Source: Rhodocyclaceae bacterium (lineage in GTDB: Bacteria > Pseudomonadota > Gammaproteobacteria > Burkholderiales > Rhodocyclaceae). From it: DNA of 64,000 nucleotides. Below, piece after piece: positions 1 through 64,000 of the stretch (position 1 is the first letter of the stretch; each line of letters starts with the position of its first letter). The DNA lies in NCBI GenBank assembly GCA_006218025.1, contig VBWA01000015.1, positions 1 to 64,000 on the forward strand, written 5' to 3'. The notes under the pieces were generated by a model. That model was not told the DNA's origin, searched no databases, and saw nothing but the letters and a program-made list of their open reading frames with translations. Position numbers and translations under genes: made by a program.

Positions 1-436
1 CTGATCCGCACGGCGCAGGATGCCGGCCAGGCGTTGCAGGTGCTGCAGGCGGTCGAGGCGGCCAACGACGCGCAGAAGGGCGTGCTGGCACAGAAGATCA
101 TCACGCGCCTCGGCAAGGACCTCAGCGGCAAAACCTTCGCCCTGTGGGGGCTGGCCTTCAAGCCCAATACCGACGACATGCGCGAAGCGCCGAGCCTGGT
201 GCTGATTGCCGACCTGCTGGCGCGCGGCGCATCGATCCGCGCCTACGATCCGGTTGCCGCGCATGAAGCGCAGCGCGTCCTCGGCGACAACCCGCGCATC
301 AGCTATGCGTTGACCCTGATGGAAGCGCTGGACGGTGCCGATGCCCTGGCCATCGTCACCGAGTGGAAGGAATTCCCCGCGCAGGGCGGGGCTGGAGTAC
401 TTCGCGATCGGACGCCTTGCGCCCGGCGACATCTGA
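1..436 (+). pseudogene. ugd: UDP-glucose 6-dehydrogenase, 3' part, broken by internal deletion and frameshift
   Basis: The reading frame open from base 1 encodes the C-terminal UDP-binding half of a UDP-glucose/GDP-mannose dehydrogenase, with the family motif WGLAFKPNTDDMREAPS and the end of the domain, AIVTEWKEF. Family members then continue for about 30 residues (containing a FDGRN-type motif) before an AGLEYFAIGR-like C-terminus. Here that terminus is present (about 386-436) but in another frame, directly after EWKEF. So roughly 85-90 bases appear to be missing and the frame is shifted. The original frame would run on into galU. The enzyme oxidises UDP-glucose to UDP-glucuronate for exopolysaccharide. 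The 5' end lies outside the window. An assembly collapse is possible, because the junction is GC-rich. Confidence 0.75.
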
Positions 437-457
437 AAGCGAATCAAGGAGCCCGCC

Positions 458-1240
458 ATGAAAAAAGTCACCAAAGCGGTATTTCCCGTTGCCGGCCTCG
501 GCACCCGCTTCCTGCCGGCAACCAAGGCCAGTCCGAAAGAGATGATGCCCATCGTGGACAAGCCGCTGATCCAGTATGCGGTGGAGGAAGCCGTCGCGGC
601 CGGCATCACCGACATGATCTTCGTCACCGGCCGTTCCAAGCGCGCGATCGAGGACCATTTCGACAAGGCCTACGAACTGGAAAGCGAGCTGGCCCAGCGC
701 GGCAGGACGGCGCTCCTGGAGTTCGTGAAGAACATGCTGCCGAAGAACATCAACTGCATCTACATCCGCCAGCCTGAGGCCCTGGGCCTGGGCCATGCCA
801 TGAAGCAGATGACGGAAGTCTATGACTACTACCGCAGTTCGGTGATCGGCGTGCAGCAGGTGCCGCGCGAAGACACCCGCAGCTACGGTATCGTCGAGTC
901 GAAGCCGATGACGGAGTCGCTGGAACAGATCCTGCGCATCGTCGAAAAGCCCAAGCCCGAGGAGGCGCCATCGACGCTGGCCGTGGTCGGCCGCTACATC
1001 CTGACGCCGCGCATTTTTCATCACCTCGCGCACATCGGCAAGGGCTCCGGCGGCGAGATCCAGCTCACCGACGGCATCGCCGCGCTGCTGGCGGAAGAGC
1101 AGGTGCTGGCCTATCGCTACCAGGGCACGCGCTACGACTGCGGCTCGAAGCTGGGCTACCTCGCGGCGACCGTGGCCTTCGGTCTGCGCCATCCCGAAGT
1201 CGGCAAGGACTTTGCCGCGATGCTCAAGGCGATGAAATGA
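458..1240 (+). CDS. galU: UTP-glucose-1-phosphate uridylyltransferase with an internal in-frame deletion
   Basis: GalU makes UDP-glucose from UTP and glucose-1-phosphate for surface polysaccharides. The N-terminus has the nucleotidyltransferase signature ([20 protein letters not shown]) and [13 protein letters not shown]. The C-terminal half is also clear ([43 protein letters not shown]). The protein is 260 aa, against about 290 for the family. The passage from LGLGHA goes straight to [11 protein letters not shown], so about 28 residues are absent. In intact GalU that stretch contains the conserved LADD motif near the active site, so activity is doubtful. An AAGGAG-like Shine-Dalgarno sequence lies just before the ATG. 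The gene sits between a broken ugd and a broken hpt-like gene, so this may be part of a wider deletion cluster. Confidence 0.88.
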
Positions 1241-1420
1241 ATCCGCAGGAAGCCAGAAAGATTATCGACGAGGCCGATCTGGTCTGTTCGGTCGAAGAGT
1301 CGGCGCTGGCGGTACGGCGCGGGGCAGACCTTTATCCACGGCGGGAAAGTGTCCGAACGGACCATCCTCGTCAAGGAACTGAAACATTGCCGCAGTCTCA
1401 GCATCACAGGCGCTTGCTAG
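1237..1420 (+). pseudogene. Fragment resembling the N-terminus of hypoxanthine-guanine phosphoribosyltransferase, joined to an unrelated tail
   Basis: The ATG overlaps the galU stop (ATGA). The first 25 codons ([18 protein letters not shown], then EESALAVRR) resemble the N-terminus of betaproteobacterial Hpt proteins from memory. The phosphoribosyltransferase core is absent. After about base 1320 the match stops. A different frame then reads FIHGGKVSERTILVKELK and ends at TAG 1418-1420, which I do not recognise. The junction falls right after a sequence close to the window's dispersed repeat (AGTCGGCGCTGGCGG at 1298). I regard this as a remnant and not a functional gene. Confidence 0.5.
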
Positions 1421-1424
1421 AGTC

Positions 1425-2144
1425 GTGGCCTTTCGTATTGCTCCGGGTTCTGCCGTGAAACGAGTTGCGTTCGTGCTTGCCGCCCTGATGTGCACCGCCA
1501 GCGTTGGCGCGATACTCGTCATGCCCGGCACCAAAGCTGCCGACCGGGGTCCGGCCATCAACCTCGAAGCCATGATACCCAAGCAACTGGGCGGGTGGCG
1601 TCAGGAGGCCCAGCCGGTGGCTCAGGTCATCAACCCGCAGACCAAGGAATTGCTGGACAAACTGTACAGCCAGATTCTCAGTCGAACCTATATCAATGCC
1701 GATGGTTACCGCATCATGCTGTCGATCGCCTATGGCAACAGCCAGCGCGGCAATCTCCAGGCGCACAAGCCCGAGGTCTGCTATCCGGCCCAGGGCTTCA
1801 CGCTGCAGAGCCTGACCACCGCGATGCTCACCACCGAGTTCGGCAGCATTCCGGCGACGCGCCTGTTCACCACCATGGGCCAGCGCAAGGAGCCTGTCAC
1901 CTATTGGTTCACGGTTGGCGACAGCGCGATCAAAAGCGCCATCGAGAAACGCATCGTGGAATTTCGCTATGGCCTGACCGGCCAGATTCCCGACGGTCTG
2001 TTGTTCCGCGTGTCGTCGATCGACGGCGACCAGGCCCGCGCCTTCCGCTTCCAGGACCAGTTCGTGGCCCAGCTTCTGGAATCAGTGCCGCCCGCCGATC
2101 GCCTGCGCCTGAGCGGTCTGGGCAAGATGCAAGCCGTTCAGTAA
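1425..2144 (+). CDS. epsI: EpsI family exosortase-associated protein
   Basis: EpsI-family proteins (about 200-240 aa, one N-terminal membrane anchor) accompany exosortases and exopolysaccharide gene clusters in Gram-negative bacteria. Their biochemical role is not settled. This protein has a hydrophobic N-terminal segment (about residues 11-30), a periplasmic domain beginning near [10 protein letters not shown], and the family hallmark region [19 protein letters not shown] with a conserved His-Pro-Glu-Val-Cys-Tyr core. The start is GTG at 1425, just after an upstream TAG; GTG 1455 is an alternative. No exosortase gene directly precedes it, although one lies at 4.7 kb. The usual partner may have been lost in the degraded stretch upstream. 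Confidence 0.8.
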
Positions 2145-2154
2145 AGGCGGCGCC

Positions 2155-3210
2155 ATGATCCTCGTCACCGGCGGCGCCGGCTTCATCGGCGCGAATTTCG
2201 TTCTTGGCTGGCTGCGCGACAGCGGCGAGCCGGTACTGAACCTCGACATGCTGACGTATGCCGGCAACCTCGACAATCTTGCCGATCTGCGCAGCGATGG
2301 ACGTCACGTGTTCGTCCATGGCGATATCTGCGACCGCGCGCTGCTCGATCGGTTGCTGACCGAGCACCGGCCCCGCGCAATCGTGCATTTTGCCGCCGAG
2401 TCGCACGTCGACCGTTCGATCCACGGCCCTGGCGATTTCGTCCGCACCAATATCGAAGGCAGCTTCACCCTGCTCGAAGCGGCGCGCGCCTGGTGGGCCA
2501 GCCTGGCCGAGGCCGAACGCGAGGCCTTCCGTTTCCTGCACGTCTCCACCGACGAAGTCTATGGGTCGCTCGGCGCCACGGACGCGCCCTTCGCCGAGAC
2601 GCATGCCTACCAGCCCAACAGCCCCTACTCGGCATCGAAGGCGGCCTCGGATCACCTGGTCCGCGCCTACCATCACACCTACGGCCTGCCGGTGCTGAGC
2701 ACCCACTGCTCGAACAATTACGGCCCCTTTCAGTTTCCGGAAAAGCTGATCCCGCTGGTGATCAACAACGCGCTGCAAGGCAAGGATCTGCCGATCTACG
2801 GCGACGGCATGAACGTGCGCGACTGGCTGTATGTCGGCGACCATTGCGCCGCCATCCGCGCCGTCCTGGCCGGCGGCCGCGTCGGCGAGACCTGGAACAT
2901 CGGCGGCTGGAACGAGATGCCCAACCTCGCCATCGTGAGGGCGATCTGCGCCCTGCTCGATGAACTGCGGCCAGACCCCGCCGGTCCGCGCGAGCGCCTG
3001 ATCACTTTCGTCAAGGACCGGCCCGGCCACGACCGGCGCTATGCCATCGATGCGCGAAAAATCGAACGCGAACTGGGCTGGCGGCCCGCCGAAACCTTCG
3101 AGACCGGCATCCGCAAGACCGTGGCCTGGTATCTCGACCACGGACCCTGGGTGCAGCGAGTCGTCAGCGGCGCCTATCGCGAGTGGATGGAGCGTCAGTA
3201 TGGGCGCTGA
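2155..3210 (+). CDS. rfbB: dTDP-glucose 4,6-dehydratase
   Basis: This enzyme converts dTDP-glucose to dTDP-4-keto-6-deoxyglucose, the second step of dTDP-L-rhamnose synthesis. The Rossmann NAD motif [12 protein letters not shown] is at the N-terminus, followed by [21 protein letters not shown] and the catalytic [10 protein letters not shown] (Tyr-x3-Lys). [15 protein letters not shown] is near the C-terminus. At 351 aa it is full length. It starts 10 bases after epsI and is followed by rfbA and rfbC in the same direction. The rfbD reductase that often sits between rfbB and rfbA is not here; only about 50 bases separate the two genes. Confidence 0.96.
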
Positions 3211-3261
3211 CATCCCGCCCGTCGGCAGCAACCCCTATTGCCCCCGCCCGGAATCCGACTC

Positions 3262-4149
3262 GTGACCACACAACGCAAAGGCATCATCCTCGCCGGTGGG
3301 TCCGGCAGCCGGCTTTACCCGGCGACGCTGTCGGTGTCCAAGCAACTGCTGCCGGTGTTCGACAAGCCGATGATCTACTACCCGCTGTCGACGCTCATGC
3401 TGGCCGGCTTGCGCGACATCCTGATCATTTCGACGCCACAGGACACGCCACGCTTCGAACAATTGCTCGGCGACGGATCCGCCTGGGGTGTCAATTTCCG
3501 CTATGCCGTGCAGCCCTCGCCAGATGGCCTGGCGCAGGCCTTCCTGATCGGCGAGGGCTTCATCGACGGCGGCCCCTCGGCGTTGGTGCTCGGCGACAAC
3601 ATCTTCCATGGCCACGACTTTGCGACGCTGGTCCAGCGCGCCGATCTGCAGACCGTGGGGGCCACGGTGTTCGCCTACCCGGTGCATGACCCGGAGCGCT
3701 ACGGCGTGGTCGAGTTCAACGCCGCGGGCCGCGCCCTGTCGATCGAGGAAAAGCCGGCGCTGCCGAAGTCGCGCTACGCAGTGACGGGGCTTTACTTCTA
3801 CGATGCCGATGTGGTCGACATCGCCAAATCGATCAGGCCGTCGCCGCGAGGCGAGCTGGAGATCACCGACGTCAATCGCCGCTACCTCGAACAGGGGCGA
3901 CTCGATGTCGAAGTCATGGGGCGCGGCTATGCCTGGCTGGATACCGGCACCCACGAGTCGATGATCGAAGCCTCGCAGTTCATCGCCATCGTCGAGCGGC
4001 GCCAGGGGCTCAAGGTCGCCTGTCCCGAAGAAATTGCCTGGCGCCAGGGCTGGATCGACAACGCGCAACTGGAAAAGCTGGCGGCGCCGATGATCAAGAA
4101 CGGCTACGGTCAGTACCTGCTCGGCCTGCTGCAGGAGAAGGTATTTTGA
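3262..4149 (+). CDS. rfbA: Glucose-1-phosphate thymidylyltransferase
   Basis: RfbA makes dTDP-glucose from dTTP and glucose-1-phosphate, the first step of dTDP-rhamnose synthesis. The sequence opens with [15 protein letters not shown] and contains [31 protein letters not shown] and [11 protein letters not shown], all family hallmarks. I chose GTG 3262 because the preceding codons of the open frame (from TTG 3238) do not match the family N-terminus. From there the protein is about 295 aa, the normal length. Its stop overlaps the rfbC TTG start, which suggests translational coupling. Confidence 0.95.
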
Positions 4150-4694
4150 ACGCCCCCCATCCGCCGCAGCCGGGTATTGTCGTGCTCGAACCCAAAGTCT
4201 TCGGTGATTCGCGTGGCTTCTTTTTTGAAAGCTTCAACCAGCAGCGCTTCGCCGAGCAGACCGGTGTCGAAGCGAAGTTCGTGCAGGACAACCATTCGCG
4301 CTCGGCGCGCCACGTGCTGCGCGGCCTTCATTACCAGATCAAGCAGCCACAGGGCAAGCTGGTGCGCGTTACAGCCGGTGAGGTCTATGACGTCGCCGTG
4401 GATCTCCGACGCAGTTCGCCCGGTTTCGGCAAATGCTATGGCGTCAGGCTCTCCGCCGAAAATCGGCTGCAGATCTGGGTGCCCGAAGGCTTCGCCCACG
4501 GCTTCGTAGTCCTTTCGGACCATGCCGAGTTTCTTTACAAGACCACCGACTACTGGGCGCCGGAACACGAACGCTGCCTCGCCTGGAACGACCCCCAGCT
4601 CGGCATCGATTGGCCCCTGGGCGGTGCCGCGCCGATTGTCTCGACCAAGGATGCGCAGGGCTTGCCCCTGCGCAGCTCGGAGACCTTTCCCTGA
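4146..4694 (+). CDS. rfbC: dTDP-4-dehydrorhamnose 3,5-epimerase
   Basis: RfbC epimerises dTDP-4-keto-6-deoxyglucose at C3 and C5 for rhamnose synthesis. The 182-residue cupin protein has [29 protein letters not shown] (catalytic His region), [10 protein letters not shown] and [14 protein letters not shown], all diagnostic. The start is TTG 4146, overlapping the rfbA stop. The stop (TGA 4692) overlaps the first codon of the downstream exosortase frame, so rfbA, rfbC, xrtH and the XrtH-associated gene look like one transcript. Confidence 0.95.
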
Positions 4695-5266
4695 GCAGCG
4701 TTCGCTACTCCAACGGCGTACCCTACCTGCCCGACACGAGCGAGCCGCAGCCGCCTGAAGCTGCCGAACCACGCCGCCCGTGGCGCGCGGGGCTGGTCTT
4801 CGTTCTCGTCTTCGTGATTCTGCAAACCCTTTGGGGCCAGGCCAAGGGCAGTGCCCTCGAACGCCTCTGGATCGACAGCGCCACCGTCAAGACCGCCGTC
4901 GCTCTGATCAACCTGATCTCGCCCGACATTCAGGCCGTCGCCCAAGGCTCGCGGATCAAGGCGCCCGGCGGCGGCATCAACGTCCTCAACGGCTGCGAAG
5001 GCACCGACGTCCTGTTCCTGCTCGCCGCCGCCTTTCTCGCCTTCCCCATGCCCTGGCGCCGCCGCCTCGCCGGACTCGGCCTCGGTGTCGTGCTGGTGTT
5101 CGTGCTCAACGAAGCGCGCATCTTGGCCCTGTTCTACAGCTACCGCAACGACCGCGCGCTGTTCGACCTGCTGCACAGCCTTGTCGCTCCCATGGTCCTG
5201 ATCGCCGCCGCTGCCGCCTATTTCTATGCATGGGCCTACCGGGAACGCCTGGCCGAAGCCGCCTGA
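4691..5266 (+). CDS. xrtH: Exosortase of the XrtH (IPTL-CTERM) type
   Basis: Exosortases are multi-pass membrane transpeptidases that process proteins with a C-terminal sorting signal. The catalytic triad is visible: Cys in VLNGCEGTD (residue 102), Arg in VLNEARI (143) and His in LLHSLVAP (162). About five hydrophobic segments are present. Assignment to the XrtH group rests on two proteins in this window that carry IPTL-CTERM-like PTLPEWGMILL signals (9.5 kb and 16.0 kb) and on the partner gene that follows. No ATG, GTG or TTG occurs in frame before the first membrane segment. Translation may start at CTG 4691, overlapping the rfbC stop; this start is uncertain. Confidence 0.85.
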   Translation: MSSVRYSNGVPYLPDTSEPQPPEAAEPRRPWRAGLVFVLVFVILQTLWGQAKGSALERLWIDSATVKTAVALINLISPDIQAVAQGSRIKAPGGGINVLNGCEGTDVLFLLAAAFLAFPMPWRRRLAGLGLGVVLVFVLNEARILALFYSYRNDRALFDLLHSLVAPMVLIAAAAAYFYAWAYRERLAEAA

Positions 5267-5870
5267 GCTGGCGCTGCGCCTGCTCCTGGCCACGCTCCTC
5301 GTCCTGGCACTGGCGCAAGGCATCGGCCGCGAGGCGGCCCAGGCGATGCTGCCCCTGATCGGCCACACGCTCTCCTGGCTCGACGACCACTACCGGACCG
5401 TGGCCCTGACCCTTGGTACCGAAGGGGCGGACAGCGTCGTCCGGCTGCGTGTCACCCTCGCCCGGCCGCTGCTGGTCGGCGGCCACCTCATCCTTCCCGA
5501 TGCGCGGGGCTGGGGCGAGGTCACCACGCCGGTCGGCAAGCTGCTGCAACCGCTGCTGGTCCTGCTCGGACTGCTGCTGGCCTGGCCGGTGCGGCGCCGG
5601 CGGGAATGGCCCCTGCGCCTGCTGCTCGCCGCACCGATCGCCCTGGCGCTGGTGTTGCTCGACACGCCCTTCGCCCTCTGGAGCCATCTATGGGACCTGC
5701 ATGCGCATGTCTACGAACCCGGCCGCTTCTCGCCGCTGCTGACTTGGACACGCCTGCTCGACGGCGGCGGCCGCCTGCTGCTGGGCATGCTGGGCGCGGC
5801 GGCGATTGTCGCGCTGGCGTCGCGGCTTTGCACGCCGGTACGGCGGACCGGAGCCGCTGCGGCGCCTTGA
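5226..5870 (+). CDS. Exosortase H-associated membrane protein
   Basis: This 214-residue protein has about four membrane segments (near residues 18-35, 108-122, 132-150 and 188-205). A soluble portion between the first two contains VVRLRVTLARPLLVGGHLI. It overlaps the end of the exosortase by 41 bases in another frame. In other XrtH loci a membrane protein of this size directly follows the exosortase, so the assignment is mainly positional. No catalytic motif is visible. It probably assists the sortase or anchors its substrates in the inner membrane. Confidence 0.65.
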   Translation: MHGPTGNAWPKPPELALRLLLATLLVLALAQGIGREAAQAMLPLIGHTLSWLDDHYRTVALTLGTEGADSVVRLRVTLARPLLVGGHLILPDARGWGEVTTPVGKLLQPLLVLLGLLLAWPVRRRREWPLRLLLAAPIALALVLLDTPFALWSHLWDLHAHVYEPGRFSPLLTWTRLLDGGGRLLLGMLGAAAIVALASRLCTPVRRTGAAAAP

Positions 5871-6044
5871 AGCCTGCCGCGCGCGACCGCGCCCATGCCT
5901 TTCGACAAGGGGCCGTTCGGACCATGCAAATCGAATTGAATGAACATGCCGTTGAAATGAAGCAGGCGTAGCTTCTCCTCGCATTACGCGCACTTGAACG
6001 AATTGCCCTTGGGGCTTCACCTCGATTTCCATGACGGCAGAACC

Positions 6045-6070
6045 GCCGTCCCGCCAGCGCCGACTCTTGA
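6045..6070 (-). repeat. Dispersed micro-repeat, copy upstream of the Rhs gene
   Basis: On the minus strand this reads AGAGTCGGCGCTGGCGGG followed by ACGGC, then a short hairpin (GACGGC...GCCGTC, 6033-6050). The same core recurs at least ten times in the window in both orientations (see findings). The copy at 38868-38891 extends the similarity by about 20 bases, including the hairpin. Bases 5871-6153 otherwise hold no convincing gene. Confidence 0.75.
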
Positions 6071-6153
6071 GACGCTTAAGGTCTGTTTCGGGTGTTTTCC
6101 TTGATGGCAACAACGTCGATCGCGATCGGTTCTTTGGCAAGACATTGGCCGCT

Positions 6154-9100
6154 ATGAGCGTGGAAAACTGTGTGATGCTGACCCGTATCGTATATATAGT
6201 AGTCAAGTTCGTTTGGGGCGCCCGTCGGTTTGTTCCACTCATTTTCGGATTTGCTCTCGGCATTCCTCCAGTTGTTGCCCAAGGGGAAACGATTACAGCG
6301 ACGTCCACTCCAGGCCTTTATCAGTGGGCGCATGGAAATAGTTATGCATATAGGGGCGCGCCGGGCGGCACGGCAGCGCAATTCGCTCAGCAAGTTTGCT
6401 CGGGACAGCCCTATCCAAACAATATTGCGAACCTTTACGACGAAAATTCTGAGTGGCTAAAGGTGTATCGGTGTAGTGTGAGCCTGTCGCAATTTGGGGT
6501 CCATCGCCTCTGTGCCGGAACGAATATACAGGCGTTCGCCACTGGTTATGCCTGCCCCTCGACCTACACCTGCCCCTTGAATTCCGCGGGGCCTGACACC
6601 AACCACCTCTGCACCTGCAATACTGGCTATCTCAGCGATTCCGCCGGCACACAATGTGTTCCAAAACCTTGCTTGCCCGATGAGTTCGGTAGCAGTTGCG
6701 CGGTCAACGCTGCCGCTAAACAAGCCGGCCCCTTAAGCTGCCCACAGCCCGCGACAAGTAACCCAATTGCCCTCGGCACGGGCAACAAATATCTCCCCGA
6801 GACAGACTACGCAGGCAGCGGCATCAGCGCACTGACCCTCGGCCGCACCTACAACAGCGCCCCGTCGAACCGGGCGAAGTACGACCTGGCGGCGCAGTGG
6901 TCGCTTGGCATCAACCGCGGGATCACGCTCGACAACGCCACCAATCCCACCATCGTCGTGGCCGCCCGCCCCGACGGCAAGGCCCTGCGCTTCACCCTGA
7001 GCGGGGGTGTGTGGATTGCCGACGCCGACATCACCGACCGCCTGACCCAACTCACGAGCGGCGCCACCGTCACCGGCTGGCGCTATGCCGTCGCCTCCGA
7101 CTCCTCCGTCGAAGACTACGATGCCAGCGGCCTGTTGCTACGCATCACCGACCGCAACAGCCTCATCCAGCAGTTCTCCAGCAGCGATGGCACGGGCGGC
7201 ATCCAGTACGCCAGCATCCCGCATGTCAATGGCTACCAGGCCCCGGCCTGCGTTCGCCCCGCCGGTTTCTCCGTGCCCACCACCGCCGGTGTACTGCTTT
7301 GCGTCAGCGACGGGCAAGGCCGCCAGCTCAACTTCAGCTACGACGGCAGCGGCCGCCTCGACCGTTTCGCCGATCCGCTGGGCCAGATCACGCAGTACGC
7401 CTTCGATGCCGACAACAACCTCGCCAGCGTGACCCACCCGGACGGCACGATCCGTAGCTATCACTACGAGAACACCACCTACAAGAACGCGCTCACCGGC
7501 ATCACCGACGAGAACGGCGTGCGCTACGCCACCTACGGCTACGACAGCCAGGGCCGCGCCACCAGCGAAACCCTCGCCGGCGGCGCCGATGCCGCCACCC
7601 TGAACTTCGGCACGAATGGGGCAACTGCCACCACTACCGTCACCGACGCCCTGGGCGCCGCCCGCACCTACAGCTTCCAGACCATCCTCGGCGTCGCCAG
7701 GAGCACCGGTAGCACCCAACCCGCCGGCTCCGGCTGCGGCCCCTCCGCCAGCAGCCAGAGCTACGACGCCAATGGAAACATCGCCAGCCGCACCGACTTC
7801 AACGGCAATACCACCACCTACGGCTATGACCTCGCCCGCAACCTCGAAACCACCCGCACCGAAGCCTCCGGCACTGCGCTGGCCCGCACGATAAGCACCC
7901 AATGGCATCCCTACTGGCGCCTGCCCATCAAGGTCGCCGAACCGAAAAAACTCACCACCTACGTCTACAACGGCGACGGCGGCGTCCTCTGCGCCCCGGC
8001 CGGCGCCCTGATCGGCAGCCAGCCCATCGGCGTCGTGTGCAGTCGCACCGAACAAGCCACGACGGACGCCACCGGCAGTCAAGGCCTGAGCCCCACGGTA
8101 ACCGGCAGCCCGCGCACCTGGAGCTGGACCTATAACGAGTATGGCCAGGTGCTCAGCGCCAACGGCCCGCGCACGGATGTGACCGATGTCACCACCTATA
8201 CCTATCACCCCGCCAACGATGCCAGCCCCGGCCGTCGCGGCAACCTCGCCACCCTGACCAACGCCCTCGGCCACGTCACCCAAATCACCGCCTACGACGG
8301 CAACGGCCGACCGCTCACGCTCATCGACCCCAACAATGTCACGCTCGCCTTCACCCACACCCCACGCGGCTGGCTCGCCACGTCCAGCGTCGCCGGCGGG
8401 TCTGGCAACCTTGTCACCACCTATGCCCATGATGGAGTCGGCCAACTCACCAGCCTCACCCGCCCCGATGGCAGCACCATCAGCTACGACCATGACCCCG
8501 CCCACCGCCTCACCGCCATCGCCGACGGCGCCGGCAACCGCGTCGAATTCACCCTCGACGCCCTGGGCAACATCACCCGCACGGATTGGCTCAACCCCGA
8601 CAGCTCCACCGCCCGGAGTCACCGCGCGACCTTCGACGCCCTGGGCCGCCTGCAAGCCGCCATCGATACCCGCAACGCCGTCGATTACAGCACCACCCAC
8701 GGCCATGACGCCAAGGGCAACCCCACCACCGTCACCGATCCCAAGAGCCAGACCACCACCACCCAGTACGATGCCCTCGACCGCCCCACGCGCATCACCG
8801 ACGCGCTGCTGGGCCTCACCACCCTGGCCTACGACGCACGTGGCCAGATCACCCAGTTCCAGGCCCCCAACAACGCCCAGACCAGCTTCACCGTCGATGG
8901 CTTGGGCAACGTCACCACCGAGGCCTCGGCGGACCGGGGCAGCCTCACCGCCACCCATGACGCGGCCGGCAATCTGCTCACCCTGGCCGATGCGCGGGGC
9001 ATCGTCGAGAGCCATACTTACGACGCCCTCAATCGCCCCCTGACCGTCACCTACCCCACCACGGGGGAGAACTTCGCCTACACCTGGGACAGCTTCGCCG

Positions 9101-11034
9101 GCTGCGCCAACGGCGTGGGGCGGCTGTGCCGCGTCGCGGACAACGGCGGAGCCACCACCTTCAGCTACGACGCGCGCGGCAATCTCGTGAGCGAGGTCTG
9201 GGCACCCATCGGCGGCGGAAGCCACACCACACAGTTCGCCTTCGATGGCGCCGACCGGGTCAACACGGTCATCTCGCCGACCGGCAAGGTGCTCACCGTC
9301 CAGCGCGACACGGACGGCCGCATCCAGCAATTGAGTACCGCGGTGGGAACGAATCCGCAGATCAACCTGGTCGCCAACGTGCAGACCGATGCCGCCGGCA
9401 ACACCAAGGCGCAGACCTTCGGCAACAATGTGACGGAAGCGCGCAGCTATGCCGAGGACGGGCTGGCGGTGAATGCGGCGGTGACGGAACCGACCGGAGG
9501 CGGGGGCGAGACCAGCGACAATGGCGACGTGCCGACCTTGCCGGAATGGGGAATGATCCTTCTCGGCGCGCTGCTGCTGGGCATCGGCTATCGCAAACAG
9601 GGTGGCGGTACCGGCTGGCCTGGCCGTCTGGCAAGCGCGCTCTTGATCCTGCTCGTCCTTCCGCTGCTCGCCACCTCGCCGGCCGCACTGGCCAACGAAA
9701 CCCTCACCTACGACGCCAACGGCAACGTCCAGACCCGCACCCTGTCGGGCGGCACCACGACTTACGGCTACGACGCCCTCGACCGGGTGGTCTCGGAGGC
9801 CGGGCCGGCCAAGACCCAGAGCCTCACCTACGACCCCAACGACAATCGCTTGACCGATGGCAGTGGCGCCAAGACCTATACCGCGAATACCGACCGCATC
9901 GTCGCCGAGAACGGCCAGAACTTCACGCTTGATGCGACGGGTAACGTGACCCAGGCGCGAGGCCTGAACTTTGTCTGGAACCAACGGGCGGCACAGATCA
10001 GGACGGTGAGCCAGGGTGCGACGCTGCTGGCGAGCTACACCTATGACTACAAGGGCCGTCGGCGGAGCAAGACCACCACGGCGACGACGCCCCAGGGTGC
10101 CCAGACCATCCTCTACCACTATGACCTGAACGACCGCCTGCTGGCGGAAACCACCGGATCGGGAAGTCCGCTCTTCACCTATGTCTGGCGCGACGACGTG
10201 CCGGTCTCGATCATCGTGCATGGCGCGACCGAGACGGCGCTGTACCTCGAGACGGACCATCTCAACACGCCGATCGCGGCGCGGGACCAGGCAGGAAAAG
10301 TCGTGTGGAAGTGGGAGTCCGATGCCTTCGGAACAACGCTGCCGAATGAAGATCCGGACGGGGATACCCAGAAAACCACGATCAATCTGCGCTTCCCCGG
10401 GCAATACTTCGACCGGGAATCGGGGCTGCATTACAACTGGAACCGGTACTATGATCCGAAGCTCGGCAGGTACATGTCACCTGATCCGATTGGGTTGGCG
10501 GGCGGCGCAAACCCGATGACCTATGTCCGGGGGAATCCGGTCAATACAGCGGATCGCTCGGGCCTGTGTCCCTTCTGTCCTTTGCTGTACTACGGTGCCA
10601 TCTACTCGTCGCAACTGACGGCGGCGGCGATCATCGCCGCCGAGATCATCGGCAATGTGCCGAATCCGGTATCCTCGCTGGTCGGGGGCGCGGCTAGGGC
10701 CGCTAAGGCGGCGGGGCAGTGTGCTGCAAAGAGTGGTGTAGCTGAGGGAACCAAAGTTTTCCGAGTTTGGGGTGATGAAGCTGGAGCGTGGGGAAGATCA
10801 TGGTCAACCGTTGATCCTCGAACCATTTCGGATTACCGCAACGCTGCTGGTCTGCCGAATCAGAATACCGGTCGCTTCCTGAGCGAAGGCATTCTCGAAA
10901 ACACAACGGGGATCAAACTTAAATCCGCCGATCCGCTGCATGGAAATGTCGGGGGCTTACCGGAAATCGTTATCCCGAATCCAGCGCAGCAAATCAGAAT
11001 GCAGAACGTTCAAGGACTCAACCCACAGTTCTGA
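6154..11034 (+). CDS. Secreted Rhs/YD-repeat polymorphic toxin with an internal IPTL-CTERM-like segment
   Basis: The 1626-aa product (start ATG 6154; ATG 6175 and 6031 are alternatives) begins with a signal-peptide-like stretch ending PPVVAQG. A Cys-rich N-terminal region (residues about 110-200) follows, then SNPIALGTGNKYLPETDY, the usual entry to an Rhs shell. Dozens of YD repeats (YDANGN, YDALDRP) follow. At residues 1126-1150 comes VPTLPEWGMILLG plus a hydrophobic stretch and basic RKQ, an exosortase sorting signal that normally ends a protein. A second hydrophobic stretch ending SPAALANE (1159-1182) comes next, and the YD repeats then resume. The hyperconserved Rhs core YFDRESGLHYNWNRYYDP and SPDPIGLAGG lies at 1418-1452. 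The last 150 residues are a variable, less GC-rich tip with FRVWGDEAG, GRSWSTVDP, YRNAAGLP and PEIVIPNP, which resembles ADP-ribosyltransferase-type toxins (tentative). An immunity gene follows 9 bases later. Confidence 0.9.
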   Translation: MSVENCVMLTRIVYIVVKFVWGARRFVPLIFGFALGIPPVVAQGETITATSTPGLYQWAHGNSYAYRGAPGGTAAQFAQQVCSGQPYPNNIANLYDENSEWLKVYRCSVSLSQFGVHRLCAGTNIQAFATGYACPSTYTCPLNSAGPDTNHLCTCNTGYLSDSAGTQCVPKPCLPDEFGSSCAVNAAAKQAGPLSCPQPATSNPIALGTGNKYLPETDYAGSGISALTLGRTYNSAPSNRAKYDLAAQWSLGINRGITLDNATNPTIVVAARPDGKALRFTLSGGVWIADADITDRLTQLTSGATVTGWRYAVASDSSVEDYDASGLLLRITDRNSLIQQFSSSDGTGGIQYASIPHVNGYQAPACVRPAGFSVPTTAGVLLCVSDGQGRQLNFSYDGSGRLDRFADPLGQITQYAFDADNNLASVTHPDGTIRSYHYENTTYKNALTGITDENGVRYATYGYDSQGRATSETLAGGADAATLNFGTNGATATTTVTDALGAARTYSFQTILGVARSTGSTQPAGSGCGPSASSQSYDANGNIASRTDFNGNTTTYGYDLARNLETTRTEASGTALARTISTQWHPYWRLPIKVAEPKKLTTYVYNGDGGVLCAPAGALIGSQPIGVVCSRTEQATTDATGSQGLSPTVTGSPRTWSWTYNEYGQVLSANGPRTDVTDVTTYTYHPANDASPGRRGNLATLTNALGHVTQITAYDGNGRPLTLIDPNNVTLAFTHTPRGWLATSSVAGGSGNLVTTYAHDGVGQLTSLTRPDGSTISYDHDPAHRLTAIADGAGNRVEFTLDALGNITRTDWLNPDSSTARSHRATFDALGRLQAAIDTRNAVDYSTTHGHDAKGNPTTVTDPKSQTTTTQYDALDRPTRITDALLGLTTLAYDARGQITQFQAPNNAQTSFTVDGLGNVTTEASADRGSLTATHDAAGNLLTLADARGIVESHTYDALNRPLTVTYPTTGENFAYTWDSFAGCANGVGRLCRVADNGGATTFSYDARGNLVSEVWAPIGGGSHTTQFAFDGADRVNTVISPTGKVLTVQRDTDGRIQQLSTAVGTNPQINLVANVQTDAAGNTKAQTFGNNVTEARSYAEDGLAVNAAVTEPTGGGGETSDNGDVPTLPEWGMILLGALLLGIGYRKQGGGTGWPGRLASALLILLVLPLLATSPAALANETLTYDANGNVQTRTLSGGTTTYGYDALDRVVSEAGPAKTQSLTYDPNDNRLTDGSGAKTYTANTDRIVAENGQNFTLDATGNVTQARGLNFVWNQRAAQIRTVSQGATLLASYTYDYKGRRRSKTTTATTPQGAQTILYHYDLNDRLLAETTGSGSPLFTYVWRDDVPVSIIVHGATETALYLETDHLNTPIAARDQAGKVVWKWESDAFGTTLPNEDPDGDTQKTTINLRFPGQYFDRESGLHYNWNRYYDPKLGRYMSPDPIGLAGGANPMTYVRGNPVNTADRSGLCPFCPLLYYGAIYSSQLTAAAIIAAEIIGNVPNPVSSLVGGAARAAKAAGQCAAKSGVAEGTKVFRVWGDEAGAWGRSWSTVDPRTISDYRNAAGLPNQNTGRFLSEGILENTTGIKLKSADPLHGNVGGLPEIVIPNPAQQIRMQNVQGLNPQF
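9526..9700 (+). other. Internal IPTL-CTERM-like sorting signal and signal-peptide-like segment inside the Rhs gene
   Basis: Bases 9529-9600 encode VPTLPEWGMILLGALLLG, a short linker and YRKQ: the motif, hydrophobic helix and basic tail of an IPTL-CTERM signal. Bases about 9625-9700 encode a second hydrophobic stretch ending LATSPAALANE, like a signal peptide with an Ala-x-Ala cleavage site. The subtilase at 13970 carries the same DVPTLPEWGMILL block at its true C-terminus. The arrangement could be a fusion of two secreted Rhs genes or a designed cleavage point. Confidence 0.8.
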
Positions 11035-11043
11035 GGAAAACAC

Positions 11044-11412
11044 ATGGACAACCCAGACTTCTATCTCGCTTCAAGTGAAGGCTATCACCTCGAAGAACCG
11101 CGAAGCTGCAAACGCATCAAGCGAGTTCGTTCTGACAATCGTGACGACCTGCTGTTAGTGAGAGTCGAACCGCCGCTCATCGGGCAGATCTACGGTCTTG
11201 GTGGTAGCGACATAGATACTTTGCTCGTCGCGACCCGGCATAAAGGAGACTCGCTCTTTCCGGCAAAAGAGTGGCCTGTTTTCGTGCATGTCGCACGCCT
11301 ATTCATCGAAAACCCGGAAGAGCGAGAGCAAATCCACGACAACGAATTTGAGTCGATCGGTTGGGCTGAACTCTATGCGACAGAAGAAGCAGCGAGAGCG
11401 AAAGAAATGTGA
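11044..11412 (+). CDS. Probable immunity protein to the Rhs toxin
   Basis: This 122-residue acidic protein lacks a signal peptide and membrane segments, and I do not recognise a family. It starts 9 bases after the Rhs stop. Its lower GC content matches the toxin tip and differs from the Rhs shell, as expected of a co-transferred toxin-immunity module. By position it should bind and neutralise the C-terminal toxin in the cytoplasm. Aromatic and acidic residues are frequent in its second half (EWPVFVHVARLFIENPEE). The function is inferred from context only. Confidence 0.6.
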   Translation: MDNPDFYLASSEGYHLEEPRSCKRIKRVRSDNRDDLLLVRVEPPLIGQIYGLGGSDIDTLLVATRHKGDSLFPAKEWPVFVHVARLFIENPEEREQIHDNEFESIGWAELYATEEAARAKEM

Positions 11413-11720
11413 TTCCGTGTTCCGACTATCTATTACCAATAATTTGGACGCATCACGAATAAACCAAAAGGGTCAGAGTGATTTGCAATAGTCGGCGCTG
11501 GTGCCCCGTCCGCCTGTCCGCCAAGTAAGACCGACCCGATTTTCGCGGTGTTCTTGTTTCCCATAGTCGCCAGTCCGTCCGTGGCGCTTCAATACACTTC
11601 AGTCGCGTGACGTTTCAGTCCCTGATCCATCACCCTTCCGGGCTATGCCCGTTCGCTCAAGACACACCTCTCCCGTATCTTCCTCAACGCCATCGCGGAC
11701 AGAGAAACAGCGGCGCTTCA
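11413..11720 (+). other. Intergenic stretch with a degenerate micro-repeat copy
   Basis: There is no convincing gene in these 308 bases. At 11490-11509 a degenerate copy of the dispersed repeat occurs (AGTCGGCGCTGGTG). The rest, next to the transposase stop, may include the downstream end of the insertion sequence, but I could not identify terminal inverted repeats by eye. Confidence 0.4.
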
Positions 11721-12650
11721 TCATCGTCGCAAGTAGTATCCCGTGAGCAACCCATCCCACGCCTCGAACCAGAACTCCTGCTTGACCGGCTTCGCATACG
11801 GATCGTCCCGCGACCAGGCTTCCGCCGGCGTCCTGCCGCTCAGGTGTTGATGCGGACGAATGAGGTTATAAAAGAAGCGGAATTCTCCAAGCAGGGAATT
11901 CAACGTGGCGAAACTTTCGACTTCGATCCGATCCAGCTTCTGCTTGAGCGTCAGAAACAGCCGCTCGATGCGTCCGTTCTGCCACGGACAGCCGGGATCG
12001 CTGCGCTGGTGCTTGATGTCAGCCAGCTTGAGTACTGCGCGGAACAGACGCGACACGAACACCGATTCGCTGTCCGTCCGAATAGCTTTGGGTTTGCCGT
12101 ATTTCCCGATGGCGAGAAACACATGGCCGAGCAGCGTCCAGGAGCACTTGTTTGGCAAGGCCGTCAAGGCGAGCAGGGCGCGGCTGCCGTGATCGATGAG
12201 TCCCAGGATCATGTGCATGCCGCCCGCCATATCGCTCTTGCCCGTGAGATCCATCGCCCAGATCAGATTCTGCGGCACCGGCTGCGGCACGCGATGTTTG
12301 ATCGTGCGGCGCATGACGATGATCTCATGGCGGTGTGCGCGAATGGTTTCCGATACAAAGGTTCTGCCCACGGTCGTGCGCCGGCTGACATTGGCGTGAT
12401 GGGCGAAACGCCGGTTGAAGGCGACCACGACCGGGCGGCAACCGGTACCCGGTGCCATCAGCGCTTTCAGTCGAAGGACTTCTTGACGCACCCAGGACGG
12501 CTTGGCGCGGGAACGGCGTATTACCGTCGAAGGCACCCTGCGCCGGCAATCCCACGGAGGTTGAAGGGGTTCGCCCTGCCGCCAATGCCGGCACCAAAGC
12601 ATGAAACACTGCCACCACGCCACGAACGCCGACACGAACATCGACTCCAT
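11721..12650 (-). CDS. IS481/IS3-like transposase (DDE integrase core)
   Basis: The protein (309 aa from the ATG at 12650) has a retroviral-integrase-type catalytic core: WAMDLTGKSD (first Asp), GKPKAIRTDSESVF (second Asp) and PGCPWQNGRIERLF (Glu). It ends with the usual RPHQHLSGRTPAEAW. An open frame extends upstream to 12878, but family similarity begins near MESMFVSAF. The gene lies between the Rhs immunity gene and a hydrolase, on the opposite strand. Its presence supports mobility of the 6-13 kb region. Element boundaries were not resolved. The 175 bases upstream (12651-12825) show no other gene. Confidence 0.85.
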   Translation of the reverse strand: MESMFVSAFVAWWQCFMLWCRHWRQGEPLQPPWDCRRRVPSTVIRRSRAKPSWVRQEVLRLKALMAPGTGCRPVVVAFNRRFAHHANVSRRTTVGRTFVSETIRAHRHEIIVMRRTIKHRVPQPVPQNLIWAMDLTGKSDMAGGMHMILGLIDHGSRALLALTALPNKCSWTLLGHVFLAIGKYGKPKAIRTDSESVFVSRLFRAVLKLADIKHQRSDPGCPWQNGRIERLFLTLKQKLDRIEVESFATLNSLLGEFRFFYNLIRPHQHLSGRTPAEAWSRDDPYAKPVKQEFWFEAWDGLLTGYYLRR

Positions 12651-12825
12651 CGCCGTATCCCCGCAAAAGGCAACTACGCTATCCGCGCGAGATGAAGTCG
12701 GCATGACGAAGTTCGCCGCAGCAGCGTTCAGTACTGGCGAGACTACTTGCACGGTCGGTTCTACGTTGATTCGCCAAATGCTTGCAGACGGTGAGTCCGA
12801 GGACGTCCGTGCGAGCCACACATTG

Positions 12826-13797
12826 CTACGTTGCCCGGTCGTTTGCTTCCACTTCCTCCGGTGCGAGCAGGAATTCACGCACTGTTCCGATCTGGCCGGG
12901 GTCCGCCAGCGCCGGCGCGTGGCCGACGCCGGGAAACTCGACGACCTTCAGATCCGGCTTGAGGCGGCGCATTTCTTCCACCACGCTGGCGGGCAGCACT
13001 GCGGAGTCTGCGCCGCGCAGGACCAGCACCGGGCAGCGAACCTCCTTCCAGATGCTCCAGAGATCGATGCCACGAAGGAATTCGGGACCGATCGGCAATT
13101 CCGGATCCCGATGCACGGGCAAGCCCCGGCTGATGTCCGGATCGTAGAGCAGGCGATAGCTGCCGTCCTCAAGTTGTTCCGCACCATGGCGCACGAGGTG
13201 CTCCCGCCAGGCGTCGTCCATGGGTCCGAAGGCGGCGCAGGCGTGCCGCATGTACTCGTCCACCTCGAGCGCGGACGCGAATCGTGCCTGCGAGCCGACA
13301 TGGCCCTTGAGGTCGATCAGCGCATTCCAGGGCACGAAGGGGCCGACATCGTTCATGACCAGGCGCCGGATCGGCGATCCGGGCTTCGCCGCCAGCAACA
13401 TTCCGATCAGCCCGCCCATGGATGTGCCCACCCAATCGACCTTGGGCGTCGGCGGCGGGCCCATCAGGCGCGCCCGCAGATCGTCCATCAAGCCTTTGCG
13501 CGGCGGCGTGGTGACGCGGGCGATCAGCGCCGCGGCATCGCCGAGATAGGTAGGAAAGCAGTAGCCGGACTTGTCTTGCAGCCAGTCGCTGTCGCCGCGA
13601 CCGACCACGTCCATGCACACGACCCGGCAGTCGCTCGCCAAGGCCATGGCGAGTCGGTCGAAATCCCGGCTGTTGCGCGACAGGCCATGCACGCAGAGCA
13701 CCGCGTGCCGGTTGGCCGCGTCGCCCGAGTCGGTATAGGCGATGCGGTGAAATCCATCGGGACCGAGGCTGAGGAAGCTTTGCAGGGTCATGTTCAT
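12826..13797 (-). CDS. Alpha/beta-fold hydrolase
   Basis: The 323-residue protein has the alpha/beta-hydrolase layout: VLCVHGLSRNSRDF (oxyanion-hole HG motif, near residue 37), DVVGRGDSDW, the nucleophile elbow VGTSMGGLIG (Ser near residue 126), a late Asp in LRGADSAVLP and His in FPGVGHAPAL. It probably acts on an ester or lactone in the cytoplasm; the substrate cannot be told. No signal peptide is present. It is transcribed toward the transposase and divergently from the subtilase, with about 170 bases between their starts. Confidence 0.85.
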   Translation of the reverse strand: MNMTLQSFLSLGPDGFHRIAYTDSGDAANRHAVLCVHGLSRNSRDFDRLAMALASDCRVVCMDVVGRGDSDWLQDKSGYCFPTYLGDAAALIARVTTPPRKGLMDDLRARLMGPPPTPKVDWVGTSMGGLIGMLLAAKPGSPIRRLVMNDVGPFVPWNALIDLKGHVGSQARFASALEVDEYMRHACAAFGPMDDAWREHLVRHGAEQLEDGSYRLLYDPDISRGLPVHRDPELPIGPEFLRGIDLWSIWKEVRCPVLVLRGADSAVLPASVVEEMRRLKPDLKVVEFPGVGHAPALADPGQIGTVREFLLAPEEVEANDRAT

Positions 13798-13969
13798 GGC
13801 GCCGATTGTCGTCGGTTTGCGCTACGGCACTGTGACGGAGAATCGGTGCATTTTGGCCACGCGTTGCCGGACAAGCGGCTCGGGCGTTCTCCGGCCGCGT
13901 AGTCCCTGCTTAAGAAGCCGGTAACACGGGCGTGCGACGCTCGGCGGGGTATTTCCTGCTTCCACTGCC

Positions 13970-16168
13970 ATGTCGCGCGCGCTTTCGTCAATCCTGTCGC
14001 TGCTGTCGCTTGTCCTCTGCGGAACGGCCGCCGCGGCGTCGCTGCCTGACGCAGCACTGCAGCGCCTGAAAACGGGGCAGCCGGTCGATCTGATCGTCGA
14101 ATATCACGCTGCCGAAGTCGAGCGCAGCGCTGCCGCCATGGGCCGCCGCCGCCCACACAACATCGACGACGATGCGACGCTGGAGTCCAAGGCGGCGCGT
14201 TTCCGCGAGATCAAGGATGCGGTCGATACGCCTGAGGCAACGCGCGATGTGACGCATCTTGCCGACTACCGCCACCTGCCGATGTCCTTCAAACGCTTCG
14301 CCACGCTCGCCGCGGCGCAGGCCTATGCGCGCCAGCCCGGCGTCAAGGCGCTCTACGAGGACACCCCGCTGTATGCCATCACAACCCAGAGCCTGCCGCT
14401 GATCGGCCAGCCGACTGTCGTCGCGGCAGGCTTGAACGGCGCCGCAGGCGGCACGCCGGCCACGGTTGTGGTGATCGACAACGGCATCAAGCTGGCCAAC
14501 TTCGGCTGCACCGCGGCGGGCACGCCGGCCTCCTGCCGCATTGTTGTGGCGCAGACCATAGGCTCCGCCAGCGGCGGCGATGGCGCCCACGGCAGCAACG
14601 TGTCCGGCGCCGCGCTGGCGGTCGCGGCCGGCGCCCGCGTCGCCATGCTCGACGTGTTCTCGGGCGCCTCGGCCTCGACCTCGAATGTCCTCGCCGGCAT
14701 CCAGTGGGCCATCGACCCCGCCCACCGCAGCGCTTACAACATCGCGGCGATCAACCTGAGCCTGGGCGACGGAGTCAATTACACCGCACCCTGCAGCGCC
14801 GGCTCGCCTTACGTCACCCCGGTGGCGCAGGCGCAGGCGGCGGGCATCAGCGTCGTCGCCGCTTCCGGCAATGAGGCCCGTACCAGCGGCATGGCGGCGC
14901 CGGCCTGCACGCCGGGCATCATTTCCGTCGGCGCCGTCTATGACGCCAATCTCGGCGCCAAGGCTTGGACGGCGTGCACCGACAGCACCACCGCCGCCGA
15001 CAAGGTGGCCTGCTTTTCCAACAGCGCGAGTTTCCTGACGCTGCTTGCGCCGGGCTCCGAGATCGTTGCCGGCGGCTATGGCGCCAGCGGCACTTCGCAG
15101 GCCAGCCCCCACGTGGCCGGCGCCGTGGCGGTATTGCGCGACGCATTTCCCGAGGAAACGCTGACGCAGACCCTGGCCCGCCTGACCTCTACCGGGGTGG
15201 CGATCACCGATGCGCGCAACGGCATCGTCAAGCCGCGCCTGAATCTGCTCGAAGCCGCCCGACCGGCCAACAATGCCTTTACCGGCCGCGTCGCCCTGAG
15301 CGGCAGCGCAGGAAGCATCGCCGGCGGCAATCGGCTGGCGAGCAAGGAAAACGGCGAGCCGGCGCATGCCGGCGACCTCGGCGGCCGCTCGGTATGGTGG
15401 CACTGGACCGCACCGGCCGCCGGCCAGGTTGCCATCGATACCCATGGCAGCGGATTCGACACCCTGCTCGCGATCTACACCGGTAGCGGCGTATCCGCGC
15501 TGAGCGCGGTCACCGCCAACGACAACGACGGCAGCGCCAACGGGGCCGGAAGTTTGCTGTTCCAGGCCGTGGCTGGGCAGGACTACCTGATTGCGGTCGA
15601 CGGCTTCAGTGGCGCCGGCGGCGACGTCGTCCTCAACTGGTCGCTCGACACCGCCGCCCAGGCCAATCTTTCGGTGGCGATCTCCGGACCGCCCTCCGCC
15701 GCCGACGGCGCTACCTACGGCTATGTGCTGACGGTAACGAATGCGGGGCCGCAGAGCGCCACCGGGGTCGTCGCGACGCTGACGCTGCCGGCCGAAGCCA
15801 GCATCGTTGCGCTGCCCGAAGCCTGCGTGGCCAACGGCGCCACCGTCACCTGCGGCATCGGCACGCTCGCCACCGGCGGCATCAGCGTGCTGAATTTCAC
15901 GCTGCACTGGACCAATGCCGGCGGCGTGGAAGGCCTTGCTGCGACGATCGGTTCGGATCTGCCCGATCCGGTGGCCGGCGACAATGCGACCAGCTTCCAG
16001 GTCACCTTCGACGCCCCGATCGACGGCGACGTGCCGACCCTGCCCGAATGGGGAATGATCCTGCTGGCAAGCCTGCTTGCGCTCACGATCGTGCGAAAGT
16101 CGGCGCCGGCACCACGCCGACTCGGCCGCCCGATCCGAACGCAATCCCAGGAGCGGGCCCCAGCATGA
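13970..16168 (+). CDS. Secreted subtilisin-like (S8) protease with C-terminal IPTL-CTERM signal
   Basis: The signal peptide ends around GTAAAASLP. A propeptide-like region follows (residues 25-130), then the S8 domain with catalytic Asp170 (VVVIDNG), His207 (GDGAHGSNVSG) and Ser376 (GTSQASPHVAG). Next come a beta-rich region of the bacterial pre-peptidase type (about 430-560) and a DUF11-like repeat (570-680). The C-terminus is DVPTLPEWGMILL (688 onward), a hydrophobic helix and a basic tail, matching IPTL-CTERM. It should be exported, held in the inner membrane and processed by the XrtH at 4.7 kb. It has 732 residues. Its stop overlaps the ATG of the galE fragment. A degenerate micro-repeat copy overlaps codons for RKSAPAPRR (16095-16118). 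Confidence 0.93.
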   Translation: MSRALSSILSLLSLVLCGTAAAASLPDAALQRLKTGQPVDLIVEYHAAEVERSAAAMGRRRPHNIDDDATLESKAARFREIKDAVDTPEATRDVTHLADYRHLPMSFKRFATLAAAQAYARQPGVKALYEDTPLYAITTQSLPLIGQPTVVAAGLNGAAGGTPATVVVIDNGIKLANFGCTAAGTPASCRIVVAQTIGSASGGDGAHGSNVSGAALAVAAGARVAMLDVFSGASASTSNVLAGIQWAIDPAHRSAYNIAAINLSLGDGVNYTAPCSAGSPYVTPVAQAQAAGISVVAASGNEARTSGMAAPACTPGIISVGAVYDANLGAKAWTACTDSTTAADKVACFSNSASFLTLLAPGSEIVAGGYGASGTSQASPHVAGAVAVLRDAFPEETLTQTLARLTSTGVAITDARNGIVKPRLNLLEAARPANNAFTGRVALSGSAGSIAGGNRLASKENGEPAHAGDLGGRSVWWHWTAPAAGQVAIDTHGSGFDTLLAIYTGSGVSALSAVTANDNDGSANGAGSLLFQAVAGQDYLIAVDGFSGAGGDVVLNWSLDTAAQANLSVAISGPPSAADGATYGYVLTVTNAGPQSATGVVATLTLPAEASIVALPEACVANGATVTCGIGTLATGGISVLNFTLHWTNAGGVEGLAATIGSDLPDPVAGDNATSFQVTFDAPIDGDVPTLPEWGMILLASLLALTIVRKSAPAPRRLGRPIRTQSQERAPA

Positions 16169-16557
16169 CTTCCGTACTCGTCACCGGCGGTGCCGGCTAC
16201 ATCGGCTCCCACACCTGCATCGAACTGATGGCGGCAGGCCACGATGTCACCGTCGTTGACAACTTCTGCAACAGCAAGCCCGCGGTACTCGAACGCATTG
16301 CCCGGATCGCCGGGCGCAAGCCGGCTTTCTTCGAGGCCGACGTCCGCGACCAGCACGTGCTGGAGCGCATTTTCGATGTCGGCGACTTTCAGGCGGTGAT
16401 TCATTTCGCCGGCCTCAAGGCAGTCGGCGAATCGGTCGTCGAGCCGCTGCGCTATTACGACAACAACGTCGGCGGCACGCTGGCGCTGTGCCAGGCGATG
16501 CGCTGGCAAGCGGGCAACAGGAACGACGAATTGTCGAAAGCGACGGAAATTTCCTAG
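16165..16557 (+). pseudogene. galE: UDP-glucose 4-epimerase, truncated N-terminal fragment
   Basis: The first 110 codons are clearly GalE: VLVTGGAGYIGSHT (NAD-binding), VVDNFCNSKP, FFEADVRD, VIHFAGLKAVGESV and PLRYYDNNVGGTL. Similarity stops after LALCQAM (about 16500), before the catalytic Ser and Tyr-x3-Lys. An unrelated 19-codon tail leads to TAG 16555. The missing two-thirds indicates a deletion or insertion junction near 16500. The product would be inactive. The 800 bases that follow hold only a small hypothetical gene and a tRNA remnant. Confidence 0.88.
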
Positions 16558-16799
16558 TCGCCTTTCACCGGCTTCCGGCTTTCGCGATGTCCGATTTCGG
16601 CCCATCGTTGGCGCCACTCGCGAAGTTCCTCGTCCTCCAGCTGAAGCTGCAGCGCGACGGCTTCCAGCGACTGGAGTTTCTCGCCTTCCAATCTGCGAGC
16701 CAGCTTACCGCGCATTCTTGAGAACAAGCGTTCAACTTCTTCCATGGTCAAGCCAGCTGCTTTTTCAATGTACTCGGGTGAGGCCGTCTTGAATTTCAT
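16554..16799 (-). CDS. Small hypothetical protein
   Basis: This frame encodes about 81 residues from ATG 16799 (preceded by an AAGGG Shine-Dalgarno sequence); ATG 16817 is an alternative. It begins MKFKTASPEYIEKAAGLTME and is highly charged and helical, with a likely coiled coil (GKLARRLEGEKLQSLEAVAL). No enzyme motif is present. It starts right at the galE break point on the opposite strand, which suggests it came with the foreign segment. The function is unknown. Confidence 0.5.
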   Translation of the reverse strand: MKFKTASPEYIEKAAGLTMEEVERLFSRMRGKLARRLEGEKLQSLEAVALQLQLEDEELREWRQRWAEIGHRESRKPVKGD

Positions 16800-17168
16800 C
16801 GCAAATTTTCCCTTCATTCTGGTTGGAGCCCTCGAGCATGCGCTGCCGATGGCGTTCCCGTCGCCCCCGGCAACGACTCCCGGATCACTCCGGGCGCGAG
16901 CATCTGCGTGCCCGCGTCAACGCCAAGTGTGCCCGATTCCCCTCACTTGAATGTTACAGATCCTCGGCATCGCCTCGATTCGTCCAGGGTCGGTAATAAC
17001 CTTCAGCATTTTGTTTGGCATCACTTGCCACAGTCCCGCTGCCGGGGCCAGGAGCAAGATGGGCTGGTGCCCCACAATCCCCGTCCCAGGACCAAAACAG
17101 GGACATTCAGGGGCATATGGGGACAAAAATGCACCTCGTATGCACGTGCCATTCACGGCACTGAAAAT

Positions 17169-17196
17169 AAAAAACCGCCGTAAGCGGCGGTTTTTT
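17169..17196 (-). terminator. Rho-independent terminator, bidirectional
   Basis: A GC-rich hairpin (AACCGCCG, loop TAA, CGGCGGTT) is flanked by A and T runs on both sides. It lies immediately 3' of the tRNA-Asp remnant on the minus strand, where a tRNA terminator is expected. The stretch 16818-17168 otherwise shows no convincing gene. Confidence 0.85.
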
Positions 17197-17207
17197 ATCG
17201 ATTTTAT

Positions 17208-17264
17208 TGGCGGAGTGGACGGGACTCGAACCCGCGACCCCCGGCGTGACAGGCCGGTATTCTA
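17208..17264 (-). tRNA. 3' fragment of tRNA-Asp (GTC)
   Basis: On the minus strand this reads TAGAATACCGGCCTGTCACG, then the variable loop, the T-arm (GGGTTCGAGTCCC) and CCA. It matches tRNA-Asp from the end of the D-loop to the encoded CCA, with anticodon GTC. The expected 5' acceptor strand and D-arm (about 20 bases) are absent beyond 17264; that sequence does not pair with the 3' acceptor strand. This is typical of an attachment-site remnant left by an integrating element, or of a deletion end point. It cannot make a functional tRNA. Confidence 0.8.
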
Positions 17265-17402
17265 GCAATGGATTGGGGCGAAATGTTCGCGTCCGGCACG
17301 AAAAGCAGCGGACATGGCCGACCCGGGCGCCGGGCGCGCTTGACTTCGTCGGCACATAACGCTGCAATGCCATTCCTTCACCCCCAAAGCACAGAGACTG
17401 CC

Positions 17403-18920
17403 ATGAACCTCCAATTCATCAACGCCGCCGACCTGGTCGGCCACTGGATCAACGGCCACGCCGACGCCGGCGCCGGCACGCGCCAGGGCGAGGTATTCAA
17501 TCCCGCCCAGGGCCGCGTCGCGCGCCAGGTCGCACTGGCCTCGCGCGGCGACGTCGACCGCGCCGTCGCCGCGGCGAGTGCCGCCTTCAAGAATTGGGGA
17601 ACGGCCGCACCGCAGCGCCGCGCCCGCGTCATGTTCAAGTTCCGCGATCTGGTCGAGCAGTACTCGACCGACATCGCCAAGCTGCTCAGTGCCGAGCACG
17701 GAAAGACGCTGCCCGACGCACTGGGCGAGGTGCAGCGCGGCCTCGAAGTCGTCGAATTCGCCTGCGGCATCCCGCAACTGCTCAAGGGCCAGCATTCGCA
17801 TGGCATCGGCGGCGGCATCGACCACTGGAACCAGCGCATGCCGCTCGGGGTCACCGCCGGCATCACGCCTTTCAACTTTCCCTTCATGGTGCCGATGTGG
17901 ATGGCACCGATGGCGCTGGCCTGCGGCAATACCTTCATCCTCAAACCCTCGGAGCGCGATCCCTCGCCTTCGCTGTTCGCTGCCGAACTGCTGCGCGAAG
18001 CCGGGCTGCCGGAAGGCGCCTTTAACGTGATCCAGGGTGACAAGGAAGCGGTCGACGCCCTGCTCGAACATCCGGACGTGCAGGCGGTCTCCTTCGTCGG
18101 ATCGACCCCGATTGCGAAATACATCCAGGCCCACGGCATCGCCCACGGCAAGCGCGTGCAGGCCCTGGGCGGGGCGAAGAACCACATGGTGGTGATGCCC
18201 GATGCCGACCTTGACGGCGCGGCCGACGCGCTGATCGGCGCCGCCTACGGCTCGGCCGGCGAACGCTGCATGGCGATCTCGGTCGCGGTAGTGGTCGGCA
18301 GTTGCGCCGACGATCTGGTGGCCCGCGTCCTCGAGCGGGCGAAGACCCTGAGAGTCGGCGCTGGCGACACGCCGAACATGGACATGGGACCGCTGGTGAC
18401 CGCCGTCCATCGCGACAAGGTGGCCGGCTACATTGCGGCGGGCGTGCAGGAAGGCGCGACGCTGGTGCTCGATGGCCGCGAAGGCCTGACGGGCGAACTG
18501 GCCCAGGGCTTCTTCCTCAACCCGACGCTGTTCGACAACGTCACGCCGGCGATGAGCATCTACCGCGACGAGATCTTCGGCCCGGTGTTGTGCGTGGTGC
18601 GCGTGCCGACGTTCGCCGCCGCGGTCGAACTCATCAATCGCAACAGCTTCGCCAACGGCGTCGCCTGCTTCACCCGCGACGGCGGCACGGCGCAGGCCTT
18701 CGTGCAGAAGATCGAAGTCGGCATGATCGGCATCAACGTGCCGATTCCCGTGCCCATGGCCTGGCATTCCTTCGGCGGCTGGAAGGCCAGCCTGTTCGGC
18801 GACCATCACATGTACGGCGAGGAAGGCGTGCGCTTCTATACGCGCTACAAGAGCATCATGCAGCGCTGGCCCGGCTCGGAACACAAGGGACCCGAGTTCT
18901 CCATGCCGGTCAATAAGTAG
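17403..18920 (+). CDS. mmsA: Methylmalonate-semialdehyde dehydrogenase (CoA-acylating)
   Basis: MmsA oxidises (methyl)malonate semialdehyde to propionyl- or acetyl-CoA in valine and beta-alanine catabolism. Features are [36 protein letters not shown], the NAD-binding [11 protein letters not shown] and the catalytic Cys in [11 protein letters not shown]. The C-terminal [13 protein letters not shown] is typical of this CoA-dependent subgroup. ATG 17403 gives 505 aa, the usual length; the open frame extends upstream into the tRNA remnant. The passage [16 protein letters not shown] overlaps a sequence matching the dispersed repeat (18351-18374), but similar residues occur here in relatives. Confidence 0.93.
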
Positions 18921-18942
18921 TGAACCTGCGAAAAGCATTTGA

Positions 18943-19070
18943 TCCGCAGATTTCGCCGATTGACGCAGATGGATCAGGGGGTTATCTGGTCAGGTCGTAC
19001 CACCTGCCGGGTGAGCCGTGGGAAGAGGCCGCTTCGTTGTTCTCTCTGCGTAATCTGCGTCATCTGCGGA
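18943..19070 (+). repeat. 128-bp palindromic-ended repeat element, left copy
   Basis: The element starts TCCGCAGATTTCGCCG and ends TGCGTCATCTGCGGA, so its termini are inverted repeats. A second copy of the same 128-base length lies at 20733-20860 in the opposite orientation. The two share a 35-base perfect block at one end and a partly conserved interior. A possible TTGA duplication borders this copy. The pair brackets the GMC oxidoreductase gene. It looks like a non-coding miniature element. Confidence 0.75.
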
Positions 19071-19089
19071 TTGAACTGAGGTTCTTAGG

Positions 19090-20703
19090 ATGAAGGATTT
19101 CGGCGAGTTCGATTACGTCATTGCCGGCGGCGGCACGGCCGGCTGCGTGCTGGCCAACCGGCTCTCCGCCGATCCCGACGTCACCGTGCTGCTGCTGGAA
19201 GCCGGCGGCAAGGATGACTGGATCTGGATACACATCCCGATCGGCTATCTCAAGTGCATCAACAATCCGCGCACCGACTGGTGCTACAAAACAGAAGCCG
19301 AGCCTGGGCTCAACGGCCGCTCGATCATTTACGCTCGGGGCAAGGTCCTCGGCGGCTGTTCGTCGATCAACGGCATGCTCTACCTGCGCGGCCAGGTCCG
19401 CGACTACGACGAGTGGGCGCAGATCACCGGTGATTCGCGCTGGAACTGGGACAGCGTGCTGCCGGTGTTCAAGCAAAGCGAGGATTACTGGGGCGGCGCC
19501 GACGAGATGCACGGCGACAAGGGCGAATGGCGCGTCGAAAAGCAACGCCTGCACTGGGACATTCTCGATCGCTACACGCAGGCCGCCGAGCAGGCCGGAA
19601 TTCCGTTCAAGCAGGACTACAACCGCGGCGACAATTTCGGCATCGGCCACTTCGAGGTGAACCAGAAAAAAGGCGTGCGCTGGAACGCCTCGAAGGCGAT
19701 GCTGCGGCCGGTGCTGCACCGACCGAATCTCAAGGTCGTCACCGGTGCGCTGATCGACAAGCTGGTCATGGAGGGCAAGGAAGCGCGCGGCGTCGAGTTC
19801 AGCCTCGATGGAGTGCCCCACCGAGTCACGGCGCGCATCGAGACGCTGCTCACGGCGGGCGCCATCGGCTCGCCGATGATCCTGCAGCGCTCAGGGCTGG
19901 GCCCGGCTGCACTGCTGCAGGACCGTGGCGTGCCGCTGGTGCATGAGCTGCCCGGCGTCGGCGGCAACCTGCAGGACCACCTGCAGCTGCGCATGATTTT
20001 CAAGGTGCATGGCATCACGACCCTGAACCAGCGCGCCAACAGCCTCTGGGGCAAGGCGATGATGGGCCTCGAATACGCGCTGTTCCGCTCCGGGCCGCTG
20101 TCGATGGCGCCGAGCCAGCTCGGCGGCTTCTTCCATTCCTCGCCCGAGGTGGCGACGCCCGACCTGGAATTCCATGTGCAGCCGCTGTCGCTGGAGAAAT
20201 TCGGCGATCCGCTGCACCCCTTCCCCGCCTTCACCGCGAGTGTGTGCAACCTGCGGCCGACTTCGCGCGGCGTGGTGCACATCCGCGATCGCGACCCGGC
20301 CACGGCGCCCATCATCGCGCCGCACTATCTGTCGACCGACAACGACCGCATGGTCGCCACCCGCGCCCTGCGCCTGACACGCGGCATTGTCGCGCAACCC
20401 GCCATGGCGCCCTACCGGCCGCAGGAACACCAGCCCGGCACGCAGGTGCAGAGCGATGAGGATCTGGCCAAGGCCGCCGGCGATATCGGCACCACGATCT
20501 TCCATCCCACCTGCACCTGCGCCATGGGCCGCGCCGACGATCCGAATGCCGTGGTCGATTCCGAACTGCGCGTACGCGGCATCGGCCGTCTGCGCGTGGT
20601 CGATGCCTCGATCATGCCGACCATCACCTCCGGCAATACCAACGCACCCACCGTCATGATCGCCGAGCGCGGTGCGGCGCTGATCCGTGCCGCACGCAAG
20701 TAA
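19090..20703 (+). CDS. GMC-family FAD-dependent oxidoreductase (choline dehydrogenase-like)
   Basis: GMC flavoenzymes oxidise alcohols. The N-terminus has the FAD-binding motif YVIAGGGTAGCVLANRLS and the family signature GKVLGGCSSINGMLYLRG. A second signature is near TAGAIGSPMILQRSG, and FHPTCTCAMG plus VVDASIMPTITSGNTNAP closes the active site (His of the HPTC region and the late Asn). At 537 residues it is a normal length. It lies 3' of mmsA and 5' of an MBL hydrolase on the same strand, suggesting a catabolic set. It is bracketed by inverted copies of the 128-bp repeat. The substrate is unknown. Confidence 0.9.
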   Translation: MKDFGEFDYVIAGGGTAGCVLANRLSADPDVTVLLLEAGGKDDWIWIHIPIGYLKCINNPRTDWCYKTEAEPGLNGRSIIYARGKVLGGCSSINGMLYLRGQVRDYDEWAQITGDSRWNWDSVLPVFKQSEDYWGGADEMHGDKGEWRVEKQRLHWDILDRYTQAAEQAGIPFKQDYNRGDNFGIGHFEVNQKKGVRWNASKAMLRPVLHRPNLKVVTGALIDKLVMEGKEARGVEFSLDGVPHRVTARIETLLTAGAIGSPMILQRSGLGPAALLQDRGVPLVHELPGVGGNLQDHLQLRMIFKVHGITTLNQRANSLWGKAMMGLEYALFRSGPLSMAPSQLGGFFHSSPEVATPDLEFHVQPLSLEKFGDPLHPFPAFTASVCNLRPTSRGVVHIRDRDPATAPIIAPHYLSTDNDRMVATRALRLTRGIVAQPAMAPYRPQEHQPGTQVQSDEDLAKAAGDIGTTIFHPTCTCAMGRADDPNAVVDSELRVRGIGRLRVVDASIMPTITSGNTNAPTVMIAERGAALIRAARK

Positions 20704-20732
20704 TGAAGCCAACGCCAAGAATCTCAGTTCGG

Positions 20733-20860
20733 TCCGCAGATTTCGCAGATTACGCAGATAAAACCCTGGAGTACCCGGCCCGCATGGTGCACCCGAAGGC
20801 TGATGCGCCGCATCCAGGCGGCGCTCTGATCCATCTGCGTCAATCGGCGAAATCTGCGGA
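20733..20860 (-). repeat. 128-bp palindromic-ended repeat element, right copy (inverted)
   Basis: This copy reads TCCGCAGATTTCGCAGATTA at its left end and CGAAATCTGCGGA at its right end. Its right 35 bases are the exact reverse complement of the left end of the copy at 18943. The lengths and the spacing between the terminal blocks are equal in the two copies. Confidence 0.75.
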
Positions 20861-20887
20861 CAAATTGCTTTTTGCAGGACCAACACC

Positions 20888-21826
20888 ATGATCGACTATC
20901 ACAACGGCATCTACGCCTTCGATGCCGGCTACGTCCGACCGCTGCTGGCCGCCATCCACCTGATCGAAAGCGACGGTCGCGCCGCCTTCGTCGATACCGC
21001 AAATTACGAAGTCATGCCGCAGGCGCTGGCTGCCCTGACGGCACGCGGCCTCGGGCCGGAAAGCGTGGACTACGTGATCCTCACCCACATCCATCTCGAC
21101 CATGCCGGCGGCGCCGGCGTCATGATGGAAGCCTTTCCCAAGGCCAAGCTGGTGGTGCATCCGCGCGGCGCGCGCCACATGATCGAGCCGACCAAGCTGA
21201 TGGCCGGCGTCGAAGGCGTCTATGGCCGGGAAAGGGCGCGCCGAATGTACGGCAAGCTGCTGCCGATCGCCGCTGATCGCATCATTGAAGCCCACGACAA
21301 CACGCTGCTGCGGCTCGGTTCGCGCGAACTGCTGTGCATCGATTCTCCCGGTCATGCCCGCCACCACATCGCCATCGTGGACCGACAGAGTGGCGGCATA
21401 TTTACGGGCGACACCTTCGGCATTTCCTACCGCGAACTCGATGTCGAAGGCCGGCCGCTGATCTTCCCTTCATCAACCCCGATCCAGTTCGACCCCGACG
21501 AAATGCGAAGCTCCATCGAGCGCATCCTGTCGTTCAAGCCGGAAGCGGTTTATCTGACGCACTTCAGCCGGCTGGCGCCGCCCGCCGAACTCGGCCGGAA
21601 AGTCCTGGCTTTGCTTGACCGATACGTTGCGATTGCGCTGGCTGCCAGCGAGGACGAGGACAAGACGGCACGCATCCGCGACGGGCTGACTGCGCTCCTG
21701 CTCAAGGAGGCGCATGACCACGGCTGCCGCCTGAGCGACGATGAGATTCTGGATATCTGGCACCTCGACCTGGAACTCAACGCACAAGGACTCGCCTTCT
21801 GGCTGGAAGCCCAGGACGCTGTCTGA
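20888..21826 (+). CDS. MBL-fold metallo-hydrolase
   Basis: The 312-residue protein has the metallo-beta-lactamase zinc motif VILTHIHLDHAGGAG, a second His in CIDSPGHARHHIAI, the Asp of FTGDTFGISY and a late His in VYLTHFSRL. It therefore probably binds two metal ions and hydrolyses a thioester, lactone or similar bond. The C-terminal 80 residues are helical. There is no signal peptide. It follows the GMC oxidoreductase gene, and a role in the same catabolic route is only a guess. Confidence 0.88.
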   Translation: MIDYHNGIYAFDAGYVRPLLAAIHLIESDGRAAFVDTANYEVMPQALAALTARGLGPESVDYVILTHIHLDHAGGAGVMMEAFPKAKLVVHPRGARHMIEPTKLMAGVEGVYGRERARRMYGKLLPIAADRIIEAHDNTLLRLGSRELLCIDSPGHARHHIAIVDRQSGGIFTGDTFGISYRELDVEGRPLIFPSSTPIQFDPDEMRSSIERILSFKPEAVYLTHFSRLAPPAELGRKVLALLDRYVAIALAASEDEDKTARIRDGLTALLLKEAHDHGCRLSDDEILDIWHLDLELNAQGLAFWLEAQDAV

Positions 21827-21949
21827 CCCCGCCGCAAAGCCCTCCGGCAACTCCCGATCTGCTGAATTGCCCATTTTTATATCATGGGTAATTCGATGCG
21901 GCGATTTGTCGCAGCGCAGCATGCAAACCGTTGGTAATAGGGCGATTTC

Positions 21950-21963
21950 TTGTTTTGCATCAA
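21950..21963 (+). promoter_or_regulatory. FNR/DNR-type binding site upstream of the respiratory operon
   Basis: TTGTTTTGCATCAA matches 9 of the 10 defined positions of the FNR consensus TTGAT-N4-ATCAA. It lies about 100 bases before the ATG of the first operon gene, a position that suits activation under low oxygen or NO. The interval 21827-22064 contains no gene. Confidence 0.6.
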
Positions 21964-22064
21964 TTACCCGAGCGCCCCCCTCGGGCTATCTTCGCACCCA
22001 CTAGATTCTGTAAGTCCGTTTCCACCGCGCGCTGCAGCGCGCCAACCGTTTAGAGGGCAGAAAC

Positions 22065-22214
22065 ATGGCGAATGACAATGACGACGATGTTCCATTCATG
22101 CAGAAGCTGCTGGACAACCACTTCCTGCTCCTGTTCCTGGGAGTCGCTTCTCCCGGTGTCCTTTACATCCTTTGGGGAATCGTGGACATCATGAGTGTCC
22201 CCCTCGCCAAGTAA
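22065..22214 (+). CDS. Small single-span membrane protein, first gene of the NO-reductase-like operon
   Basis: The 49-residue product starts MANDNDDDVPFMQKLL, has one hydrophobic span (LLLFLGVASPGVLYILWGI) and ends SVPLAK. A GAGGGCAG Shine-Dalgarno sequence lies before the ATG. The acidic N-terminus followed by one helix resembles the small accessory subunits (subunit IV type) found beside CuA-containing heme-copper enzymes. It is 27 bases upstream of the subunit II gene. The assignment is by position and topology only. Confidence 0.7.
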   Translation: MANDNDDDVPFMQKLLDNHFLLLFLGVASPGVLYILWGIVDIMSVPLAK

Positions 22215-22241
22215 GCAATCCAGTCAATCAGGGAGAATCAT

Positions 22242-22796
22242 ATGAGTGCAATCCTGCCGCCTTCAGAGCGGTTGTGGTGGAAGCAGTCGATCAGCAGCCA
22301 GGAATGGGCGTGGATCGGCATCGCCTTCGTCTGGGCCATGATCATGTTTGTCATGATGGTCTATTGGCATATCAACGGTAAGCAGAATCTCTCGAACGAG
22401 GTCTACAAGACGACCACCGAGATGTTCCAGGCCAAGACGGACGCCTTCGTCAAGGAAAACACCATCCGCACCGAAGACAGCCTGGTCAATCCCGACCTGA
22501 AGATGCCGGTGGTCAAGCCGAATGCAAAGGGCGAAGCCTTCCTGCTGGCCCGCCTCTGGTCCTGGTATCCGATTCTGGAACTCGAAGCCGGCAAGACCTA
22601 CAAGATCCACTTGTCCTCGGTCGACTACAACCATGGCTTTTCGCTGCAGCCGACCAACATCAATATCCAGGTCATTCCCGGCTATGAGCATGTGGTCAAG
22701 ATGACCCCGACCAAGGCCGGCACCTACGCCATCGTCTGCAATGAATACTGCGGCATCGGGCACCACACGATGCTTGGCCGTATTTACGTGAAATAA
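22242..22796 (+). CDS. Heme-copper enzyme subunit II with CuA site
   Basis: This subunit accepts electrons from a periplasmic donor through the binuclear CuA centre. It has 184 residues and one N-terminal membrane span (about 22-44), then a cupredoxin domain. All CuA ligands are visible: His in SSVDYNHGFSLQP, then Cys166, Glu168, Cys170, His174 and Met177 in CNEYCGIGHHTMLGRIYV. The single span and short length resemble the subunit II of B-type (ba3-like) oxidases and CuA NO reductases. It lies 12 bases before subunit I. Confidence 0.93.
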   Translation: MSAILPPSERLWWKQSISSQEWAWIGIAFVWAMIMFVMMVYWHINGKQNLSNEVYKTTTEMFQAKTDAFVKENTIRTEDSLVNPDLKMPVVKPNAKGEAFLLARLWSWYPILELEAGKTYKIHLSSVDYNHGFSLQPTNINIQVIPGYEHVVKMTPTKAGTYAIVCNEYCGIGHHTMLGRIYVK

Positions 22797-22808
22797 GGGG
22801 ATAAACAG

Positions 22809-24506
22809 ATGGCAACTACTTACCGTACCTGTCCGCGCACCGGGCTGCAGTTCGACCTCGACGCCGACAAGCTGATGCGCTGGAACGCCGTTGCCGGCGT
22901 ACTCTGGCTGCTGGTGGGCGGCATCACCGCCCTGCTCGTGATCCTGACCCGCTGGCCGGCGATCAAGCTGCTGCCGGCAGACCAGTTCTACCTGATCCTG
23001 ACGGCACACGGCATCGACATGCTGATCCTGTGGATCATCTTCTTCGAAATGGCGGTGCTCTACTTCGCCTCATCGACCCTGCTGAGATGCCGGATTGCCA
23101 CGCCATGGCTGGGCTGGGTCCAGTTCTGGCTGATGGTGGTCGGCGGCATCATGACCAACGTCGCGATCTTCCAGGGCGGCTCGAGCGTGATGTTCACCTC
23201 CTACGTGCCGATGCAGGCCGCGCCGCACTTCTACCTCGGCATCATCCTGTTTGCGGTGGGTGCGCTGATCGGTTGCGGCGTGTTCTTCGGAACGCTGGTG
23301 GTCGCCAAGCGCGAAAAGACCTACACCGGGTCTCTTCCGCTGGTGACCTTCGGCGCCATGACGGCGGCGATCATCGCGGTGTTCACCATCGCCTCGGGCG
23401 CCGCGATCCTGATCCCGACCTTCGCCTGGTCGATGGGCTGGATCAAGGAGATCGACGCCCAGCTGTATCGCATGGTCTGGTGGGCGCTGGGTCACTCCTC
23501 GCAGCAGATCAACGTTGCAGCCCATGTGTCGATCTGGTATCTGGTCGCTGCCGTGGTCTTCGGCGCCAAGCCGCTGTCGGAGAAAGTCTCCCGCTTCGCC
23601 TTCCTGCTCTACATCCTGTTCCTGCAACTGGCCAGCGCGCACCATCTGCTGTCCGACCCGGGCATGAGCGCCGAGTGGAAGGTGCTGAATACCTCCTACT
23701 TCATGTACTTCGCGGTACTGGCCTCGATGATCCACGGCTTCACCGTTCCGGGCGCGATCGAAGCGGCTCAGCGCAAGAAGGGCTTCAACAACGGCCTGTT
23801 CGAGTGGCTGCGCAAGGCACCTTGGGGCAATCCCTTGTTCGCCGGCATGTTCATTTCCCTGGTCGGCTTCGGCTTCATCGGCGGCATCTCCGGTGTCGTG
23901 CTGGGCACCGAGCAGATCAACATGCTGATGCACAACACCTTCTACGTGCCGGGCCACTTCCACGCCACGGTCGTCGTCGGCACCACGCTGGCCTTCATGT
24001 CGATCACCTACCTGCTGGTACCGACCTTGTTCAAGCGTGAAATGCTCTTCCCGAAGCTGTGCCAGATCCAGCCCTACCTCTACGGCCTCAGCATGATCGT
24101 GCTGTCGCTGGTGATGATGGGAGCCGGTACCTTGGGCGTATCCCGCCGTCACTGGGATATGGCTTTCTCGGGTGCGCCGTTCCAGTATGAATGGCCGGGT
24201 GCCGCTTACCTGATGATGGGTCTTACCGGTATCTTCGGTGTGATCGCGGTCATCGGCGGCGGCCTGTGGATCGGCCTGGTGGTACTCTCCCTGCTGTTCG
24301 GCAAGAAGCTCGACGGCGGCGCGACCCACGACAAGCCGGTGCCGATTCCGGACCAGACCGTGGCCGCCAGCGCTGGCCATACCGGCAGCGAAGAGCATGC
24401 CAACGTAGCGGGTACGGTGGTTCTGGCAATGACCTTGCTGGTCTGCTTCGTCCTCTACTACTTCGTGAACTGGAAGTACCTGTCCGAAGTCTGGGGTCTC
24501 AGCTAA
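22809..24506 (+). CDS. Heme-copper superfamily subunit I, NO-reductase-like (eNOR-like)
   Basis: This 565-residue multi-span protein has the heme ligands: His67 in helix II (LTAHGIDML) and His383/His385 in helix X (YVPGHFHATV). The CuB-type ligands are His229 and His278-279 (ASAHHLLSD). The oxidase motif GHPEVY, whose Tyr cross-links to a CuB His, is replaced by GHSSQQINVAAHV, so the catalytic Tyr is missing and Gln residues take its place. From family knowledge, loss of this Tyr with Gln or Glu substitution marks NO reductases. A CuA subunit beside such a protein fits the eNOR group. A C-terminal span (about 535-555) is added after a linker rich in Ala and His. Neighbouring ctaB suggests an O- or A-type heme. 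Confidence 0.88.
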   Translation: MATTYRTCPRTGLQFDLDADKLMRWNAVAGVLWLLVGGITALLVILTRWPAIKLLPADQFYLILTAHGIDMLILWIIFFEMAVLYFASSTLLRCRIATPWLGWVQFWLMVVGGIMTNVAIFQGGSSVMFTSYVPMQAAPHFYLGIILFAVGALIGCGVFFGTLVVAKREKTYTGSLPLVTFGAMTAAIIAVFTIASGAAILIPTFAWSMGWIKEIDAQLYRMVWWALGHSSQQINVAAHVSIWYLVAAVVFGAKPLSEKVSRFAFLLYILFLQLASAHHLLSDPGMSAEWKVLNTSYFMYFAVLASMIHGFTVPGAIEAAQRKKGFNNGLFEWLRKAPWGNPLFAGMFISLVGFGFIGGISGVVLGTEQINMLMHNTFYVPGHFHATVVVGTTLAFMSITYLLVPTLFKREMLFPKLCQIQPYLYGLSMIVLSLVMMGAGTLGVSRRHWDMAFSGAPFQYEWPGAAYLMMGLTGIFGVIAVIGGGLWIGLVVLSLLFGKKLDGGATHDKPVPIPDQTVAASAGHTGSEEHANVAGTVVLAMTLLVCFVLYYFVNWKYLSEVWGLS

Positions 24507-24517
24507 ACTCAGCCCCG

Positions 24518-24590
24518 AGGGTTCCCCGCACCCGGTGCGGGGAACCTGCCTGAATCGGGCCTGGCAAACAGGCTCGATTCAAGCAGGTTT
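24518..24590 (+). terminator. Two consecutive mRNA hairpins between subunit I and ctaB
   Basis: A strong stem (GGTTCCCCGCA, loop, TGCGGGGAACC; 24520-24544) is followed by a second imperfect stem (CCTGAATCGGGCCTG / CAGGCTCGATTCAAGCAGG; 24548-24590). There is no T-run, so I favour a partial terminator or an RNA-stabilising element that makes the oxidoreductase genes more abundant than ctaB and the genes downstream. Confidence 0.6.
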
Positions 24591-24635
24591 CAACAGTGAC
24601 AAGAACTACAACGGACCCCACCCCATAGACACTCA

Positions 24636-25526
24636 ATGGAATCGACGCTGCCCCCCACAAGATCGACCGGCATTCCCTTCCGCGCAATCATGGGCGTGTT
24701 CAAGCTGCGCATCGGCGTCGTCATCACTTTTACCGCCCTGGCCGGCTTGTCGGTCAGCACCGGCCCGAGCCTGACTTTGGTGCAGTTGATCACGCTGACG
24801 CTCGCGGTGCTGGTTTCCTCGGCCAGCGCCGGCGCCTTCAACCAGTATTACGAGCACGACACCGATCCGCTGATGTCGCGCACCCGCAACCGGCCCTTCG
24901 CCACCGGCGAAGTCCGGCACGGTCCGGTCTGGCTGGTGGTCATCTTCGGCCTGATGGCGATCTCGGTCGCCGCCGCCTGGCTCGCGCTGAATGCCTGGAC
25001 CGCGCTGTTCACCTTCCTCGGCGCCTTCTTCTACGCCATCGTCTATACGGTCTGGCTGAAGCGCCGCACCTGGCTCAACATCGTGTTTGGCGGACTGGCC
25101 GGCAGTTGGGCCGTGCTGGCCGGCGCAACGGCGGTTGACCCACAGGTCGGCGCGGTACCGCTGTCCCTCGCCTTCGTGCTCTTCCTGTGGACGCCGCCGC
25201 ACTTCTGGAGTCTGGCGATTGCCTACCGCGACGACTACGCCGCAGCCGGCGTGCCGATGCTGCCCGTGGTGGTCGGTGACCATCGCGCGGCCAAGGCGAT
25301 ATTCGGCAGCACCCTGCTGCTGGTCGCAGCCACATTGCTGCCGCTGGCCTTCGGCCTCGGCGCAATCTACTTTGCCGGCGCAGCTACCGGCGGCTTCCTG
25401 TTCATCCAGAAGGCCTGGCGCCTGGTGCAGAACACCAACCGTGAAACGGCCATGACGTGCTTCCACGCCTCGCTGGCTCAGTTGACTCTGGTACTCACTG
25501 CTGCAATCATCGACGCTCGTTTCTAG
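24636..25526 (+). CDS. ctaB: Protoheme IX farnesyltransferase
   Basis: CtaB (CyoE) adds a farnesyl group to heme b to make heme o, a precursor of heme a. The 296-residue UbiA-family protein has about nine spans and the two Asp-rich motifs: NQYYEHDTDPLMSRT (near residue 72) and YRDDYAAAGVPML (near 201). No ctaA is adjacent, so heme o may be the final cofactor, or heme a may be made elsewhere. It sits in the NO-reductase-like operon, which implies that the heme-copper subunit uses a modified heme. Confidence 0.94.
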   Translation: MESTLPPTRSTGIPFRAIMGVFKLRIGVVITFTALAGLSVSTGPSLTLVQLITLTLAVLVSSASAGAFNQYYEHDTDPLMSRTRNRPFATGEVRHGPVWLVVIFGLMAISVAAAWLALNAWTALFTFLGAFFYAIVYTVWLKRRTWLNIVFGGLAGSWAVLAGATAVDPQVGAVPLSLAFVLFLWTPPHFWSLAIAYRDDYAAAGVPMLPVVVGDHRAAKAIFGSTLLLVAATLLPLAFGLGAIYFAGAATGGFLFIQKAWRLVQNTNRETAMTCFHASLAQLTLVLTAAIIDARF

Positions 25527-25542
25527 CCTGGCGTCCACCCCT

Positions 25543-26421
25543 GTGATCTGTTTTTCACTTCGTGCTGCATTGGCGGCAGCCCTGATCTTTTCGGCGAGTT
25601 GCGTCCTGTCCGCAGACAAGGCCCCGGGACCCAAACTCGTCGAACGTCCCCAGGGCGACCGAACCGGCCTGACGCTCACCACGCTCGACGAAAAGGCAGC
25701 GCTGCAGCTGTCGCAGAGCGTGATCGGCAAACCCGTTGGCGACCATGTACTGCTCGATCGCCAGGAACGACCGACACCGCTGTCCAAGTATCGCGGCAAG
25801 CCGTTGCTGGTCAATTTCGTTTATACGGCCTGCTTCAACGTCTGCCCCACCACCACGAAGAATCTGCAAAAAGCCGTGGAGACAACGGTCAACGTGCTCG
25901 GGGCCGATCGCTTCAACATCGTCAGCATCGGCTTCAACCAGCCCTTCGATTCACCCCAGGCAATGAAGATCTTTGCCACCCAGTACGGCATCGACCTGCC
26001 CAACTGGGAATTCCTCAGTCCGGCGGCAGCCATCGTCGACGAGCTGACGCAAAATTTCGGCTTCAGCTATGTCGCGACGACCGCCGGCTTCGACCACATG
26101 AACCAGGTCACCATCGTCGATGCCAATGGCAAAATATTCAGACAGGTGTATGGCGAAAAATTCACCGCCGAAGATCTGGCGGAACCGCTCAAGGCGATGA
26201 TCACCGGCGCTCCCATTCCGCCGCAGACCGGCACGCTGGAGGAGATCGCCGACCGGATCAGAATACTCTGCTCGGTCTACGATCCCGTCAGCGGGAAATA
26301 CCGCACCAACTATGCGCTGTATTTCGAGATCGCCGGTTTCATCAGCTTCATGTTCTTCATGGCCTGGGTGGCATGGAGCTTCATGAGAAGTCGCCGCAAG
26401 GACAAGATTCAATCGGGTTGA
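25543..26421 (+). CDS. SCO1/SenC-type copper chaperone with extra C-terminal membrane helix
   Basis: SCO proteins deliver copper to CuA centres. The protein has an N-terminal signal or anchor (start GTG 25543), a thioredoxin fold with the copper-binding CFNVCP motif (CxxxC) and a His in GFDHMNQVTIVD. At 292 residues it is longer than typical SCO (about 200). A C-terminal extension ends in a second hydrophobic span (EIAGFISFMFFMAWVAWSF) followed by RSRRK. It is in the operon with the CuA subunit, so maturation of that subunit is the likely task. Confidence 0.9.
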   Translation: MICFSLRAALAAALIFSASCVLSADKAPGPKLVERPQGDRTGLTLTTLDEKAALQLSQSVIGKPVGDHVLLDRQERPTPLSKYRGKPLLVNFVYTACFNVCPTTTKNLQKAVETTVNVLGADRFNIVSIGFNQPFDSPQAMKIFATQYGIDLPNWEFLSPAAAIVDELTQNFGFSYVATTAGFDHMNQVTIVDANGKIFRQVYGEKFTAEDLAEPLKAMITGAPIPPQTGTLEEIADRIRILCSVYDPVSGKYRTNYALYFEIAGFISFMFFMAWVAWSFMRSRRKDKIQSG

Positions 26422-26427
26422 TGCGAG

Positions 26428-26451
26428 TCAAGTCGGAAAGCCCCCGACTTG
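26428..26451 (+). other. Intergenic inverted repeat
   Basis: CAAGTCGG and CCGACTTG form an 8-base perfect stem around a 7-base loop between the SCO gene and the cytochrome b fusion. No T-run follows. It may modulate readthrough or mRNA stability. Confidence 0.45.
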
Positions 26452-26500
26452 CATATCATCAACCGCTAATAGTCGGCCTTCGTCAACTAGCACCGACGTG

Positions 26501-28087
26501 ATGGAATCTCCCAACGTGAGCTCGCACGCTTCCTTGCGCGGCAACGCGCAAACCCTCTTCGAACGCATCGAGAATTTTCTCGATGCGTCCTTTGGCGGCG
26601 CCGACAATCCCCTGCGCCATCTGGGCGCGCTGGGTCTGTATTTCCTCTGGATACTCGTCGCTACCGGGCTTTATCTCTATACGGTGCTGGATACCAGCAT
26701 CGAAGGCGTCTACAGCTCGATCGGCTGGCTGTCGCAGGAGCAGTGGTATCTCGGCGGCATACTGCGCAGCCTGCATCGCTACGCCTCGGATGCCTTCGTC
26801 CTGGTCATGATGCTGCATCTGCTGCGGGAATGGGCTTTCGGCCGCTACTACGGCTTCCGTCTCTATTCATGGGTGACCGGAGTGCCGCTGATCTGGTTCG
26901 CCTATATCTCGGGCATCGGCGGCTACTGGATCGTCTGGGACCGCCTGGCGCAGTTTTCCGCCATCGCCACCACCGAACTGCTCGACTGGCTACCGATTTT
27001 CAGCTCGCCGGCAGTGCGCAACTTTCTCGCTCCCGACTCGATCAGCGACCGCTTCTTTACCGTGGTCATCTTCATCCACATCGCAATGCCGCTGATGCTG
27101 ATTCTCGGTCTCTGGGCTCATGTCAATCGCATCAGCCGGGTGGACTACCTGCCGTCACGACGAGTCATGCTGGCGACCCTGGCCAGCTTTCTCGTACTGG
27201 CCCTGATCAAGCCGGCGTTGAGCGATGCGCCCGCCAATCTGGCCCTGGCGCCGGCCGAAATCAGGCTGGACTGGTTCATCCTGTTCATCCATCCGCTGAC
27301 CAACATCACCTCGCCGGCGGCTGTCTGGGCATTCGTCTTCGGCACCACGATCCTGCTGTTCGCGCTGCCCTTTCTGCCGCACCCGAAGGCTCAGCCGATC
27401 GCCGTGGTCGACGCTGCCAATTGCAACGGCTGCAGCCGCTGCCACGCCGATTGCCCCTACGAGGCCGTCACCATGGCGATTCATCCCCACAAACCGGGCC
27501 ACAAGATTGCCGTCGTCGATCCCGACCTGTGTGCCAGCTGCGGAATTTGCGCCGGTTCCTGCCCTTCATCGACGCCCTTCCGCAGCCAGCAAAGGCTGGT
27601 GACCGGCATCGACATGCCGCAGCAACCGGTCGATGTGATGCGTCAGCAACTCGAAGCCCAGCTGGCGAAGCTCGGCGGCACGACAAAGCTGGTCGTCTTC
27701 GGCTGCGACAAGGGCGCCGACGTACGCGGCCTGGCCGCAACGGACACCGCCGCAATCAGCCTGATATGCACCGGCATGCTGCCACCTTCCTTCATCGAAT
27801 ACGCGCTGCGCAGCGGCGTCGATGGCATCGTGGTGACGGGCTGCCGCGAGGGCGGCTGCGATTTCCGCCTCGGCATGGCATGGACGCAGGAGCGCCTTGC
27901 CCATCAGCGCGAACCGCATTTGCGCGGCCTCGTACCGCAGGACAGGCTGCGAGTGGTCCATGCATCCCGCAGCGAGGGCGAAAAACTCGCCGCGGCCGTG
28001 AAGGAATTCAAAGCCCGACTCGCAACACAACTGGTCGCCAGCAATAGACCTCCCGCCTATTCCCGGAGAAAAATCCATCATGGCTAA
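26501..28087 (+). CDS. Cytochrome b - two [4Fe-4S] ferredoxin - MvhD-like fusion protein
   Basis: The 528-residue protein begins with a cytochrome b/b6-type N-terminal domain (residues 15-290). It has paired His residues on two helices (RSLHRYASDAF...MMLHLLREW and FIHIAMPLM...LWAHV), predicting two b hemes and quinone contact. Two ferredoxin motifs follow: CNGCSRCHADCP from residue 308 and CASCGICAGSCP from 344. The last part (about 395-500) resembles the hydrogenase [2Fe-2S] subunit MvhD/FrhD, with VVFGCDKGAD, ICTGMLPPSFIEYALRSGVDG and GCREGGCDFRLG. MvhD passes electrons between hydrogenase and heterodisulfide reductase in methanogens. The fusion could move electrons between quinones and a soluble low-potential carrier. 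It overlaps the next gene by 8 bases. I know no characterised protein with exactly this role. Confidence 0.88.
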   Translation: MESPNVSSHASLRGNAQTLFERIENFLDASFGGADNPLRHLGALGLYFLWILVATGLYLYTVLDTSIEGVYSSIGWLSQEQWYLGGILRSLHRYASDAFVLVMMLHLLREWAFGRYYGFRLYSWVTGVPLIWFAYISGIGGYWIVWDRLAQFSAIATTELLDWLPIFSSPAVRNFLAPDSISDRFFTVVIFIHIAMPLMLILGLWAHVNRISRVDYLPSRRVMLATLASFLVLALIKPALSDAPANLALAPAEIRLDWFILFIHPLTNITSPAAVWAFVFGTTILLFALPFLPHPKAQPIAVVDAANCNGCSRCHADCPYEAVTMAIHPHKPGHKIAVVDPDLCASCGICAGSCPSSTPFRSQQRLVTGIDMPQQPVDVMRQQLEAQLAKLGGTTKLVVFGCDKGADVRGLAATDTAAISLICTGMLPPSFIEYALRSGVDGIVVTGCREGGCDFRLGMAWTQERLAHQREPHLRGLVPQDRLRVVHASRSEGEKLAAAVKEFKARLATQLVASNRPPAYSRRKIHHG

Positions 28088-28577
28088 ACCCGCCGCCATC
28101 GTCGGCCAGATCATCCTTTATGGCGCGTTTGCAGCCTTCATCGGCTACTTCGCGACCGCGCCCACCTACAAGCAGATACCCGACGACGTCGCGCTGATCA
28201 AGCTCTCGATGAGCCATCTGGGCGGCCGCGAGTGCCGCAAGCGCACCGCCGAAGAACTGGCCAAGATGCCGCCCAACATGCGCGCGCCCCTGGACTGTCC
28301 GCGCGGGCGTTCCGACATCAAGCTGGTGCTCGAGCTCGACGGCAAGCCGATGTTCGAAACCGTGATGCATCCCACAGGGCTTTCCAAGGACGGCGTCTCG
28401 ACCGTCTACAAGCGCTTCGAGGTCAAGGCCGGCACCTACCAGCTCGGCATCAAGATGAACGACAACCTGGTCAATCCCGGCTTCAACCATGTCAAGGAAG
28501 CGCAAGTCACGCTGAAGCCGGCACAGGTGCTGGTGATTGACTTCAATCCGGACAAGGGCGGCCTGTTTTTCCAATGA
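28080..28577 (+). CDS. Conserved membrane-anchored protein of unknown function
   Basis: The 165-residue product has one N-terminal span (IILYGAFAAFIGYFATAP) and a periplasmic domain with two Cys (GGRECRKRT and APLDCPRG). The domain is beta-rich (DIKLVLELDGKPMFE, GTYQLGIKMND) and is preceded by a helical part. It overlaps the cytochrome b-ferredoxin fusion by 8 bases and is 64 bases from the second cytochrome b fusion, so it is probably a subunit or assembly factor of that complex. I do not recognise its family. Confidence 0.7.
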   Translation: MAKPAAIVGQIILYGAFAAFIGYFATAPTYKQIPDDVALIKLSMSHLGGRECRKRTAEELAKMPPNMRAPLDCPRGRSDIKLVLELDGKPMFETVMHPTGLSKDGVSTVYKRFEVKAGTYQLGIKMNDNLVNPGFNHVKEAQVTLKPAQVLVIDFNPDKGGLFFQ

Positions 28578-28641
28578 GAAATCACCGGAAAATCGCAAAT
28601 ACACCCGACCGAACCTCCATCCTTCCGCGCGGATACAGACA

Positions 28642-30555
28642 ATGCTGACCCTCCTCCAAAAACTCGTGCGCTGGTTCTTCATGCGTGCGGAGAACCTGTT
28701 CAACCACGCCTTCGGCGAAAAGATCAATCCCTTCTACCATCTCGGGACCATCAGCTTCTGGCAATTCTGGCTGCTGATAGGCACCGGGCTTTACCTCTAC
28801 ATCTTCGCCGATACCGCCGTGCATGATGCCTACGAATCCGTGGAGCGCATCACCCACGAGCAGTGGTGGGCCGGCGGCATCATGCGCAGCATTCACCGCT
28901 ACGCCACGGACGGCATGATCCTGACCATGCTGCTGCACATGCTGCGGCACTTCGCCTATGACCGCTACCGCGGCTTCCGCTGGTTTTCCTGGGCCACCGG
29001 CATCGCCCTGATCTGGCTGATATACATCTCCGGCCTCAACGGCTTCATGCTGGTGTGGGACAAACTGGCGCAGTTCGTCGTCGTCGCCACCGCCGAGTGG
29101 TTCGATGTGCTGCCGATGTTCAACGGCACCCTGATCCGCAATTTTATCTACCAGGAAAACGTCACCAGCCGGCTGTTCACCCTGCTCGCCTTCATCCATC
29201 TAGGCGCGCCGCTGATCGCCGGCGTCCTCGCCTGGGTGCATGTGCAGCGCGTGCCGCGCGCCCACGTCAACCCGCCGCGCGAGATCGCGATTGCCTTCAC
29301 CCTGATGTTCGTCGTGCTGGCGCTGGTGAAGCCGGTGGTCAGCCAGGGCGGCGAAGCCGACATGCTGGTGGTGCCGACCAACATCCAGTTCGACTGGTTC
29401 CAGATGCCGGTGCTGGCGCTGGTTTATGTCGTCAATCCGCTGTATCTGTGGTTCGGCATTGTCGGCTTGTCCACCTTGCTGTTCCTCGCCCCATGGCTGC
29501 CGCCCAAGCGCATGGGGTCGGCCCCGGCCGAAGCCGTCGTCACCTTCCACCCCGACCACCGCACCGTCGCCATCCGCTTCGACGAAACCCTGCTCGATGC
29601 CGGCCTGCGCCATGACATCAACCTGCCTTACGAATGCCGTAACGGCGGCTGCGGCCAGTGCAAATGCACGGTGCTGAGCGGCAATGTCGATCCCGGCCTG
29701 TATCAGCCGAGCGCGCTGTCGGCCGAGGAGCGCGCGGCGGGCAAGGTCCTGCTGTGCTGCGCCACCGCACTGGGCGACGTCGAGATCGAGTACGCAGCAG
29801 CAGCGGTGCCCAGTGCGGTTCGCCAGTACACCGCCTACGTGGTGAACATGGAAAAGCTGACCCACGACGTCATGCGCGTCATGCTCAAGCTGCCGCACGG
29901 GCAACAGATTCCGTTCAAGGCCGGGCAGTACATCAACATCATTCTCGACGACGGCCAGCGCCGCGCCTTCTCCTTCGCCAATCCGCCCCATCAGCCCGAC
30001 CTGATCGAACTGCAGATTCGCCTGATGCCGGGTGGCCGCTATACCACCCATGTGTTCGAACACATGAAGGAAGACGATGCCGTGCAGTTCGAAGGCCCGC
30101 TGGGTGATTTCTCATTGCGCGAATCCGAGCGTCCGATCGTGTTCGTTGCCGGCGCCACCGGTTTCGCGCCGGTCAAGAGCATGGTCGAGGATGCCTTCCA
30201 TCGCGGCCTCAAGCGCCCCATCCATCTCTACTGGGGCGTGCGCCAGCTGGCCGACCTGTATCTGCCGGACCTGCCGCAACGATGGGCGCGGGATCACGCG
30301 AACTTTCACTTCATCCCGGTGCTCTCCGATGCCGCGCCAGAAGACAACTGGAGCGGCCGCACCGGGCTGGTGCACGAAGCCATCCTCGAAGACTTCCCCG
30401 ACCTCAGGGGCCACGAGATCTACGCCTGCGGCTCGGTGAAAATGGTCGAGGCGATTTTCCCGTCGCTGAAGAATCAGGGCGCCGAGGAAGGTATGTGCTT
30501 CTCCGATGCCTTCAATATTTCGGCGCGCTCGATGGCGTTCCAGCCGAAACAGTAG
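28642..30555 (+). CDS. Cytochrome b - plant-type [2Fe-2S] ferredoxin - FAD/NAD(P)H reductase fusion
   Basis: ATG 28642 gives 637 residues. The first about 290 form a cytochrome b N-terminal domain with bis-His helices (RSIHRYATDGMILTMLLHML; AFIHLGAPLI...WVHV), similar to the fusion encoded upstream. A [2Fe-2S] ferredoxin follows, with CRNGGCGQCKC from Cys332 and a fourth Cys in LLCCATALG. The last 240 residues are a ferredoxin-NADP reductase-type flavoprotein: RAFSFANPP (FAD), GGRYTTHVF, FVAGATGFAPVKSM (NAD(P)) and YACGSVKMVEA. The order suggests electron flow from NAD(P)H through FAD and [2Fe-2S] to b hemes and quinone, or the reverse. It belongs to the NO-reductase-like operon. Confidence 0.9.
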   Translation: MLTLLQKLVRWFFMRAENLFNHAFGEKINPFYHLGTISFWQFWLLIGTGLYLYIFADTAVHDAYESVERITHEQWWAGGIMRSIHRYATDGMILTMLLHMLRHFAYDRYRGFRWFSWATGIALIWLIYISGLNGFMLVWDKLAQFVVVATAEWFDVLPMFNGTLIRNFIYQENVTSRLFTLLAFIHLGAPLIAGVLAWVHVQRVPRAHVNPPREIAIAFTLMFVVLALVKPVVSQGGEADMLVVPTNIQFDWFQMPVLALVYVVNPLYLWFGIVGLSTLLFLAPWLPPKRMGSAPAEAVVTFHPDHRTVAIRFDETLLDAGLRHDINLPYECRNGGCGQCKCTVLSGNVDPGLYQPSALSAEERAAGKVLLCCATALGDVEIEYAAAAVPSAVRQYTAYVVNMEKLTHDVMRVMLKLPHGQQIPFKAGQYINIILDDGQRRAFSFANPPHQPDLIELQIRLMPGGRYTTHVFEHMKEDDAVQFEGPLGDFSLRESERPIVFVAGATGFAPVKSMVEDAFHRGLKRPIHLYWGVRQLADLYLPDLPQRWARDHANFHFIPVLSDAAPEDNWSGRTGLVHEAILEDFPDLRGHEIYACGSVKMVEAIFPSLKNQGAEEGMCFSDAFNISARSMAFQPKQ

Positions 30556-30645
30556 ACCGGCGAATGCGCACGGCGGGCCCGGGCCGCCGTCCCGCCGGCG
30601 CCAGCGCGGTGCGTCCCTTCGGGAACTTTCCACGCGGCCGCGTAC

Positions 30646-30659
30646 TTGACCGAAATCAA
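30646..30659 (+). promoter_or_regulatory. FNR/DNR-type binding site upstream of the Crp-type regulator
   Basis: TTGACCGAAATCAA matches 9 of 10 positions of TTGAT-N4-ATCAA. It lies 110 bases before the regulator's ATG and may serve autoregulation or FNR control. A degenerate copy of the dispersed repeat (GCCGTCCCGCCGGCGCC, 30587) lies just upstream. Confidence 0.6.
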
Positions 30660-30768
30660 GGTGAACCTGCAATACTCACGGTAGCGTAAGTTCCATCCTG
30701 CGGTGACGCCTCTTAGCCCCGCGGAAATCAGCAGCCCGTCCAGAGGCCGCGAGAATTTGGAGAGACAC

Positions 30769-32289
30769 ATGCCGTCGCAGAACGACATCGACCGAAAGGA
30801 CGTACTGAGGACGCTTCCCCTGTTTGCAGGACTCATTCCGGAACTCCTTGACGAACTGACGCGCGGATCGCACAACGCCACGTTTCAACGAGGTCAGGCC
30901 GTTTACCGGCCCGGCGACAGCGCTGGCGCGATGTATGTCGTGCTGGCGGGCCAAGTCAAACTGGCCCTGTCGTCCAATCGCGGGCAGGAGAAGGTCATCG
31001 ATGTCATTGAAGCGGGGCGATCTTTTGGCGAAGCCGAGCTTTTTGGCACTCACTCCTATCTTGCAGGTGCCCAGGCAGTGAAGCCGACACAGCTGCTGTG
31101 CATTGGTGGGGAGCACGTTCGCCGCATCATGACGCTGGACCCGCGCGTCACGGAGCGCATCATCAATGGGCTGGCGCATCGCCAGATTCAGATGGAAGCC
31201 GAACTGGCGGCGAGCCATTTCTGTTCCGGCAGCCAACGACTGCTCGAATTCTTTCTGTGGCTGGCGGGTCCGGATCGCGCCCCGGCCGGCGACACGCAGG
31301 TGACCCTGAACATCAGCAAATGCCTGCTGGCCTCGCGCTTGGACATGCAACCGGAAACCCTGTCGCGCGCCTTGCGCGATCTGACCGAAGCGGGCTTGAT
31401 TGCCGTCGACAAATACCACATCAGCCTGAGGAACGCCAAAATCGCGCGCTATCTCGCCGATGAACCCTCGGCACGGTCGATCATCCTGCCGGAGCGCCTG
31501 CGCCTGCCGCATGCCAAAGGTAGTGGCCATGCGGTGGCGAGCTCCGCATCCGGCGCCGTAGAACAGGGCGCCGATACCAGACCGTTCCGCGACGCGATCA
31601 ACAAGGCCGGCCGCCAGCGCATGTTGTCGCAGCGCATGGCGAAGTCATGGCTGATGCTGGAGCGGGGCGTCATGTCCCGACGGGCACGGTTGATCCTGAG
31701 GCAATCGGCGGACATGTTCGACAGCCAAATGGCGGAGCTTGACGCTTTGCCCGGCAGCGCCGAGAGCCGCACGGCTTGCACCGAACTCGGCGAGGTCTGG
31801 CGCCCCTATCGGGCATTGCTGGTTTCGCAGCCCGGCCGGGACACAGCGCAAGAACTGTTCAGCATGAACGAGGCCGTGCTGGCGGCGGCAGACAAACTGA
31901 CGCTCAGCTTCGAAAAGGCCGATGGCACTCCGCAAGGCAAGCTGGTCAATCTGGCCGGGCGGGAACGCATGCTGTCGCAGCGCGCCGCCAAGTTCTTCAT
32001 GTTCCGCAGCATGGGCATCGAGGTGTCCGCCTCCCGGGCCGAACTGAAGCGTACCCATGATGAATTCTCGACCGCACTGGTCGAGTTTGCGGCGGCGACA
32101 CGGGGCCAGCCGAAGATCAAGGACGAACTGGAGAAAGTGGCACGACACTGGAACACATTGCAGTCCGCGATGACAAGTCATGATCGCCTGCCCTTCGCCC
32201 CCATCGCGCGCAAGGTATTTGCCACCAGCGAAAATCTGCTGCAGCGCATGGATACAGCCGTGAACCTGTATGCAGGGCTACCCGCCTGA
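30769..32289 (+). CDS. Crp/Fnr-family regulator fused to two PilJ/NarX-like sensory domains
   Basis: ATG 30769 gives 506 residues. Residues 10-125 are a cyclic-nucleotide-binding-type sensor fold (GQAVYRPGDSAGAMYVVLAGQVKL), and 140-225 a Crp winged helix-turn-helix (LASRLDMQPETLSRALRDL). The N-terminal Cys cluster of oxygen-sensing FNR is absent. The C-terminal half holds two copies of the helical PilJ N-terminal-type domain, with the motifs NKAGRQRMLSQRMAKS (residue 278) and NLAGRERMLSQRAAKFF (residue 394). They resemble the nitrate-binding P-box of NarX/NarQ. In those proteins the domain is periplasmic, but here no membrane segment exists, so the sensor would be cytoplasmic. A cytoplasmic nitrate or nitrite response controlling the operon upstream is a plausible reading. 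Confidence 0.9.
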   Translation: MPSQNDIDRKDVLRTLPLFAGLIPELLDELTRGSHNATFQRGQAVYRPGDSAGAMYVVLAGQVKLALSSNRGQEKVIDVIEAGRSFGEAELFGTHSYLAGAQAVKPTQLLCIGGEHVRRIMTLDPRVTERIINGLAHRQIQMEAELAASHFCSGSQRLLEFFLWLAGPDRAPAGDTQVTLNISKCLLASRLDMQPETLSRALRDLTEAGLIAVDKYHISLRNAKIARYLADEPSARSIILPERLRLPHAKGSGHAVASSASGAVEQGADTRPFRDAINKAGRQRMLSQRMAKSWLMLERGVMSRRARLILRQSADMFDSQMAELDALPGSAESRTACTELGEVWRPYRALLVSQPGRDTAQELFSMNEAVLAAADKLTLSFEKADGTPQGKLVNLAGRERMLSQRAAKFFMFRSMGIEVSASRAELKRTHDEFSTALVEFAAATRGQPKIKDELEKVARHWNTLQSAMTSHDRLPFAPIARKVFATSENLLQRMDTAVNLYAGLPA

Positions 32290-32356
32290 GAGTCGGCAAC
32301 AAAGCGAACAGCGCGCTCGACCCGGCGGCATGCAGCTATTGATCCGGCATCAGTGA

Positions 32357-32432
32357 ACTTGAAACCACCGTTCGGGCTGAGCCTGTCGAAGCCCTGCGCG
32401 GCCTTCGACAAGCTCAGGGCGAACGTTCAAGT
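32357..32432. repeat. Long imperfect palindrome (TTCGACAGGCTCAG family)
   Basis: Nested inverted arms are visible: ACTTGAA / TTCAAGT outside, and CGTTCGGGCTGAGCCTGTCG / CGACAAGCTCAGGGCGAACG inside. Similar palindromes are dispersed in many proteobacterial genomes. It lies between the convergent ends of the regulator and the SDR remnant and may act as a bidirectional terminator. Confidence 0.75.
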
Positions 32433-32446
32433 AGGTTGCAGCCGGC

Positions 32447-32863
32447 TCAATAGCGCCCGCCCGAAACGTCAATCGATGCCCCGGTTGTGTAGGAGGCATC
32501 GTCGGAGAGCAACCAAAGCACTGCCTTGGCAACCTCTGCGACAGTTCCGCCCCGTTTCATCGGAATCGCGCCCTTCATTCGATCCACCCGATCGGGGTCG
32601 CCGCCGCTGGCATGAATATCGGTATGGATAATTCCGGGACTGACGACATCGTCCTCGACAGCGACGTCGGCCTGAACGGCGAGCGCTACGCCGCCCTTCG
32701 CGGCAATCGAGGCAACCACCTCATCGGCGGCATCGCGATTGCTCAGGTAACTCACGCAAACCGCGTAATCGTTCTGCGCAGCGAGGCGTGCGACTGCGGC
32801 GCCGATGCCTCTTGAACCGCCGGTAACGATCAACACTTTCTTCACACTTGAACGGGGTAGCAT
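32447..32863 (-). pseudogene. Short-chain dehydrogenase/reductase with large internal deletion
   Basis: The N-terminus is a classic SDR Rossmann start (KVLIVTGGSRGIGAAVARLA), and the C-terminus matches the same family (VSPGIIHTDIHASGGDP, PMKRGGTVAEVAKAVLWLLS, TGASIDVSGGRY). The 138-residue frame lacks about 110 middle residues, which in this family hold the NNAG motif and the catalytic Ser-Tyr-Lys. The deletion is in frame, at about 32638. The product cannot be an active oxidoreductase. Relatives are about 245-250 residues. Confidence 0.85.
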
Positions 32864-32942
32864 GATCTACTTTCCATTGATCGCCAATTGGTGACAAGAC
32901 CGGCAGGTCTTGAATTCCCGGGAGGGTGGATTGCACGTGTCC

Positions 32943-33536
32943 ATGGTTCGCTATCTCGCTGTGCTGGGCGCGCTGCTTCAGGCAGGGCCAATAGTAGCCG
33001 ACACTCTTGCCGGAAGGGTCAGCGGCATCAGCGACGGCGCCACCATCACCGTGGTGGACACCGCCAGGGCCCGGCACACCGTCCGTCTCGCCGCGATCGA
33101 CGCTCCCGAAGCCAGGCAGCCATTCGGTCGGGAATCAAAGCAGCATCTGTCCGACCTGGTGTTTGGCAAGGAGGTCAAGGTCGAATGGCGTCAGCGTGAT
33201 CGCTACGGACGCATCGTCGGCAAAGTGATGGTGCAAAACACTCCCTGTCCGACCTGCCCACCGGCACTCGATGCCGGGCTGGCGCAACTCGAGGCCGGAC
33301 TTGCATGGTGGTATCGCGAATACCGGCGCGAGCAGTCGCTGGCAGACCAGGGGTACTACGAATACGCCGAGTTCGACGCAAAGGCCAGGCGGATCGGATT
33401 GTGGCAGGACGAGGCGCCGTTGCCGCCGTGGGAGTGGCGCAGAAGAAACCAGATCGTGGCCCGGCTGGTCACAGCCCCGGAGCCATTCTCGCCGCAGAGA
33501 ACGAGCATGCGTTCGGCGTCACGCGACCACTCATGA
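32943..33536 (+). CDS. Secreted thermonuclease-like (SNase) protein
   Basis: ATG 32943 gives about 197 residues with a signal peptide ending near PIVADTL. The SNase fold follows, with the catalytic Arg and Glu regions RLAAIDAPEARQPFG and DRYGRIVGKV. Two Cys (NTPCPTCPP) may bind metal or form a disulfide. The C-terminus (WEWRRRNQIVARL) is basic. It probably cleaves nucleic acid in the periplasm or outside the cell. Its end overlaps the convergent esterase gene by 6 bases. Confidence 0.85.
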   Translation: MVRYLAVLGALLQAGPIVADTLAGRVSGISDGATITVVDTARARHTVRLAAIDAPEARQPFGRESKQHLSDLVFGKEVKVEWRQRDRYGRIVGKVMVQNTPCPTCPPALDAGLAQLEAGLAWWYREYRREQSLADQGYYEYAEFDAKARRIGLWQDEAPLPPWEWRRRNQIVARLVTAPEPFSPQRTSMRSASRDHS

Positions 33537-34208
33537 TGCCGCCATCCTGTCCCTGAGCCATCGTCCGATCTCCTGGATTTCTTCGAGGCAGACCGAGTGC
33601 GGCATCGGGTATTCATGCCATTCGACCCGATGGCCGTGACGCATCAGGAAGTCCCGCGCACGGATTCCCAGTTCGGGCGATACCACGTCGTCTTCGCTGC
33701 CATGGGCCGCGAAAATTGGCACAGCCTTGTTGGCGACCGTCGCTTCGTCTTCGAGCAGCTGCGGGTTCGGGATGTAAGTCGATAGCGCGATGACGCCGGC
33801 CAGGGTTTCCGCATGGGTCAGTGCCGTCGTATAAGCCATCGCGCCGCCCTGCGAAAAGCCCGCCAGAAAAACCCGCGAGCAAGGCACGCCGCGTTGATTC
33901 TCCCGTTCGATGAGGCGCCGTATCGCCTGTCGCGACGCAATGATTCCAGCAGCGTCAACGGTACGGCTATTGCTATCCAGGGAAACGATGTCGTACCAGG
34001 CCGGCATCACGTAGCCGCCGTTGCAGGTGACCGGCATCTGCGGCGCGTGCGGAAAGACGAAGCGCACGCCGGGGTCGCGAGCCAGGCCCAGCTCCGGCAC
34101 GACCGCTTCGAAATCCGAACCGTCGGCGCCCAAGCCGTGCAGCCAGATCACCGAAAACCGCGGCATTGCGGCGGTCTCTAGCTCGATGGCGGGCAACAAT
34201 TCGTCCAA
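33531..34208 (-). CDS. Carboxylesterase/phospholipase-type alpha/beta hydrolase
   Basis: The 225-residue protein belongs to the small esterase (YpfH/EstB-like) family: VIWLHGLGADGSDF, FPHAPQMPVTCNGGY, the nucleophile elbow LAGFSQGGAMAY (Ser near residue 118), Asp in HGSEDDVVSP and His in YPMPHSVC. It should hydrolyse short-chain esters or lysophospholipids in the cytoplasm. It lies 33 bases downstream of the heme-copper gene on the same strand and may be cotranscribed. Confidence 0.9.
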   Translation of the reverse strand: MDELLPAIELETAAMPRFSVIWLHGLGADGSDFEAVVPELGLARDPGVRFVFPHAPQMPVTCNGGYVMPAWYDIVSLDSNSRTVDAAGIIASRQAIRRLIERENQRGVPCSRVFLAGFSQGGAMAYTTALTHAETLAGVIALSTYIPNPQLLEDEATVANKAVPIFAAHGSEDDVVSPELGIRARDFLMRHGHRVEWHEYPMPHSVCLEEIQEIGRWLRDRMAAS

Positions 34209-34241
34209 GTGGCGTTCCTCGTGCGGTCGATGGAATTGCGG

Positions 34242-35585
34242 CTAGCGCTGCTGTCTGCGCTGCCAGCCGGTCATCGCCTTGAGGCAGACCAGCACGAACA
34301 TGATGCCGCCGATGACGGCGATCAGGCCGCCCAAGCCCATCATGCCCATGCCAATTTTCTGCGGCAGCGTGGTCAGGGCCTGCTCGGCGCCGGCCACCTT
34401 GCGCTGCACGCCGTAGCCGCCGGACCAGGCCAGGCCGAGGATATGAATCAGTTGGCCGCCGCCATAGACGTACGGCTGCCAGCGCGCCATGCGCCCCTCC
34501 ACCACGCCGAAACCCAGTTGCGGCAGCAGCACGTAGGCCAGCCCCATGAAGGCCAGCGTCACGCCGACCGTGGAGCCGTGATAGTGCGCCGGGATCACCA
34601 CGTTGACGCCCTGGATCATGTAGGCCAGCACGCCGCCCACGGCGAACAGCGAGAACGAGGCGATGAAGGCCGACTTCGCCGGATGCGCCGCAGACTTGCG
34701 CGTGGCCCACAGACTGAGGAAGCCGACCAGGATCAGCGGCGCCATGTAGGGATGGCCCCAGATCATCAGCTTGGCGAAGAGTTCCATGTGCGGCAGCTCG
34801 CCCGCCGGAATCGTGAAGTAGATCGCCGGCACCACCAGCAGCGGCAGCGCGGCAATCCAGAACATGGCCGAGAGCGCACGCGGCGAAGCGACTGCCGGCT
34901 GGCCGAGGTGTGCCGCGATCCACAGCCAGGCCACCACCATCAGCAGTGCATGCTGGAACTGCAGCGTATGACCGCCGCCCCAGAACAGCACTTCGAAATA
35001 AATCTTTTCCTCGATCCGCGGCACCACGAGCCAAGACCAGACGAAGGCCGCCAGCGCGAGAAAGCCCGCTACCGCTCCGACGAAGGCGCCGAGTTGCAGC
35101 GGCGCGCCGAAGAAAGGACGCGGCCAGGTGGTAATCAGCGCGCGCAGCACGGCGAGGCTGAAACCCGCGCCGCAAATCCACAGCGAGGCGTAAAAGGTGT
35201 TTTGCTGCAACACCGGGATGTAGTTGTTGAGCACCGGCACGGCGCCCGGCAGGAAGGGCGAAACCGTCATCACCGCGGTGCCGACCGCAGCCAGCGCGAA
35301 ACCGGCCCAGCCCAGCCACGCCACGCCGCCGCGGCCAACGGCACTCCAGATCACGGCGGCAAACGCCATGAACCAAATTGCCACGGAAAGGTCCACGTGG
35401 ACCACCAACGCGGAGCGGAAGAAGTCCTTCAGCGGGAATACGTCCTGGATGCCCGGCGTGCGCGACAGCACCAGCAGGATGGCGAGCAGGCCGGAACCGA
35501 TCAGCGCCATCAGCCCCAACCATAACCATGCCCGGGCAAGCGTTTTTGGCGCCCCTTCGGCAACCGTGACGATATGCGAATTCAC
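34242..35585 (-). CDS. Single-subunit heme-copper superfamily protein, gNOR-like
   Basis: The 447-residue protein has about twelve spans and superfamily heme ligands: His63 (VVHVDLSVAIW) and His334/His336 (IPAHYHGSTVGVTLAFMG). Helix VI reads FWGGGHTLQFQH (His206): the oxidase Tyr position is Phe210 and a Gln209 precedes it. The adjacent His-His pair of helix VII is not found; instead a region with GELPHMELF is present. These changes argue against O2 reduction and toward a noncanonical NO reductase such as the gNOR/sNOR groups, from family knowledge. The start is GTG 35585. A SCO gene diverges from it across 86 bases, implying linked copper supply. Confidence 0.8.
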   Translation of the reverse strand: MNSHIVTVAEGAPKTLARAWLWLGLMALIGSGLLAILLVLSRTPGIQDVFPLKDFFRSALVVHVDLSVAIWFMAFAAVIWSAVGRGGVAWLGWAGFALAAVGTAVMTVSPFLPGAVPVLNNYIPVLQQNTFYASLWICGAGFSLAVLRALITTWPRPFFGAPLQLGAFVGAVAGFLALAAFVWSWLVVPRIEEKIYFEVLFWGGGHTLQFQHALLMVVAWLWIAAHLGQPAVASPRALSAMFWIAALPLLVVPAIYFTIPAGELPHMELFAKLMIWGHPYMAPLILVGFLSLWATRKSAAHPAKSAFIASFSLFAVGGVLAYMIQGVNVVIPAHYHGSTVGVTLAFMGLAYVLLPQLGFGVVEGRMARWQPYVYGGGQLIHILGLAWSGGYGVQRKVAGAEQALTTLPQKIGMGMMGLGGLIAVIGGIMFVLVCLKAMTGWQRRQQR

Positions 35586-35671
35586 TATGACCCCGTAAAA
35601 AATGTGGAAGTGTGCGGCAAGGCCGAATGGTACACTGAACGCCCTTCTGACACCCCTGCATCAGGCCTTCC

Positions 35672-36253
35672 ATGAAACTGCTGTCGGCGTTTTTTTTCTG
35701 CATTGCCACGCTGCTCGCCGGGTGTTCCGAGCCGACGCACTTCGTCTCCACCGATCTCTCGGCGGTTGATTGGGGCAAGGATTTCAACCTCACCGATCAC
35801 AACGGAAAGGCACGCCGCCTCGCTGATTTTCAGGGCAAGGCCGTCGTAGTGTTCTTCGGCTATACCCAGTGCCCCGACGTCTGCCCCACCACGCTGTCGA
35901 TCATGCGCGAGACGATGAGGCTGCTCGGTGACGATGCCAAACGCGTGCAGGTGCTGTTCGTCACCATCGACCCGGCGCGCGATACCGCCGCCTTGCTGGC
36001 CCAGTACGTACCTGCGTTCGACCCGAGCTTCCTCGGCCTGTATGCCGACGAAAAGACCACCGCCGCCGTGGCGAAGGACTTCAAGGTGTTCTATGCCAAA
36101 CAACCGGGATCGACGCCCGGCAGCTACAGCGTCGACCACTCCACCGGCAGCTATGCCTTCGACCCGCAGGGGAAACTGCGACTGCTCATACGGCATGGCG
36201 AGAGCCCCGCCAACGTCGCCGCCGATTTGAAACTGCTGCTGGCCGGCAAATAA
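35672..36253 (+). CDS. SCO1/SenC-type lipoprotein
   Basis: The 193-residue protein has a lipoprotein signal (ATLLAGCSEP), a thioredoxin fold with CPDVCP (CxxxC copper motif) and His in YSVDHSTGSYAFD. SCO proteins insert copper into, or reduce, CuA and related centres. It is one of three SCO genes in the window (others at 25543 and 62294). It is divergent from the gNOR-like gene, whose maturation is the probable task. An A-rich stretch before the ATG may hold overlapping divergent promoters. Confidence 0.92.
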   Translation: MKLLSAFFFCIATLLAGCSEPTHFVSTDLSAVDWGKDFNLTDHNGKARRLADFQGKAVVVFFGYTQCPDVCPTTLSIMRETMRLLGDDAKRVQVLFVTIDPARDTAALLAQYVPAFDPSFLGLYADEKTTAAVAKDFKVFYAKQPGSTPGSYSVDHSTGSYAFDPQGKLRLLIRHGESPANVAADLKLLLAGK

Positions 36254-36303
36254 CGGACATGACTTTGACAGGCATCCCTGAGCATGAAAGTCATGCCCGT
36301 CTT

Positions 36304-36342
36304 CCCTCTCCCCCAACCCCTCTCCCGCAAGGGGAGAGGGGA
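36304..36342. repeat. CCCTCTCCC palindromic repeat
   Basis: CCCCTCTCCC and GGGGAGAGGGG form a strong hairpin preceded by a second CCCTCTCCCCC block. This is a commonly dispersed intergenic repeat type. It sits in the 139-base gap between the SCO gene and the DUF1318-like gene and could work as a terminator stem. Confidence 0.7.
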
Positions 36343-36392
36343 GCGTCGAGAGTCGCAGGCGCGACTTTCACGTTAAATCACAAGGACTCCCG

Positions 36393-36830
36393 ATGAAACA
36401 ACTCGTGCTACTGCTTGCCTGCCTAGCGCTGCCCGTCGCGGCGGCCGAACCCGCCAAAGACGCTGCCAAGGCCCCCATCAATCTGGACATCGGCACGCCG
36501 ACGGTGATTGTCGTCAAGCACGCGCTGGCGCAGCGCACTTCGCGCCTTGTGCGCTTTTACGAAGCCGGCGAAATCGGCCTGGGCAAGGATGGCTTCATCT
36601 ACCTGCGCGACGGCGTCAAAATGTCGCTGGCCAAACGCCAGATCGCGGAAAAGCTGATCGACATCGAGAACGAGGAACGCAAGGCGCTGATCCAGGCGCT
36701 CGCCGACAGCAACGGCCGGCGCGACGCCGAGCCGGAAATATGGCAACTGATGCGCGAGCGCTGGCACAAGCAGTGGAAGTCCGGCTGGTGGCTGCGCGAC
36801 GCGGAAGGCAAGTGGAGCAGGAAACCCTGA
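36393..36830 (+). CDS. YdbL-like (DUF1318) periplasmic protein
   Basis: The 145-residue product has a signal peptide (ACLALPVAAAEP), then a helical domain: ALAQRTSRLVRFYEAGEIGL, a G-x-DG-x-I-x-LR segment and AEKLIDIENEERKALIQAL. It resembles YdbL/DUF1318, whose function is unknown. The match is from general pattern, without alignment. The C-terminal segment is unusually Trp-rich (IWQLMRERWHKQWKSGWWL). The pyruvate kinase-like gene starts 9 bases later, so the two are probably cotranscribed. Confidence 0.7.
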   Translation: MKQLVLLLACLALPVAAAEPAKDAAKAPINLDIGTPTVIVVKHALAQRTSRLVRFYEAGEIGLGKDGFIYLRDGVKMSLAKRQIAEKLIDIENEERKALIQALADSNGRRDAEPEIWQLMRERWHKQWKSGWWLRDAEGKWSRKP

Positions 36831-36839
36831 TCCGACACC

Positions 36840-38801
36840 ATGCCAGCGCAGACTCCTCCTTCCACGAAAAAGGCACAGGCCAGGCGCAGCACTGACAAGG
36901 CGGCACTGAGCCCTGCCGCCGCTGCGGGCCGGCAGTCCGAAGAGCCCTGGGATGAGACCGCCTGCGATGCCATCATCGAGCAGTTGTGGACCTTGCGCGG
37001 CAAATTGCTGGCCTACGAAAAGAGCCTGGCGCCCCATCTGGAGACCCTCGACCCCGGCTATCGGACGAGTGCCCGCAATTTCGCCCACTACCTGCGCTTG
37101 CGCCAGAGCGACCGTCGCCCGCTGCAGGAATCGCTGGCCCGCGTCGGCCTGTCTTCGCTCGGGCGCGCCGAATCCCACGTTCTGGCCAATCTCGACAAGG
37201 TGCTCGGCATCCTGCACCGGATGACAGGCAAGCCCTGGCACCCCCCGCGGGAGGATGAACCGGTGGGCATGGAGAGCAGCCGCAAACTGCTCGAACGGCA
37301 CACCGACGAACTGCTCGGGGCACCGCCGCCGGAAAGAGCCGTGCGCATCATGGTCACCTTGTCGACGGAAGCGGCCGCAGACTATGGCCTGATACGGCAA
37401 CTGGTCCAGTCCGGAATGGACATCGCCCGCATCAATTGCGCCCACGACGGGCCGGACGAATGGCGCGCCATGGCCGCCAACGTGCGCCGCGCGGCGAAGG
37501 CGGAACGGCGCCCGGTGCGCATCCTCATGGATGTCGGCGGACCGAAGCTGCGCACCGGCGCCCTTCCCGCAGGCGCCGCCGTCCTCAAACTGCGGCCTCA
37601 GCGCGACGAGTTCGGCCGGGTCGTGATGCCCTGCCTCGTCGGCTTGCGCGCCAGCGGCGCCAGCCTGCCGGTGACGGGTGCGTCGGCCCATGTCGGCGTC
37701 GACGCGGCGTGGCTCGAACAGCTGGAACTGGGCGATCACCTCGACCTCACCGACGCACGCGGCGCCAGGCGCAGTCTCCGGGTGGTGCTGCGGGAAGAGG
37801 GCGGCGCCCTCGCGGAGTGTGCGCGGACCGCCTATCTGGTCGCGGAAACCCGACTCAAGCGGCGGCGCAAGGGTGCCCGTCCGCGAAGCAGCAGCGTGTC
37901 CGATCTGCCGAGTCCGGAGGGAACATTGCAGCTGGTGCGCGGCGGAATCCTGCACCTGACACGCGACGCCAATCACGCGCCGGTTTTCAAATCGAAGAGA
38001 AAGCAGCAGCTTCCCGTTCCCGCCGTGGCGTGTACCCTGCCCGAGATATTCAAGGACGTCTGCGTCGGCGAACGCATCTGGTTCGACGACGGACGCATAG
38101 GCGGCGTGATCCGGCGCGTCGAAGCGAACTGGCTGGAGGTGGAAATCACCCATGCCCGGGACTGCGGCGAAAAGCTCGCCAGCGACAAGGGCATCAACCT
38201 CCCGGACAGCCAGCTCAAGCTCCCGGCCCTGACCGCGAAGGACCTCGAAGATCTGGCCGTCGTCGCGCAGGAGGCGGACCTGGTCGGCCTTTCATTCGTG
38301 CAGCGTGCCAGCGACATAGCGGCCTTGCGGGCCGGCCTTGCCCAGCTTGGCAAGCCGGACCTCGGCATCGTGCTCAAGATCGAAACGCGACGGGCCTTCG
38401 AAAATCTTCCGGAGCTGTTCTTCTCGGCGATGGCGAGCAAGGCGGCGGGAATCATGATCGCGCGCGGCGACCTGGCCGTCGAATGCGGCTATGAACGCCT
38501 TGCCGAGGTTCAGGAGGAAATCCTCTGGGCAGCGGAAGCGGCGCACATGCCGGTGATCTGGGCCACCCAGGTTCTGGAAACGCTGGCCAAGACCGGCTTG
38601 CCCTCGCGCGCCGAAATCACCGACGCCGCGATGGGCGAGCGGGCGGAATGCGTGATGCTCAACAAGGGTCCGCACATCGCCGAGGCCATGCGCACCCTGA
38701 ACGACATTCTGCGTCGCATGCAGGCGCATCAGGCCAAGAAGCGGTCGCTCCTGCGCGCATTGCGCGCGTGGACGCTGCCGTCGGATATCAAGAGCCAGTA
38801 G
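36840..38801 (+). CDS. Pyruvate kinase-like protein (long atypical form)
   Basis: The 653-residue protein has an N-terminal extension of about 170 residues, including an LQESLARVGLSSLGRAE helical segment. A pyruvate kinase core follows: IMVTLSTEAAADYGLI, GMDIARINCAHDGPDEW, ILMDVGGPKLRTG, then after a long insert LTAKDLEDL, GLSFVQRASD, LKIETRRAFENL, MIARGDLAVECGYERL and PVIWATQVLETLAKTGLPSRAEITDAA. The substrate and metal ligands (Lys of LKIE, Glu, Asp) are kept. The usual C-terminal allosteric domain is absent. Similar long forms occur in other proteobacteria and cyanobacteria. It probably makes pyruvate and ATP from phosphoenolpyruvate. Confidence 0.85.
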   Translation: MPAQTPPSTKKAQARRSTDKAALSPAAAAGRQSEEPWDETACDAIIEQLWTLRGKLLAYEKSLAPHLETLDPGYRTSARNFAHYLRLRQSDRRPLQESLARVGLSSLGRAESHVLANLDKVLGILHRMTGKPWHPPREDEPVGMESSRKLLERHTDELLGAPPPERAVRIMVTLSTEAAADYGLIRQLVQSGMDIARINCAHDGPDEWRAMAANVRRAAKAERRPVRILMDVGGPKLRTGALPAGAAVLKLRPQRDEFGRVVMPCLVGLRASGASLPVTGASAHVGVDAAWLEQLELGDHLDLTDARGARRSLRVVLREEGGALAECARTAYLVAETRLKRRRKGARPRSSSVSDLPSPEGTLQLVRGGILHLTRDANHAPVFKSKRKQQLPVPAVACTLPEIFKDVCVGERIWFDDGRIGGVIRRVEANWLEVEITHARDCGEKLASDKGINLPDSQLKLPALTAKDLEDLAVVAQEADLVGLSFVQRASDIAALRAGLAQLGKPDLGIVLKIETRRAFENLPELFFSAMASKAAGIMIARGDLAVECGYERLAEVQEEILWAAEAAHMPVIWATQVLETLAKTGLPSRAEITDAAMGERAECVMLNKGPHIAEAMRTLNDILRRMQAHQAKKRSLLRALRAWTLPSDIKSQ

Positions 38802-38867
38802 CGCGAACGGCTCGCGGCCCGGAATCAAACCGCGCAGCGCGGGATTGATTGATGCGACAGCAAGAAT

Positions 38868-38891
38868 CGCCGTCCCGCCAGCGCCGACTTT
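38868..38891 (-). repeat. Dispersed micro-repeat copy downstream of the pyruvate kinase gene
   Basis: On the minus strand it reads AAAGTCGGCGCTGGCGGG then ACGGCGATT, followed by a short stem (GACGGC...GCTGTC), nearly the same as the copy at 6045. The remaining part of the 341-base gap 38802-39142 shows no gene. Confidence 0.75.
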
Positions 38892-39142
38892 CCGGAACAG
38901 TGCAAGCCCGCACATATTGATCCGCAGCCGACCCCTGCTCGCCGAAAGGCTACCGTTCCGATTGAGCGCCTGACTGAAGGGCAAGTCCCTGCCAAGCGCG
39001 ACCGGTCAGCAAACTTAGCAGGAACGGCTGCTGATCGGCCGAAGCGGTCAATCGCCCGAGCACTCGACACAAGCTAACCCGATGTCCGCTGTACATGCTC
39101 CCGTTGAGCGTCGTCAATGTCATCGCCTCGAGGATAGCGAAA

Positions 39143-40498
39143 TCAAATCCAAGCGTAGCGCAGGTCCTTTTGCCACATTACGACGTCAATTCGTCTTGCC
39201 AGTGCATGAGCACATCCCACCGCAACGGCATGTTCGTGGAACATTCGTTGATCGGCCACAATCTCGCTTACTTGCTGCTTCCCCGAGCTGAACTCACAAA
39301 TCTCCATAATGTGAGAAACATCGTTCGCACGGTCCTGTCCGATCTCCTCGGTGATAACAAGAATGTATCGTGATGGCAATACGGATGCCTTAGTGCGCTC
39401 CCGGGATGTCTGAAGAAGGATTTGTATGCGTTTTTCGAACAATGTATGGGCATAGTGGTGTATCGGAGCATCCATTCCCTCAGGTTGTTCCTGCGCCCAT
39501 ATTGTCCAGTCGTCAAAGGTGATCGGAACCAAGACAAGCGGCTTTAGCTCGCATATACGTTCGGCGCGCGCGCGTTGTTGCTGCCATTCGTTAAAGCTAT
39601 TCCCGAGCCAAGGGGGGTACGCGAGACCTTGCCTAAATCGCTCCCATTGTTCATACGATAGTTCGGCAAAAATCGTGGCTACAGGTGGGCAGCGCGACAG
39701 ACCGGTCGAGTTTTTTCGCGGCCGACCGTTTCGAAAGAATTTGGACTTACTACCAATCGGAGGAGCTGGTTTTACGTACGTAACACCGTCCACGTCAAAC
39801 TCAGTATCGATGACCGGCCCTTTGGTGCTATCGCTGTCTTGCTGGCCCTGAATTAGTGCTGTCATGCGCTTCGTCGCCAACGCATCCCATCCCGCTTTCA
39901 GTCGTTCGAACGGAGCGAGCGGACGGTCGAGCCTTATTGGGATGTAGTTGATAGGCCAGAGGAAGAAACTGTCGAACGTATCGCTGTAGAAGTAGCAACC
40001 CGACACGATAACGCCATCTATGTTCGAGGTATCGTTCGTAACTCGGTGTACGATCAGCTTCGTCAGACTCTCATTGTCGAGGGCGGTATAGCCGTTGTTT
40101 ACGATCCACAGCACCGACATACTCGATGAAGGGAATTCAGTTCTCGATTGTCTGAGTTGATGCTTTGCTGACCGAACAGCATTCTTTACCGGGCCCTCCA
40201 TCGCCCGGTCGAATTCGCGTCGAGCAGTTTCTGGCAGCGCATTCGGGTCTAGGACGACCACTGGCCGGCTGGGTGAACAGTGGGATCTGAACAGAGAGGC
40301 CAATCTAGCTTGGCGCTCCTGTTTCTTCAGTCCATTCTCTTCTAAGATCTTCAGTTCGATGACAGCATCGCCAAGAATATAGTCGGCCCCGCGTTTGTCG
40401 CGGCGATCTGCGTTCTTATGTGCGCGATCCCCCCCGGCGGAGACGATTACTCCATCGATCTCGCCCTCTGATATCAGCTGTATGCAGAAGTGCTCCAT
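39143..40498 (-). CDS. Unknown protein with putative restriction-endonuclease-like N-terminus
   Basis: The 451-residue protein has no recognised family. Near residues 38-52, GADYILGDAVIELKILEE has the Asp-x(n)-Glu-x-Lys spacing of PD-(D/E)XK nucleases, preceded by a Glu-rich helix. The middle carries hydrophobic beta segments (SVLWIVNNGYTAL, DGVIVSGCYFYSD) and the C-terminal part is helical with LVLVPITFDDW. GC content is lower than in neighbours. It is divergent from the SEC-C protein (91 bases apart), with a shared promoter region. A defence or nucleic-acid-processing role is an inference. Confidence 0.6.
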   Translation of the reverse strand: MEHFCIQLISEGEIDGVIVSAGGDRAHKNADRRDKRGADYILGDAVIELKILEENGLKKQERQARLASLFRSHCSPSRPVVVLDPNALPETARREFDRAMEGPVKNAVRSAKHQLRQSRTEFPSSSMSVLWIVNNGYTALDNESLTKLIVHRVTNDTSNIDGVIVSGCYFYSDTFDSFFLWPINYIPIRLDRPLAPFERLKAGWDALATKRMTALIQGQQDSDSTKGPVIDTEFDVDGVTYVKPAPPIGSKSKFFRNGRPRKNSTGLSRCPPVATIFAELSYEQWERFRQGLAYPPWLGNSFNEWQQQRARAERICELKPLVLVPITFDDWTIWAQEQPEGMDAPIHHYAHTLFEKRIQILLQTSRERTKASVLPSRYILVITEEIGQDRANDVSHIMEICEFSSGKQQVSEIVADQRMFHEHAVAVGCAHALARRIDVVMWQKDLRYAWI

Positions 40499-40589
40499 CT
40501 TCAGCTCAGAACGTATAGCCAGTAGTATTGCTCGGTAGCGACATTATGTTGTAAGGATGGTGAATTCGTACAAATAGCCGGGGAACTCG

Positions 40590-43040
40590 ATGCGCAAGAA
40601 GAAAAAGATAGTGGCGGACGACGGCTTTGAAATCGGCCCATTCAGGATGATGCGATTCGGGAAAATGAATGTTCTTCAGAATCGCATGAGCAAGGACCAA
40701 CACGCCCAATTCATGGAGCGTCTAGCAAGCCGCCATCAAGAGGTCTGCGATGAGATCGATGCAGCAGTTTGGCGCATTGCAGCTACCGTTGCTAGGTTCA
40801 GTCCGCTTTCCCTTTTGCATCGTGCTTACTGGGAGTATCTGCCCAGTGCGATGGGGGTATGTTCAGAAATTGAAATCGGAAGGGAAGGGCTCGAAAAGCG
40901 ATTCATTGTTGAATATCTGCAAAGCGTGATTTGCGCAGTCGCGCCCATGGCCGTGCAAGACGAGCAGCCTACTGAAGATGAATGGAAGGCGCTGACAACA
41001 GATATTGCAGGCCTCCTGAATAAGATTCTTTCCGAATACTTCATGACTCATACGGCGTGGGCCAAACGCAACGATGTCGACTTCGACGAGCAGCGAGAGA
41101 AATTTTCGGTGGAGGCACAGATTCATTGGCTTGGAGTGCGGGGGGATCGCTACTTATGTCATGACCTTCCGCATTTTCACGATCTGCTGTCGCCTCATGA
41201 CACCGAGTTTGTGCATCTATTCGGCATTTCTTCAGAGGAAATACTTCGTGGCATAGAGCGGATCATCCGAAATTTCACTCGAGGGCCGCGAGATGCAATG
41301 GAGGAACTAGACACCTTCCAACACCAAATGTTCGACGCACTTCACGAGTACGAGGATTCGACTGGTGACACCCGTGCCCCCGCCGACTTGATGGACAAGG
41401 TGATCCGAGAAAATGGGTGGCAGGAATGGCGTGACAAGGTTCTTGAAGATGCGATTGGCTGCGGTCTTTTTGACATGGAGGCTGCCACAGGTTGGCCTAG
41501 AACATTACTCGATAGTCTTTCTTGGCAGCCCGGTGAGGACGCTGCCTTCCTTGCGGCCGGCGCATTCTGCGGCTGGCCTTTGCGGGTATTGCCTATCTGG
41601 AAACGGCCCTTCATTAAGATTGACGGTCGTTATTACGCCTTCAGTATTTATGCGCTTACGGACCACGGGTATCGAATCTTCCAGCGGACCCTCGTGAACC
41701 TCGACCCGGCATATAGAGAGACCTGGAACGTGCGCCAGAAAGAAGTTTCCGAGGCGCTTCCGCTCTCCCTCTTGAGTCGCCTGCTCCCCACCGCGAAGAC
41801 GCATCAGTCGGTGTACTACAAGTGGCCTATAGGGCCAAGTGGGACGAAACAATGGTGCGAGACCGACGGGCTGCTAATTTATGACGACCACCTGATCGTG
41901 TTAGAGGTAAAGGCCGGAGCCTTTACCCATACTCCGCCCAGCTCTGACTTTCCCGCCCACATAGAGTCTCTTGACGCATTGCTACGTGCGCCGTCCGAGC
42001 AGACAGATCGATTCTGTGCCTATCTTGAGAGTGAGCCACGGGTAGCAATATACGATTCCGAACACCGTCAGATTGGAGTGCTCGAGCAAGGCAGTTTTCG
42101 GTGCATCACGCGCTGCTGTGTCACGTTGGATCAGCTTACGGAGTTCGCTGCAAGGGCAGAGAATCTGAACGAACTAGGTGTCAACGTTGGCAGTAGTCCT
42201 GTTTGGACGGTTTCTGTTGACGACCTTCGTGTGTTCGCTGACGTCATCGATAACCCTCTGATCTTTTGCCATTTCCTAGAACAGCGAGCGAAGGCCTTTT
42301 TATCGCCTGCACTACAGACCGACGACGAACTGGATCACCTTGCGTTGTACCTTTCCCACAATCACTACTCGACCTACGCGGAAGATTTTGAGTTTGACAC
42401 GCCCGTTCATTGGCACGGATACAGAGAGGGGCTCGATAGGTATTTTTCCGCGAAGGTGGGTGGCGACCCAAGTGACGTACCAGGCCAGCCGATACCGACG
42501 CGTCTGAGAGAAGTTATTGACGCTCTTGCACGAGCCAATGCCTCCGGCCGATGCAAGGCGGCGGCATGGATACTAGACATGGGCGGAGACTTCCGAATCC
42601 AAGCGAGCACCCTGATTGATCAGGTGTTAGAAGAGCAGCAACGACTTGGACGGCAAAAGCCCGCCACCTGCGTCGGGGAAATACCAATTACGTTCTATTG
42701 CTCAGTGGAAGGTGTTGTCCGCCATGATGACCACCTTGTGAAACTGCATACGCTAGCCACACTTAAACTTTCGCGTGAGTCCGAGCGTTTAGCGCTGAAA
42801 CTTGACTACTCCCCCGACAAGCGCCTCCAAGCGGTTAGTCCGATCTTTTTTTCCGACAGAGATGTTGAAACCGTCGACGAAAAGGAACTGGCCGGTTATT
42901 CACAGCGTATGGTCGATAAGCGATTCCAAGCTCACTTCGCAAAAACGGGGCGGCACAAAATCGGCCGAAATCAGCCCTGCCCATGTGGAAGTGGGAAGAA
43001 ATACAAGAGATGCTGCGGGGCACCGTCATTCGTGCGCTGA
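40590..43040 (+). CDS. Large SEC-C motif protein with putative PD-(D/E)XK nuclease domain
   Basis: The 816-residue protein starts [18 protein letters not shown]. Near residue 430, [21 protein letters not shown] fits the nuclease pattern Asp...Glu-x-Lys (D in ETDGLL, E and K in LEVKAG). The C-terminus is a SEC-C zinc motif ([20 protein letters not shown]). The N-terminal 300 residues are helical with no known motif. SEC-C tails occur in many mobile-element and defence-related proteins. The gene has lower GC than its surroundings and is paired with a divergent unknown gene. Function unknown; a nuclease-based defence protein is my best guess. Confidence 0.65.
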
Positions 43041-43174
43041 GGACCATCAATTTGCCGACCGCCGCACTTCCATGTGGCATCTATCTTCAATAGTATGTGC
43101 TTGACATCATCGCTGCAAAGCGGTCTTTCAGGACTCGCTTGAACTTTCCCGCCACCGTCCGCAATGGCCGAATA

Positions 43175-43203
43175 ACCGCCGTATCGCCAGCGCCGACTTT
43201 CGG
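43175..43203 (-). repeat. Dispersed micro-repeat copy beside the accessory island
   Basis: The minus strand reads AAAGTCGGCGCTGGCGAT then ACGGCGGT, one of the closest copies to the consensus. The surrounding gap 43041-43348 contains no gene that I can support. Confidence 0.8.
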
Positions 43204-43348
43204 CGTTGGGCAGTACGACCGTTGTCGCCGACAACCCGACGCTCTCACTGCCTCGCTTCGAGCTCGCCATCTGCAGATACAAGGCCTTCACCTTCTCCCC
43301 CGTGCAGGGAATCCCCGGCCTGGGCCTCGTTCATGGCCGCAGGCCGGC

Positions 43349-43627
43349 TTACTTGTTCTGCTCGTCGTAGCTCGACAAGCTGACACCGGCGGCGGCGAGG
43401 CATTCGCGCAAGTACTTGATGTCGGTCTTGCCGAACTCGTTGCCGTGATGGGGATGGTGCACGGTGAACTCGTGCCGGTTCAGGGTGACGCGAAAGCGCG
43501 CGCCGTGGCCCGGTTCGACAGTGGCACCCAGGTGATGAAGCAGCGACTCGACTTCACGCCATTGCACATTGCTGCTGATCGGGTCGTGGAAGATTGCCTG
43601 CAGGACGTTGCGGTGTTTGTTGCTCAT
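43349..43627 (-). CDS. hicA: HicA-family toxin-like protein (orphan)
   Basis: The 92-residue protein resembles HicA mRNA interferases: SNVQWREVESLLHHLGATV, then RHEFTVHHPHHGNEFGKTDI (conserved His-containing strand and helix) and LRECLAAAGV. HicA folds as a double-stranded RNA-binding-like domain and cleaves mRNA. No HicB antitoxin is found on either side: the downstream 300 bases are non-coding, and nirN lies upstream after 29 bases of repeat-poor DNA. It may be a solitary remnant. Confidence 0.72.
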   Translation of the reverse strand: MSNKHRNVLQAIFHDPISSNVQWREVESLLHHLGATVEPGHGARFRVTLNRHEFTVHHPHHGNEFGKTDIKYLRECLAAAGVSLSSYDEQNK

Positions 43628-43691
43628 TGCCGGCCCCCTGGTCGATCGCGACCCCGCAACGATACATCAGTGCAGCGATACACGGATAGCC

Positions 43692-45320
43692 TCAGTGGCT
43701 CGTTCCCTCAGAGCGCGTGATCTTGTTGTAGAGGTTGTACTTGCCCACCGGCTTGTCCATCGGGATGCGCTTGACCTCCTTGAAGGTGGCGGCGTCGAAC
43801 ACGATCAGCGCGCCGCCGTCGGCCTTGCGCTCCCACAGGCTGGCCAGCACGTACTTGCCGTCGCGGGTGAATTCGACATGGGCCAGGGTCTTGCCCGGAT
43901 TGGTCTTCACCTCGGCGACTTTCTCCAGCGTGCGTTTGTCGATCACCTGCAGCGTGTCCTTGCCCTTCGACATCATCGAATCGGTCCAGGCATAGGGCGT
44001 GTTCTCGTGGCTGCGCATGAAGAATCCGGGACCGAGGGTGGGGATGGTCTTGATCGTGCTCCAGTCCTTCATGTCGATCACCGTGATTACCCCCTCCTTG
44101 AGATTCGGCGTGGCCATCACCATGCGATCCTGCGCGCCCTGCGGCGGGCGGTAGTTCCAGGTGATGCCGGAGCCGAGATGCGGCATGCCGGGCAGCTTGA
44201 GGTCGGCGATCTTCTTGCGCACGTCGAGGTTGACCACCTGGCCCTTGCCGGCTTCGCGGCTGGAGCCCATCAGCTCGGAGTAGTTCTGGGTGAAGAAGAA
44301 ATCGTCGAGCGGTTCGGACAGGAAGCTGCGGCGCGGATTGAGGAAGCCGGGGATGAAGCTGCCTTCCTTGTACTTGAAGTCGTGCACCATACCGACGGGA
44401 ATGTCGTCGGCCTTCGGGTTGTAGCTGATCTCCCAGACCTCGGGCACGTCCTTCAGCGCGGCGACGAAGCTCTGGCGCGGTGCCGCGTCATACACTGCGG
44501 AGACGCGCGAGCTTTCCTTGCCGTCCTTGCTGACGACCTGATGCACCTTGAGCAGGTTCAGGTCGGCATCGAGCAGCACCAGCGTGTGCGGCAGGTAGTT
44601 GGCCACCGCGAGGTATTTGCCGTCGCCCGAGACGGCGACATTGCGCGTGTTGATGCCGGCGCGGATTTCGGCCACCACCTGAAGATTCCAGATGTCGAAC
44701 TTGGTGATCCAGCCGTCGCGCGAAGCGAAGAACACATAGCGTCCGTCGGGCGTGAACTTCGGCCCGCCGTGCAGGGCGTAGCGGCTGGGGAAACGATGGA
44801 TCGGCTCCAGCTTGTCGCCGTCGAGCACCGTGACATTGTGGTCGCCGGTCTCGACCACGATGAACAGGTTCATCATGTCCACGCCCTTGAAGATCTCGGC
44901 GGGTTTCGCCGGCAGGCTGCCCGTGGCGAAAGAAACGATGCGCGAGGCCTTGATGTCGGCTTCGGTAAAAGTCGGCGCTGGCGACACGGCGGTGTAGATG
45001 TAATCGGCCAGCGCGGCGATCTCGTCCTTGGCCAGACGATCCGTAAAACCCAGCATCTGGGTTGCCGCGCGGCCTTCGGTGATGGTCTTGATGGCTTCCG
45101 GCTTGCGCAGGCGCGACAGGCTCTCCGGCAGCAGTGCCGGGCCGGTCACGCCGAGCCGGCCGGGACCATGGCAGACGGCGCAATGCTGCTGAAAAAGTGC
45201 AGGGGCGTCGGCAGCGGCGGCGGAAAGTGCGACAAGGGCCAGCAGTGCGGGAACAGCCCGCGCTGCGCGGCGAATGCTGGAACAACGGCTTGCGAACTCA
45301 TGCCTCATGCGATGGGTCAT
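43692..45320 (-). CDS. nirN: Cytochrome cd1-like dehydrogenase NirN of heme d1 synthesis
   Basis: NirN is a periplasmic cytochrome that completes heme d1 by dehydrogenating its precursor. The 542-residue protein has a signal peptide, a cytochrome c heme site FQQHCAVCHG and a long d1-binding beta-propeller: NLFIVVETGDHNVTVLDGD, YALHGGPKFTPDGRYVFFASRDGW, GINTRNVAVSGDGKYLAVANYLPH, SRVSAVYDAAPRQSFV and MRSHENTPYAW. GPALLPESLSRLRKPEAI after the heme is NirN-like and not NirS-like. A copy of the dispersed repeat (44967-44991) encodes TAVSPAPTF between the two domains. ATG 45308 is an alternative start. NirS itself is not in the window. Confidence 0.9.
   Translation of the reverse strand: MTHRMRHEFASRCSSIRRAARAVPALLALVALSAAAADAPALFQQHCAVCHGPGRLGVTGPALLPESLSRLRKPEAIKTITEGRAATQMLGFTDRLAKDEIAALADYIYTAVSPAPTFTEADIKASRIVSFATGSLPAKPAEIFKGVDMMNLFIVVETGDHNVTVLDGDKLEPIHRFPSRYALHGGPKFTPDGRYVFFASRDGWITKFDIWNLQVVAEIRAGINTRNVAVSGDGKYLAVANYLPHTLVLLDADLNLLKVHQVVSKDGKESSRVSAVYDAAPRQSFVAALKDVPEVWEISYNPKADDIPVGMVHDFKYKEGSFIPGFLNPRRSFLSEPLDDFFFTQNYSELMGSSREAGKGQVVNLDVRKKIADLKLPGMPHLGSGITWNYRPPQGAQDRMVMATPNLKEGVITVIDMKDWSTIKTIPTLGPGFFMRSHENTPYAWTDSMMSKGKDTLQVIDKRTLEKVAEVKTNPGKTLAHVEFTRDGKYVLASLWERKADGGALIVFDAATFKEVKRIPMDKPVGKYNLYNKITRSEGTSH
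44967..44991 (+). repeat. Dispersed micro-repeat inside nirN
   Basis: AAAAGTCGGCGCTGGCGA then CACGGCG lies in the nirN reading frame, where the gene's strand encodes VSPAPTF in the linker between the heme c and d1 domains. Relatives have a proline-rich linker here too, so replacement and insertion cannot be told apart by eye. Confidence 0.65.
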
Positions 45321-45427
45321 CCCTGGTCAAGATTGGCGCGAAACGCTCCGCAAAGCATAGCGGAGAAACCGCGCCCAACCTTGATTTCGGCTAACCCTTG
45401 TGGCGATAGGTAGCACCAAACGTGAAA

Positions 45428-45497
45428 CCCGTCATGCCCGCGCAGGCGGGCATCCAGTGCCTTGTCTTTCTGGGTTCCCGCGTTCGCGGGAACGACG
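45428..45497. repeat. Palindromic repeat pair (CGTCATGCCCGCG / GGTTCCCGCG family)
   Basis: Two stems are visible: ATGCCCGCGCAGGCGGGCAT (45433-45452) and GTTCCCGCGTTCGCGGGAAC (45474-45493), flanked by GTC and GAC. This type of twin stem is widely dispersed in proteobacteria. It fills the 192-base gap between nosL and nirN. Confidence 0.8.
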
Positions 45498-45512
45498 AAT
45501 GCTGGGCTTTGT

Positions 45513-46004
45513 TCAGAAGCGGCCGTCGTCGAGTTTCAGCGGCAGATCCTTCGTCACCTGCTCGAAGCTGAGGATGCGCTTGCCCTTGTGGTCCTTGAGG
45601 AAATCGGCCGCGTCCTCTTTGTTCGCCAGAGGTACGAACTCGTGGCCCATCGGGCCGAGCACGTCGGAACCGATGACGTAGAGCGCCTTGCGCGCATCGA
45701 CCGGCTGCAGGTTGTAGAAATCGGTCACCCGGATTGCCGCCATGTCCTCGCGCTTGTGGCCCGCCGCGTACTTCGCCGGCTCGAACCACATCTTGAACAT
45801 GTCCTTGGCGCCGTCGAAATGATGCGCATGGCCGTCCTTGTAGACAATGGTCGCCACCCAGTTGGGATATTTGGCCACCAGCATGCCGCACACCGGGCAA
45901 AGATCCTTCGGCCCCGGCTTCGGCAACTTCGCCACGCCCTGCGCCAGCGCCGCCGCAGGCAGCAGCGACGAGAGCAGGAACACGAGCAGTGCGCGGCGAT
46001 TCAC
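45513..46004 (-). CDS. nosL: NosL-type copper chaperone
   Basis: NosL binds Cu(I) and helps assemble the CuZ and CuA centres of nitrous oxide reductase in the periplasm. The 163-residue product has a signal peptide (LLPAAALAQG) and the NosL metal motif LCPVCGMLVAKYPNW. A domain with AHHFDGAKDMFKMWFEP and YVIGSDVLGPMGHEFVPL follows. It lies 7 bases after a second NosL-like gene on the same strand. Classic NosL is a lipoprotein; this one lacks the Cys lipobox. Confidence 0.9.
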   Translation of the reverse strand: MNRRALLVFLLSSLLPAAALAQGVAKLPKPGPKDLCPVCGMLVAKYPNWVATIVYKDGHAHHFDGAKDMFKMWFEPAKYAAGHKREDMAAIRVTDFYNLQPVDARKALYVIGSDVLGPMGHEFVPLANKEDAADFLKDHKGKRILSFEQVTKDLPLKLDDGRF

Positions 46005-46011
46005 GGCGAGA

Positions 46012-46617
46012 TCAACCCGGCTTCTGCATCATCATTTTCTTGCGGCGCTCTTCGCGGTTCTTGCGGATTTGCGCGACGTCCTCCGCCATGCCGAGGTAGG
46101 ACTGCTTCATGGCCTCGTCGAAGTCGCCGAGCGTGCCGCCGTGCTTGGCCTGATGCGCCTTGGCGACATCCGCCGCAGCGAAGGAATGCTTGCTCTTTTT
46201 GGTCATCACATGCTTGATGTCGGCGCCGATCAGATAGCTCAGCTTCTCCACCGGCAGCAGCGGACTCGGCTCGGCGGCGCTGGCGAAATCCGGCCCCCAG
46301 ATCATCTTCGGCTCGCGGTCGACATTGACGCCGAGGCTCAGGGCCAGGCAATGGATCGAGCAGGTGCCGTCGGCCAGATCGTCGCTGTATTGAACCAGCA
46401 TGCGGGTGCGGTGATGCTGCTTGCGGTCCATGCCGCAGTAGGGGCACTTCGGATACTTGTCGAATTCGTTCTCCAGCGGCTTCGCATCGGCCGGCTTCTT
46501 CGGCGTGAACTGCGCCGGCGTGCCGTCCGTGGCGCAGGCCTGCTGCGCCTGTGCGCCGCCGGCGGCAAGGCCGACACCGGCAAGGAGGGAAAGTTTGAGG
46601 GCTTCGCGTCTGTCCAT
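46012..46617 (-). CDS. NosL-like protein with larger metal-binding domain
   Basis: The 201-residue protein has an N-terminal signal (DRREALKLSLLAGVGLAAGG, Tat-like because of the RR and its low hydrophobicity). The motif YPKCPYCGMDRKQHHRTRML, with CxxC-G-M and two His, is followed by CSIHCLALSLG, giving four Cys. This resembles NosL-family proteins linked to copper enzymes. A His/Lys-rich C-terminus (AKAHQAKHGGTL, RRKKMMMQKPG) may add metal ligands. It is the first gene of the nosL pair. A perfect FNR box stands 117 bases upstream. Confidence 0.85.
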   Translation of the reverse strand: MDRREALKLSLLAGVGLAAGGAQAQQACATDGTPAQFTPKKPADAKPLENEFDKYPKCPYCGMDRKQHHRTRMLVQYSDDLADGTCSIHCLALSLGVNVDREPKMIWGPDFASAAEPSPLLPVEKLSYLIGADIKHVMTKKSKHSFAAADVAKAHQAKHGGTLGDFDEAMKQSYLGMAEDVAQIRKNREERRKKMMMQKPG

Positions 46618-46733
46618 GATGGACTCCTTGAATAGTTGGAAATGTGCAGTGCAATATTAGGCGTCGCGAATGCACCATCCGTGCGGCATTTTGCCGCAGC
46701 GACACGTCCTGGTGCCTGGATTCGAACGCGTCT

Positions 46734-46747
46734 TTGATCCCGATCAA
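46734..46747 (-). promoter_or_regulatory. Perfect FNR/ANR/DNR box upstream of the nosL pair
   Basis: TTGATCCCGATCAA matches all ten defined positions of the FNR consensus TTGAT-N4-ATCAA. It lies 117 bases upstream of the nosL-like gene (minus) and about 200 bases upstream of the TonB receptor (plus). Because the site is symmetric, either or both could be targets. I favour the nosL pair. Confidence 0.78.
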
Positions 46748-46944
46748 AAATGCGGGCATCAATGCCCCGGCGCGACATCATGCCGCGCGGCGAATGGTCA
46801 CATGTGGCGTTTAGCCACATGGCTTGCGGTGGAGCGGGCAGCAGAATGCGCGCCGTGGTCCTTTGAAAGCCATGGCCCCGGGGCCGAGGCCTTACCGCCA
46901 GTCAATTCCAGACTGACTCGAATCACCCTCTCAAGGAAGCAACG

Positions 46945-49137
46945 ATGAACGAGAAATACTCCGGCCTGAACGGACGACGCAAGGCATGGCGGGCGGCGCT
47001 TGCGCTTGCCGGACTGGTCACCACTCCGCTGGCGTGCGCACAAGCGGATCTCCCCGCCATCACGGTCACCGGTGCCGGATTCGAACCGAATGCCCGCCTG
47101 CCGCTCGACACCACGACCCTCACTGGCAGCCGGCTGGGGCTGACAGCGCGCGATACGGCGGCCACGATCAACATTGTCGACCGCGAGACCATCGAAGCGA
47201 ACGGCGCGCGCGACACTGCAGAAGCCCTGAAAAGCGTTCCCGGTATTGTCGCGCACCAATTCCGAAGCGCCAGCGGATCAGTCTCGATGCGCGGCTTCTC
47301 GTCCATTTATGGCGCGACCGTTACGCAGTTGTTCAACGGACTGGACGTTGGCTACGGCAGCGCAACCAACCCCATCGACTCATGGTTGCTCGACCGAGTC
47401 GAAGTCCTGGGCGGCGCATCCAGTTTCCTTTTCGGCCAGGGCGCGGTGGGTGGCGCTGCGAACTACGTATCGAAGGTCGCGACGCGCCAACCGCTTCAGC
47501 ACGACACACTGCTTCGAGCCGGCAGTTTTGGCACTTATCAGGCGGCCTACGACGTCAACGGCGAAATAGGTGGCAAAGGCTCGGGCCACTTTGCGCGCGT
47601 GGCCATCAGCCATCAGGGCACCAGCGGTTATGTGGAGCGTACCGACGGGCGCTCGCTGGTACTTTCCGCTTCGTGGCTGGCCGATCTGACGCCGCAACTG
47701 ACGCACACGCTGGCGTACGAATACCAGACCAAGGACCAGCAGAACTACTGGGGTACGCCACTGCTCAATCCGACCACCGAGGCTCAAATCGACCCTGCGA
47801 CACGGTTCAAGAACTACAACTCGGCGGATGGTGCCTACGAGCAGACCGTGCAATGGCTTCGGTCGATTCTCGAGTATCGGCTTTCGGACAACACCACGCT
47901 CACCAACACCCTCTATCACTACGATGCCGAACGCGACTGGCGCAACGTCGAAGGCTATCAATTCAACGCGACCAACACATTGGTGCGGCGATCGAAGGTG
48001 TACATGCAGAAGCATGGTCAAAGCATCCTCGGAAACCGCATCGAGGCACTTCACAAGACCCAACATTTCGGCAAACCCACGACCTGGTCGTTTGGCTTCG
48101 ACATCAGCCGCAACAACCAGACGAGATACCCCTACTCCGCGGCCGCGATTTTCAGTACCGTGAATCCGTATGACTTCACACCGGAACTGATCTTCCAGAT
48201 CCCCGGAGTCAAACCGGCCACCAATCCGGACCAGGATAACCGCACCTGGACGCAGGCGCTCTATGCTGAAAACCATACCAAACTGGATGAGGCATGGAGC
48301 ATCCTCTCAGGCCTGCGCGTGGAGCACATCAAGATCGACGCCGTGAATCATCGCGCGGTCAATGCCGCGAATCCCCTGTATTTCCAGAGCCACTTCAACC
48401 CGGTCACCGGCCGCCTGGGTGCGATGTATCAGTTCGCGCCCAAGGCCAATGTATATCTCACCTACAGCACCTCGGCGGACGCGCCTTCGGGAGGAGGTCT
48501 CAGCACAATCAACTACGGAAGCATCAAGGACTGGGATCTGACCACCGGCCGGCAACTTGAAGTGGGAAGCAAATTCGACTTCCTCGATGGCAAGGGGAAC
48601 GCGACAATCGCCGCCTACAAGATCGTGCGCAAGAACCTGGCCATGCCCGACCCGACCAACCCCACCGTCAGCATTCCGGTCGGCCAGCAATCTGCGCGAG
48701 GTATCGAACTTCAGGCCGGCCTGAAGCTTTCGCCGACATGGAGCCTGCGTGGCGACCTGGCGCTGGTGGACGCTCGCTACGATATATTTGTACAGAACGT
48801 CGCCGGTGTCGGTGTTTCCCGCGCCGGCAACACCCCGATTTCCGTTCCTGATCGCATCGCCAATGTCCACTTGGGCTGGGACTTCGCCCCCGCCTGGACT
48901 ATGGCAACTGATGTTCGCAATGTCTCGGCGCAATGGGGGAATGTGGAGAATACCCAGCGTTTCCCTGGCTACACATTGCTCGGAGCCAGCCTGTCCTGGA
49001 AGGTGGACAAGAACTCGACGGTGATTCTGCGAGGTCGCAACCTGAGCGACAAGTTGTACATCGAACAAGGCGACTCGATCCAGGCGCGAATCGGCGAGCC
49101 CCGGAACTTCGATCTCAGCCTGCGCAGCACGTTCTGA
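46945..49137 (+). CDS. TonB-dependent outer-membrane receptor
   Basis: The 730-residue protein has a signal peptide (TTPLACAQAD), a plug domain (DTAATINIVDRETIEANGA, LKSVPGIVAHQF, VSMRGFSS) and a beta-barrel ending in the typical aromatic residue (SLRSTF). The plug contains LDRVEVLGGASSFLFGQG, a hallmark of siderophore-type receptors. The PepSY, TonB, ExbB and ExbD genes follow in order, so the cluster is a self-contained import system. The substrate could be a ferric siderophore. The nearby nosL genes make copper a possible alternative. Confidence 0.92.
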   Translation: MNEKYSGLNGRRKAWRAALALAGLVTTPLACAQADLPAITVTGAGFEPNARLPLDTTTLTGSRLGLTARDTAATINIVDRETIEANGARDTAEALKSVPGIVAHQFRSASGSVSMRGFSSIYGATVTQLFNGLDVGYGSATNPIDSWLLDRVEVLGGASSFLFGQGAVGGAANYVSKVATRQPLQHDTLLRAGSFGTYQAAYDVNGEIGGKGSGHFARVAISHQGTSGYVERTDGRSLVLSASWLADLTPQLTHTLAYEYQTKDQQNYWGTPLLNPTTEAQIDPATRFKNYNSADGAYEQTVQWLRSILEYRLSDNTTLTNTLYHYDAERDWRNVEGYQFNATNTLVRRSKVYMQKHGQSILGNRIEALHKTQHFGKPTTWSFGFDISRNNQTRYPYSAAAIFSTVNPYDFTPELIFQIPGVKPATNPDQDNRTWTQALYAENHTKLDEAWSILSGLRVEHIKIDAVNHRAVNAANPLYFQSHFNPVTGRLGAMYQFAPKANVYLTYSTSADAPSGGGLSTINYGSIKDWDLTTGRQLEVGSKFDFLDGKGNATIAAYKIVRKNLAMPDPTNPTVSIPVGQQSARGIELQAGLKLSPTWSLRGDLALVDARYDIFVQNVAGVGVSRAGNTPISVPDRIANVHLGWDFAPAWTMATDVRNVSAQWGNVENTQRFPGYTLLGASLSWKVDKNSTVILRGRNLSDKLYIEQGDSIQARIGEPRNFDLSLRSTF

Positions 49138-49145
49138 GTTCCCGA

Positions 49146-50705
49146 GTGGCCGCAGTACGCATCGGCCGGCGCTGGCTGTACATCATCCACCGGTGGACGG
49201 GCATAGTGCTGTGTCTTTTCATGGCACTGTGGTTCGTTTCCGGCGTGGTGATGATGTACGTTGGATACCCGAGGCTCACCCAACTCGAGCGTCTCGAACA
49301 CCTGCCGCAGCTTTCCTTACCCGCCGCCTGCTGCGTTTCCCCGCAGCAGGCGTTGCAGGCGGCAGGAAGCGCACTGCCATCGACAGCGCATAAACAAAGG
49401 ACGAGGGGGGACAACGCGCCGCCGGAACTGAAACTGGCGACGATAGGCGACACGCCCTATTGGCTGGTCGGCGAAGAGCGCAATCGCCAAACAGCCGTAC
49501 ATGCGGTCACGGGGAACATAGTGGATCGATTCGATGAAGCCCATGCTCTATTCGTTTCAAGGAGATACGCCGAGGGTAATCACCCGACCCTGATGGAAAT
49601 CGTACATCAGGACATCTTTACGGTTACCAGCACACTCGAACCTCACCGCCCCTTGTTCCGCGTTGCGCTGAACGACGCCGACGGCACGGAGGTGTACGTT
49701 TCGTCACGCACAGGCGAAGTGGTTCGCGACTCGACACGGCTGGAACGGGGCTGGAACTATGTCGGATCGATTCTCCATTACTTCTATCCCCTCAAAGGGG
49801 AGTTCTTCGACAAGTGGCGCCGCGACATCATCATCTACACGTCGCTGGTGGGGACGATAGTCGCAATGCTCGGCGTCTGGATCGGCGTCCTGCGCTGGCG
49901 ATTCAAAGGGCGGTTCACCAGCGGCTCGCGCAGTCCCTATAGAAGCGGCTGGATGCGCTGGCATCACATCAGCGGGCTGATCTTCGGTCTGGTCACCATA
50001 ACCTGGGTATTCAGCGGGATGCTTTCCCTGAACCCGTGGAAGGTCTTCGAGACTGACGGAGCGAAACCCAAACTTGCCGCGTTTTCCGGAACCGACTTGG
50101 ACCGTGCGCGCTTCGCGCTTACGCCGCAAGAGGCTATTGGACGCGCTGGATTTCCGGTCAAGGAAATCGGTGTTCAATTGTTCGACGGTCGGCCGTACTA
50201 CGTTCTGCGAGCCGGCAACGGCCGCACCGGGATCATCGTCGCCGACGATCCCGACGTTGCCAACATACCCATGGAGATGATTCCTGACGCCTCCCTGCTC
50301 GCCGCCGCCGCGAAGCTGATGCCGGACCACAACATCACCCGTGCGACGCGCCTCGATAGTTACGACAATTACTACTACTACCGGCAGCCGCACAACATGG
50401 GCGGCCAAATCGTCCGCCGCCTTCCGGTCCTGCGCGTCGAATTCGATGATCCGGCGCACACTTGGGTGCATATTGATCCTTATACGGCAAGCGTCTTCAA
50501 CCGTCTCGACGACCGTGGCCGGGTCAAGCGCTGGCTATTCGCGTTCCTGCATAGCTTCGACTCACGGGGATTCGTGGAGATCCGGCCTTTGTGGGACGTC
50601 ACCCTGGTCCTGCTCAGCATCGGCGGCTTCGTGCTGTGTGTCACCAGTATGGTCATCGGCTGGCGCCGGTTGCGGCGTCCTGCATACAATCGGGTTGCGC
50701 AATGA
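49146..50705 (+). CDS. PepSY-associated inner-membrane protein
   Basis: From GTG 49146 the product has about 520 residues. It has four membrane spans (about 12-35, 235-260, 275-300 and 490-512) that include the His-containing motifs YIIHRWTGIVLC and MRWHHISGLIFGL typical of PepSY-TM proteins. Two periplasmic PepSY-like regions lie between. Members next to TonB receptors are thought to act in reductive iron release or heme-dependent reduction of ferric siderophores. Two Cys in LPAACCVSPQQ are unusual. It begins 8 bases after the receptor stop and overlaps tonB (ATGA). Confidence 0.85.
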   Translation: MAAVRIGRRWLYIIHRWTGIVLCLFMALWFVSGVVMMYVGYPRLTQLERLEHLPQLSLPAACCVSPQQALQAAGSALPSTAHKQRTRGDNAPPELKLATIGDTPYWLVGEERNRQTAVHAVTGNIVDRFDEAHALFVSRRYAEGNHPTLMEIVHQDIFTVTSTLEPHRPLFRVALNDADGTEVYVSSRTGEVVRDSTRLERGWNYVGSILHYFYPLKGEFFDKWRRDIIIYTSLVGTIVAMLGVWIGVLRWRFKGRFTSGSRSPYRSGWMRWHHISGLIFGLVTITWVFSGMLSLNPWKVFETDGAKPKLAAFSGTDLDRARFALTPQEAIGRAGFPVKEIGVQLFDGRPYYVLRAGNGRTGIIVADDPDVANIPMEMIPDASLLAAAAKLMPDHNITRATRLDSYDNYYYYRQPHNMGGQIVRRLPVLRVEFDDPAHTWVHIDPYTASVFNRLDDRGRVKRWLFAFLHSFDSRGFVEIRPLWDVTLVLLSIGGFVLCVTSMVIGWRRLRRPAYNRVAQ

Positions 50706-51316
50706 TTGCGCCCACGCCGCGCTGGCCCGGCGTTGTATTCGTGATGCTGCTGCATGCCGCGGCGCTGTGGGCGCTCTGGCAGCATCGCCTGTTGGCGGCG
50801 CCTGTTGCGATTGAGGCCCTGTTCGTTCACTTCATCGCACCGCCGACACCGCCGAAAGCGGAACAACCGAGGCCGCAGCCGCCCAAAGCTCAGCGCATGG
50901 AGAAGCCGCAGCCGCAACAATTGGTCGCCGAAACTCCTGTGACGGCGACAATGGACCCTATCGCGCCGCCTCCCCGGCAGGAATCCGTGCCCGAGGCGCC
51001 GCGCATGCCGCCGGCCTCCGGGCCGCTCGCGCTCGGCTCCGAACTCGCGCTGGCCTGCCCCGAGCGTGCGCCACCGGCCTACCCCACCACGTCGCGCCGC
51101 CTTGGCGAAACCGGCGTCGTAGTCCTGCGCGTCGAGCTGGACGAACAGGGCTTGGTCGCCTCCGCCCGAATCGACACCACCAGTACCTTCGAGCGTCTCG
51201 ACCAGGCGGCACTGACGGCCGTAAGAAGCTGGCGCTGCAATCCTCCCCGCCGCGACGGCCAGCCGGTCCGCGCCGTGGCGCGGCAACCCTTTCATTTCGT
51301 TTTGCAAGGAAGCTGA
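50702..51316 (+). CDS. tonB: TonB-family energy transducer
   Basis: The 204-residue protein has one N-terminal span (VVFVMLLHAAALWALW) and a proline/glutamine/lysine-rich periplasmic linker (APPTPPKAEQPRPQPPKAQ). The C-terminal TonB domain has CPERAPPAYPTTSRRLGETG, VVLRVELDEQGLV and ALTAVRSWRCNPP. TonB couples the proton-motive force from ExbB/ExbD to outer-membrane receptors. The ATG overlaps the upstream stop. Confidence 0.92.
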   Translation: MIAPTPRWPGVVFVMLLHAAALWALWQHRLLAAPVAIEALFVHFIAPPTPPKAEQPRPQPPKAQRMEKPQPQQLVAETPVTATMDPIAPPPRQESVPEAPRMPPASGPLALGSELALACPERAPPAYPTTSRRLGETGVVVLRVELDEQGLVASARIDTTSTFERLDQAALTAVRSWRCNPPRRDGQPVRAVARQPFHFVLQGS

Positions 51317-51319
51317 TCG

Positions 51320-52021
51320 ATGGAACCCACAGTTGCAAATGGTCTGGGCTTCGCCCATTTCCTGACCCAGACCGACGGCGTCGGCCGCGGCGTGCTCGCC
51401 ATGCTGCTGCTGCTTTCGGTGGCGAGCTGGTACCTGATCGTCACCCGCGCCATCGCCAACACCATCGCGCAACGGCGGGCCGACGCCTTTCTCGCCAGCT
51501 TCTGGGCAGCGCCGTCGCTGCAGGCGGCGGGCACGGTCCTCGCCGATCCTGCATTGGCAAACCCCTTTGCCGACCTCGCGCGCCATGCGCTCAGGGCCGC
51601 CGCGGAAAATGCCGCGCAGGGCCCGCGCAACCTGGCGGCGGCTGGCGGCTTCGGCGAGTTCCTGACCCGCATCTTGCGCAACGGCATCGAGCAGGAGTCG
51701 GCCGCCTCCGAGCACGGTCTGACGGTGCTGGCCTCGGCCGGTTCCGCGGCGCCCTACGTCGGCCTGTTCGGCACCGTATGGGGCATCTACCACGCGCTGG
51801 TGCAGATCGGCCTCTCCGGCCAGGGCACGCTGGACAAGGTGGCCGGCCCGGTCGGTGAGGCGCTGATCATGACGGCGCTGGGCCTCGCCGTGGCAATTCC
51901 GGCGGTGCTCGCCTACAACGCCTTCAACCGGCGCAACCGCCTGTGGCTGGCGCGGCTGGATGCCTTCGCCCACGACGTCTATGTCCTGCTGACGGTGGGC
52001 AAACCTGTGGAGGAGCGCTGA
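51320..52021 (+). CDS. exbB: ExbB/MotA/TolQ proton-channel protein
   Basis: The 233-residue protein has three spans. The C-terminal core is typical of ExbB: VLASAGSAAPYVGLFGTVWG, YHALVQIGLSGQGTLDKVAG and GEALIMTALGLAVAIPAVLAYN. ExbB forms the pentameric proton channel that drives TonB. It starts 3 bases after tonB and is followed by exbD after 1 base. Confidence 0.95.
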   Translation: MEPTVANGLGFAHFLTQTDGVGRGVLAMLLLLSVASWYLIVTRAIANTIAQRRADAFLASFWAAPSLQAAGTVLADPALANPFADLARHALRAAAENAAQGPRNLAAAGGFGEFLTRILRNGIEQESAASEHGLTVLASAGSAAPYVGLFGTVWGIYHALVQIGLSGQGTLDKVAGPVGEALIMTALGLAVAIPAVLAYNAFNRRNRLWLARLDAFAHDVYVLLTVGKPVEER

Positions 52022-52022
52022 C

Positions 52023-52454
52023 GTGGCGATGGGAAACTTCGACAGCCGTCGCCACGCCGCACCGATGGCCGACATGAACGTGGTGCCGCTGGTAGACGTC
52101 ATGCTGGTACTGCTTGTCATATTCATCGTCACCGCACCGCTGCTGACCCACGCGGTGAAGATCGACCTGCCCAAGGCGTCCTCCAGCGCGAACATCACCA
52201 AGCCGGAGCACATCGAGTTCGGCATCCGCGAAAACGGCGAACTGTTCTGGAATGGCGAGAAGGTAACGCTTGGCGACCTCGGGCCGCGCTTCGACGCCGA
52301 AGCGAAGCGGCAACCGCAACCGGAACTGCATATCCGCGCCGACCGCAATGCGCGCTACGACAGCGTGGCGCAGGTGATGAGCAGCGCAGCCAGAGCCGGC
52401 CTGCTGCGTATCGGCTTCGTCACCAGCGGGACCGGGTCCGGCACGCTTCAGTAG
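52023..52454 (+). CDS. exbD: ExbD/TolR biopolymer transport protein
   Basis: The 143-residue protein has one span with the essential Asp (NVVPLVDVMLVLLVIFIVTA) and a periplasmic TolR-like domain (PELHIRADRNARYDSVAQV). It works with ExbB and TonB. GTG 52023 lies at the end of exbB. The run of small intergenic distances across 46945-52454 indicates one operon. Confidence 0.95.
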   Translation: MAMGNFDSRRHAAPMADMNVVPLVDVMLVLLVIFIVTAPLLTHAVKIDLPKASSSANITKPEHIEFGIRENGELFWNGEKVTLGDLGPRFDAEAKRQPQPELHIRADRNARYDSVAQVMSSAARAGLLRIGFVTSGTGSGTLQ

Positions 52455-52484
52455 CTCGGGCCTCGATGCGTCGAGCGCAAACTC

Positions 52485-52509
52485 AAAAGTCGGCGCTGGC
52501 GATACGGCG
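52485..52509 (+). repeat. Dispersed micro-repeat downstream of exbD
   Basis: AAAAGTCGGCGCTGGCGA then TACGGCG is the copy nearest to the consensus in plus orientation. It is followed by CCACTGGAATCCCGC, which resembles the extension seen after the copy inside copA (CCTGGGATTCCGC). The full unit may therefore be about 50 bases. Confidence 0.8.
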
Positions 52510-52623
52510 ACCACTGGAATCCCGCGCGAGATTTCGACGCGACATGTTGTCGCGTGCGTCGATTTGCCGCGCAGCCGGAGGGAGGTTCGCCGTTAGCATC
52601 TCGGCATCAGGAAAGGACATTCA

Positions 52624-53211
52624 ATGCCAATCAAGTTGCTGCATCTTCCGCTTCTCATCGCTGCCGCCGTTGGCCTTTCCGCATCGGCGGCTGGCCAGCC
52701 TGCTGACGGTCCGCAGGCAGCCAAGCTCCACCGTTCCGGCAACACCGCCGCGGCGATGGTCATCTGGGTGCCGCTGGCGAAGGGCGGCGACGTCAACGCC
52801 GCCTATAACCTCGCCGTAATCCACGACTACGGCGACGGCGTGGCGAAGAATCAGGCCGAAGCCCTCAAGTGGTACCGCCTTGCCGCCGAACGCGGCGACC
52901 GCGTCTCGCAGTCCCGACTGGGCACCATGTACCTGAACGGCGAAGGCACGCCGAAGGACGAGAAGGAGGGCTGGCGCTGGATCAACGAGCATCGCGTCGC
53001 CCATCTCCACCACGATCATCATCCGCAGATGCAGGCCTGGCGCAAGCAGGCGGTAAATCTGGTCTGGGCCAGCGACATGCACGAATCCATCGCGGCCTCG
53101 CGCGATAATGCCGACCAGGTGCTGGCCGAGCTCAAGCGCCGCGCCGGGACGACGATGACGGCCGGCGTCGCCCCGCGGATCGTGGCGAGCGCCCCGGCCA
53201 CACGAAATTGA
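52624..53211 (+). CDS. Sel1-repeat (TPR-like) periplasmic protein
   Basis: The 195-residue product has a signal peptide (AAVGLSASAAGQP) and about three Sel1-like repeats (AAYNLAVIHDYGDGVAKNQA, ALKWYRLAAERGDRVSQSRL, LNGEGTPKDEKEGWRWINE). Such repeats mediate protein-protein contacts. A HLHHDHHPQ segment adds a His cluster that could bind metal. It stands alone between the exbD gene and the convergent SafE-like gene. The specific role is unknown. Confidence 0.85.
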   Translation: MPIKLLHLPLLIAAAVGLSASAAGQPADGPQAAKLHRSGNTAAAMVIWVPLAKGGDVNAAYNLAVIHDYGDGVAKNQAEALKWYRLAAERGDRVSQSRLGTMYLNGEGTPKDEKEGWRWINEHRVAHLHHDHHPQMQAWRKQAVNLVWASDMHESIAASRDNADQVLAELKRRAGTTMTAGVAPRIVASAPATRN

Positions 53212-53224
53212 ACGGCTGCCGGAA

Positions 53225-53926
53225 TCAGGGCACCAGCTTGTACATCACCAGGTAGAAGCGCAGCCCCTGCCACAGCGTCGACACGCCGAGCGCGATGACG
53301 AACAGCGCGGCGAGTTTCTGCAGGCCGCCGCGCAAGCGCGGCCCGAGTTTGCCGAACAGCACCGAGGCGAACAGCATCGACGGCAAGGTGCCGGCACCGA
53401 AGGCCAGCATCAGCAGCATGCCTTCGGGCGGCGTCGACGCGGTGGTCGCCTTGACCGCCATCGCCATGGTCATCGAGCAGGGCATCAGGCCGTTGATCGC
53501 GCCGCTGATGGCGGCACCGAGCACGGGACCCTTTTGCGAGGCCGTCGCGAACTGCCTGCTCAGCCAGGCCATCGGCGCGAAACCGTAGACGTTGCGGATC
53601 GGCGAAACGCCGAGCAGGTCGAGCCCGAGCAGGATCACGATGGCGCCGGCGAGGATCTGCAGCACGCCCTGCGCCAGGCCCGTCATGCCGCTGGCCACCA
53701 GCACCGTGCCGAGCAGCGCCGCGATCAGGCCGATCCCGGCGTAGATGCCGATGCGCGAGGCGTGATAGGCGGCATAGGGCCAGGGCCCTTTCGCCTGCAG
53801 CTTCATGAAGCAGCCCGAGACCAACCCGCCGCACATGCCGAGGCAATGGCCGCTGCCGAGCAGGCCGACCATGAAGGCGGCCCAGTAGGAGAGCTCGGCG
53901 ATGTGGGTGTGCTGGCTGTGGTCCAT
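53225..53926 (-). CDS. Sulfite exporter TauE/SafE-family membrane protein
   Basis: The 233-residue protein has six or seven spans with the DsbD-like motifs GHCLGMCGGLVSG and NGLMPCSMTMAM, each with a conserved Cys and Pro. It starts MDHSQHTH. Members of this group sit next to CcoI/CcoS-type copper ATPase genes and take part in cytochrome oxidase or copper-centre assembly. Here a CopA-type ATPase gene is 820 bases upstream, with the TacAT pair between. Confidence 0.85.
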   Translation of the reverse strand: MDHSQHTHIAELSYWAAFMVGLLGSGHCLGMCGGLVSGCFMKLQAKGPWPYAAYHASRIGIYAGIGLIAALLGTVLVASGMTGLAQGVLQILAGAIVILLGLDLLGVSPIRNVYGFAPMAWLSRQFATASQKGPVLGAAISGAINGLMPCSMTMAMAVKATTASTPPEGMLLMLAFGAGTLPSMLFASVLFGKLGPRLRGGLQKLAALFVIALGVSTLWQGLRFYLVMYKLVP

Positions 53927-53949
53927 GCGTCAGTTGCCCTCAGTGGCCC

Positions 53950-54435
53950 TCAGTTGCCAAGCGGCAGGTAGAGCATCGAGGAATTGCCGGCAAAGTTGAC
54001 GAATCCGTAGTGACGATAGAAAGCCGCCGCCGCATCGTTCTTGGCATCGACGATCAGGGCATAGGCCGCCACCTGCTGCTTCGCCCGCAAGCAGCGTTCC
54101 ACGGCGCCGGCCAGCAGGAGTTTGCCGAGTCCCATGCCCCGGCGATCGGCGCGGCAGGCCAGACGCCCGAGACGAAAGCAGGGAACGGGATAACGCGGCA
54201 GGCGCTTGCGCTCGCCGGGGCGCAGTTCGACGCTATCCACCTCGGCGGCGCTCAGAGTGTAATAACCGAGTATGTCCGCGGGCGCCGCATCGTCGACCAG
54301 GACATGCACCGTGGTCACGCCCTTCCTGATGTGCTGGACGGCGAACCGATGCAGGTAGTCGTCCAGCGCGGGGACGCCGCAGAAGAATCCGGCGCGGTCA
54401 TGCCGCTCGGGGTCGAGCGGCGCCTCCTCAAGCAC
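53950..54435 (-). CDS. GNAT acetyltransferase toxin (TacT-like)
   Basis: TacT toxins acetylate the amino group of charged tRNAs and stop translation. The 161-residue protein shows the GNAT acetyl-CoA site (RLACRADRRGMGLGKLLLAG) and the characteristic FFCGVPALDDYLHRFAVQ, GYYTLSAAEV, YALIVDAKNDAAAAFYRHYGF regions. Its start overlaps the end of the DUF1778 antitoxin gene by 8 bases, the standard TacA-TacT order. Confidence 0.9.
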   Translation of the reverse strand: MLEEAPLDPERHDRAGFFCGVPALDDYLHRFAVQHIRKGVTTVHVLVDDAAPADILGYYTLSAAEVDSVELRPGERKRLPRYPVPCFRLGRLACRADRRGMGLGKLLLAGAVERCLRAKQQVAAYALIVDAKNDAAAAFYRHYGFVNFAGNSSMLYLPLGN

Positions 54436-54700
54436 GGCGAACGGTGCGTGTCGCGTCCTTCATTGCCTTGCGCAGCGCCGCGTTGGGCGCGAACGCGCCG
54501 TTGATGGCGGCGGAGAAAGCCGCAAAGTCCGCGCTTGAAAGCGTGACGCGCGCTTCGCGATCGAGCAGCGCGAGGGCCTTTTCCTTGGCAGCGGCGCGCA
54601 CGAAGCCGGCCATCGTAGTGCCCATCAGCGCGGCGGCGCGAGCAAGGACATCCTTGTCGGCGGCATCGAGCTTCAGGTCGAAGCGAGCAGTGGCGGTCAT
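54428..54700 (-). CDS. DUF1778 antitoxin (TacA-like)
   Basis: The 90-residue protein has a ribbon-helix-helix N-terminus (RFDLKLDAADKDVLARAAAL, MGTTMAGFVRAAAKEKAL) and a C-terminal toxin-binding tail (SSADFAAFSAAINGAFAPN), as in DUF1778 antitoxins. A perfect 6-base palindrome with a 7-base spacer lies 18 bases upstream and overlaps a likely -10 box. Confidence 0.9.
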   Translation of the reverse strand: MTATARFDLKLDAADKDVLARAAALMGTTMAGFVRAAAKEKALALLDREARVTLSSADFAAFSAAINGAFAPNAALRKAMKDATRTVRRA

Positions 54701-54718
54701 GGTGAGCTCCGGGAGTTG

Positions 54719-54737
54719 ATACGGTATTTCGCCGTAT
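54719..54737 (-). promoter_or_regulatory. Operator/promoter of the TacAT-like pair
   Basis: ATACGG and CCGTAT form inverted arms around a 7-base spacer. On the minus strand a TACAAT -10-like box (54736-54741) overlaps one arm, 18-40 bases before the antitoxin ATG. This fits autorepression by the ribbon-helix-helix antitoxin. Confidence 0.6.
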
Positions 54738-54747
54738 TGTAGCTGAG

Positions 54748-57240
54748 TCAGCGCTGCAGCCGCAACGAATTCGTCACCACCGATACCGAACTCATGGCCA
54801 TTGCCGCCGCGGCGATCATCGGGTTGAGTCGGCCGGCCGCCGCGACCGGGATGGCGACGACGTTGTAGCCGAGCGCCCAGAACAGGTTCTGACGGATGAT
54901 GCTCATGGTGCGGCGCGAAAGCTCGATGCCGCCGGCGACGCGGGCGATGTCGCCGCCGACCAGGGTGATGTCGGCCGATTCGACCGCGATGTCGGCGCCG
55001 CCGCCGATGGCGAAGCCGACGTTGGCCGCCGCCAGTGCCGGCGCGTCGTTGATGCCGTCGCCGATCATGCCGACGCGGCGGCCGCCGGCTTGCAGGCTGC
55101 GGATCAGCTCCAGCTTGTCCGCCGGCGTGGCGCGGGCGATGACGCGATCGATGCCGACCTGGCGCGCGATGTGGTTGGCGACCGCCTCGACGTCGCCCGT
55201 CGCCATCACGGTTTGCAGACCGAGACGGTGCAGCAGCGCGATGGCTTCCTTCGCTCCCACGCGCGCCTGGTCGGCGATGGCGAACAGCGCGACGCAGATG
55301 CCGTCGATGGCGACATACACCGGCGTCTTGCCCTGTTCGGCCCAGACCCGGGCCTGATCCTGTTGCGCACCGTAGTCGACGCCCGCGGCCTCCAGCAGCG
55401 TGGCGTTGCCGACCAGTATCTCGCCGTCCTCGGTACGGGCCCGCACACCGCGACCGGGCGATGCCTCGAAATCAAGAGTCGGCGCTGGCTCGCTCTGCGT
55501 ACCTGGGATTCCGCTTCGCGGGCAGGTAACGACGCGGGCACGGCACCAGGCGCTGATGGCGCGGGCGAGGAAGTGCTCGGAGTGTGCCTCGACCCCGGCG
55601 ACCAGCGCCAGCGTGCGCGACTCGTCGCGCCCTTCGAGCAGCAGAAAATCCGTCACCGCGGGTTTGCCTTCGGTGATGGTGCCGGTCTTGTCGAATACAA
55701 GCGTGTTCAGCATGGCGGCCGTTTCCAGCGCCTCGCCATTGCGGATGTAGATGCCGCGCCGCGCGGCCTGGCCGGTGCCGACCATGATCGCGGTCGGCGT
55801 CGCCAACCCGAGCGCACAGGGGCAGGCGATCAGCAGCACGGCGACGGAATGAGCCATCGCGCGCGAGGCCGGATGCCCGGCCATCAGCCAGCCGGCCAGG
55901 GTCAGGCCGCCGATGCCGGCCACCGCCGGCACGAAGCGCGCCGAGATGCGGTCGGCGAGTTTCTGCACCGGCAGCTTGGCGCCCTGCGCATGGTCGACCA
56001 GCTTGACGATGCCCGACAGCACCGTGTCGCCGCCCACCGCCGTGACGCGCATGATGAAGCCGCCGTTGCCGTTAATGCAGCCGCCGACCACGGCATCGCC
56101 GATGCCTTTCGACACCGGCAGCGATTCACCGGTGAGCATGGATTCGTCGAGGCTCGATGCGCCCTCTTCCACCACGCCATCGGTCGGCACCTTGTCGCCG
56201 GGACGCACGCGCAGGCGGTCGCCAAGCTGCACGGCGTCGATGGCGATGGTCTCATCGCCGCTTTCAGTAACACGGATCGCCGTCTCCGGCTGCAGCTCGA
56301 TGAGCTTGCGGATCGCCTCGGAGGCCTTGCCCTTGGCGCGCTCTTCCATGTAGCGGCCGCCGAGGACGAAGGCAACGATGGCCGCCGCCGATTCGAAATA
56401 GACGTGGTGATGCATGCGCGCCACGCCGGGAATGCTGTAGAGCCAGGCCGCGCCGGCGCCCATCGCAATCAGCGTGTCCATGTTGGCTTCGCGCTGTTTC
56501 GCCAGCATCCAGGCCTTTTTGAATATCTCGCTACCGCTGCCGAATACCACGGCGGTGGACAGGCCGAATTCCACCAGGCGCAGCACCGGCGAACGGTGCA
56601 TCAGCATGCCGGAGACCATCACCGGCGCGGTCAGCAGCGCGGCCTGGAGCAGACGCTTCTTCGCATCGGCCAGCCGCGCCCTTTCGCGCTCGACGATCAG
56701 GCGCCGCTGCGCTAGCGTGTCCATCGGCCGCGCCTCGTAGCCGAGCCTTTTCACCGAAGCGAAGAGCTCCTCGCGCGGCAGATGGCCCTTGACCGTCACC
56801 GTGCCGGCGGCGAAATTCACCGCCGCCGAATCCACGCGCGGGTCGCGCTGCAGCTTCATCTCGATCAGCAGCGCGCAGGAAGCGCAGGTCATGCCTTCGA
56901 CGGCGGCATTGCATTCCTGCGCCGGGCCGTCGACAAGCAGCGGAGTAGCTGGCACAGCCGTAGAAGTCGGCGCTGGCGATACGGTGGCCAAAGTCGGTGC
57001 AACGGCGATATTGCCGATCACGGCATCGACCACGGCCAGCAAGCGCTCTTCGGAAGCCTGCGCCGGATCGTAATGCAGCGTCACCGAGCCGATCTGCGGC
57101 ACGCTCCGGACGTCCTTCACCGCGCCGTGCTTCCTCAGCAGGATTTCGAGGATGTAGCAGCGCTCCGGCTGCTTCGCCAGCGCCGGCGCGACGAGGCGAA
57201 TGCGGCGCGAGAGGCGATGGACGATGCTGAAGTTCTTCAC
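54748..57240 (-). CDS. copA: Copper-translocating P-type ATPase (CopA/CtpA type)
   Basis: From GTG 57240 the protein has 830 residues. An N-terminal HMA-like domain lacks the CxxC pair; a second HMA domain has [12 protein letters not shown]. The core has the metal-channel motif [12 protein letters not shown], phosphorylation site [11 protein letters not shown], nucleotide-binding SEHFLARAI (HP-type region) and hinge [16 protein letters not shown], with C-terminal Asn/Tyr and Met/Ser helices ([24 protein letters not shown]). It pumps Cu(I) to the periplasm for detoxification or cuproenzyme assembly. Two dispersed-repeat copies sit in the gene: one in the linker between HMA domains ([10 protein letters not shown]), one in the nucleotide-binding domain with about 15-20 extra residues. 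The start overlaps the upstream gene's stop. Confidence 0.93.
55471..55534 (+). repeat. Dispersed micro-repeat inserted in the copA nucleotide-binding domain
   Basis: AGAGTCGGCGCTGGCTCG is followed by CTGGGATTCCGCTTCGCGGG. On the coding strand it gives an insertion-like stretch ([20 protein letters not shown]) before [10 protein letters not shown], where relatives have a short loop. The reading frame is kept. Confidence 0.65.
56963..56988 (+). repeat. Dispersed micro-repeat in the copA inter-domain linker
   Basis: GAAGTCGGCGCTGGCGAT then ACGGTGG is in the copA frame and encodes VSPAPTS on the gene's strand. A second degenerate copy (AAAGTCGGTGCAACGGCG) follows immediately at 56990. Both lie in the flexible linker between the HMA domains. 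Confidence 0.7.
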
Positions 57241-57914
57241 GCGGGTTCCACGGCAACCGGTTTGGTGGCCTCGGCGGCGATCGCCTTGCGATAGCGCACC
57301 AGCAGGAACATCAGATAGAAGACGGTCAACCACGCATCGGCATGCTTGACCGGGTTCTTCAGCCAGCGCTGGCTGATGAGTTCCCAATGCACCTTGACCA
57401 GGTAGAAGGCGACCAAGTCGTTGAGGAAATTGATGATGGCCTTTTCCGTCAGCGCATTCGCCAGCATGGGTTGCAGCTTGGCCTGCAGGCTGCCGGGCGG
57501 AGCCTTGGGCTGGCGCAGGGCTTCGATGCGGCGACGCAGCTGCCCGAAGGCGCGCCGGGCCTGACGGGCGGCATCCTGCAGTGCCGGTGTCACCCGCGCG
57601 GCCAGCGGCGCAGCTGCATGTTCCGGCATGGTGACAGGCACGCTGCCCGCCTCTCCTTCCGGCAGCGCGTGCAGACAACCCTTGAGCGCCCGCGCCACGT
57701 CGGCCGCAGTGCAGACATGGGCATCGAAGCTCACCACCAAGCGGCGCTGCGCGGCGTAAAAGGCCACGCGATAGACGCCCGTCACTTGCCGCAGGGAGGC
57801 GTCGATCGCCGCGACGGCGGCGGAATGGCCGATCTCGGCCGGCAGTTCAAGACGCAGATACCCCGCCTCGCGATGGCGGACGACGATGCGTCGCGCCAGA
57901 TCGTCGGCATTCAT
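57237..57914 (-). CDS. HMA-like domain protein with C-terminal membrane-associated segment
   Basis: The 225-residue protein has an HMA-fold-like first 75 residues ([43 protein letters not shown]) without CxxC. A helical region follows, then a hydrophobic tail ([20 protein letters not shown]). Such proteins precede copper ATPases in several proteobacterial operons and probably assist the pump or sense metal. It overlaps copA by 4 bases and follows the YtxH-like gene by 10 bases. The family is uncertain. Confidence 0.7.
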
Positions 57915-57924
57915 GACAAACGGC

Positions 57925-58284
57925 TCAGGCCTGAGCGTCGGGACTCGGCTCGGCCGCCGGAGCAGCCGCAGCCTGCGCTTCGGTGTCCTTGGCCTCGGCC
58001 ACCAGATCGTCGAGGTTCTCGCGCTGCTGCATGACAAAATCCTTGCCCATGCCGATGGCCCTGGACAAGGCCAGCACGACTTCCTTCTCGTGCTTGTGCA
58101 GCAGGTAGCCGATCGCGATGCCGCCGGCAATGCCACCCGCCAGCAACAGCAGCGGATTGCGCAGCAGACCCTGGCCGACCAGCGCGCGAGTCGCGGCATA
58201 GCCGGTAGCCGCCACCATGGCGCCCTTGGCCACCGGGTGGCTCATCATGCTGGCGCCTTGTTTCATCATTTCTGCGTTCATCAT
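57925..58284 (-). CDS. Small YtxH-like membrane protein
   Basis: The product (about 119 residues) starts MMNAEMMKQGASMMSHPVAK, Met-rich as often seen in copper-handling proteins. It has a glycine-rich hydrophobic segment (LLLLAGGIAGGIAIGYLL) and a helical C-terminus with Ala/Glu repeats. It lies inside the copper operon, 26 bases after the metal-binding-domain gene. ATG 58281 is an equally good start. Function unknown. Confidence 0.7.
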   Translation of the reverse strand: MMNAEMMKQGASMMSHPVAKGAMVAATGYAATRALVGQGLLRNPLLLLAGGIAGGIAIGYLLHKHEKEVVLALSRAIGMGKDFVMQQRENLDDLVAEAKDTEAQAAAAPAAEPSPDAQA

Positions 58285-58310
58285 CTTCAGCTCCTTCGAA
58301 TAAGCACTAA

Positions 58311-58490
58311 TCAATTATCGGCAGTTCTGTCGGGGGATTCTTTGATCTGGTGCAACATCTGGTAAATCCCCTTGCAGCCCTCGCAGCAGAATGCGAGCGT
58401 CTTTACCGGCGTCGCCAGCGTGAAAGGCTTGATCCCGACCGGCAGGCTGCACAGGTCGCAGGGCGCCTTTGGGTCCCAGGCGTCGATCAT
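58311..58490 (-). CDS. Stand-alone metal-binding domain of heavy-metal ATPases
   Basis: The 59-residue protein has two CxxC pairs: APCDLCSLPVG and FCCEGCKGIYQML. This arrangement resembles the N-terminal metal-binding domain of FixI/CcoI-type P-type ATPases. Encoded separately here, it may load copper onto the ATPase encoded by the gene at 54748. It overlaps the end of the TlpA gene by 4 bases. Confidence 0.8.
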   Translation of the reverse strand: MIDAWDPKAPCDLCSLPVGIKPFTLATPVKTLAFCCEGCKGIYQMLHQIKESPDRTADN

Positions 58491-58981
58491 TTGAGTATTT
58501 CCAGCGCGGCGCGCTCGAAGCTTGCTTCGTCGGCCTCGCCGATCAGCTTGGCGCGCACGATGCCTTTGCCATCGACGAAGTAGGTCGTCGGCAGGCCGAC
58601 GACGCCGTAGCGTTTGGCGATTGCGGAATCCTCGTCCATCAGCGCCGGGTAGCTGACGCCGAGTTTCCGCATGAATTCCGTGACGGTCTTTTTGTCCTGT
58701 CCGGCATTCACCGCGATGACGTCCAGCCCGCGCGGCTTGAGGCGCTGGTAGACTTTCTCGATGTCCTTCATCTCGCCCTCGCAGTACTTGCACCAGTCGG
58801 CCCAGAAACGGATCACCAGCGGCTTGCCGGCCCAGGCGGCGGGGAACAGCGCAGGCGTGCCGTCGGCACGTACGGTCTCGAAGCTCGGCGCGACGTCGCC
58901 GATGTTGAGTTTGGCCGGCGCTTTGTCGCTGCCGCAGGCGGTCAGCAGCAACGCGGCAAGGAAGGGAAGAACGAAGCGCAT
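58487..58981 (-). CDS. TlpA-family thiol-disulfide lipoprotein
   Basis: The 164-residue protein has a lipobox (LLLTACGSD), a thioredoxin fold with the active site ADWCKYCEGEM (CxxC) and the cis-Pro loop GVVGLPTTYFVD. It probably keeps copper-site cysteines of CuA or SCO proteins reduced in the periplasm. Start and stop overlap the neighbouring genes by 1 and 4 bases, so it is tightly coupled to the copper operon. Confidence 0.92.
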   Translation of the reverse strand: MRFVLPFLAALLLTACGSDKAPAKLNIGDVAPSFETVRADGTPALFPAAWAGKPLVIRFWADWCKYCEGEMKDIEKVYQRLKPRGLDVIAVNAGQDKKTVTEFMRKLGVSYPALMDEDSAIAKRYGVVGLPTTYFVDGKGIVRAKLIGEADEASFERAALEILK

Positions 58982-59994
58982 CAATGCTCCAGCAGTATCA
59001 ACCGTGATTGCCAGATCATTGCCGTGGCGATCACGGCCGTCAAAGCAAAGCCGTAGGCCGCGATCGCGGCGAGATTGCGCGAGAAGCCCGGTACGATGCC
59101 GCGCAGGCTGGCAATGCGTGCGAAGGGCTGGATCGCGCCGGCCGCCAGCCCCGCCGCCGTGGCGCCGAACAGCGGCACATAGAGCCAGTAGCCCTGGTAG
59201 CCGTATTCGGGCTTGAGGATGCAGAACGGGCAGTGGTGGTTCGGGTGCTCGTAGATGTAGAGCGAGACGAAGGAAAGGATGCCGGCGATCGTCGCCGCGA
59301 AAGCCAGCGCACTGGTGGCGGCCAGCGCATAGGCCGCCACGCGGCTCCGACCGCCACCGTAGCCGTGCCACGCCCCCGCTGCGATGGCGGCGCCGAGGCT
59401 GCCGTAGAACAGCCACATCGCCGGCACGGGCGGCAGGGCCGAGGCTTCGGCCGCCAGCGTCGGGCTGCCCTCGGAGAACAGGCTGCCGCAACAGGAGGTG
59501 ATGACGTCGGCCTTGAGCCCGAGGAAGTATTGCAGCTCGACCCAGCCGCTCGCGATCAGCAGCGGCGCCAGCGCCAGCAGCAGCGCGTACTTGATGCGCA
59601 CCAGCGGGTAGTCGCGTGCGCGGCTATCGACGTGGTTGATCGCCAGCCACATCGCGGCGAGGAAGAACACGGCGATCTTGGCGTTGAGCGCCGGAAAGCC
59701 GAAGGCGTTGACGTTGAGCGTGCCCACCGCGCACATCGCGCCGACGAACATGCCCGACATTTTCTCGGCGTTGAAGACGAACAGCATCACAGATGCGAGC
59801 TGCAGCGCGAGGACGAAAGTCAGCAGCGTCGAGAACAGGTAGGTGCGGCGTTCGAGCTGCAGCTGGCGTTCGCTGCCGCTCCTGATGTCCCAGCGCCGGA
59901 TCACTTCCAGCGCAAAGGGCGCGCTCGCCGCCAGCGCCAGCACGCACAGGGCGGAGGCCAGCAGGAGCGCAATGATGGCGGGCTGGAACAGCAT
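58981..59994 (-). CDS. Polytopic membrane protein with Cys-rich loops
   Basis: The 337-residue protein has about eight membrane spans. Conserved-looking polar loops contain VITSCCGSLFSEG and YEHPNHHCPFCILKPEYGYQG, the latter with two His and a CxxC pair that could bind copper or exchange disulfides. I do not recognise a named family. Its single-base overlap with the TlpA-like gene and the position in a copper operon suggest membrane thiol or copper transfer. Confidence 0.75.
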   Translation of the reverse strand: MLFQPAIIALLLASALCVLALAASAPFALEVIRRWDIRSGSERQLQLERRTYLFSTLLTFVLALQLASVMLFVFNAEKMSGMFVGAMCAVGTLNVNAFGFPALNAKIAVFFLAAMWLAINHVDSRARDYPLVRIKYALLLALAPLLIASGWVELQYFLGLKADVITSCCGSLFSEGSPTLAAEASALPPVPAMWLFYGSLGAAIAAGAWHGYGGGRSRVAAYALAATSALAFAATIAGILSFVSLYIYEHPNHHCPFCILKPEYGYQGYWLYVPLFGATAAGLAAGAIQPFARIASLRGIVPGFSRNLAAIAAYGFALTAVIATAMIWQSRLILLEH

Positions 59995-60151
59995 GGCTAG
60001 CGTGAAATAACTTGTTCGGAGCGGCGGCTGATAGCCGAGCGAAGCGAGCCGAGTAGAAGCCTCCCCGCGAGGGGAGGATGGGAGGGGCGGGCCTTCAATT
60101 CGCCTTTCATGTACTTCAATCTCTGCGGGTGATTTCTCGTGACCATGAAAG

Positions 60152-60829
60152 TCAATGCTCGTGAATCAGCTTGCCGTCGCGCATGTCGATCACGCGCTGC
60201 ACCACGTCGGATTCGACCACCAGCGGATCGTGGCTGGTGAGCAGGATGGTGCGACCCTGATCGGCAAGGCCTTCCAATATTCCCATGAATTCGCTGGCGA
60301 GGTGGGTGTCGAGGTTTGCGGTCGGCTCGTCGGCGATCACCAGTTCGGGGTCGTTGATCAGCGCACGGCAGATAGCGACGCGCTGCTGTTCGCCGCCGGA
60401 AAGCCATTCCACCTTGGCGTGGCGCCGGTGGCCGAGCTTGAGGCCGGCCAGCAATTCCTCGGCGCGATCGAGCACCTCACGGCGCGGCCGCCCGGTCGGG
60501 TAGGCCGGCAGGATGATGTTGTCCAGCGCCGAAAGGCCCTTGATCAGATTGAACTGCTGGAAGATGAAGCCGAAGCGCTTGCGGCGGATCTCGGTCAGGA
60601 AGCGCTCGGGCAGGCCGGAGATGTCCTCGCCTTCCAGGCGCACGCGGCCCTCGGTCGGCCGCGCCAGGCAGCCGACGATGGTGAGCAAGGTGGTCTTGCC
60701 CGATCCGCTGGGGCCGCGCAGCGCGGTGACCTTGTTGGCCTCGATGCTCAGATCGATTCCGTCGAGCGCCCAGTACTCGTTGTCATGGCCCTGGTTGAAG
60801 GCCTTGCGGATGCCGCTGAGCTCTATCAT
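60152..60829 (-). CDS. ABC transporter ATP-binding protein (MacB/LolD type)
   Basis: The 225-residue protein has Walker A GPSGSGKTTLL, Q-loop FIFQQFNLI, signature LSGGEQQRVAICRAL and Walker B ELVIADEPTANLD. It resembles LolD/MacB-type ATPases that power lipoprotein or periplasmic export processes. It overlaps the permease gene by 4 bases. The gap 59995-60151 to the next gene downstream has no gene that I can support. Confidence 0.92.
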   Translation of the reverse strand: MIELSGIRKAFNQGHDNEYWALDGIDLSIEANKVTALRGPSGSGKTTLLTIVGCLARPTEGRVRLEGEDISGLPERFLTEIRRKRFGFIFQQFNLIKGLSALDNIILPAYPTGRPRREVLDRAEELLAGLKLGHRRHAKVEWLSGGEQQRVAICRALINDPELVIADEPTANLDTHLASEFMGILEGLADQGRTILLTSHDPLVVESDVVQRVIDMRDGKLIHEH

Positions 60830-61962
60830 GACCGCATCACCGAATCCGGGTCGGTGATCGCCGCCTTCCAGATCGGCACCAGCACTGCCGCTGCATAGGG
60901 CACGACGGTGAAGAAGAACAGCGTCGCCACCTGCAGGCCGTCGATGTGCGGCGTCAGCTGGAAGCGCGGGTAGAGCACGGCCCAGCCCTTCAGCACCGGC
61001 TCGAACAGCGAGGCCGCGAAGTGGAACACATGCACGTAGGCGGCGACGAAACCGACGAGGAAAGCCGTCAGCGAAATCAGCAGGCCCTCCCAGAACTTCA
61101 TCTTGATCACGTCGCCGGTTTCCCAGCCGATCGCCTTGAGGATGCCGATCTCGCGCTTTTCTTCGGCGGAAAGCCCGGAGGCCTTCTCCCAGGCGAGGAT
61201 GCCGAAAGCCAGGATCGCGGCGGAAAGCAGCGCCAGCACGATGCCTTCGCGCCAGTCGTAGATCGACGCATAAGTGCGCAGCACTTCGTCGCGCAGGATC
61301 GGCCGCGCATCGGGCAGCGCGGCGGCCAGTTTCACGGCGACGTTGCGCACCTCCTGCGGATTGGCGACCGACAGCGCGATGTCCGTGTAATGGCCGGCGG
61401 GATAGTCGAAGAAAGCGCGGAAATTTTGCTCGCTCATCAGCACCAGATCGGCGCTGACCAGTTCGGAGGCCTGCGGCAGCACGTCGGCGACGATGAAGGT
61501 ATGCAGCTTGCCCGAGTAGGAACGGAATGAAATGCCGTTGTTTTTGGCCAGCCCGCGCGAGCGTTCCAGCGCCGGGCCGACGACGATCTCGCCCGCCGCC
61601 GGCGGATTCTCTGCCGGCACCATGAAGGTGTAGTTGGCCTTGGTCACCGCGTCGTAGTAGTAGCCCCAGAGGCGGCCTTCCATTTTCTGCACGCCGCGAA
61701 TGCGCCCTATCTTTTCCATGTAGCCGGGCGGAATCAGGTCGTGGCGGCCGGCCACCATGCGTTGCACGATCACTTCGGGCGAAGCCGCCAGCACGCGCGC
61801 CGCTTCCTGGCGCAGGGCGTGGGTGTAGAGCGTGACCGAGGCCAGCATGAACACCAGCACGGTGTAGACGAGCAGCAGGCCGAGATTGCGCGTCTTGCGT
61901 CGCGCCAGAGACGCCAGCGTGAAGTCGATCAGGTAGCGCTGTTTTGCGAGCCAGAGCTTCAT
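60826..61962 (-). CDS. FtsX/MacB-type ABC transporter permease
   Basis: The 378-residue protein has the four-helix FtsX/MacB layout: one N-terminal span (GLLLVYTVLVFMLASV), a periplasmic domain of about 190 residues and three C-terminal spans with LSAEEKREIGILKAIGWETG between. Its partner ATPase follows. The periplasmic domain suggests mechanotransmission and not small-solute transport. In position it takes the place of NosDFY-like systems, but it is not homologous to NosY by motif. Confidence 0.88.
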   Translation of the reverse strand: MKLWLAKQRYLIDFTLASLARRKTRNLGLLLVYTVLVFMLASVTLYTHALRQEAARVLAASPEVIVQRMVAGRHDLIPPGYMEKIGRIRGVQKMEGRLWGYYYDAVTKANYTFMVPAENPPAAGEIVVGPALERSRGLAKNNGISFRSYSGKLHTFIVADVLPQASELVSADLVLMSEQNFRAFFDYPAGHYTDIALSVANPQEVRNVAVKLAAALPDARPILRDEVLRTYASIYDWREGIVLALLSAAILAFGILAWEKASGLSAEEKREIGILKAIGWETGDVIKMKFWEGLLISLTAFLVGFVAAYVHVFHFAASLFEPVLKGWAVLYPRFQLTPHIDGLQVATLFFFTVVPYAAAVLVPIWKAAITDPDSVMRS

Positions 61963-62294
61963 TTTGCGCCGCCCTCTTCACTTGCCGCCGTTGCGTCAGC
62001 GCCGACTCTTGCAAGCCCCGCCGGTGGAGCGATCAGCGAACCGGTAGGAAAGTGCTCGAGCGCCAGCGGATGATCCTGGAATGCCGAATGAAGGTCCGCC
62101 TGCGACGGATGCCGGGTGTAGCGCGCTTCGGTGAACAGTGCGAGATCGGTCAGGCGCAATTGCGCGACGAGGCGCGCGCGTTCGACCTCGTCGGGCCCCG
62201 CCGCCGAACGCAAACGGGCGGCATCGACGAAGCACAGCGCGAAGGCACAGAATCCCGCAGCCAGCAGCAGGAAGGCACGATCGGCGGGGCGCAT
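61959..62294 (-). CDS. Small membrane-anchored protein of the copper operon
   Basis: The 111-residue protein has one N-terminal span (AFLLLAAGFCAFALCFVDAA) and a periplasmic part (VERARLVAQLRLTDLALFTE, TRHPSQADLHSAFQDHPLAL). The C-terminus (ARVGADATAASEEGGAK) is encoded by a copy of the dispersed repeat (61986-62010). Start and stop overlap the SCO and permease genes by 1 and 4 bases. Function unknown. Confidence 0.75.
   Translation of the reverse strand: MRPADRAFLLLAAGFCAFALCFVDAARLRSAAGPDEVERARLVAQLRLTDLALFTEARYTRHPSQADLHSAFQDHPLALEHFPTGSLIAPPAGLARVGADATAASEEGGAK
61986..62010 (-). repeat. Dispersed micro-repeat at the end of a small gene
   Basis: The minus strand reads AAGAGTCGGCGCTGACGC then AACGGCGGC, in the last codons of the small membrane protein gene, encoding RVGADATAA. 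Confidence 0.65.
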
Positions 62295-62878
62295 CACAGC
62301 AGTTTCCTCACGGTGGCCACCACCTTGTCGGTGGCGACCCCCAGCGGCAGCAGTTCCATGAGTTTGCCATCGGGACCGATGACGAAGGTTTGGGAACTGT
62401 GATCCACGGCATAGCCTCCGTCGGGACGCGTCGGCTGTCGCATGTAGCCGACGCCGAAGGATTTGGCGATCGCGGCGGTCTCCGCCGCGGTGCCCACCGC
62501 GCCGATCATCGCCGGATGGAAATAGGCGACGTATTCCTTGAGCTTCGCCGGTGTATCCCGCTCGGGATCGACCGAGATCATGATCATCCGGGTCTTCCCC
62601 CGTTCCGCCGGCGTCAGGGCATTGAGCGCCGCGGCGCCCGCCGCCATCGAAACCGGGCAGATGTCCGGGCAATTGATATAGCCGAAATAGATCAGCAACA
62701 CGTTGCCGCGCAAGGCCCGCGTATCGACCGGGCCGGCAGCGCTTTGCAGGACGAAATCGCCACCGTCCGGACGCGCGACCAGCACCCGCTCTCCGGTGCC
62801 GGAATCGGAACACGCAGTGAGAAGTGCAATGGCGATAGCTGCGGCAAGGCTGCGCAGCAAGTAGCTCGTAGAGTTCAT
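62294..62878 (-). CDS. SCO1/SenC-type lipoprotein
   Basis: The 194-residue lipoprotein (ALLTACSDS) has the copper motif INCPDICPVSM (CxxxC), the loop MISVDPERDTPAKLKEYV and His in YAVDHSSQTFVIG. It heads the overlapping copper/thiol operon that runs to copA. It is the third SCO protein of the window; the others accompany the eNOR-like and gNOR-like genes, so each may serve a different enzyme. ATG 62878 was chosen over 62887 because of its fit to the signal peptide. Confidence 0.92.
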   Translation of the reverse strand: MNSTSYLLRSLAAAIAIALLTACSDSGTGERVLVARPDGGDFVLQSAAGPVDTRALRGNVLLIYFGYINCPDICPVSMAAGAAALNALTPAERGKTRMIMISVDPERDTPAKLKEYVAYFHPAMIGAVGTAAETAAIAKSFGVGYMRQPTRPDGGYAVDHSSQTFVIGPDGKLMELLPLGVATDKVVATVRKLL

Positions 62879-62980
62879 TTCATTCACATTTCCGCAGCAT
62901 TTTAAGGCAGCGGACCCGACGCATCGGACGAGCGCCCACCGGCCTTGGCGGCCGGATCGGAAAGATGGATGTACGCCCGG

Positions 62981-63163
62981 CTAGACGCGGTTCGCGGCGC
63001 GCATCAAGGCGCCGCGCAGGGCGATCGTCAGGCTCGAACCGAGGCCGATGCGCTGGGCCACGGCCGGCAGAATGATCAGCGATGCCAGAGCGAAACCCGC
63101 GCCGAGCAGCAAGGACCCCATCTCGCCTTTGCCGGCCGCCGTATTCTGAGCGTTCTGTGTCAT
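62981..63163 (-). CDS. Small single-span membrane protein
   Basis: The 60-residue product (MTQNAQNTAAGKGEMGSLLL) has one hydrophobic helix and a basic C-terminus. GAGGGAG precedes the start. An FNR-type half-site pair (63268-63281) lies about 105 bases upstream. No family is recognised. It sits between nirJ and the SCO operon. Confidence 0.6.
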   Translation of the reverse strand: MTQNAQNTAAGKGEMGSLLLGAGFALASLIILPAVAQRIGLGSSLTIALRGALMRAANRV

Positions 63164-63267
63164 CGGGCATCTCCCTCAATTCGATTCGCGTATAAGGAAT
63201 CATAGAACGCTGCAACCGGGTCGCCATGCGACATAGTGTCGCAGTCGGGGCGGATTCTTCAGCCGAA

Positions 63268-63281
63268 TTGACCCAGGTCAA
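63268..63281 (-). promoter_or_regulatory. FNR/DNR-like site between nirJ and downstream genes
   Basis: TTGACCCAGGTCAA is a symmetric variant of the FNR consensus (TTGAC-N4-GTCAA). It overlaps the nirJ stop codon and is about 105 bases upstream of the 60-residue gene on the minus strand, a position that would suit a DNR/NNR-type NO-responsive regulator. Confidence 0.5.
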
Positions 63282-64000
63282 GCGACGCCGATCTCCTCGT
63301 CGCTGAGGTAGCAGCCGGGATCTTCCGACCAGGGATCGCCGGTCAGTTGCTGGGCGCGCACCCGCGTGTTGCCGCCGCAGATGTCGAAATGGGCACAGAC
63401 GCCGCAGCGACCGCTCACCCTGCGCGGATGCGCCTTGAGCCCGGCCATCAGCGGGTCGGAGGTGTCCATCCAGATATCGCCGAAGGAACGCTCGCGGACA
63501 TTGCCCAGAGTGTGATGCCACCACATCGTGTCGGGATGGACATTGCCCAGATTGTCGATGTTGGCGACGTTGATGCCGCTGGAATTGCCGCCCCACTGCG
63601 CCAGCTTCTGCCGGATGTGTTCGGCCTTTTCCGGGAAACGTTTCTGCAGCCAGTAGAGCAGATAGACGCCATCGGCATCGTTGTTGCCGGTGGTGAATTC
63701 CTTGACCAAGCCACGTTGTTGGTATTCCCAACAGGTGTCGAACAGCAGGTCCATCGCGTTGCGCGTCATCTGGTGCAGCGCATCGTCCTTGCGATTCTTG
63801 TTGCCGCGCCCGGCGTAGTTGAGGTGCGAGAAATAGAAGCGGTCGATGCCTTCGTCCTCGACCAGCCTGAGCAGGCCGGGCAGATCCTGAAAGTTGTCCT
63901 GCGTCATCGTGTAGCGCACACCGACCTTGAGCCCCGCCTCGCGGCAAAGGCGGATGCCCGCGAGCGAGAGATCGAAGGCGCCCTTCATGCGACGGAACTT
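63278..64000 (-). CDS. nirJ: Heme d1 biosynthesis radical SAM protein NirJ (partial)
   Basis: NirJ removes the propionate side chains of 12,18-didecarboxysiroheme during heme d1 synthesis. Only the C-terminal about 240 residues are in the window; the gene continues beyond base 64000. Visible are TMTQDNFQDLPGLLRLVEDE, FYFSHLNYAGRGNKNRKDDA, GNNDADGVYLLYWLQKRFPE, PDTMWWHHTLGNVRERSFGDIW in segments, and the auxiliary iron-sulfur Cys cluster (SGRCGVCAHFDICGGNTR, ending DPGCYLSDEE). With nirN at 43.7 kb it shows that the organism makes heme d1 for a cd1 nitrite reductase. Confidence 0.93.
   Translation of the reverse strand, partial: KFRRMKGAFDLSLAGIRLCREAGLKVGVRYTMTQDNFQDLPGLLRLVEDEGIDRFYFSHLNYAGRGNKNRKDDALHQMTRNAMDLLFDTCWEYQQRGLVKEFTTGNNDADGVYLLYWLQKRFPEKAEHIRQKLAQWGGNSSGINVANIDNLGNVHPDTMWWHHTLGNVRERSFGDIWMDTSDPLMAGLKAHPRRVSGRCGVCAHFDICGGNTRVRAQQLTGDPWSEDPGCYLSDEEIGVA

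Follow-up and report, generated by a model that had tools for sequence, protein, structure and literature searches.

Why should two cytochrome b proteins with quite different electron-transfer tails lie in the same gene run as an NO-reductase-like enzyme, and what could they do for it? We considered this question for the window, by which we mean the whole 64,000-nucleotide stretch of DNA that was analysed. The features on which the argument turns are as follows.

21950..21963, + strand: FNR/DNR-type box TTGTTTTGCATCAA, upstream of the operon, one mismatch to TTGATNNNNATCAA
22065..22214, + strand: 49-aa single-helix microprotein, immediately 5′ of the subunit II gene
22242..22796, + strand: predicted eNOR subunit II, a cupredoxin with CuA-type ligands (PF00116)
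22809..24506, + strand: predicted eNOR subunit I (PF00115; heme and CuB histidines aligned)
24636..25526, + strand: heme O synthase, CtaB/CyoE (TIGR01473, over its cut-off)
25543..26421, + strand: SCO/SenC protein (PF02630)
26498..28087, + strand: M protein; a two-heme cytochrome b that continues into two [4Fe-4S] clusters and then a four-Cys MvhD/FlpD domain
28080..28577, + strand: X165, 165 aa, between M and F; a beta-sandwich preceded or followed by a single predicted membrane helix
28642..30555, + strand: F protein; a two-heme cytochrome b that continues into a [2Fe-2S] ferredoxin and then an FAD/NAD(P) reductase
34242..35585, − strand: divergent heme-copper subunit I relative (PF00115 barely over its cut-off; 81-sequence alignment)

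The sequence-only reading had called the operon NO-reductase-like, and both large subunits bear this out. When aligned, subunit I has a Gln in place of the cross-linked Tyr of the ba3 oxidase, the substitution described as the eNOR signature in the section of PMC8756737 that treats this site. In a pattern search that left the Tyr/Gln position free, Gln was found in 100/100 subunit I matches (99 GHSSQQ and one GHSAQQ), a few genomes being counted twice among the 100. Judged by the diagnostic site in the table of that paper, the alignment and the pattern search exclude an sNOR or another NOR. A cupredoxin subunit II adjoins subunit I in the window, which is a further feature of eNOR. Its residues H131, C166, E168, C170, H174 and M177, which we take to be CuA-type ligands, are each present in at least 99% of 102 aligned rows. 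The heme-copper enzyme of the window bears the eNOR signature, and its NO reductase activity is predicted. The microprotein has no match in NCBIfam; a loose LDN motif upstream of coxII recurs at 93 of 100 near-duplicate-free loci, and the microprotein is probably a small eNOR subunit. The SCO/SenC protein, with CxxxC and His185 in 106/106 rows, is a probable CuA assembly factor.

The surroundings point to a denitrification setting for this operon. At 53 of the 100 near-duplicate-free loci, the 420 bases upstream of coxII contain a box with at most one mismatch to the FNR/DNR-type consensus, whereas dinucleotide shuffles gave 1.7 on average; this count supersedes an earlier one of 55/108, made with mononucleotide shuffles. 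NirJ and cytochrome d1 genes adjoin eNOR at two other loci (L171 and L178) and within the window, and cytochrome cd1 genes are present in the source genome. The PF00115 matches over the cut-off in that genome are aa3, cbb3, eNOR and the divergent relative, with no others, and by this profile the predicted eNOR is its sole recognised NO reductase.

What, then, are the two cytochromes? M is a 529-aa reading frame (GTG start at 26498, ATG at 26501) with the Pfam domains Cytochrome_B (PF00033), Fer4 dicluster and FlpD/MvhD (PF02662; 59 bits against a cut-off of 22.3). All four heme histidines and all 12 cluster cysteines, including the four of PF02662, are found in 111/111 distinct sequences; the alignment count replaces a strict regular expression for the MvhD cysteines that caught only 64/110. 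F, whose reading frame begins with TTG at 28537 while the homologue alignments start near the ATG at 28642, combines Cytochrome_B, Fer2, FAD_binding_6 and NAD_binding_1, and all four heme histidines and all four ferredoxin cysteines are kept in 103/103 distinct sequences. The cytochrome b halves of M and F are 42% identical, and, together with the domains and the conserved ligands, this upholds the earlier description of related halves with different tails. Both fusions and their gene order recur on many other contigs, several of them chromosome-sized, so that neither chance nor an assembly artefact explains them.

The closest known anatomy is that of the cytochrome bc1/b6f family. As in that family, the four heme histidines of M and F form two pairs 13 residues apart (111/111 and 103/103), and the profile aligns through residues 19–311 of yeast cytochrome b. 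At the position of the PEWY motif of the bc1 quinol site lies an Asp-Trp-[Phe/Tyr]-like motif, in which the Pro is lost and the Glu is replaced by Asp; its quinone-pocket-like Asp-Trp is kept in 109/111 M and 102–103/103 F sequences. Unlike cytochrome bc1/b6f, the membrane part of M and F stops one helix past this motif and gives way to soluble arms, and no Rieske or cytochrome c1/f gene was found among the ten scanned genes of the run.

The earlier reading had also noted an unknown anchored protein between the fusions. This is X165, for which a membrane helix is predicted and which matched no family in Pfam or NCBIfam at the limits used. Its Cys pair (52, 73) is conserved, Arg 68, 75 and 77 are invariant, and there are invariant Asp, Gly and Pro residues too; this pattern lacks ligands fitting a Rieske or cupredoxin substitute, and we rejected X165 as either. 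A first structure model from single-sequence input was poor (pLDDT 58), and the later model reached a mean pLDDT of 93.8. The best Foldseek match had an E value of 0.023, and the best VIA-align match was the luminal part of HGSNAT (Z 8.5, 94 residues, rmsd 3.0). We regard these model-based matches as weak or as those of a general beta-sandwich, and draw no kinship from them. Clustering of neighbours at 12 loci, four of which were unlinked cytochrome loci, gave no constant extra partner except X165.

Do the cytochromes belong to eNOR, or are they only its neighbours? Among 150 genomes of the family, 30 had cytochrome and eNOR, three the cytochrome alone and none eNOR alone; among 398 genomes of the phylum, the corresponding numbers were 29, five and one. 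This is a true association and, in the sampled Pseudomonadota genomes, one almost without exception, and the independence from the heme-copper genes that would have spoken against the earlier proposal was not borne out, the cytochrome being present in 30/30 family and 29/30 phylum genomes with eNOR. In the 29 phylum genomes with both, the loci are adjacent in 15, lie 16–21 kb apart on the same contig in two, and are on separate contigs in 12, some of the last perhaps through assembly breaks. Accumulibacter genomes with an eNOR-free cytochrome locus carry eNOR elsewhere in 4/4 cases. The cytochrome was found without eNOR in eight genomes, most of them incomplete assemblies, and in two more in a separate check of unlinked loci. 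We consider it quite probable that the cytochrome module is the partner of eNOR, although shared anaerobic regulation could also produce the co-occurrence.

The Accumulibacter genomes bring in a published role. F has full-length orthologues (77–80% identity) in loci labelled Accumulibacter, and on the strength of these genus-labelled loci it seems to correspond to the protein described from that genus as an 'unusual cytochrome b/b6' or 'novel quinol reductase'. The parts of PMC4930944 and PMC9041414 that concern this protein cite Garcia Martin et al. 2006 and Skennerton et al. 2015, credit it on genome evidence with anaerobic operation of the TCA cycle, and name neither eNOR nor an M partner. 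The domain make-up of this protein, in which NAD(P)/flavin domains accompany a cytochrome b, agrees with F. In this explanation, quinol from succinate dehydrogenase would pass electrons through F to NAD(P)+ while M would serve a ferredoxin-type carrier, the TCA cycle would run without an external acceptor, and the eNOR link would come from regulation shared under anaerobic conditions. Besides its publication for the Accumulibacter protein (PMC4930944, PMC9041414, in the same parts), the cytochrome b fold, the quinone-pocket-like motif and the intact NAD(P)/FAD arm are consistent with it. However, eNOR is present in 30/33 family and 29/34 phylum genomes that bear the cytochrome, also where the two are unlinked; the F-type gene is found in many betaproteobacteria without an Accumulibacter label, the matches including Zeimonas arvi and Simplicispira lacusdiani; and NAD(P)+ reduction by quinol runs uphill unless something drives it. 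We therefore hold this explanation to be unlikely. A protein held to be key to the anaerobic redox balance of phosphate-removing sludge travels with an NO reductase gene, and its role in Accumulibacter may consequently be secondary or linked to denitrification.

The earlier reading knew of no characterised complex of this make-up; with these homologues F has a precedent. In the titles and abstracts matched, within the limits of our library and search terms, no cytochrome b–MvhD fusion tied to an NO reductase is named. The ferredoxin and FlpD/MvhD order of M resembles the end of HdrA2 and the HdrA2/MvhD, Qmo and acetogen MvhD-HdrABC systems, and MvhD is reported as a membrane linker in Sporomusa ovata (PMC9430772, in the part that concerns MvhD). 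In contrast to the HdrABC-MvhD systems, the FlpD/MvhD domain of M is fused to cytochrome b, and no HdrA flavoprotein was found among the ten scanned genes of the run. Contig C139 carries another set of FlpD/HdrA-like genes, apart from the eNOR run. The Fer2-FAD-NAD part of F resembles BenC/MmoC-type reductases (204 bits to BenC, below the BenC cut-off), from which F differs in the fusion to cytochrome b. F may work like NADPH oxidase, in which a cytoplasmic NAD(P)H/FAD part feeds two membrane hemes, although the membrane part of F belongs to PF00033 and F has an extra [2Fe-2S] domain.

The two fusions, first read as a set, are not a fixed one. Outside the class of the window, 10/10 single-copy genomes viewed had only the M form, and in one family member (G017) the cytochrome b next to eNOR lacks a tail and is accompanied by X165. 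The retention of this tail-less pair beside eNOR suggests that it is the core of the cytochrome b that accompanies the enzyme, and we read M as the common form and the NAD(P)H form, F, as having arisen once. A universal partnership is unsupported. Among plasmid records, 32 had an eNOR-like subunit I at 1e-30, the diagnostic Gln being checked in part of them, and only that of Defluviimonas had the cytochrome too. No such cytochrome adjoined the eNOR-like genes in the plasmid neighbourhoods viewed of Thermus, Thermomicrobium and Haloarcula, and so eNOR can presumably work without it.

Two bis-histidine heme sites like those of bc1/b6f are preserved in both cytochrome b proteins, each with its Fe-S or flavin arm intact, and this anatomy could, as first suggested, connect NAD(P)H and a further cytoplasmic carrier with a quinone pocket and the reduction of NO. 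Taken as a whole, the reading that M, F and X165 serve eNOR as its own electron-transfer module, built around a cytochrome b that has no Rieske partner, is one to which we give an even chance. By analogy with bc1 topology, the arms would leave the membrane on the cytoplasmic side near heme bH; the periplasmic side would bear heme bL and X165 with the quinone pocket, as well as the CuA domain of eNOR. The likeliest course is that electrons come from cytoplasmic carriers, with NAD(P)H feeding the F arm and a ferredoxin- or flavoprotein-type partner feeding the M arm, from quinol, or from both sources; once across the two hemes they would arrive at the periplasmic face and pass to eNOR, either directly or by way of the quinone pocket. 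X165 would probably help in docking or assembly. Since bc1-type cytochrome b proteins act as dimers, M and F may form a heterodimer where both are present. For net electron flow towards eNOR we would put the chances slightly short of even. No Rieske-like acceptor for a periplasmic exit of electrons was found, which, like the altered pocket motif, counts against the module; the CuA-type site of subunit II could alternatively draw electrons from a cytochrome c.

The same two-heme chain and quinone-pocket-like Asp-Trp, joined to low-potential arms in the cytoplasm and to an enzyme of high potential, would also suit quinol bifurcation. The CuA of eNOR would replace the Rieske protein and accept one electron; the second would travel over bL and bH to NAD(P)+ or a ferredoxin-type carrier. 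NO reduction would in this way pay for low-potential electrons and supply the driving force missing from the published quinol reductase. We nevertheless think it distinctly unlikely: no Rieske-type partner was found, the pocket motif is changed, the arms take the place of the bc1 helices that come after helix F, and the tail-less form of G017 would have no low-potential outlet. Its particular version, a Rieske-free M/F heterodimer that sends the high-potential electron to CuA and the low-potential one through the hemes to both NAD(P)+ and a ferredoxin-type carrier, is a shade more doubtful again; if true, denitrifiers including Accumulibacter could make NAD(P)H or reduced ferredoxin from NO reduction. 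Finally, the arms might serve to maintain eNOR or its metal centres in the reduced state, or to detect NO, without respiratory electron flow. The SCO protein and heme O synthase are among the neighbours, Fe-S clusters react with NO, and X165 has no redox ligand other than its Cys pair. The full conservation of four heme histidines with 12 cysteines, or with four cysteines and the FAD/NAD residues, points instead to sustained electron flow, and we judge such a maturation, repair or sensing role to be highly improbable.

If the module reading is right, a concrete electron-donor candidate is at hand in these bacteria for eNOR, an N2O-producing enzyme family, and the cytochrome b, X165 and the eNOR microprotein should aid the annotation of N2O sources in genomes. 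The divergent subunit I relative is possibly a further member of the set, in that gene maps of other genomes place it after X165, inside the run of eNOR-module genes.

The sequence-only reading had described a set of cytochrome b fusions, with an anchored protein between them, beside NO reductase-like genes, and this description proved accurate against the ORFs and the Pfam and NCBIfam domains of the region, which forms a single operon-like gene run on the + strand. This run and related features of the window are as follows.

21950 (start), FNR/DNR-type box upstream of coxII, the eNOR subunit II gene
22.0-30.6 kb, +, in order: 49-aa membrane microprotein, CuA-type subunit II, heme-copper subunit I, heme O synthase, SCO protein, M (cytochrome b with two [4Fe-4S] clusters and an MvhD/FlpD domain), X165 (165-aa protein), F (cytochrome b with [2Fe-2S] ferredoxin and FAD/NAD(P) reductase)
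43692-45320, -, cytochrome d1-type protein (PF02239)
45513-46004, -, protein resembling NosL, named by eye
63278-63988, -, NirJ-type radical SAM protein, below the model's cut-off as cut here

The F gene more likely starts at ATG 28642 than at TTG 28537; its residue numbers, here and in the alignments, count from codon 28639. Among the best 80 of 577 confirmed titled relatives, a few of which repeat the sampled genomes, the closest to F (88-92% identity) are labelled Sulfuritalea, Sulfurisoma, Rhodocyclales and other betaproteobacteria. The order F, X165, M is found in ten loci (L117, L120, L122, L123, L128, L129, L130, L139, L140 and L144). In L120, L123, L129 and L130 there is another X165 after M, which would give each cytochrome b an X165 partner.

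The heme-copper enzyme of the window is, by sequence, an eNOR. First, when compared with the ba3-type oxidase, subunit I conserves the heme and CuB histidines and carries Gln in place of the cross-linked Tyr, a residue given as diagnostic of eNOR in a passage of PMC8756737. Second, Gln occupied this position in all 100 matches (some genomes being included twice) to a pattern that leaves it free. Third, subunit II retains the CuA-type ligand set. No cNOR or qNOR was recognised in the same genome with the PF00115 model, because its matches were an aa3-type and a cbb3-type oxidase (both over the NCBIfam cut-off), eNOR, a divergent relative (34242-35585) and a single hit under the cut-off. The window belongs to a denitrification region, with cytochrome d1-type, NosL-like and NirJ-type genes; one of the genome's four cytochrome d1-type matches lies within it, and in two other genomes (L171 and L178) a NirJ gene over the cut-off and a cytochrome d1 gene adjoin eNOR. 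On these grounds, eNOR is likely to be the NO reductase of what would be a nitrite-reducing denitrifier. The divergent subunit I relative (- strand) has no sequence match in the PDB and sits within the eNOR run in other genomes; in an 81-sequence alignment, His 63, 206, 334, 336 and 381 are invariant, and the expected CuB His-His pair is absent from the conserved residues. On a Thermus thermophilus plasmid (L187), eNOR-like genes adjoin genes for an Rrf2-family regulator and DUF542, near nitrite reductase, and that neighbourhood contains no cytochrome b fusion.

M and F are predicted to be complete redox proteins. The heme ligands H86, H100, H187 and H201 are present in 111 of 111 distinct M and 103 of 103 distinct F sequences, as are, almost without exception, Asp252 (109/111 and 103/103) and Trp253 (111/111 and 102/103). 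This Asp-Trp pair aligns at the site of the bc1 PEWY motif, and the profile alignment runs through residues 19-311 of yeast cytochrome b. M keeps each of its 12 cluster cysteines without exception (n = 111), and F likewise keeps the four ferredoxin cysteines and the residues of its RxxS (FAD) and GxTGxAP (NAD) motifs (n = 103). No tail was assigned to three other cytochrome b matches: L066, which stops within the gene, L151, and the tail-less L061. The bc1 topology would place the arms of M and F on the cytoplasmic side. Elsewhere in the genome (L189, G000:C139:3884-4261), another FlpD-bearing HdrA/QmoB-like gene set, perhaps of sulfur metabolism, has HdrB/HdrC-like ORFs (names by eye).

The proposed association of these cytochromes with NO reduction is real, and better supported than the sequence-only reading could have known. 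eNOR was found in 30 of the 33 family genomes with the cytochrome (150 genomes sampled, 30 with eNOR) and in 29 of the 34 such phylum genomes (398 sampled, 30 with eNOR); the window's own genome is counted in both samples, and Fisher values for the co-occurrence ignore kinship. In the 29 phylum genomes, the loci were adjacent in 15, 16-21 kb apart on one contig in 2 and on different contigs in 12; some of these 12 may reflect assembly breaks (G198, G266, G285 and G306 are at or near contig ends), but G183 and G194 carry the two loci deep within long contigs. Only G218 had eNOR without the cytochrome, and its contig stops just after sco. Eight genomes had the cytochrome without eNOR (G004, G077, G114, G270, G286, G294, G376 and G426), six of them less than 90% complete; contamination in G294 is 6%, and the G114 contig ends just past ctaB. 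Among the best 80 of 577 relatives, the fetched stretch held eNOR subunit I in 67, the M cytochrome part in 71 and X165 in 74. For the 13 loci without eNOR in the stretch, nine genomes were searched (all but those of L115, L121, L129 and L149), and seven, including all four Accumulibacter genomes searched, have eNOR elsewhere; the genomes of L152 and L078 yielded none.

By orthology and by domain description, the F-type orthologues that Accumulibacter carries (77-80% identity, within the best 80 of 577 relatives) appear to correspond to a protein already in the literature. Passages of PMC4930944 ('novel quinol reductase') and PMC9041414 ('unusual cytochrome b/b6'), both citing Garcia Martin et al. 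2006, propose that it lets succinate dehydrogenase run forward anaerobically, and a passage of PMC2289847 mentions a 'novel cytochrome' in the context of anaerobic succinate dehydrogenase. The passages on this protein in the three papers mention neither eNOR nor the M partner. The claim that such a set lacks precedent was therefore partly wrong, because F has a literature under another role; for M, none of the titles and abstracts searched connected a cytochrome b-MvhD fusion with NO reduction. The best account of these genes is a cytochrome b module that would be dedicated to eNOR and carry cytoplasmic redox arms, which may feed electrons to eNOR, pass them from quinol to NAD(P)+ or bifurcate them. 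The published anaerobic TCA role and the near-obligate partnership with eNOR are in directly testable conflict, and this is the main reason for interest.

How might the two forms have arisen? In a tree built by a quick method from 99 cytochrome b domains (below 80% mutual identity), all 37 F sequences and the tail-less L061 formed one fully supported branch, with a single change of tail type. Among the 34 cytochrome-bearing genomes of the phylum sample, 28 have a single copy, which was of the M form in all 10 whose loci were fetched; a Defluviimonas plasmid also carries the M form. In family f39, three genomes each carry their own pair of M copies. Given the single tail change, the M form of single-copy loci and the f39 pairs, M with X165 looks like the usual module; acquisition of the NAD(P)H arm would be a single event, and duplication would have happened at least twice. 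In G017, the M copy is missing and a tail-less F descendant (L061) is kept with X165 and eNOR. Doubling and tail exchange suggest to us that the cytochrome b forms a dimer in which each half can take on a specialised role.

The X165 protein of the window matched no Pfam or NCBIfam family, and a fold search with its model found no convincing match. The model (93 sequences, mean pLDDT 93.8) has one predicted membrane helix and a beta-sandwich; in an alignment of 121 sequences, Cys52 and Cys73 are present in 98% and Arg68, Arg75 and Arg77 in every one, and we tentatively suggest that X165 is probably a docking or assembly factor.

Boxes of the FNR/DNR type do not separate FNR from DNR/NNR regulators. 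In 53 of 100 near-duplicate-free loci, the 420 bases upstream of coxII contain such a box with no more than one mismatch; dinucleotide shuffles gave a mean of 1.7. Immediately downstream of the F gene, at 30703-32289 (+), is a Crp-family regulator fused to two PilJ-type domains, which adjoins the operon in only some relatives.
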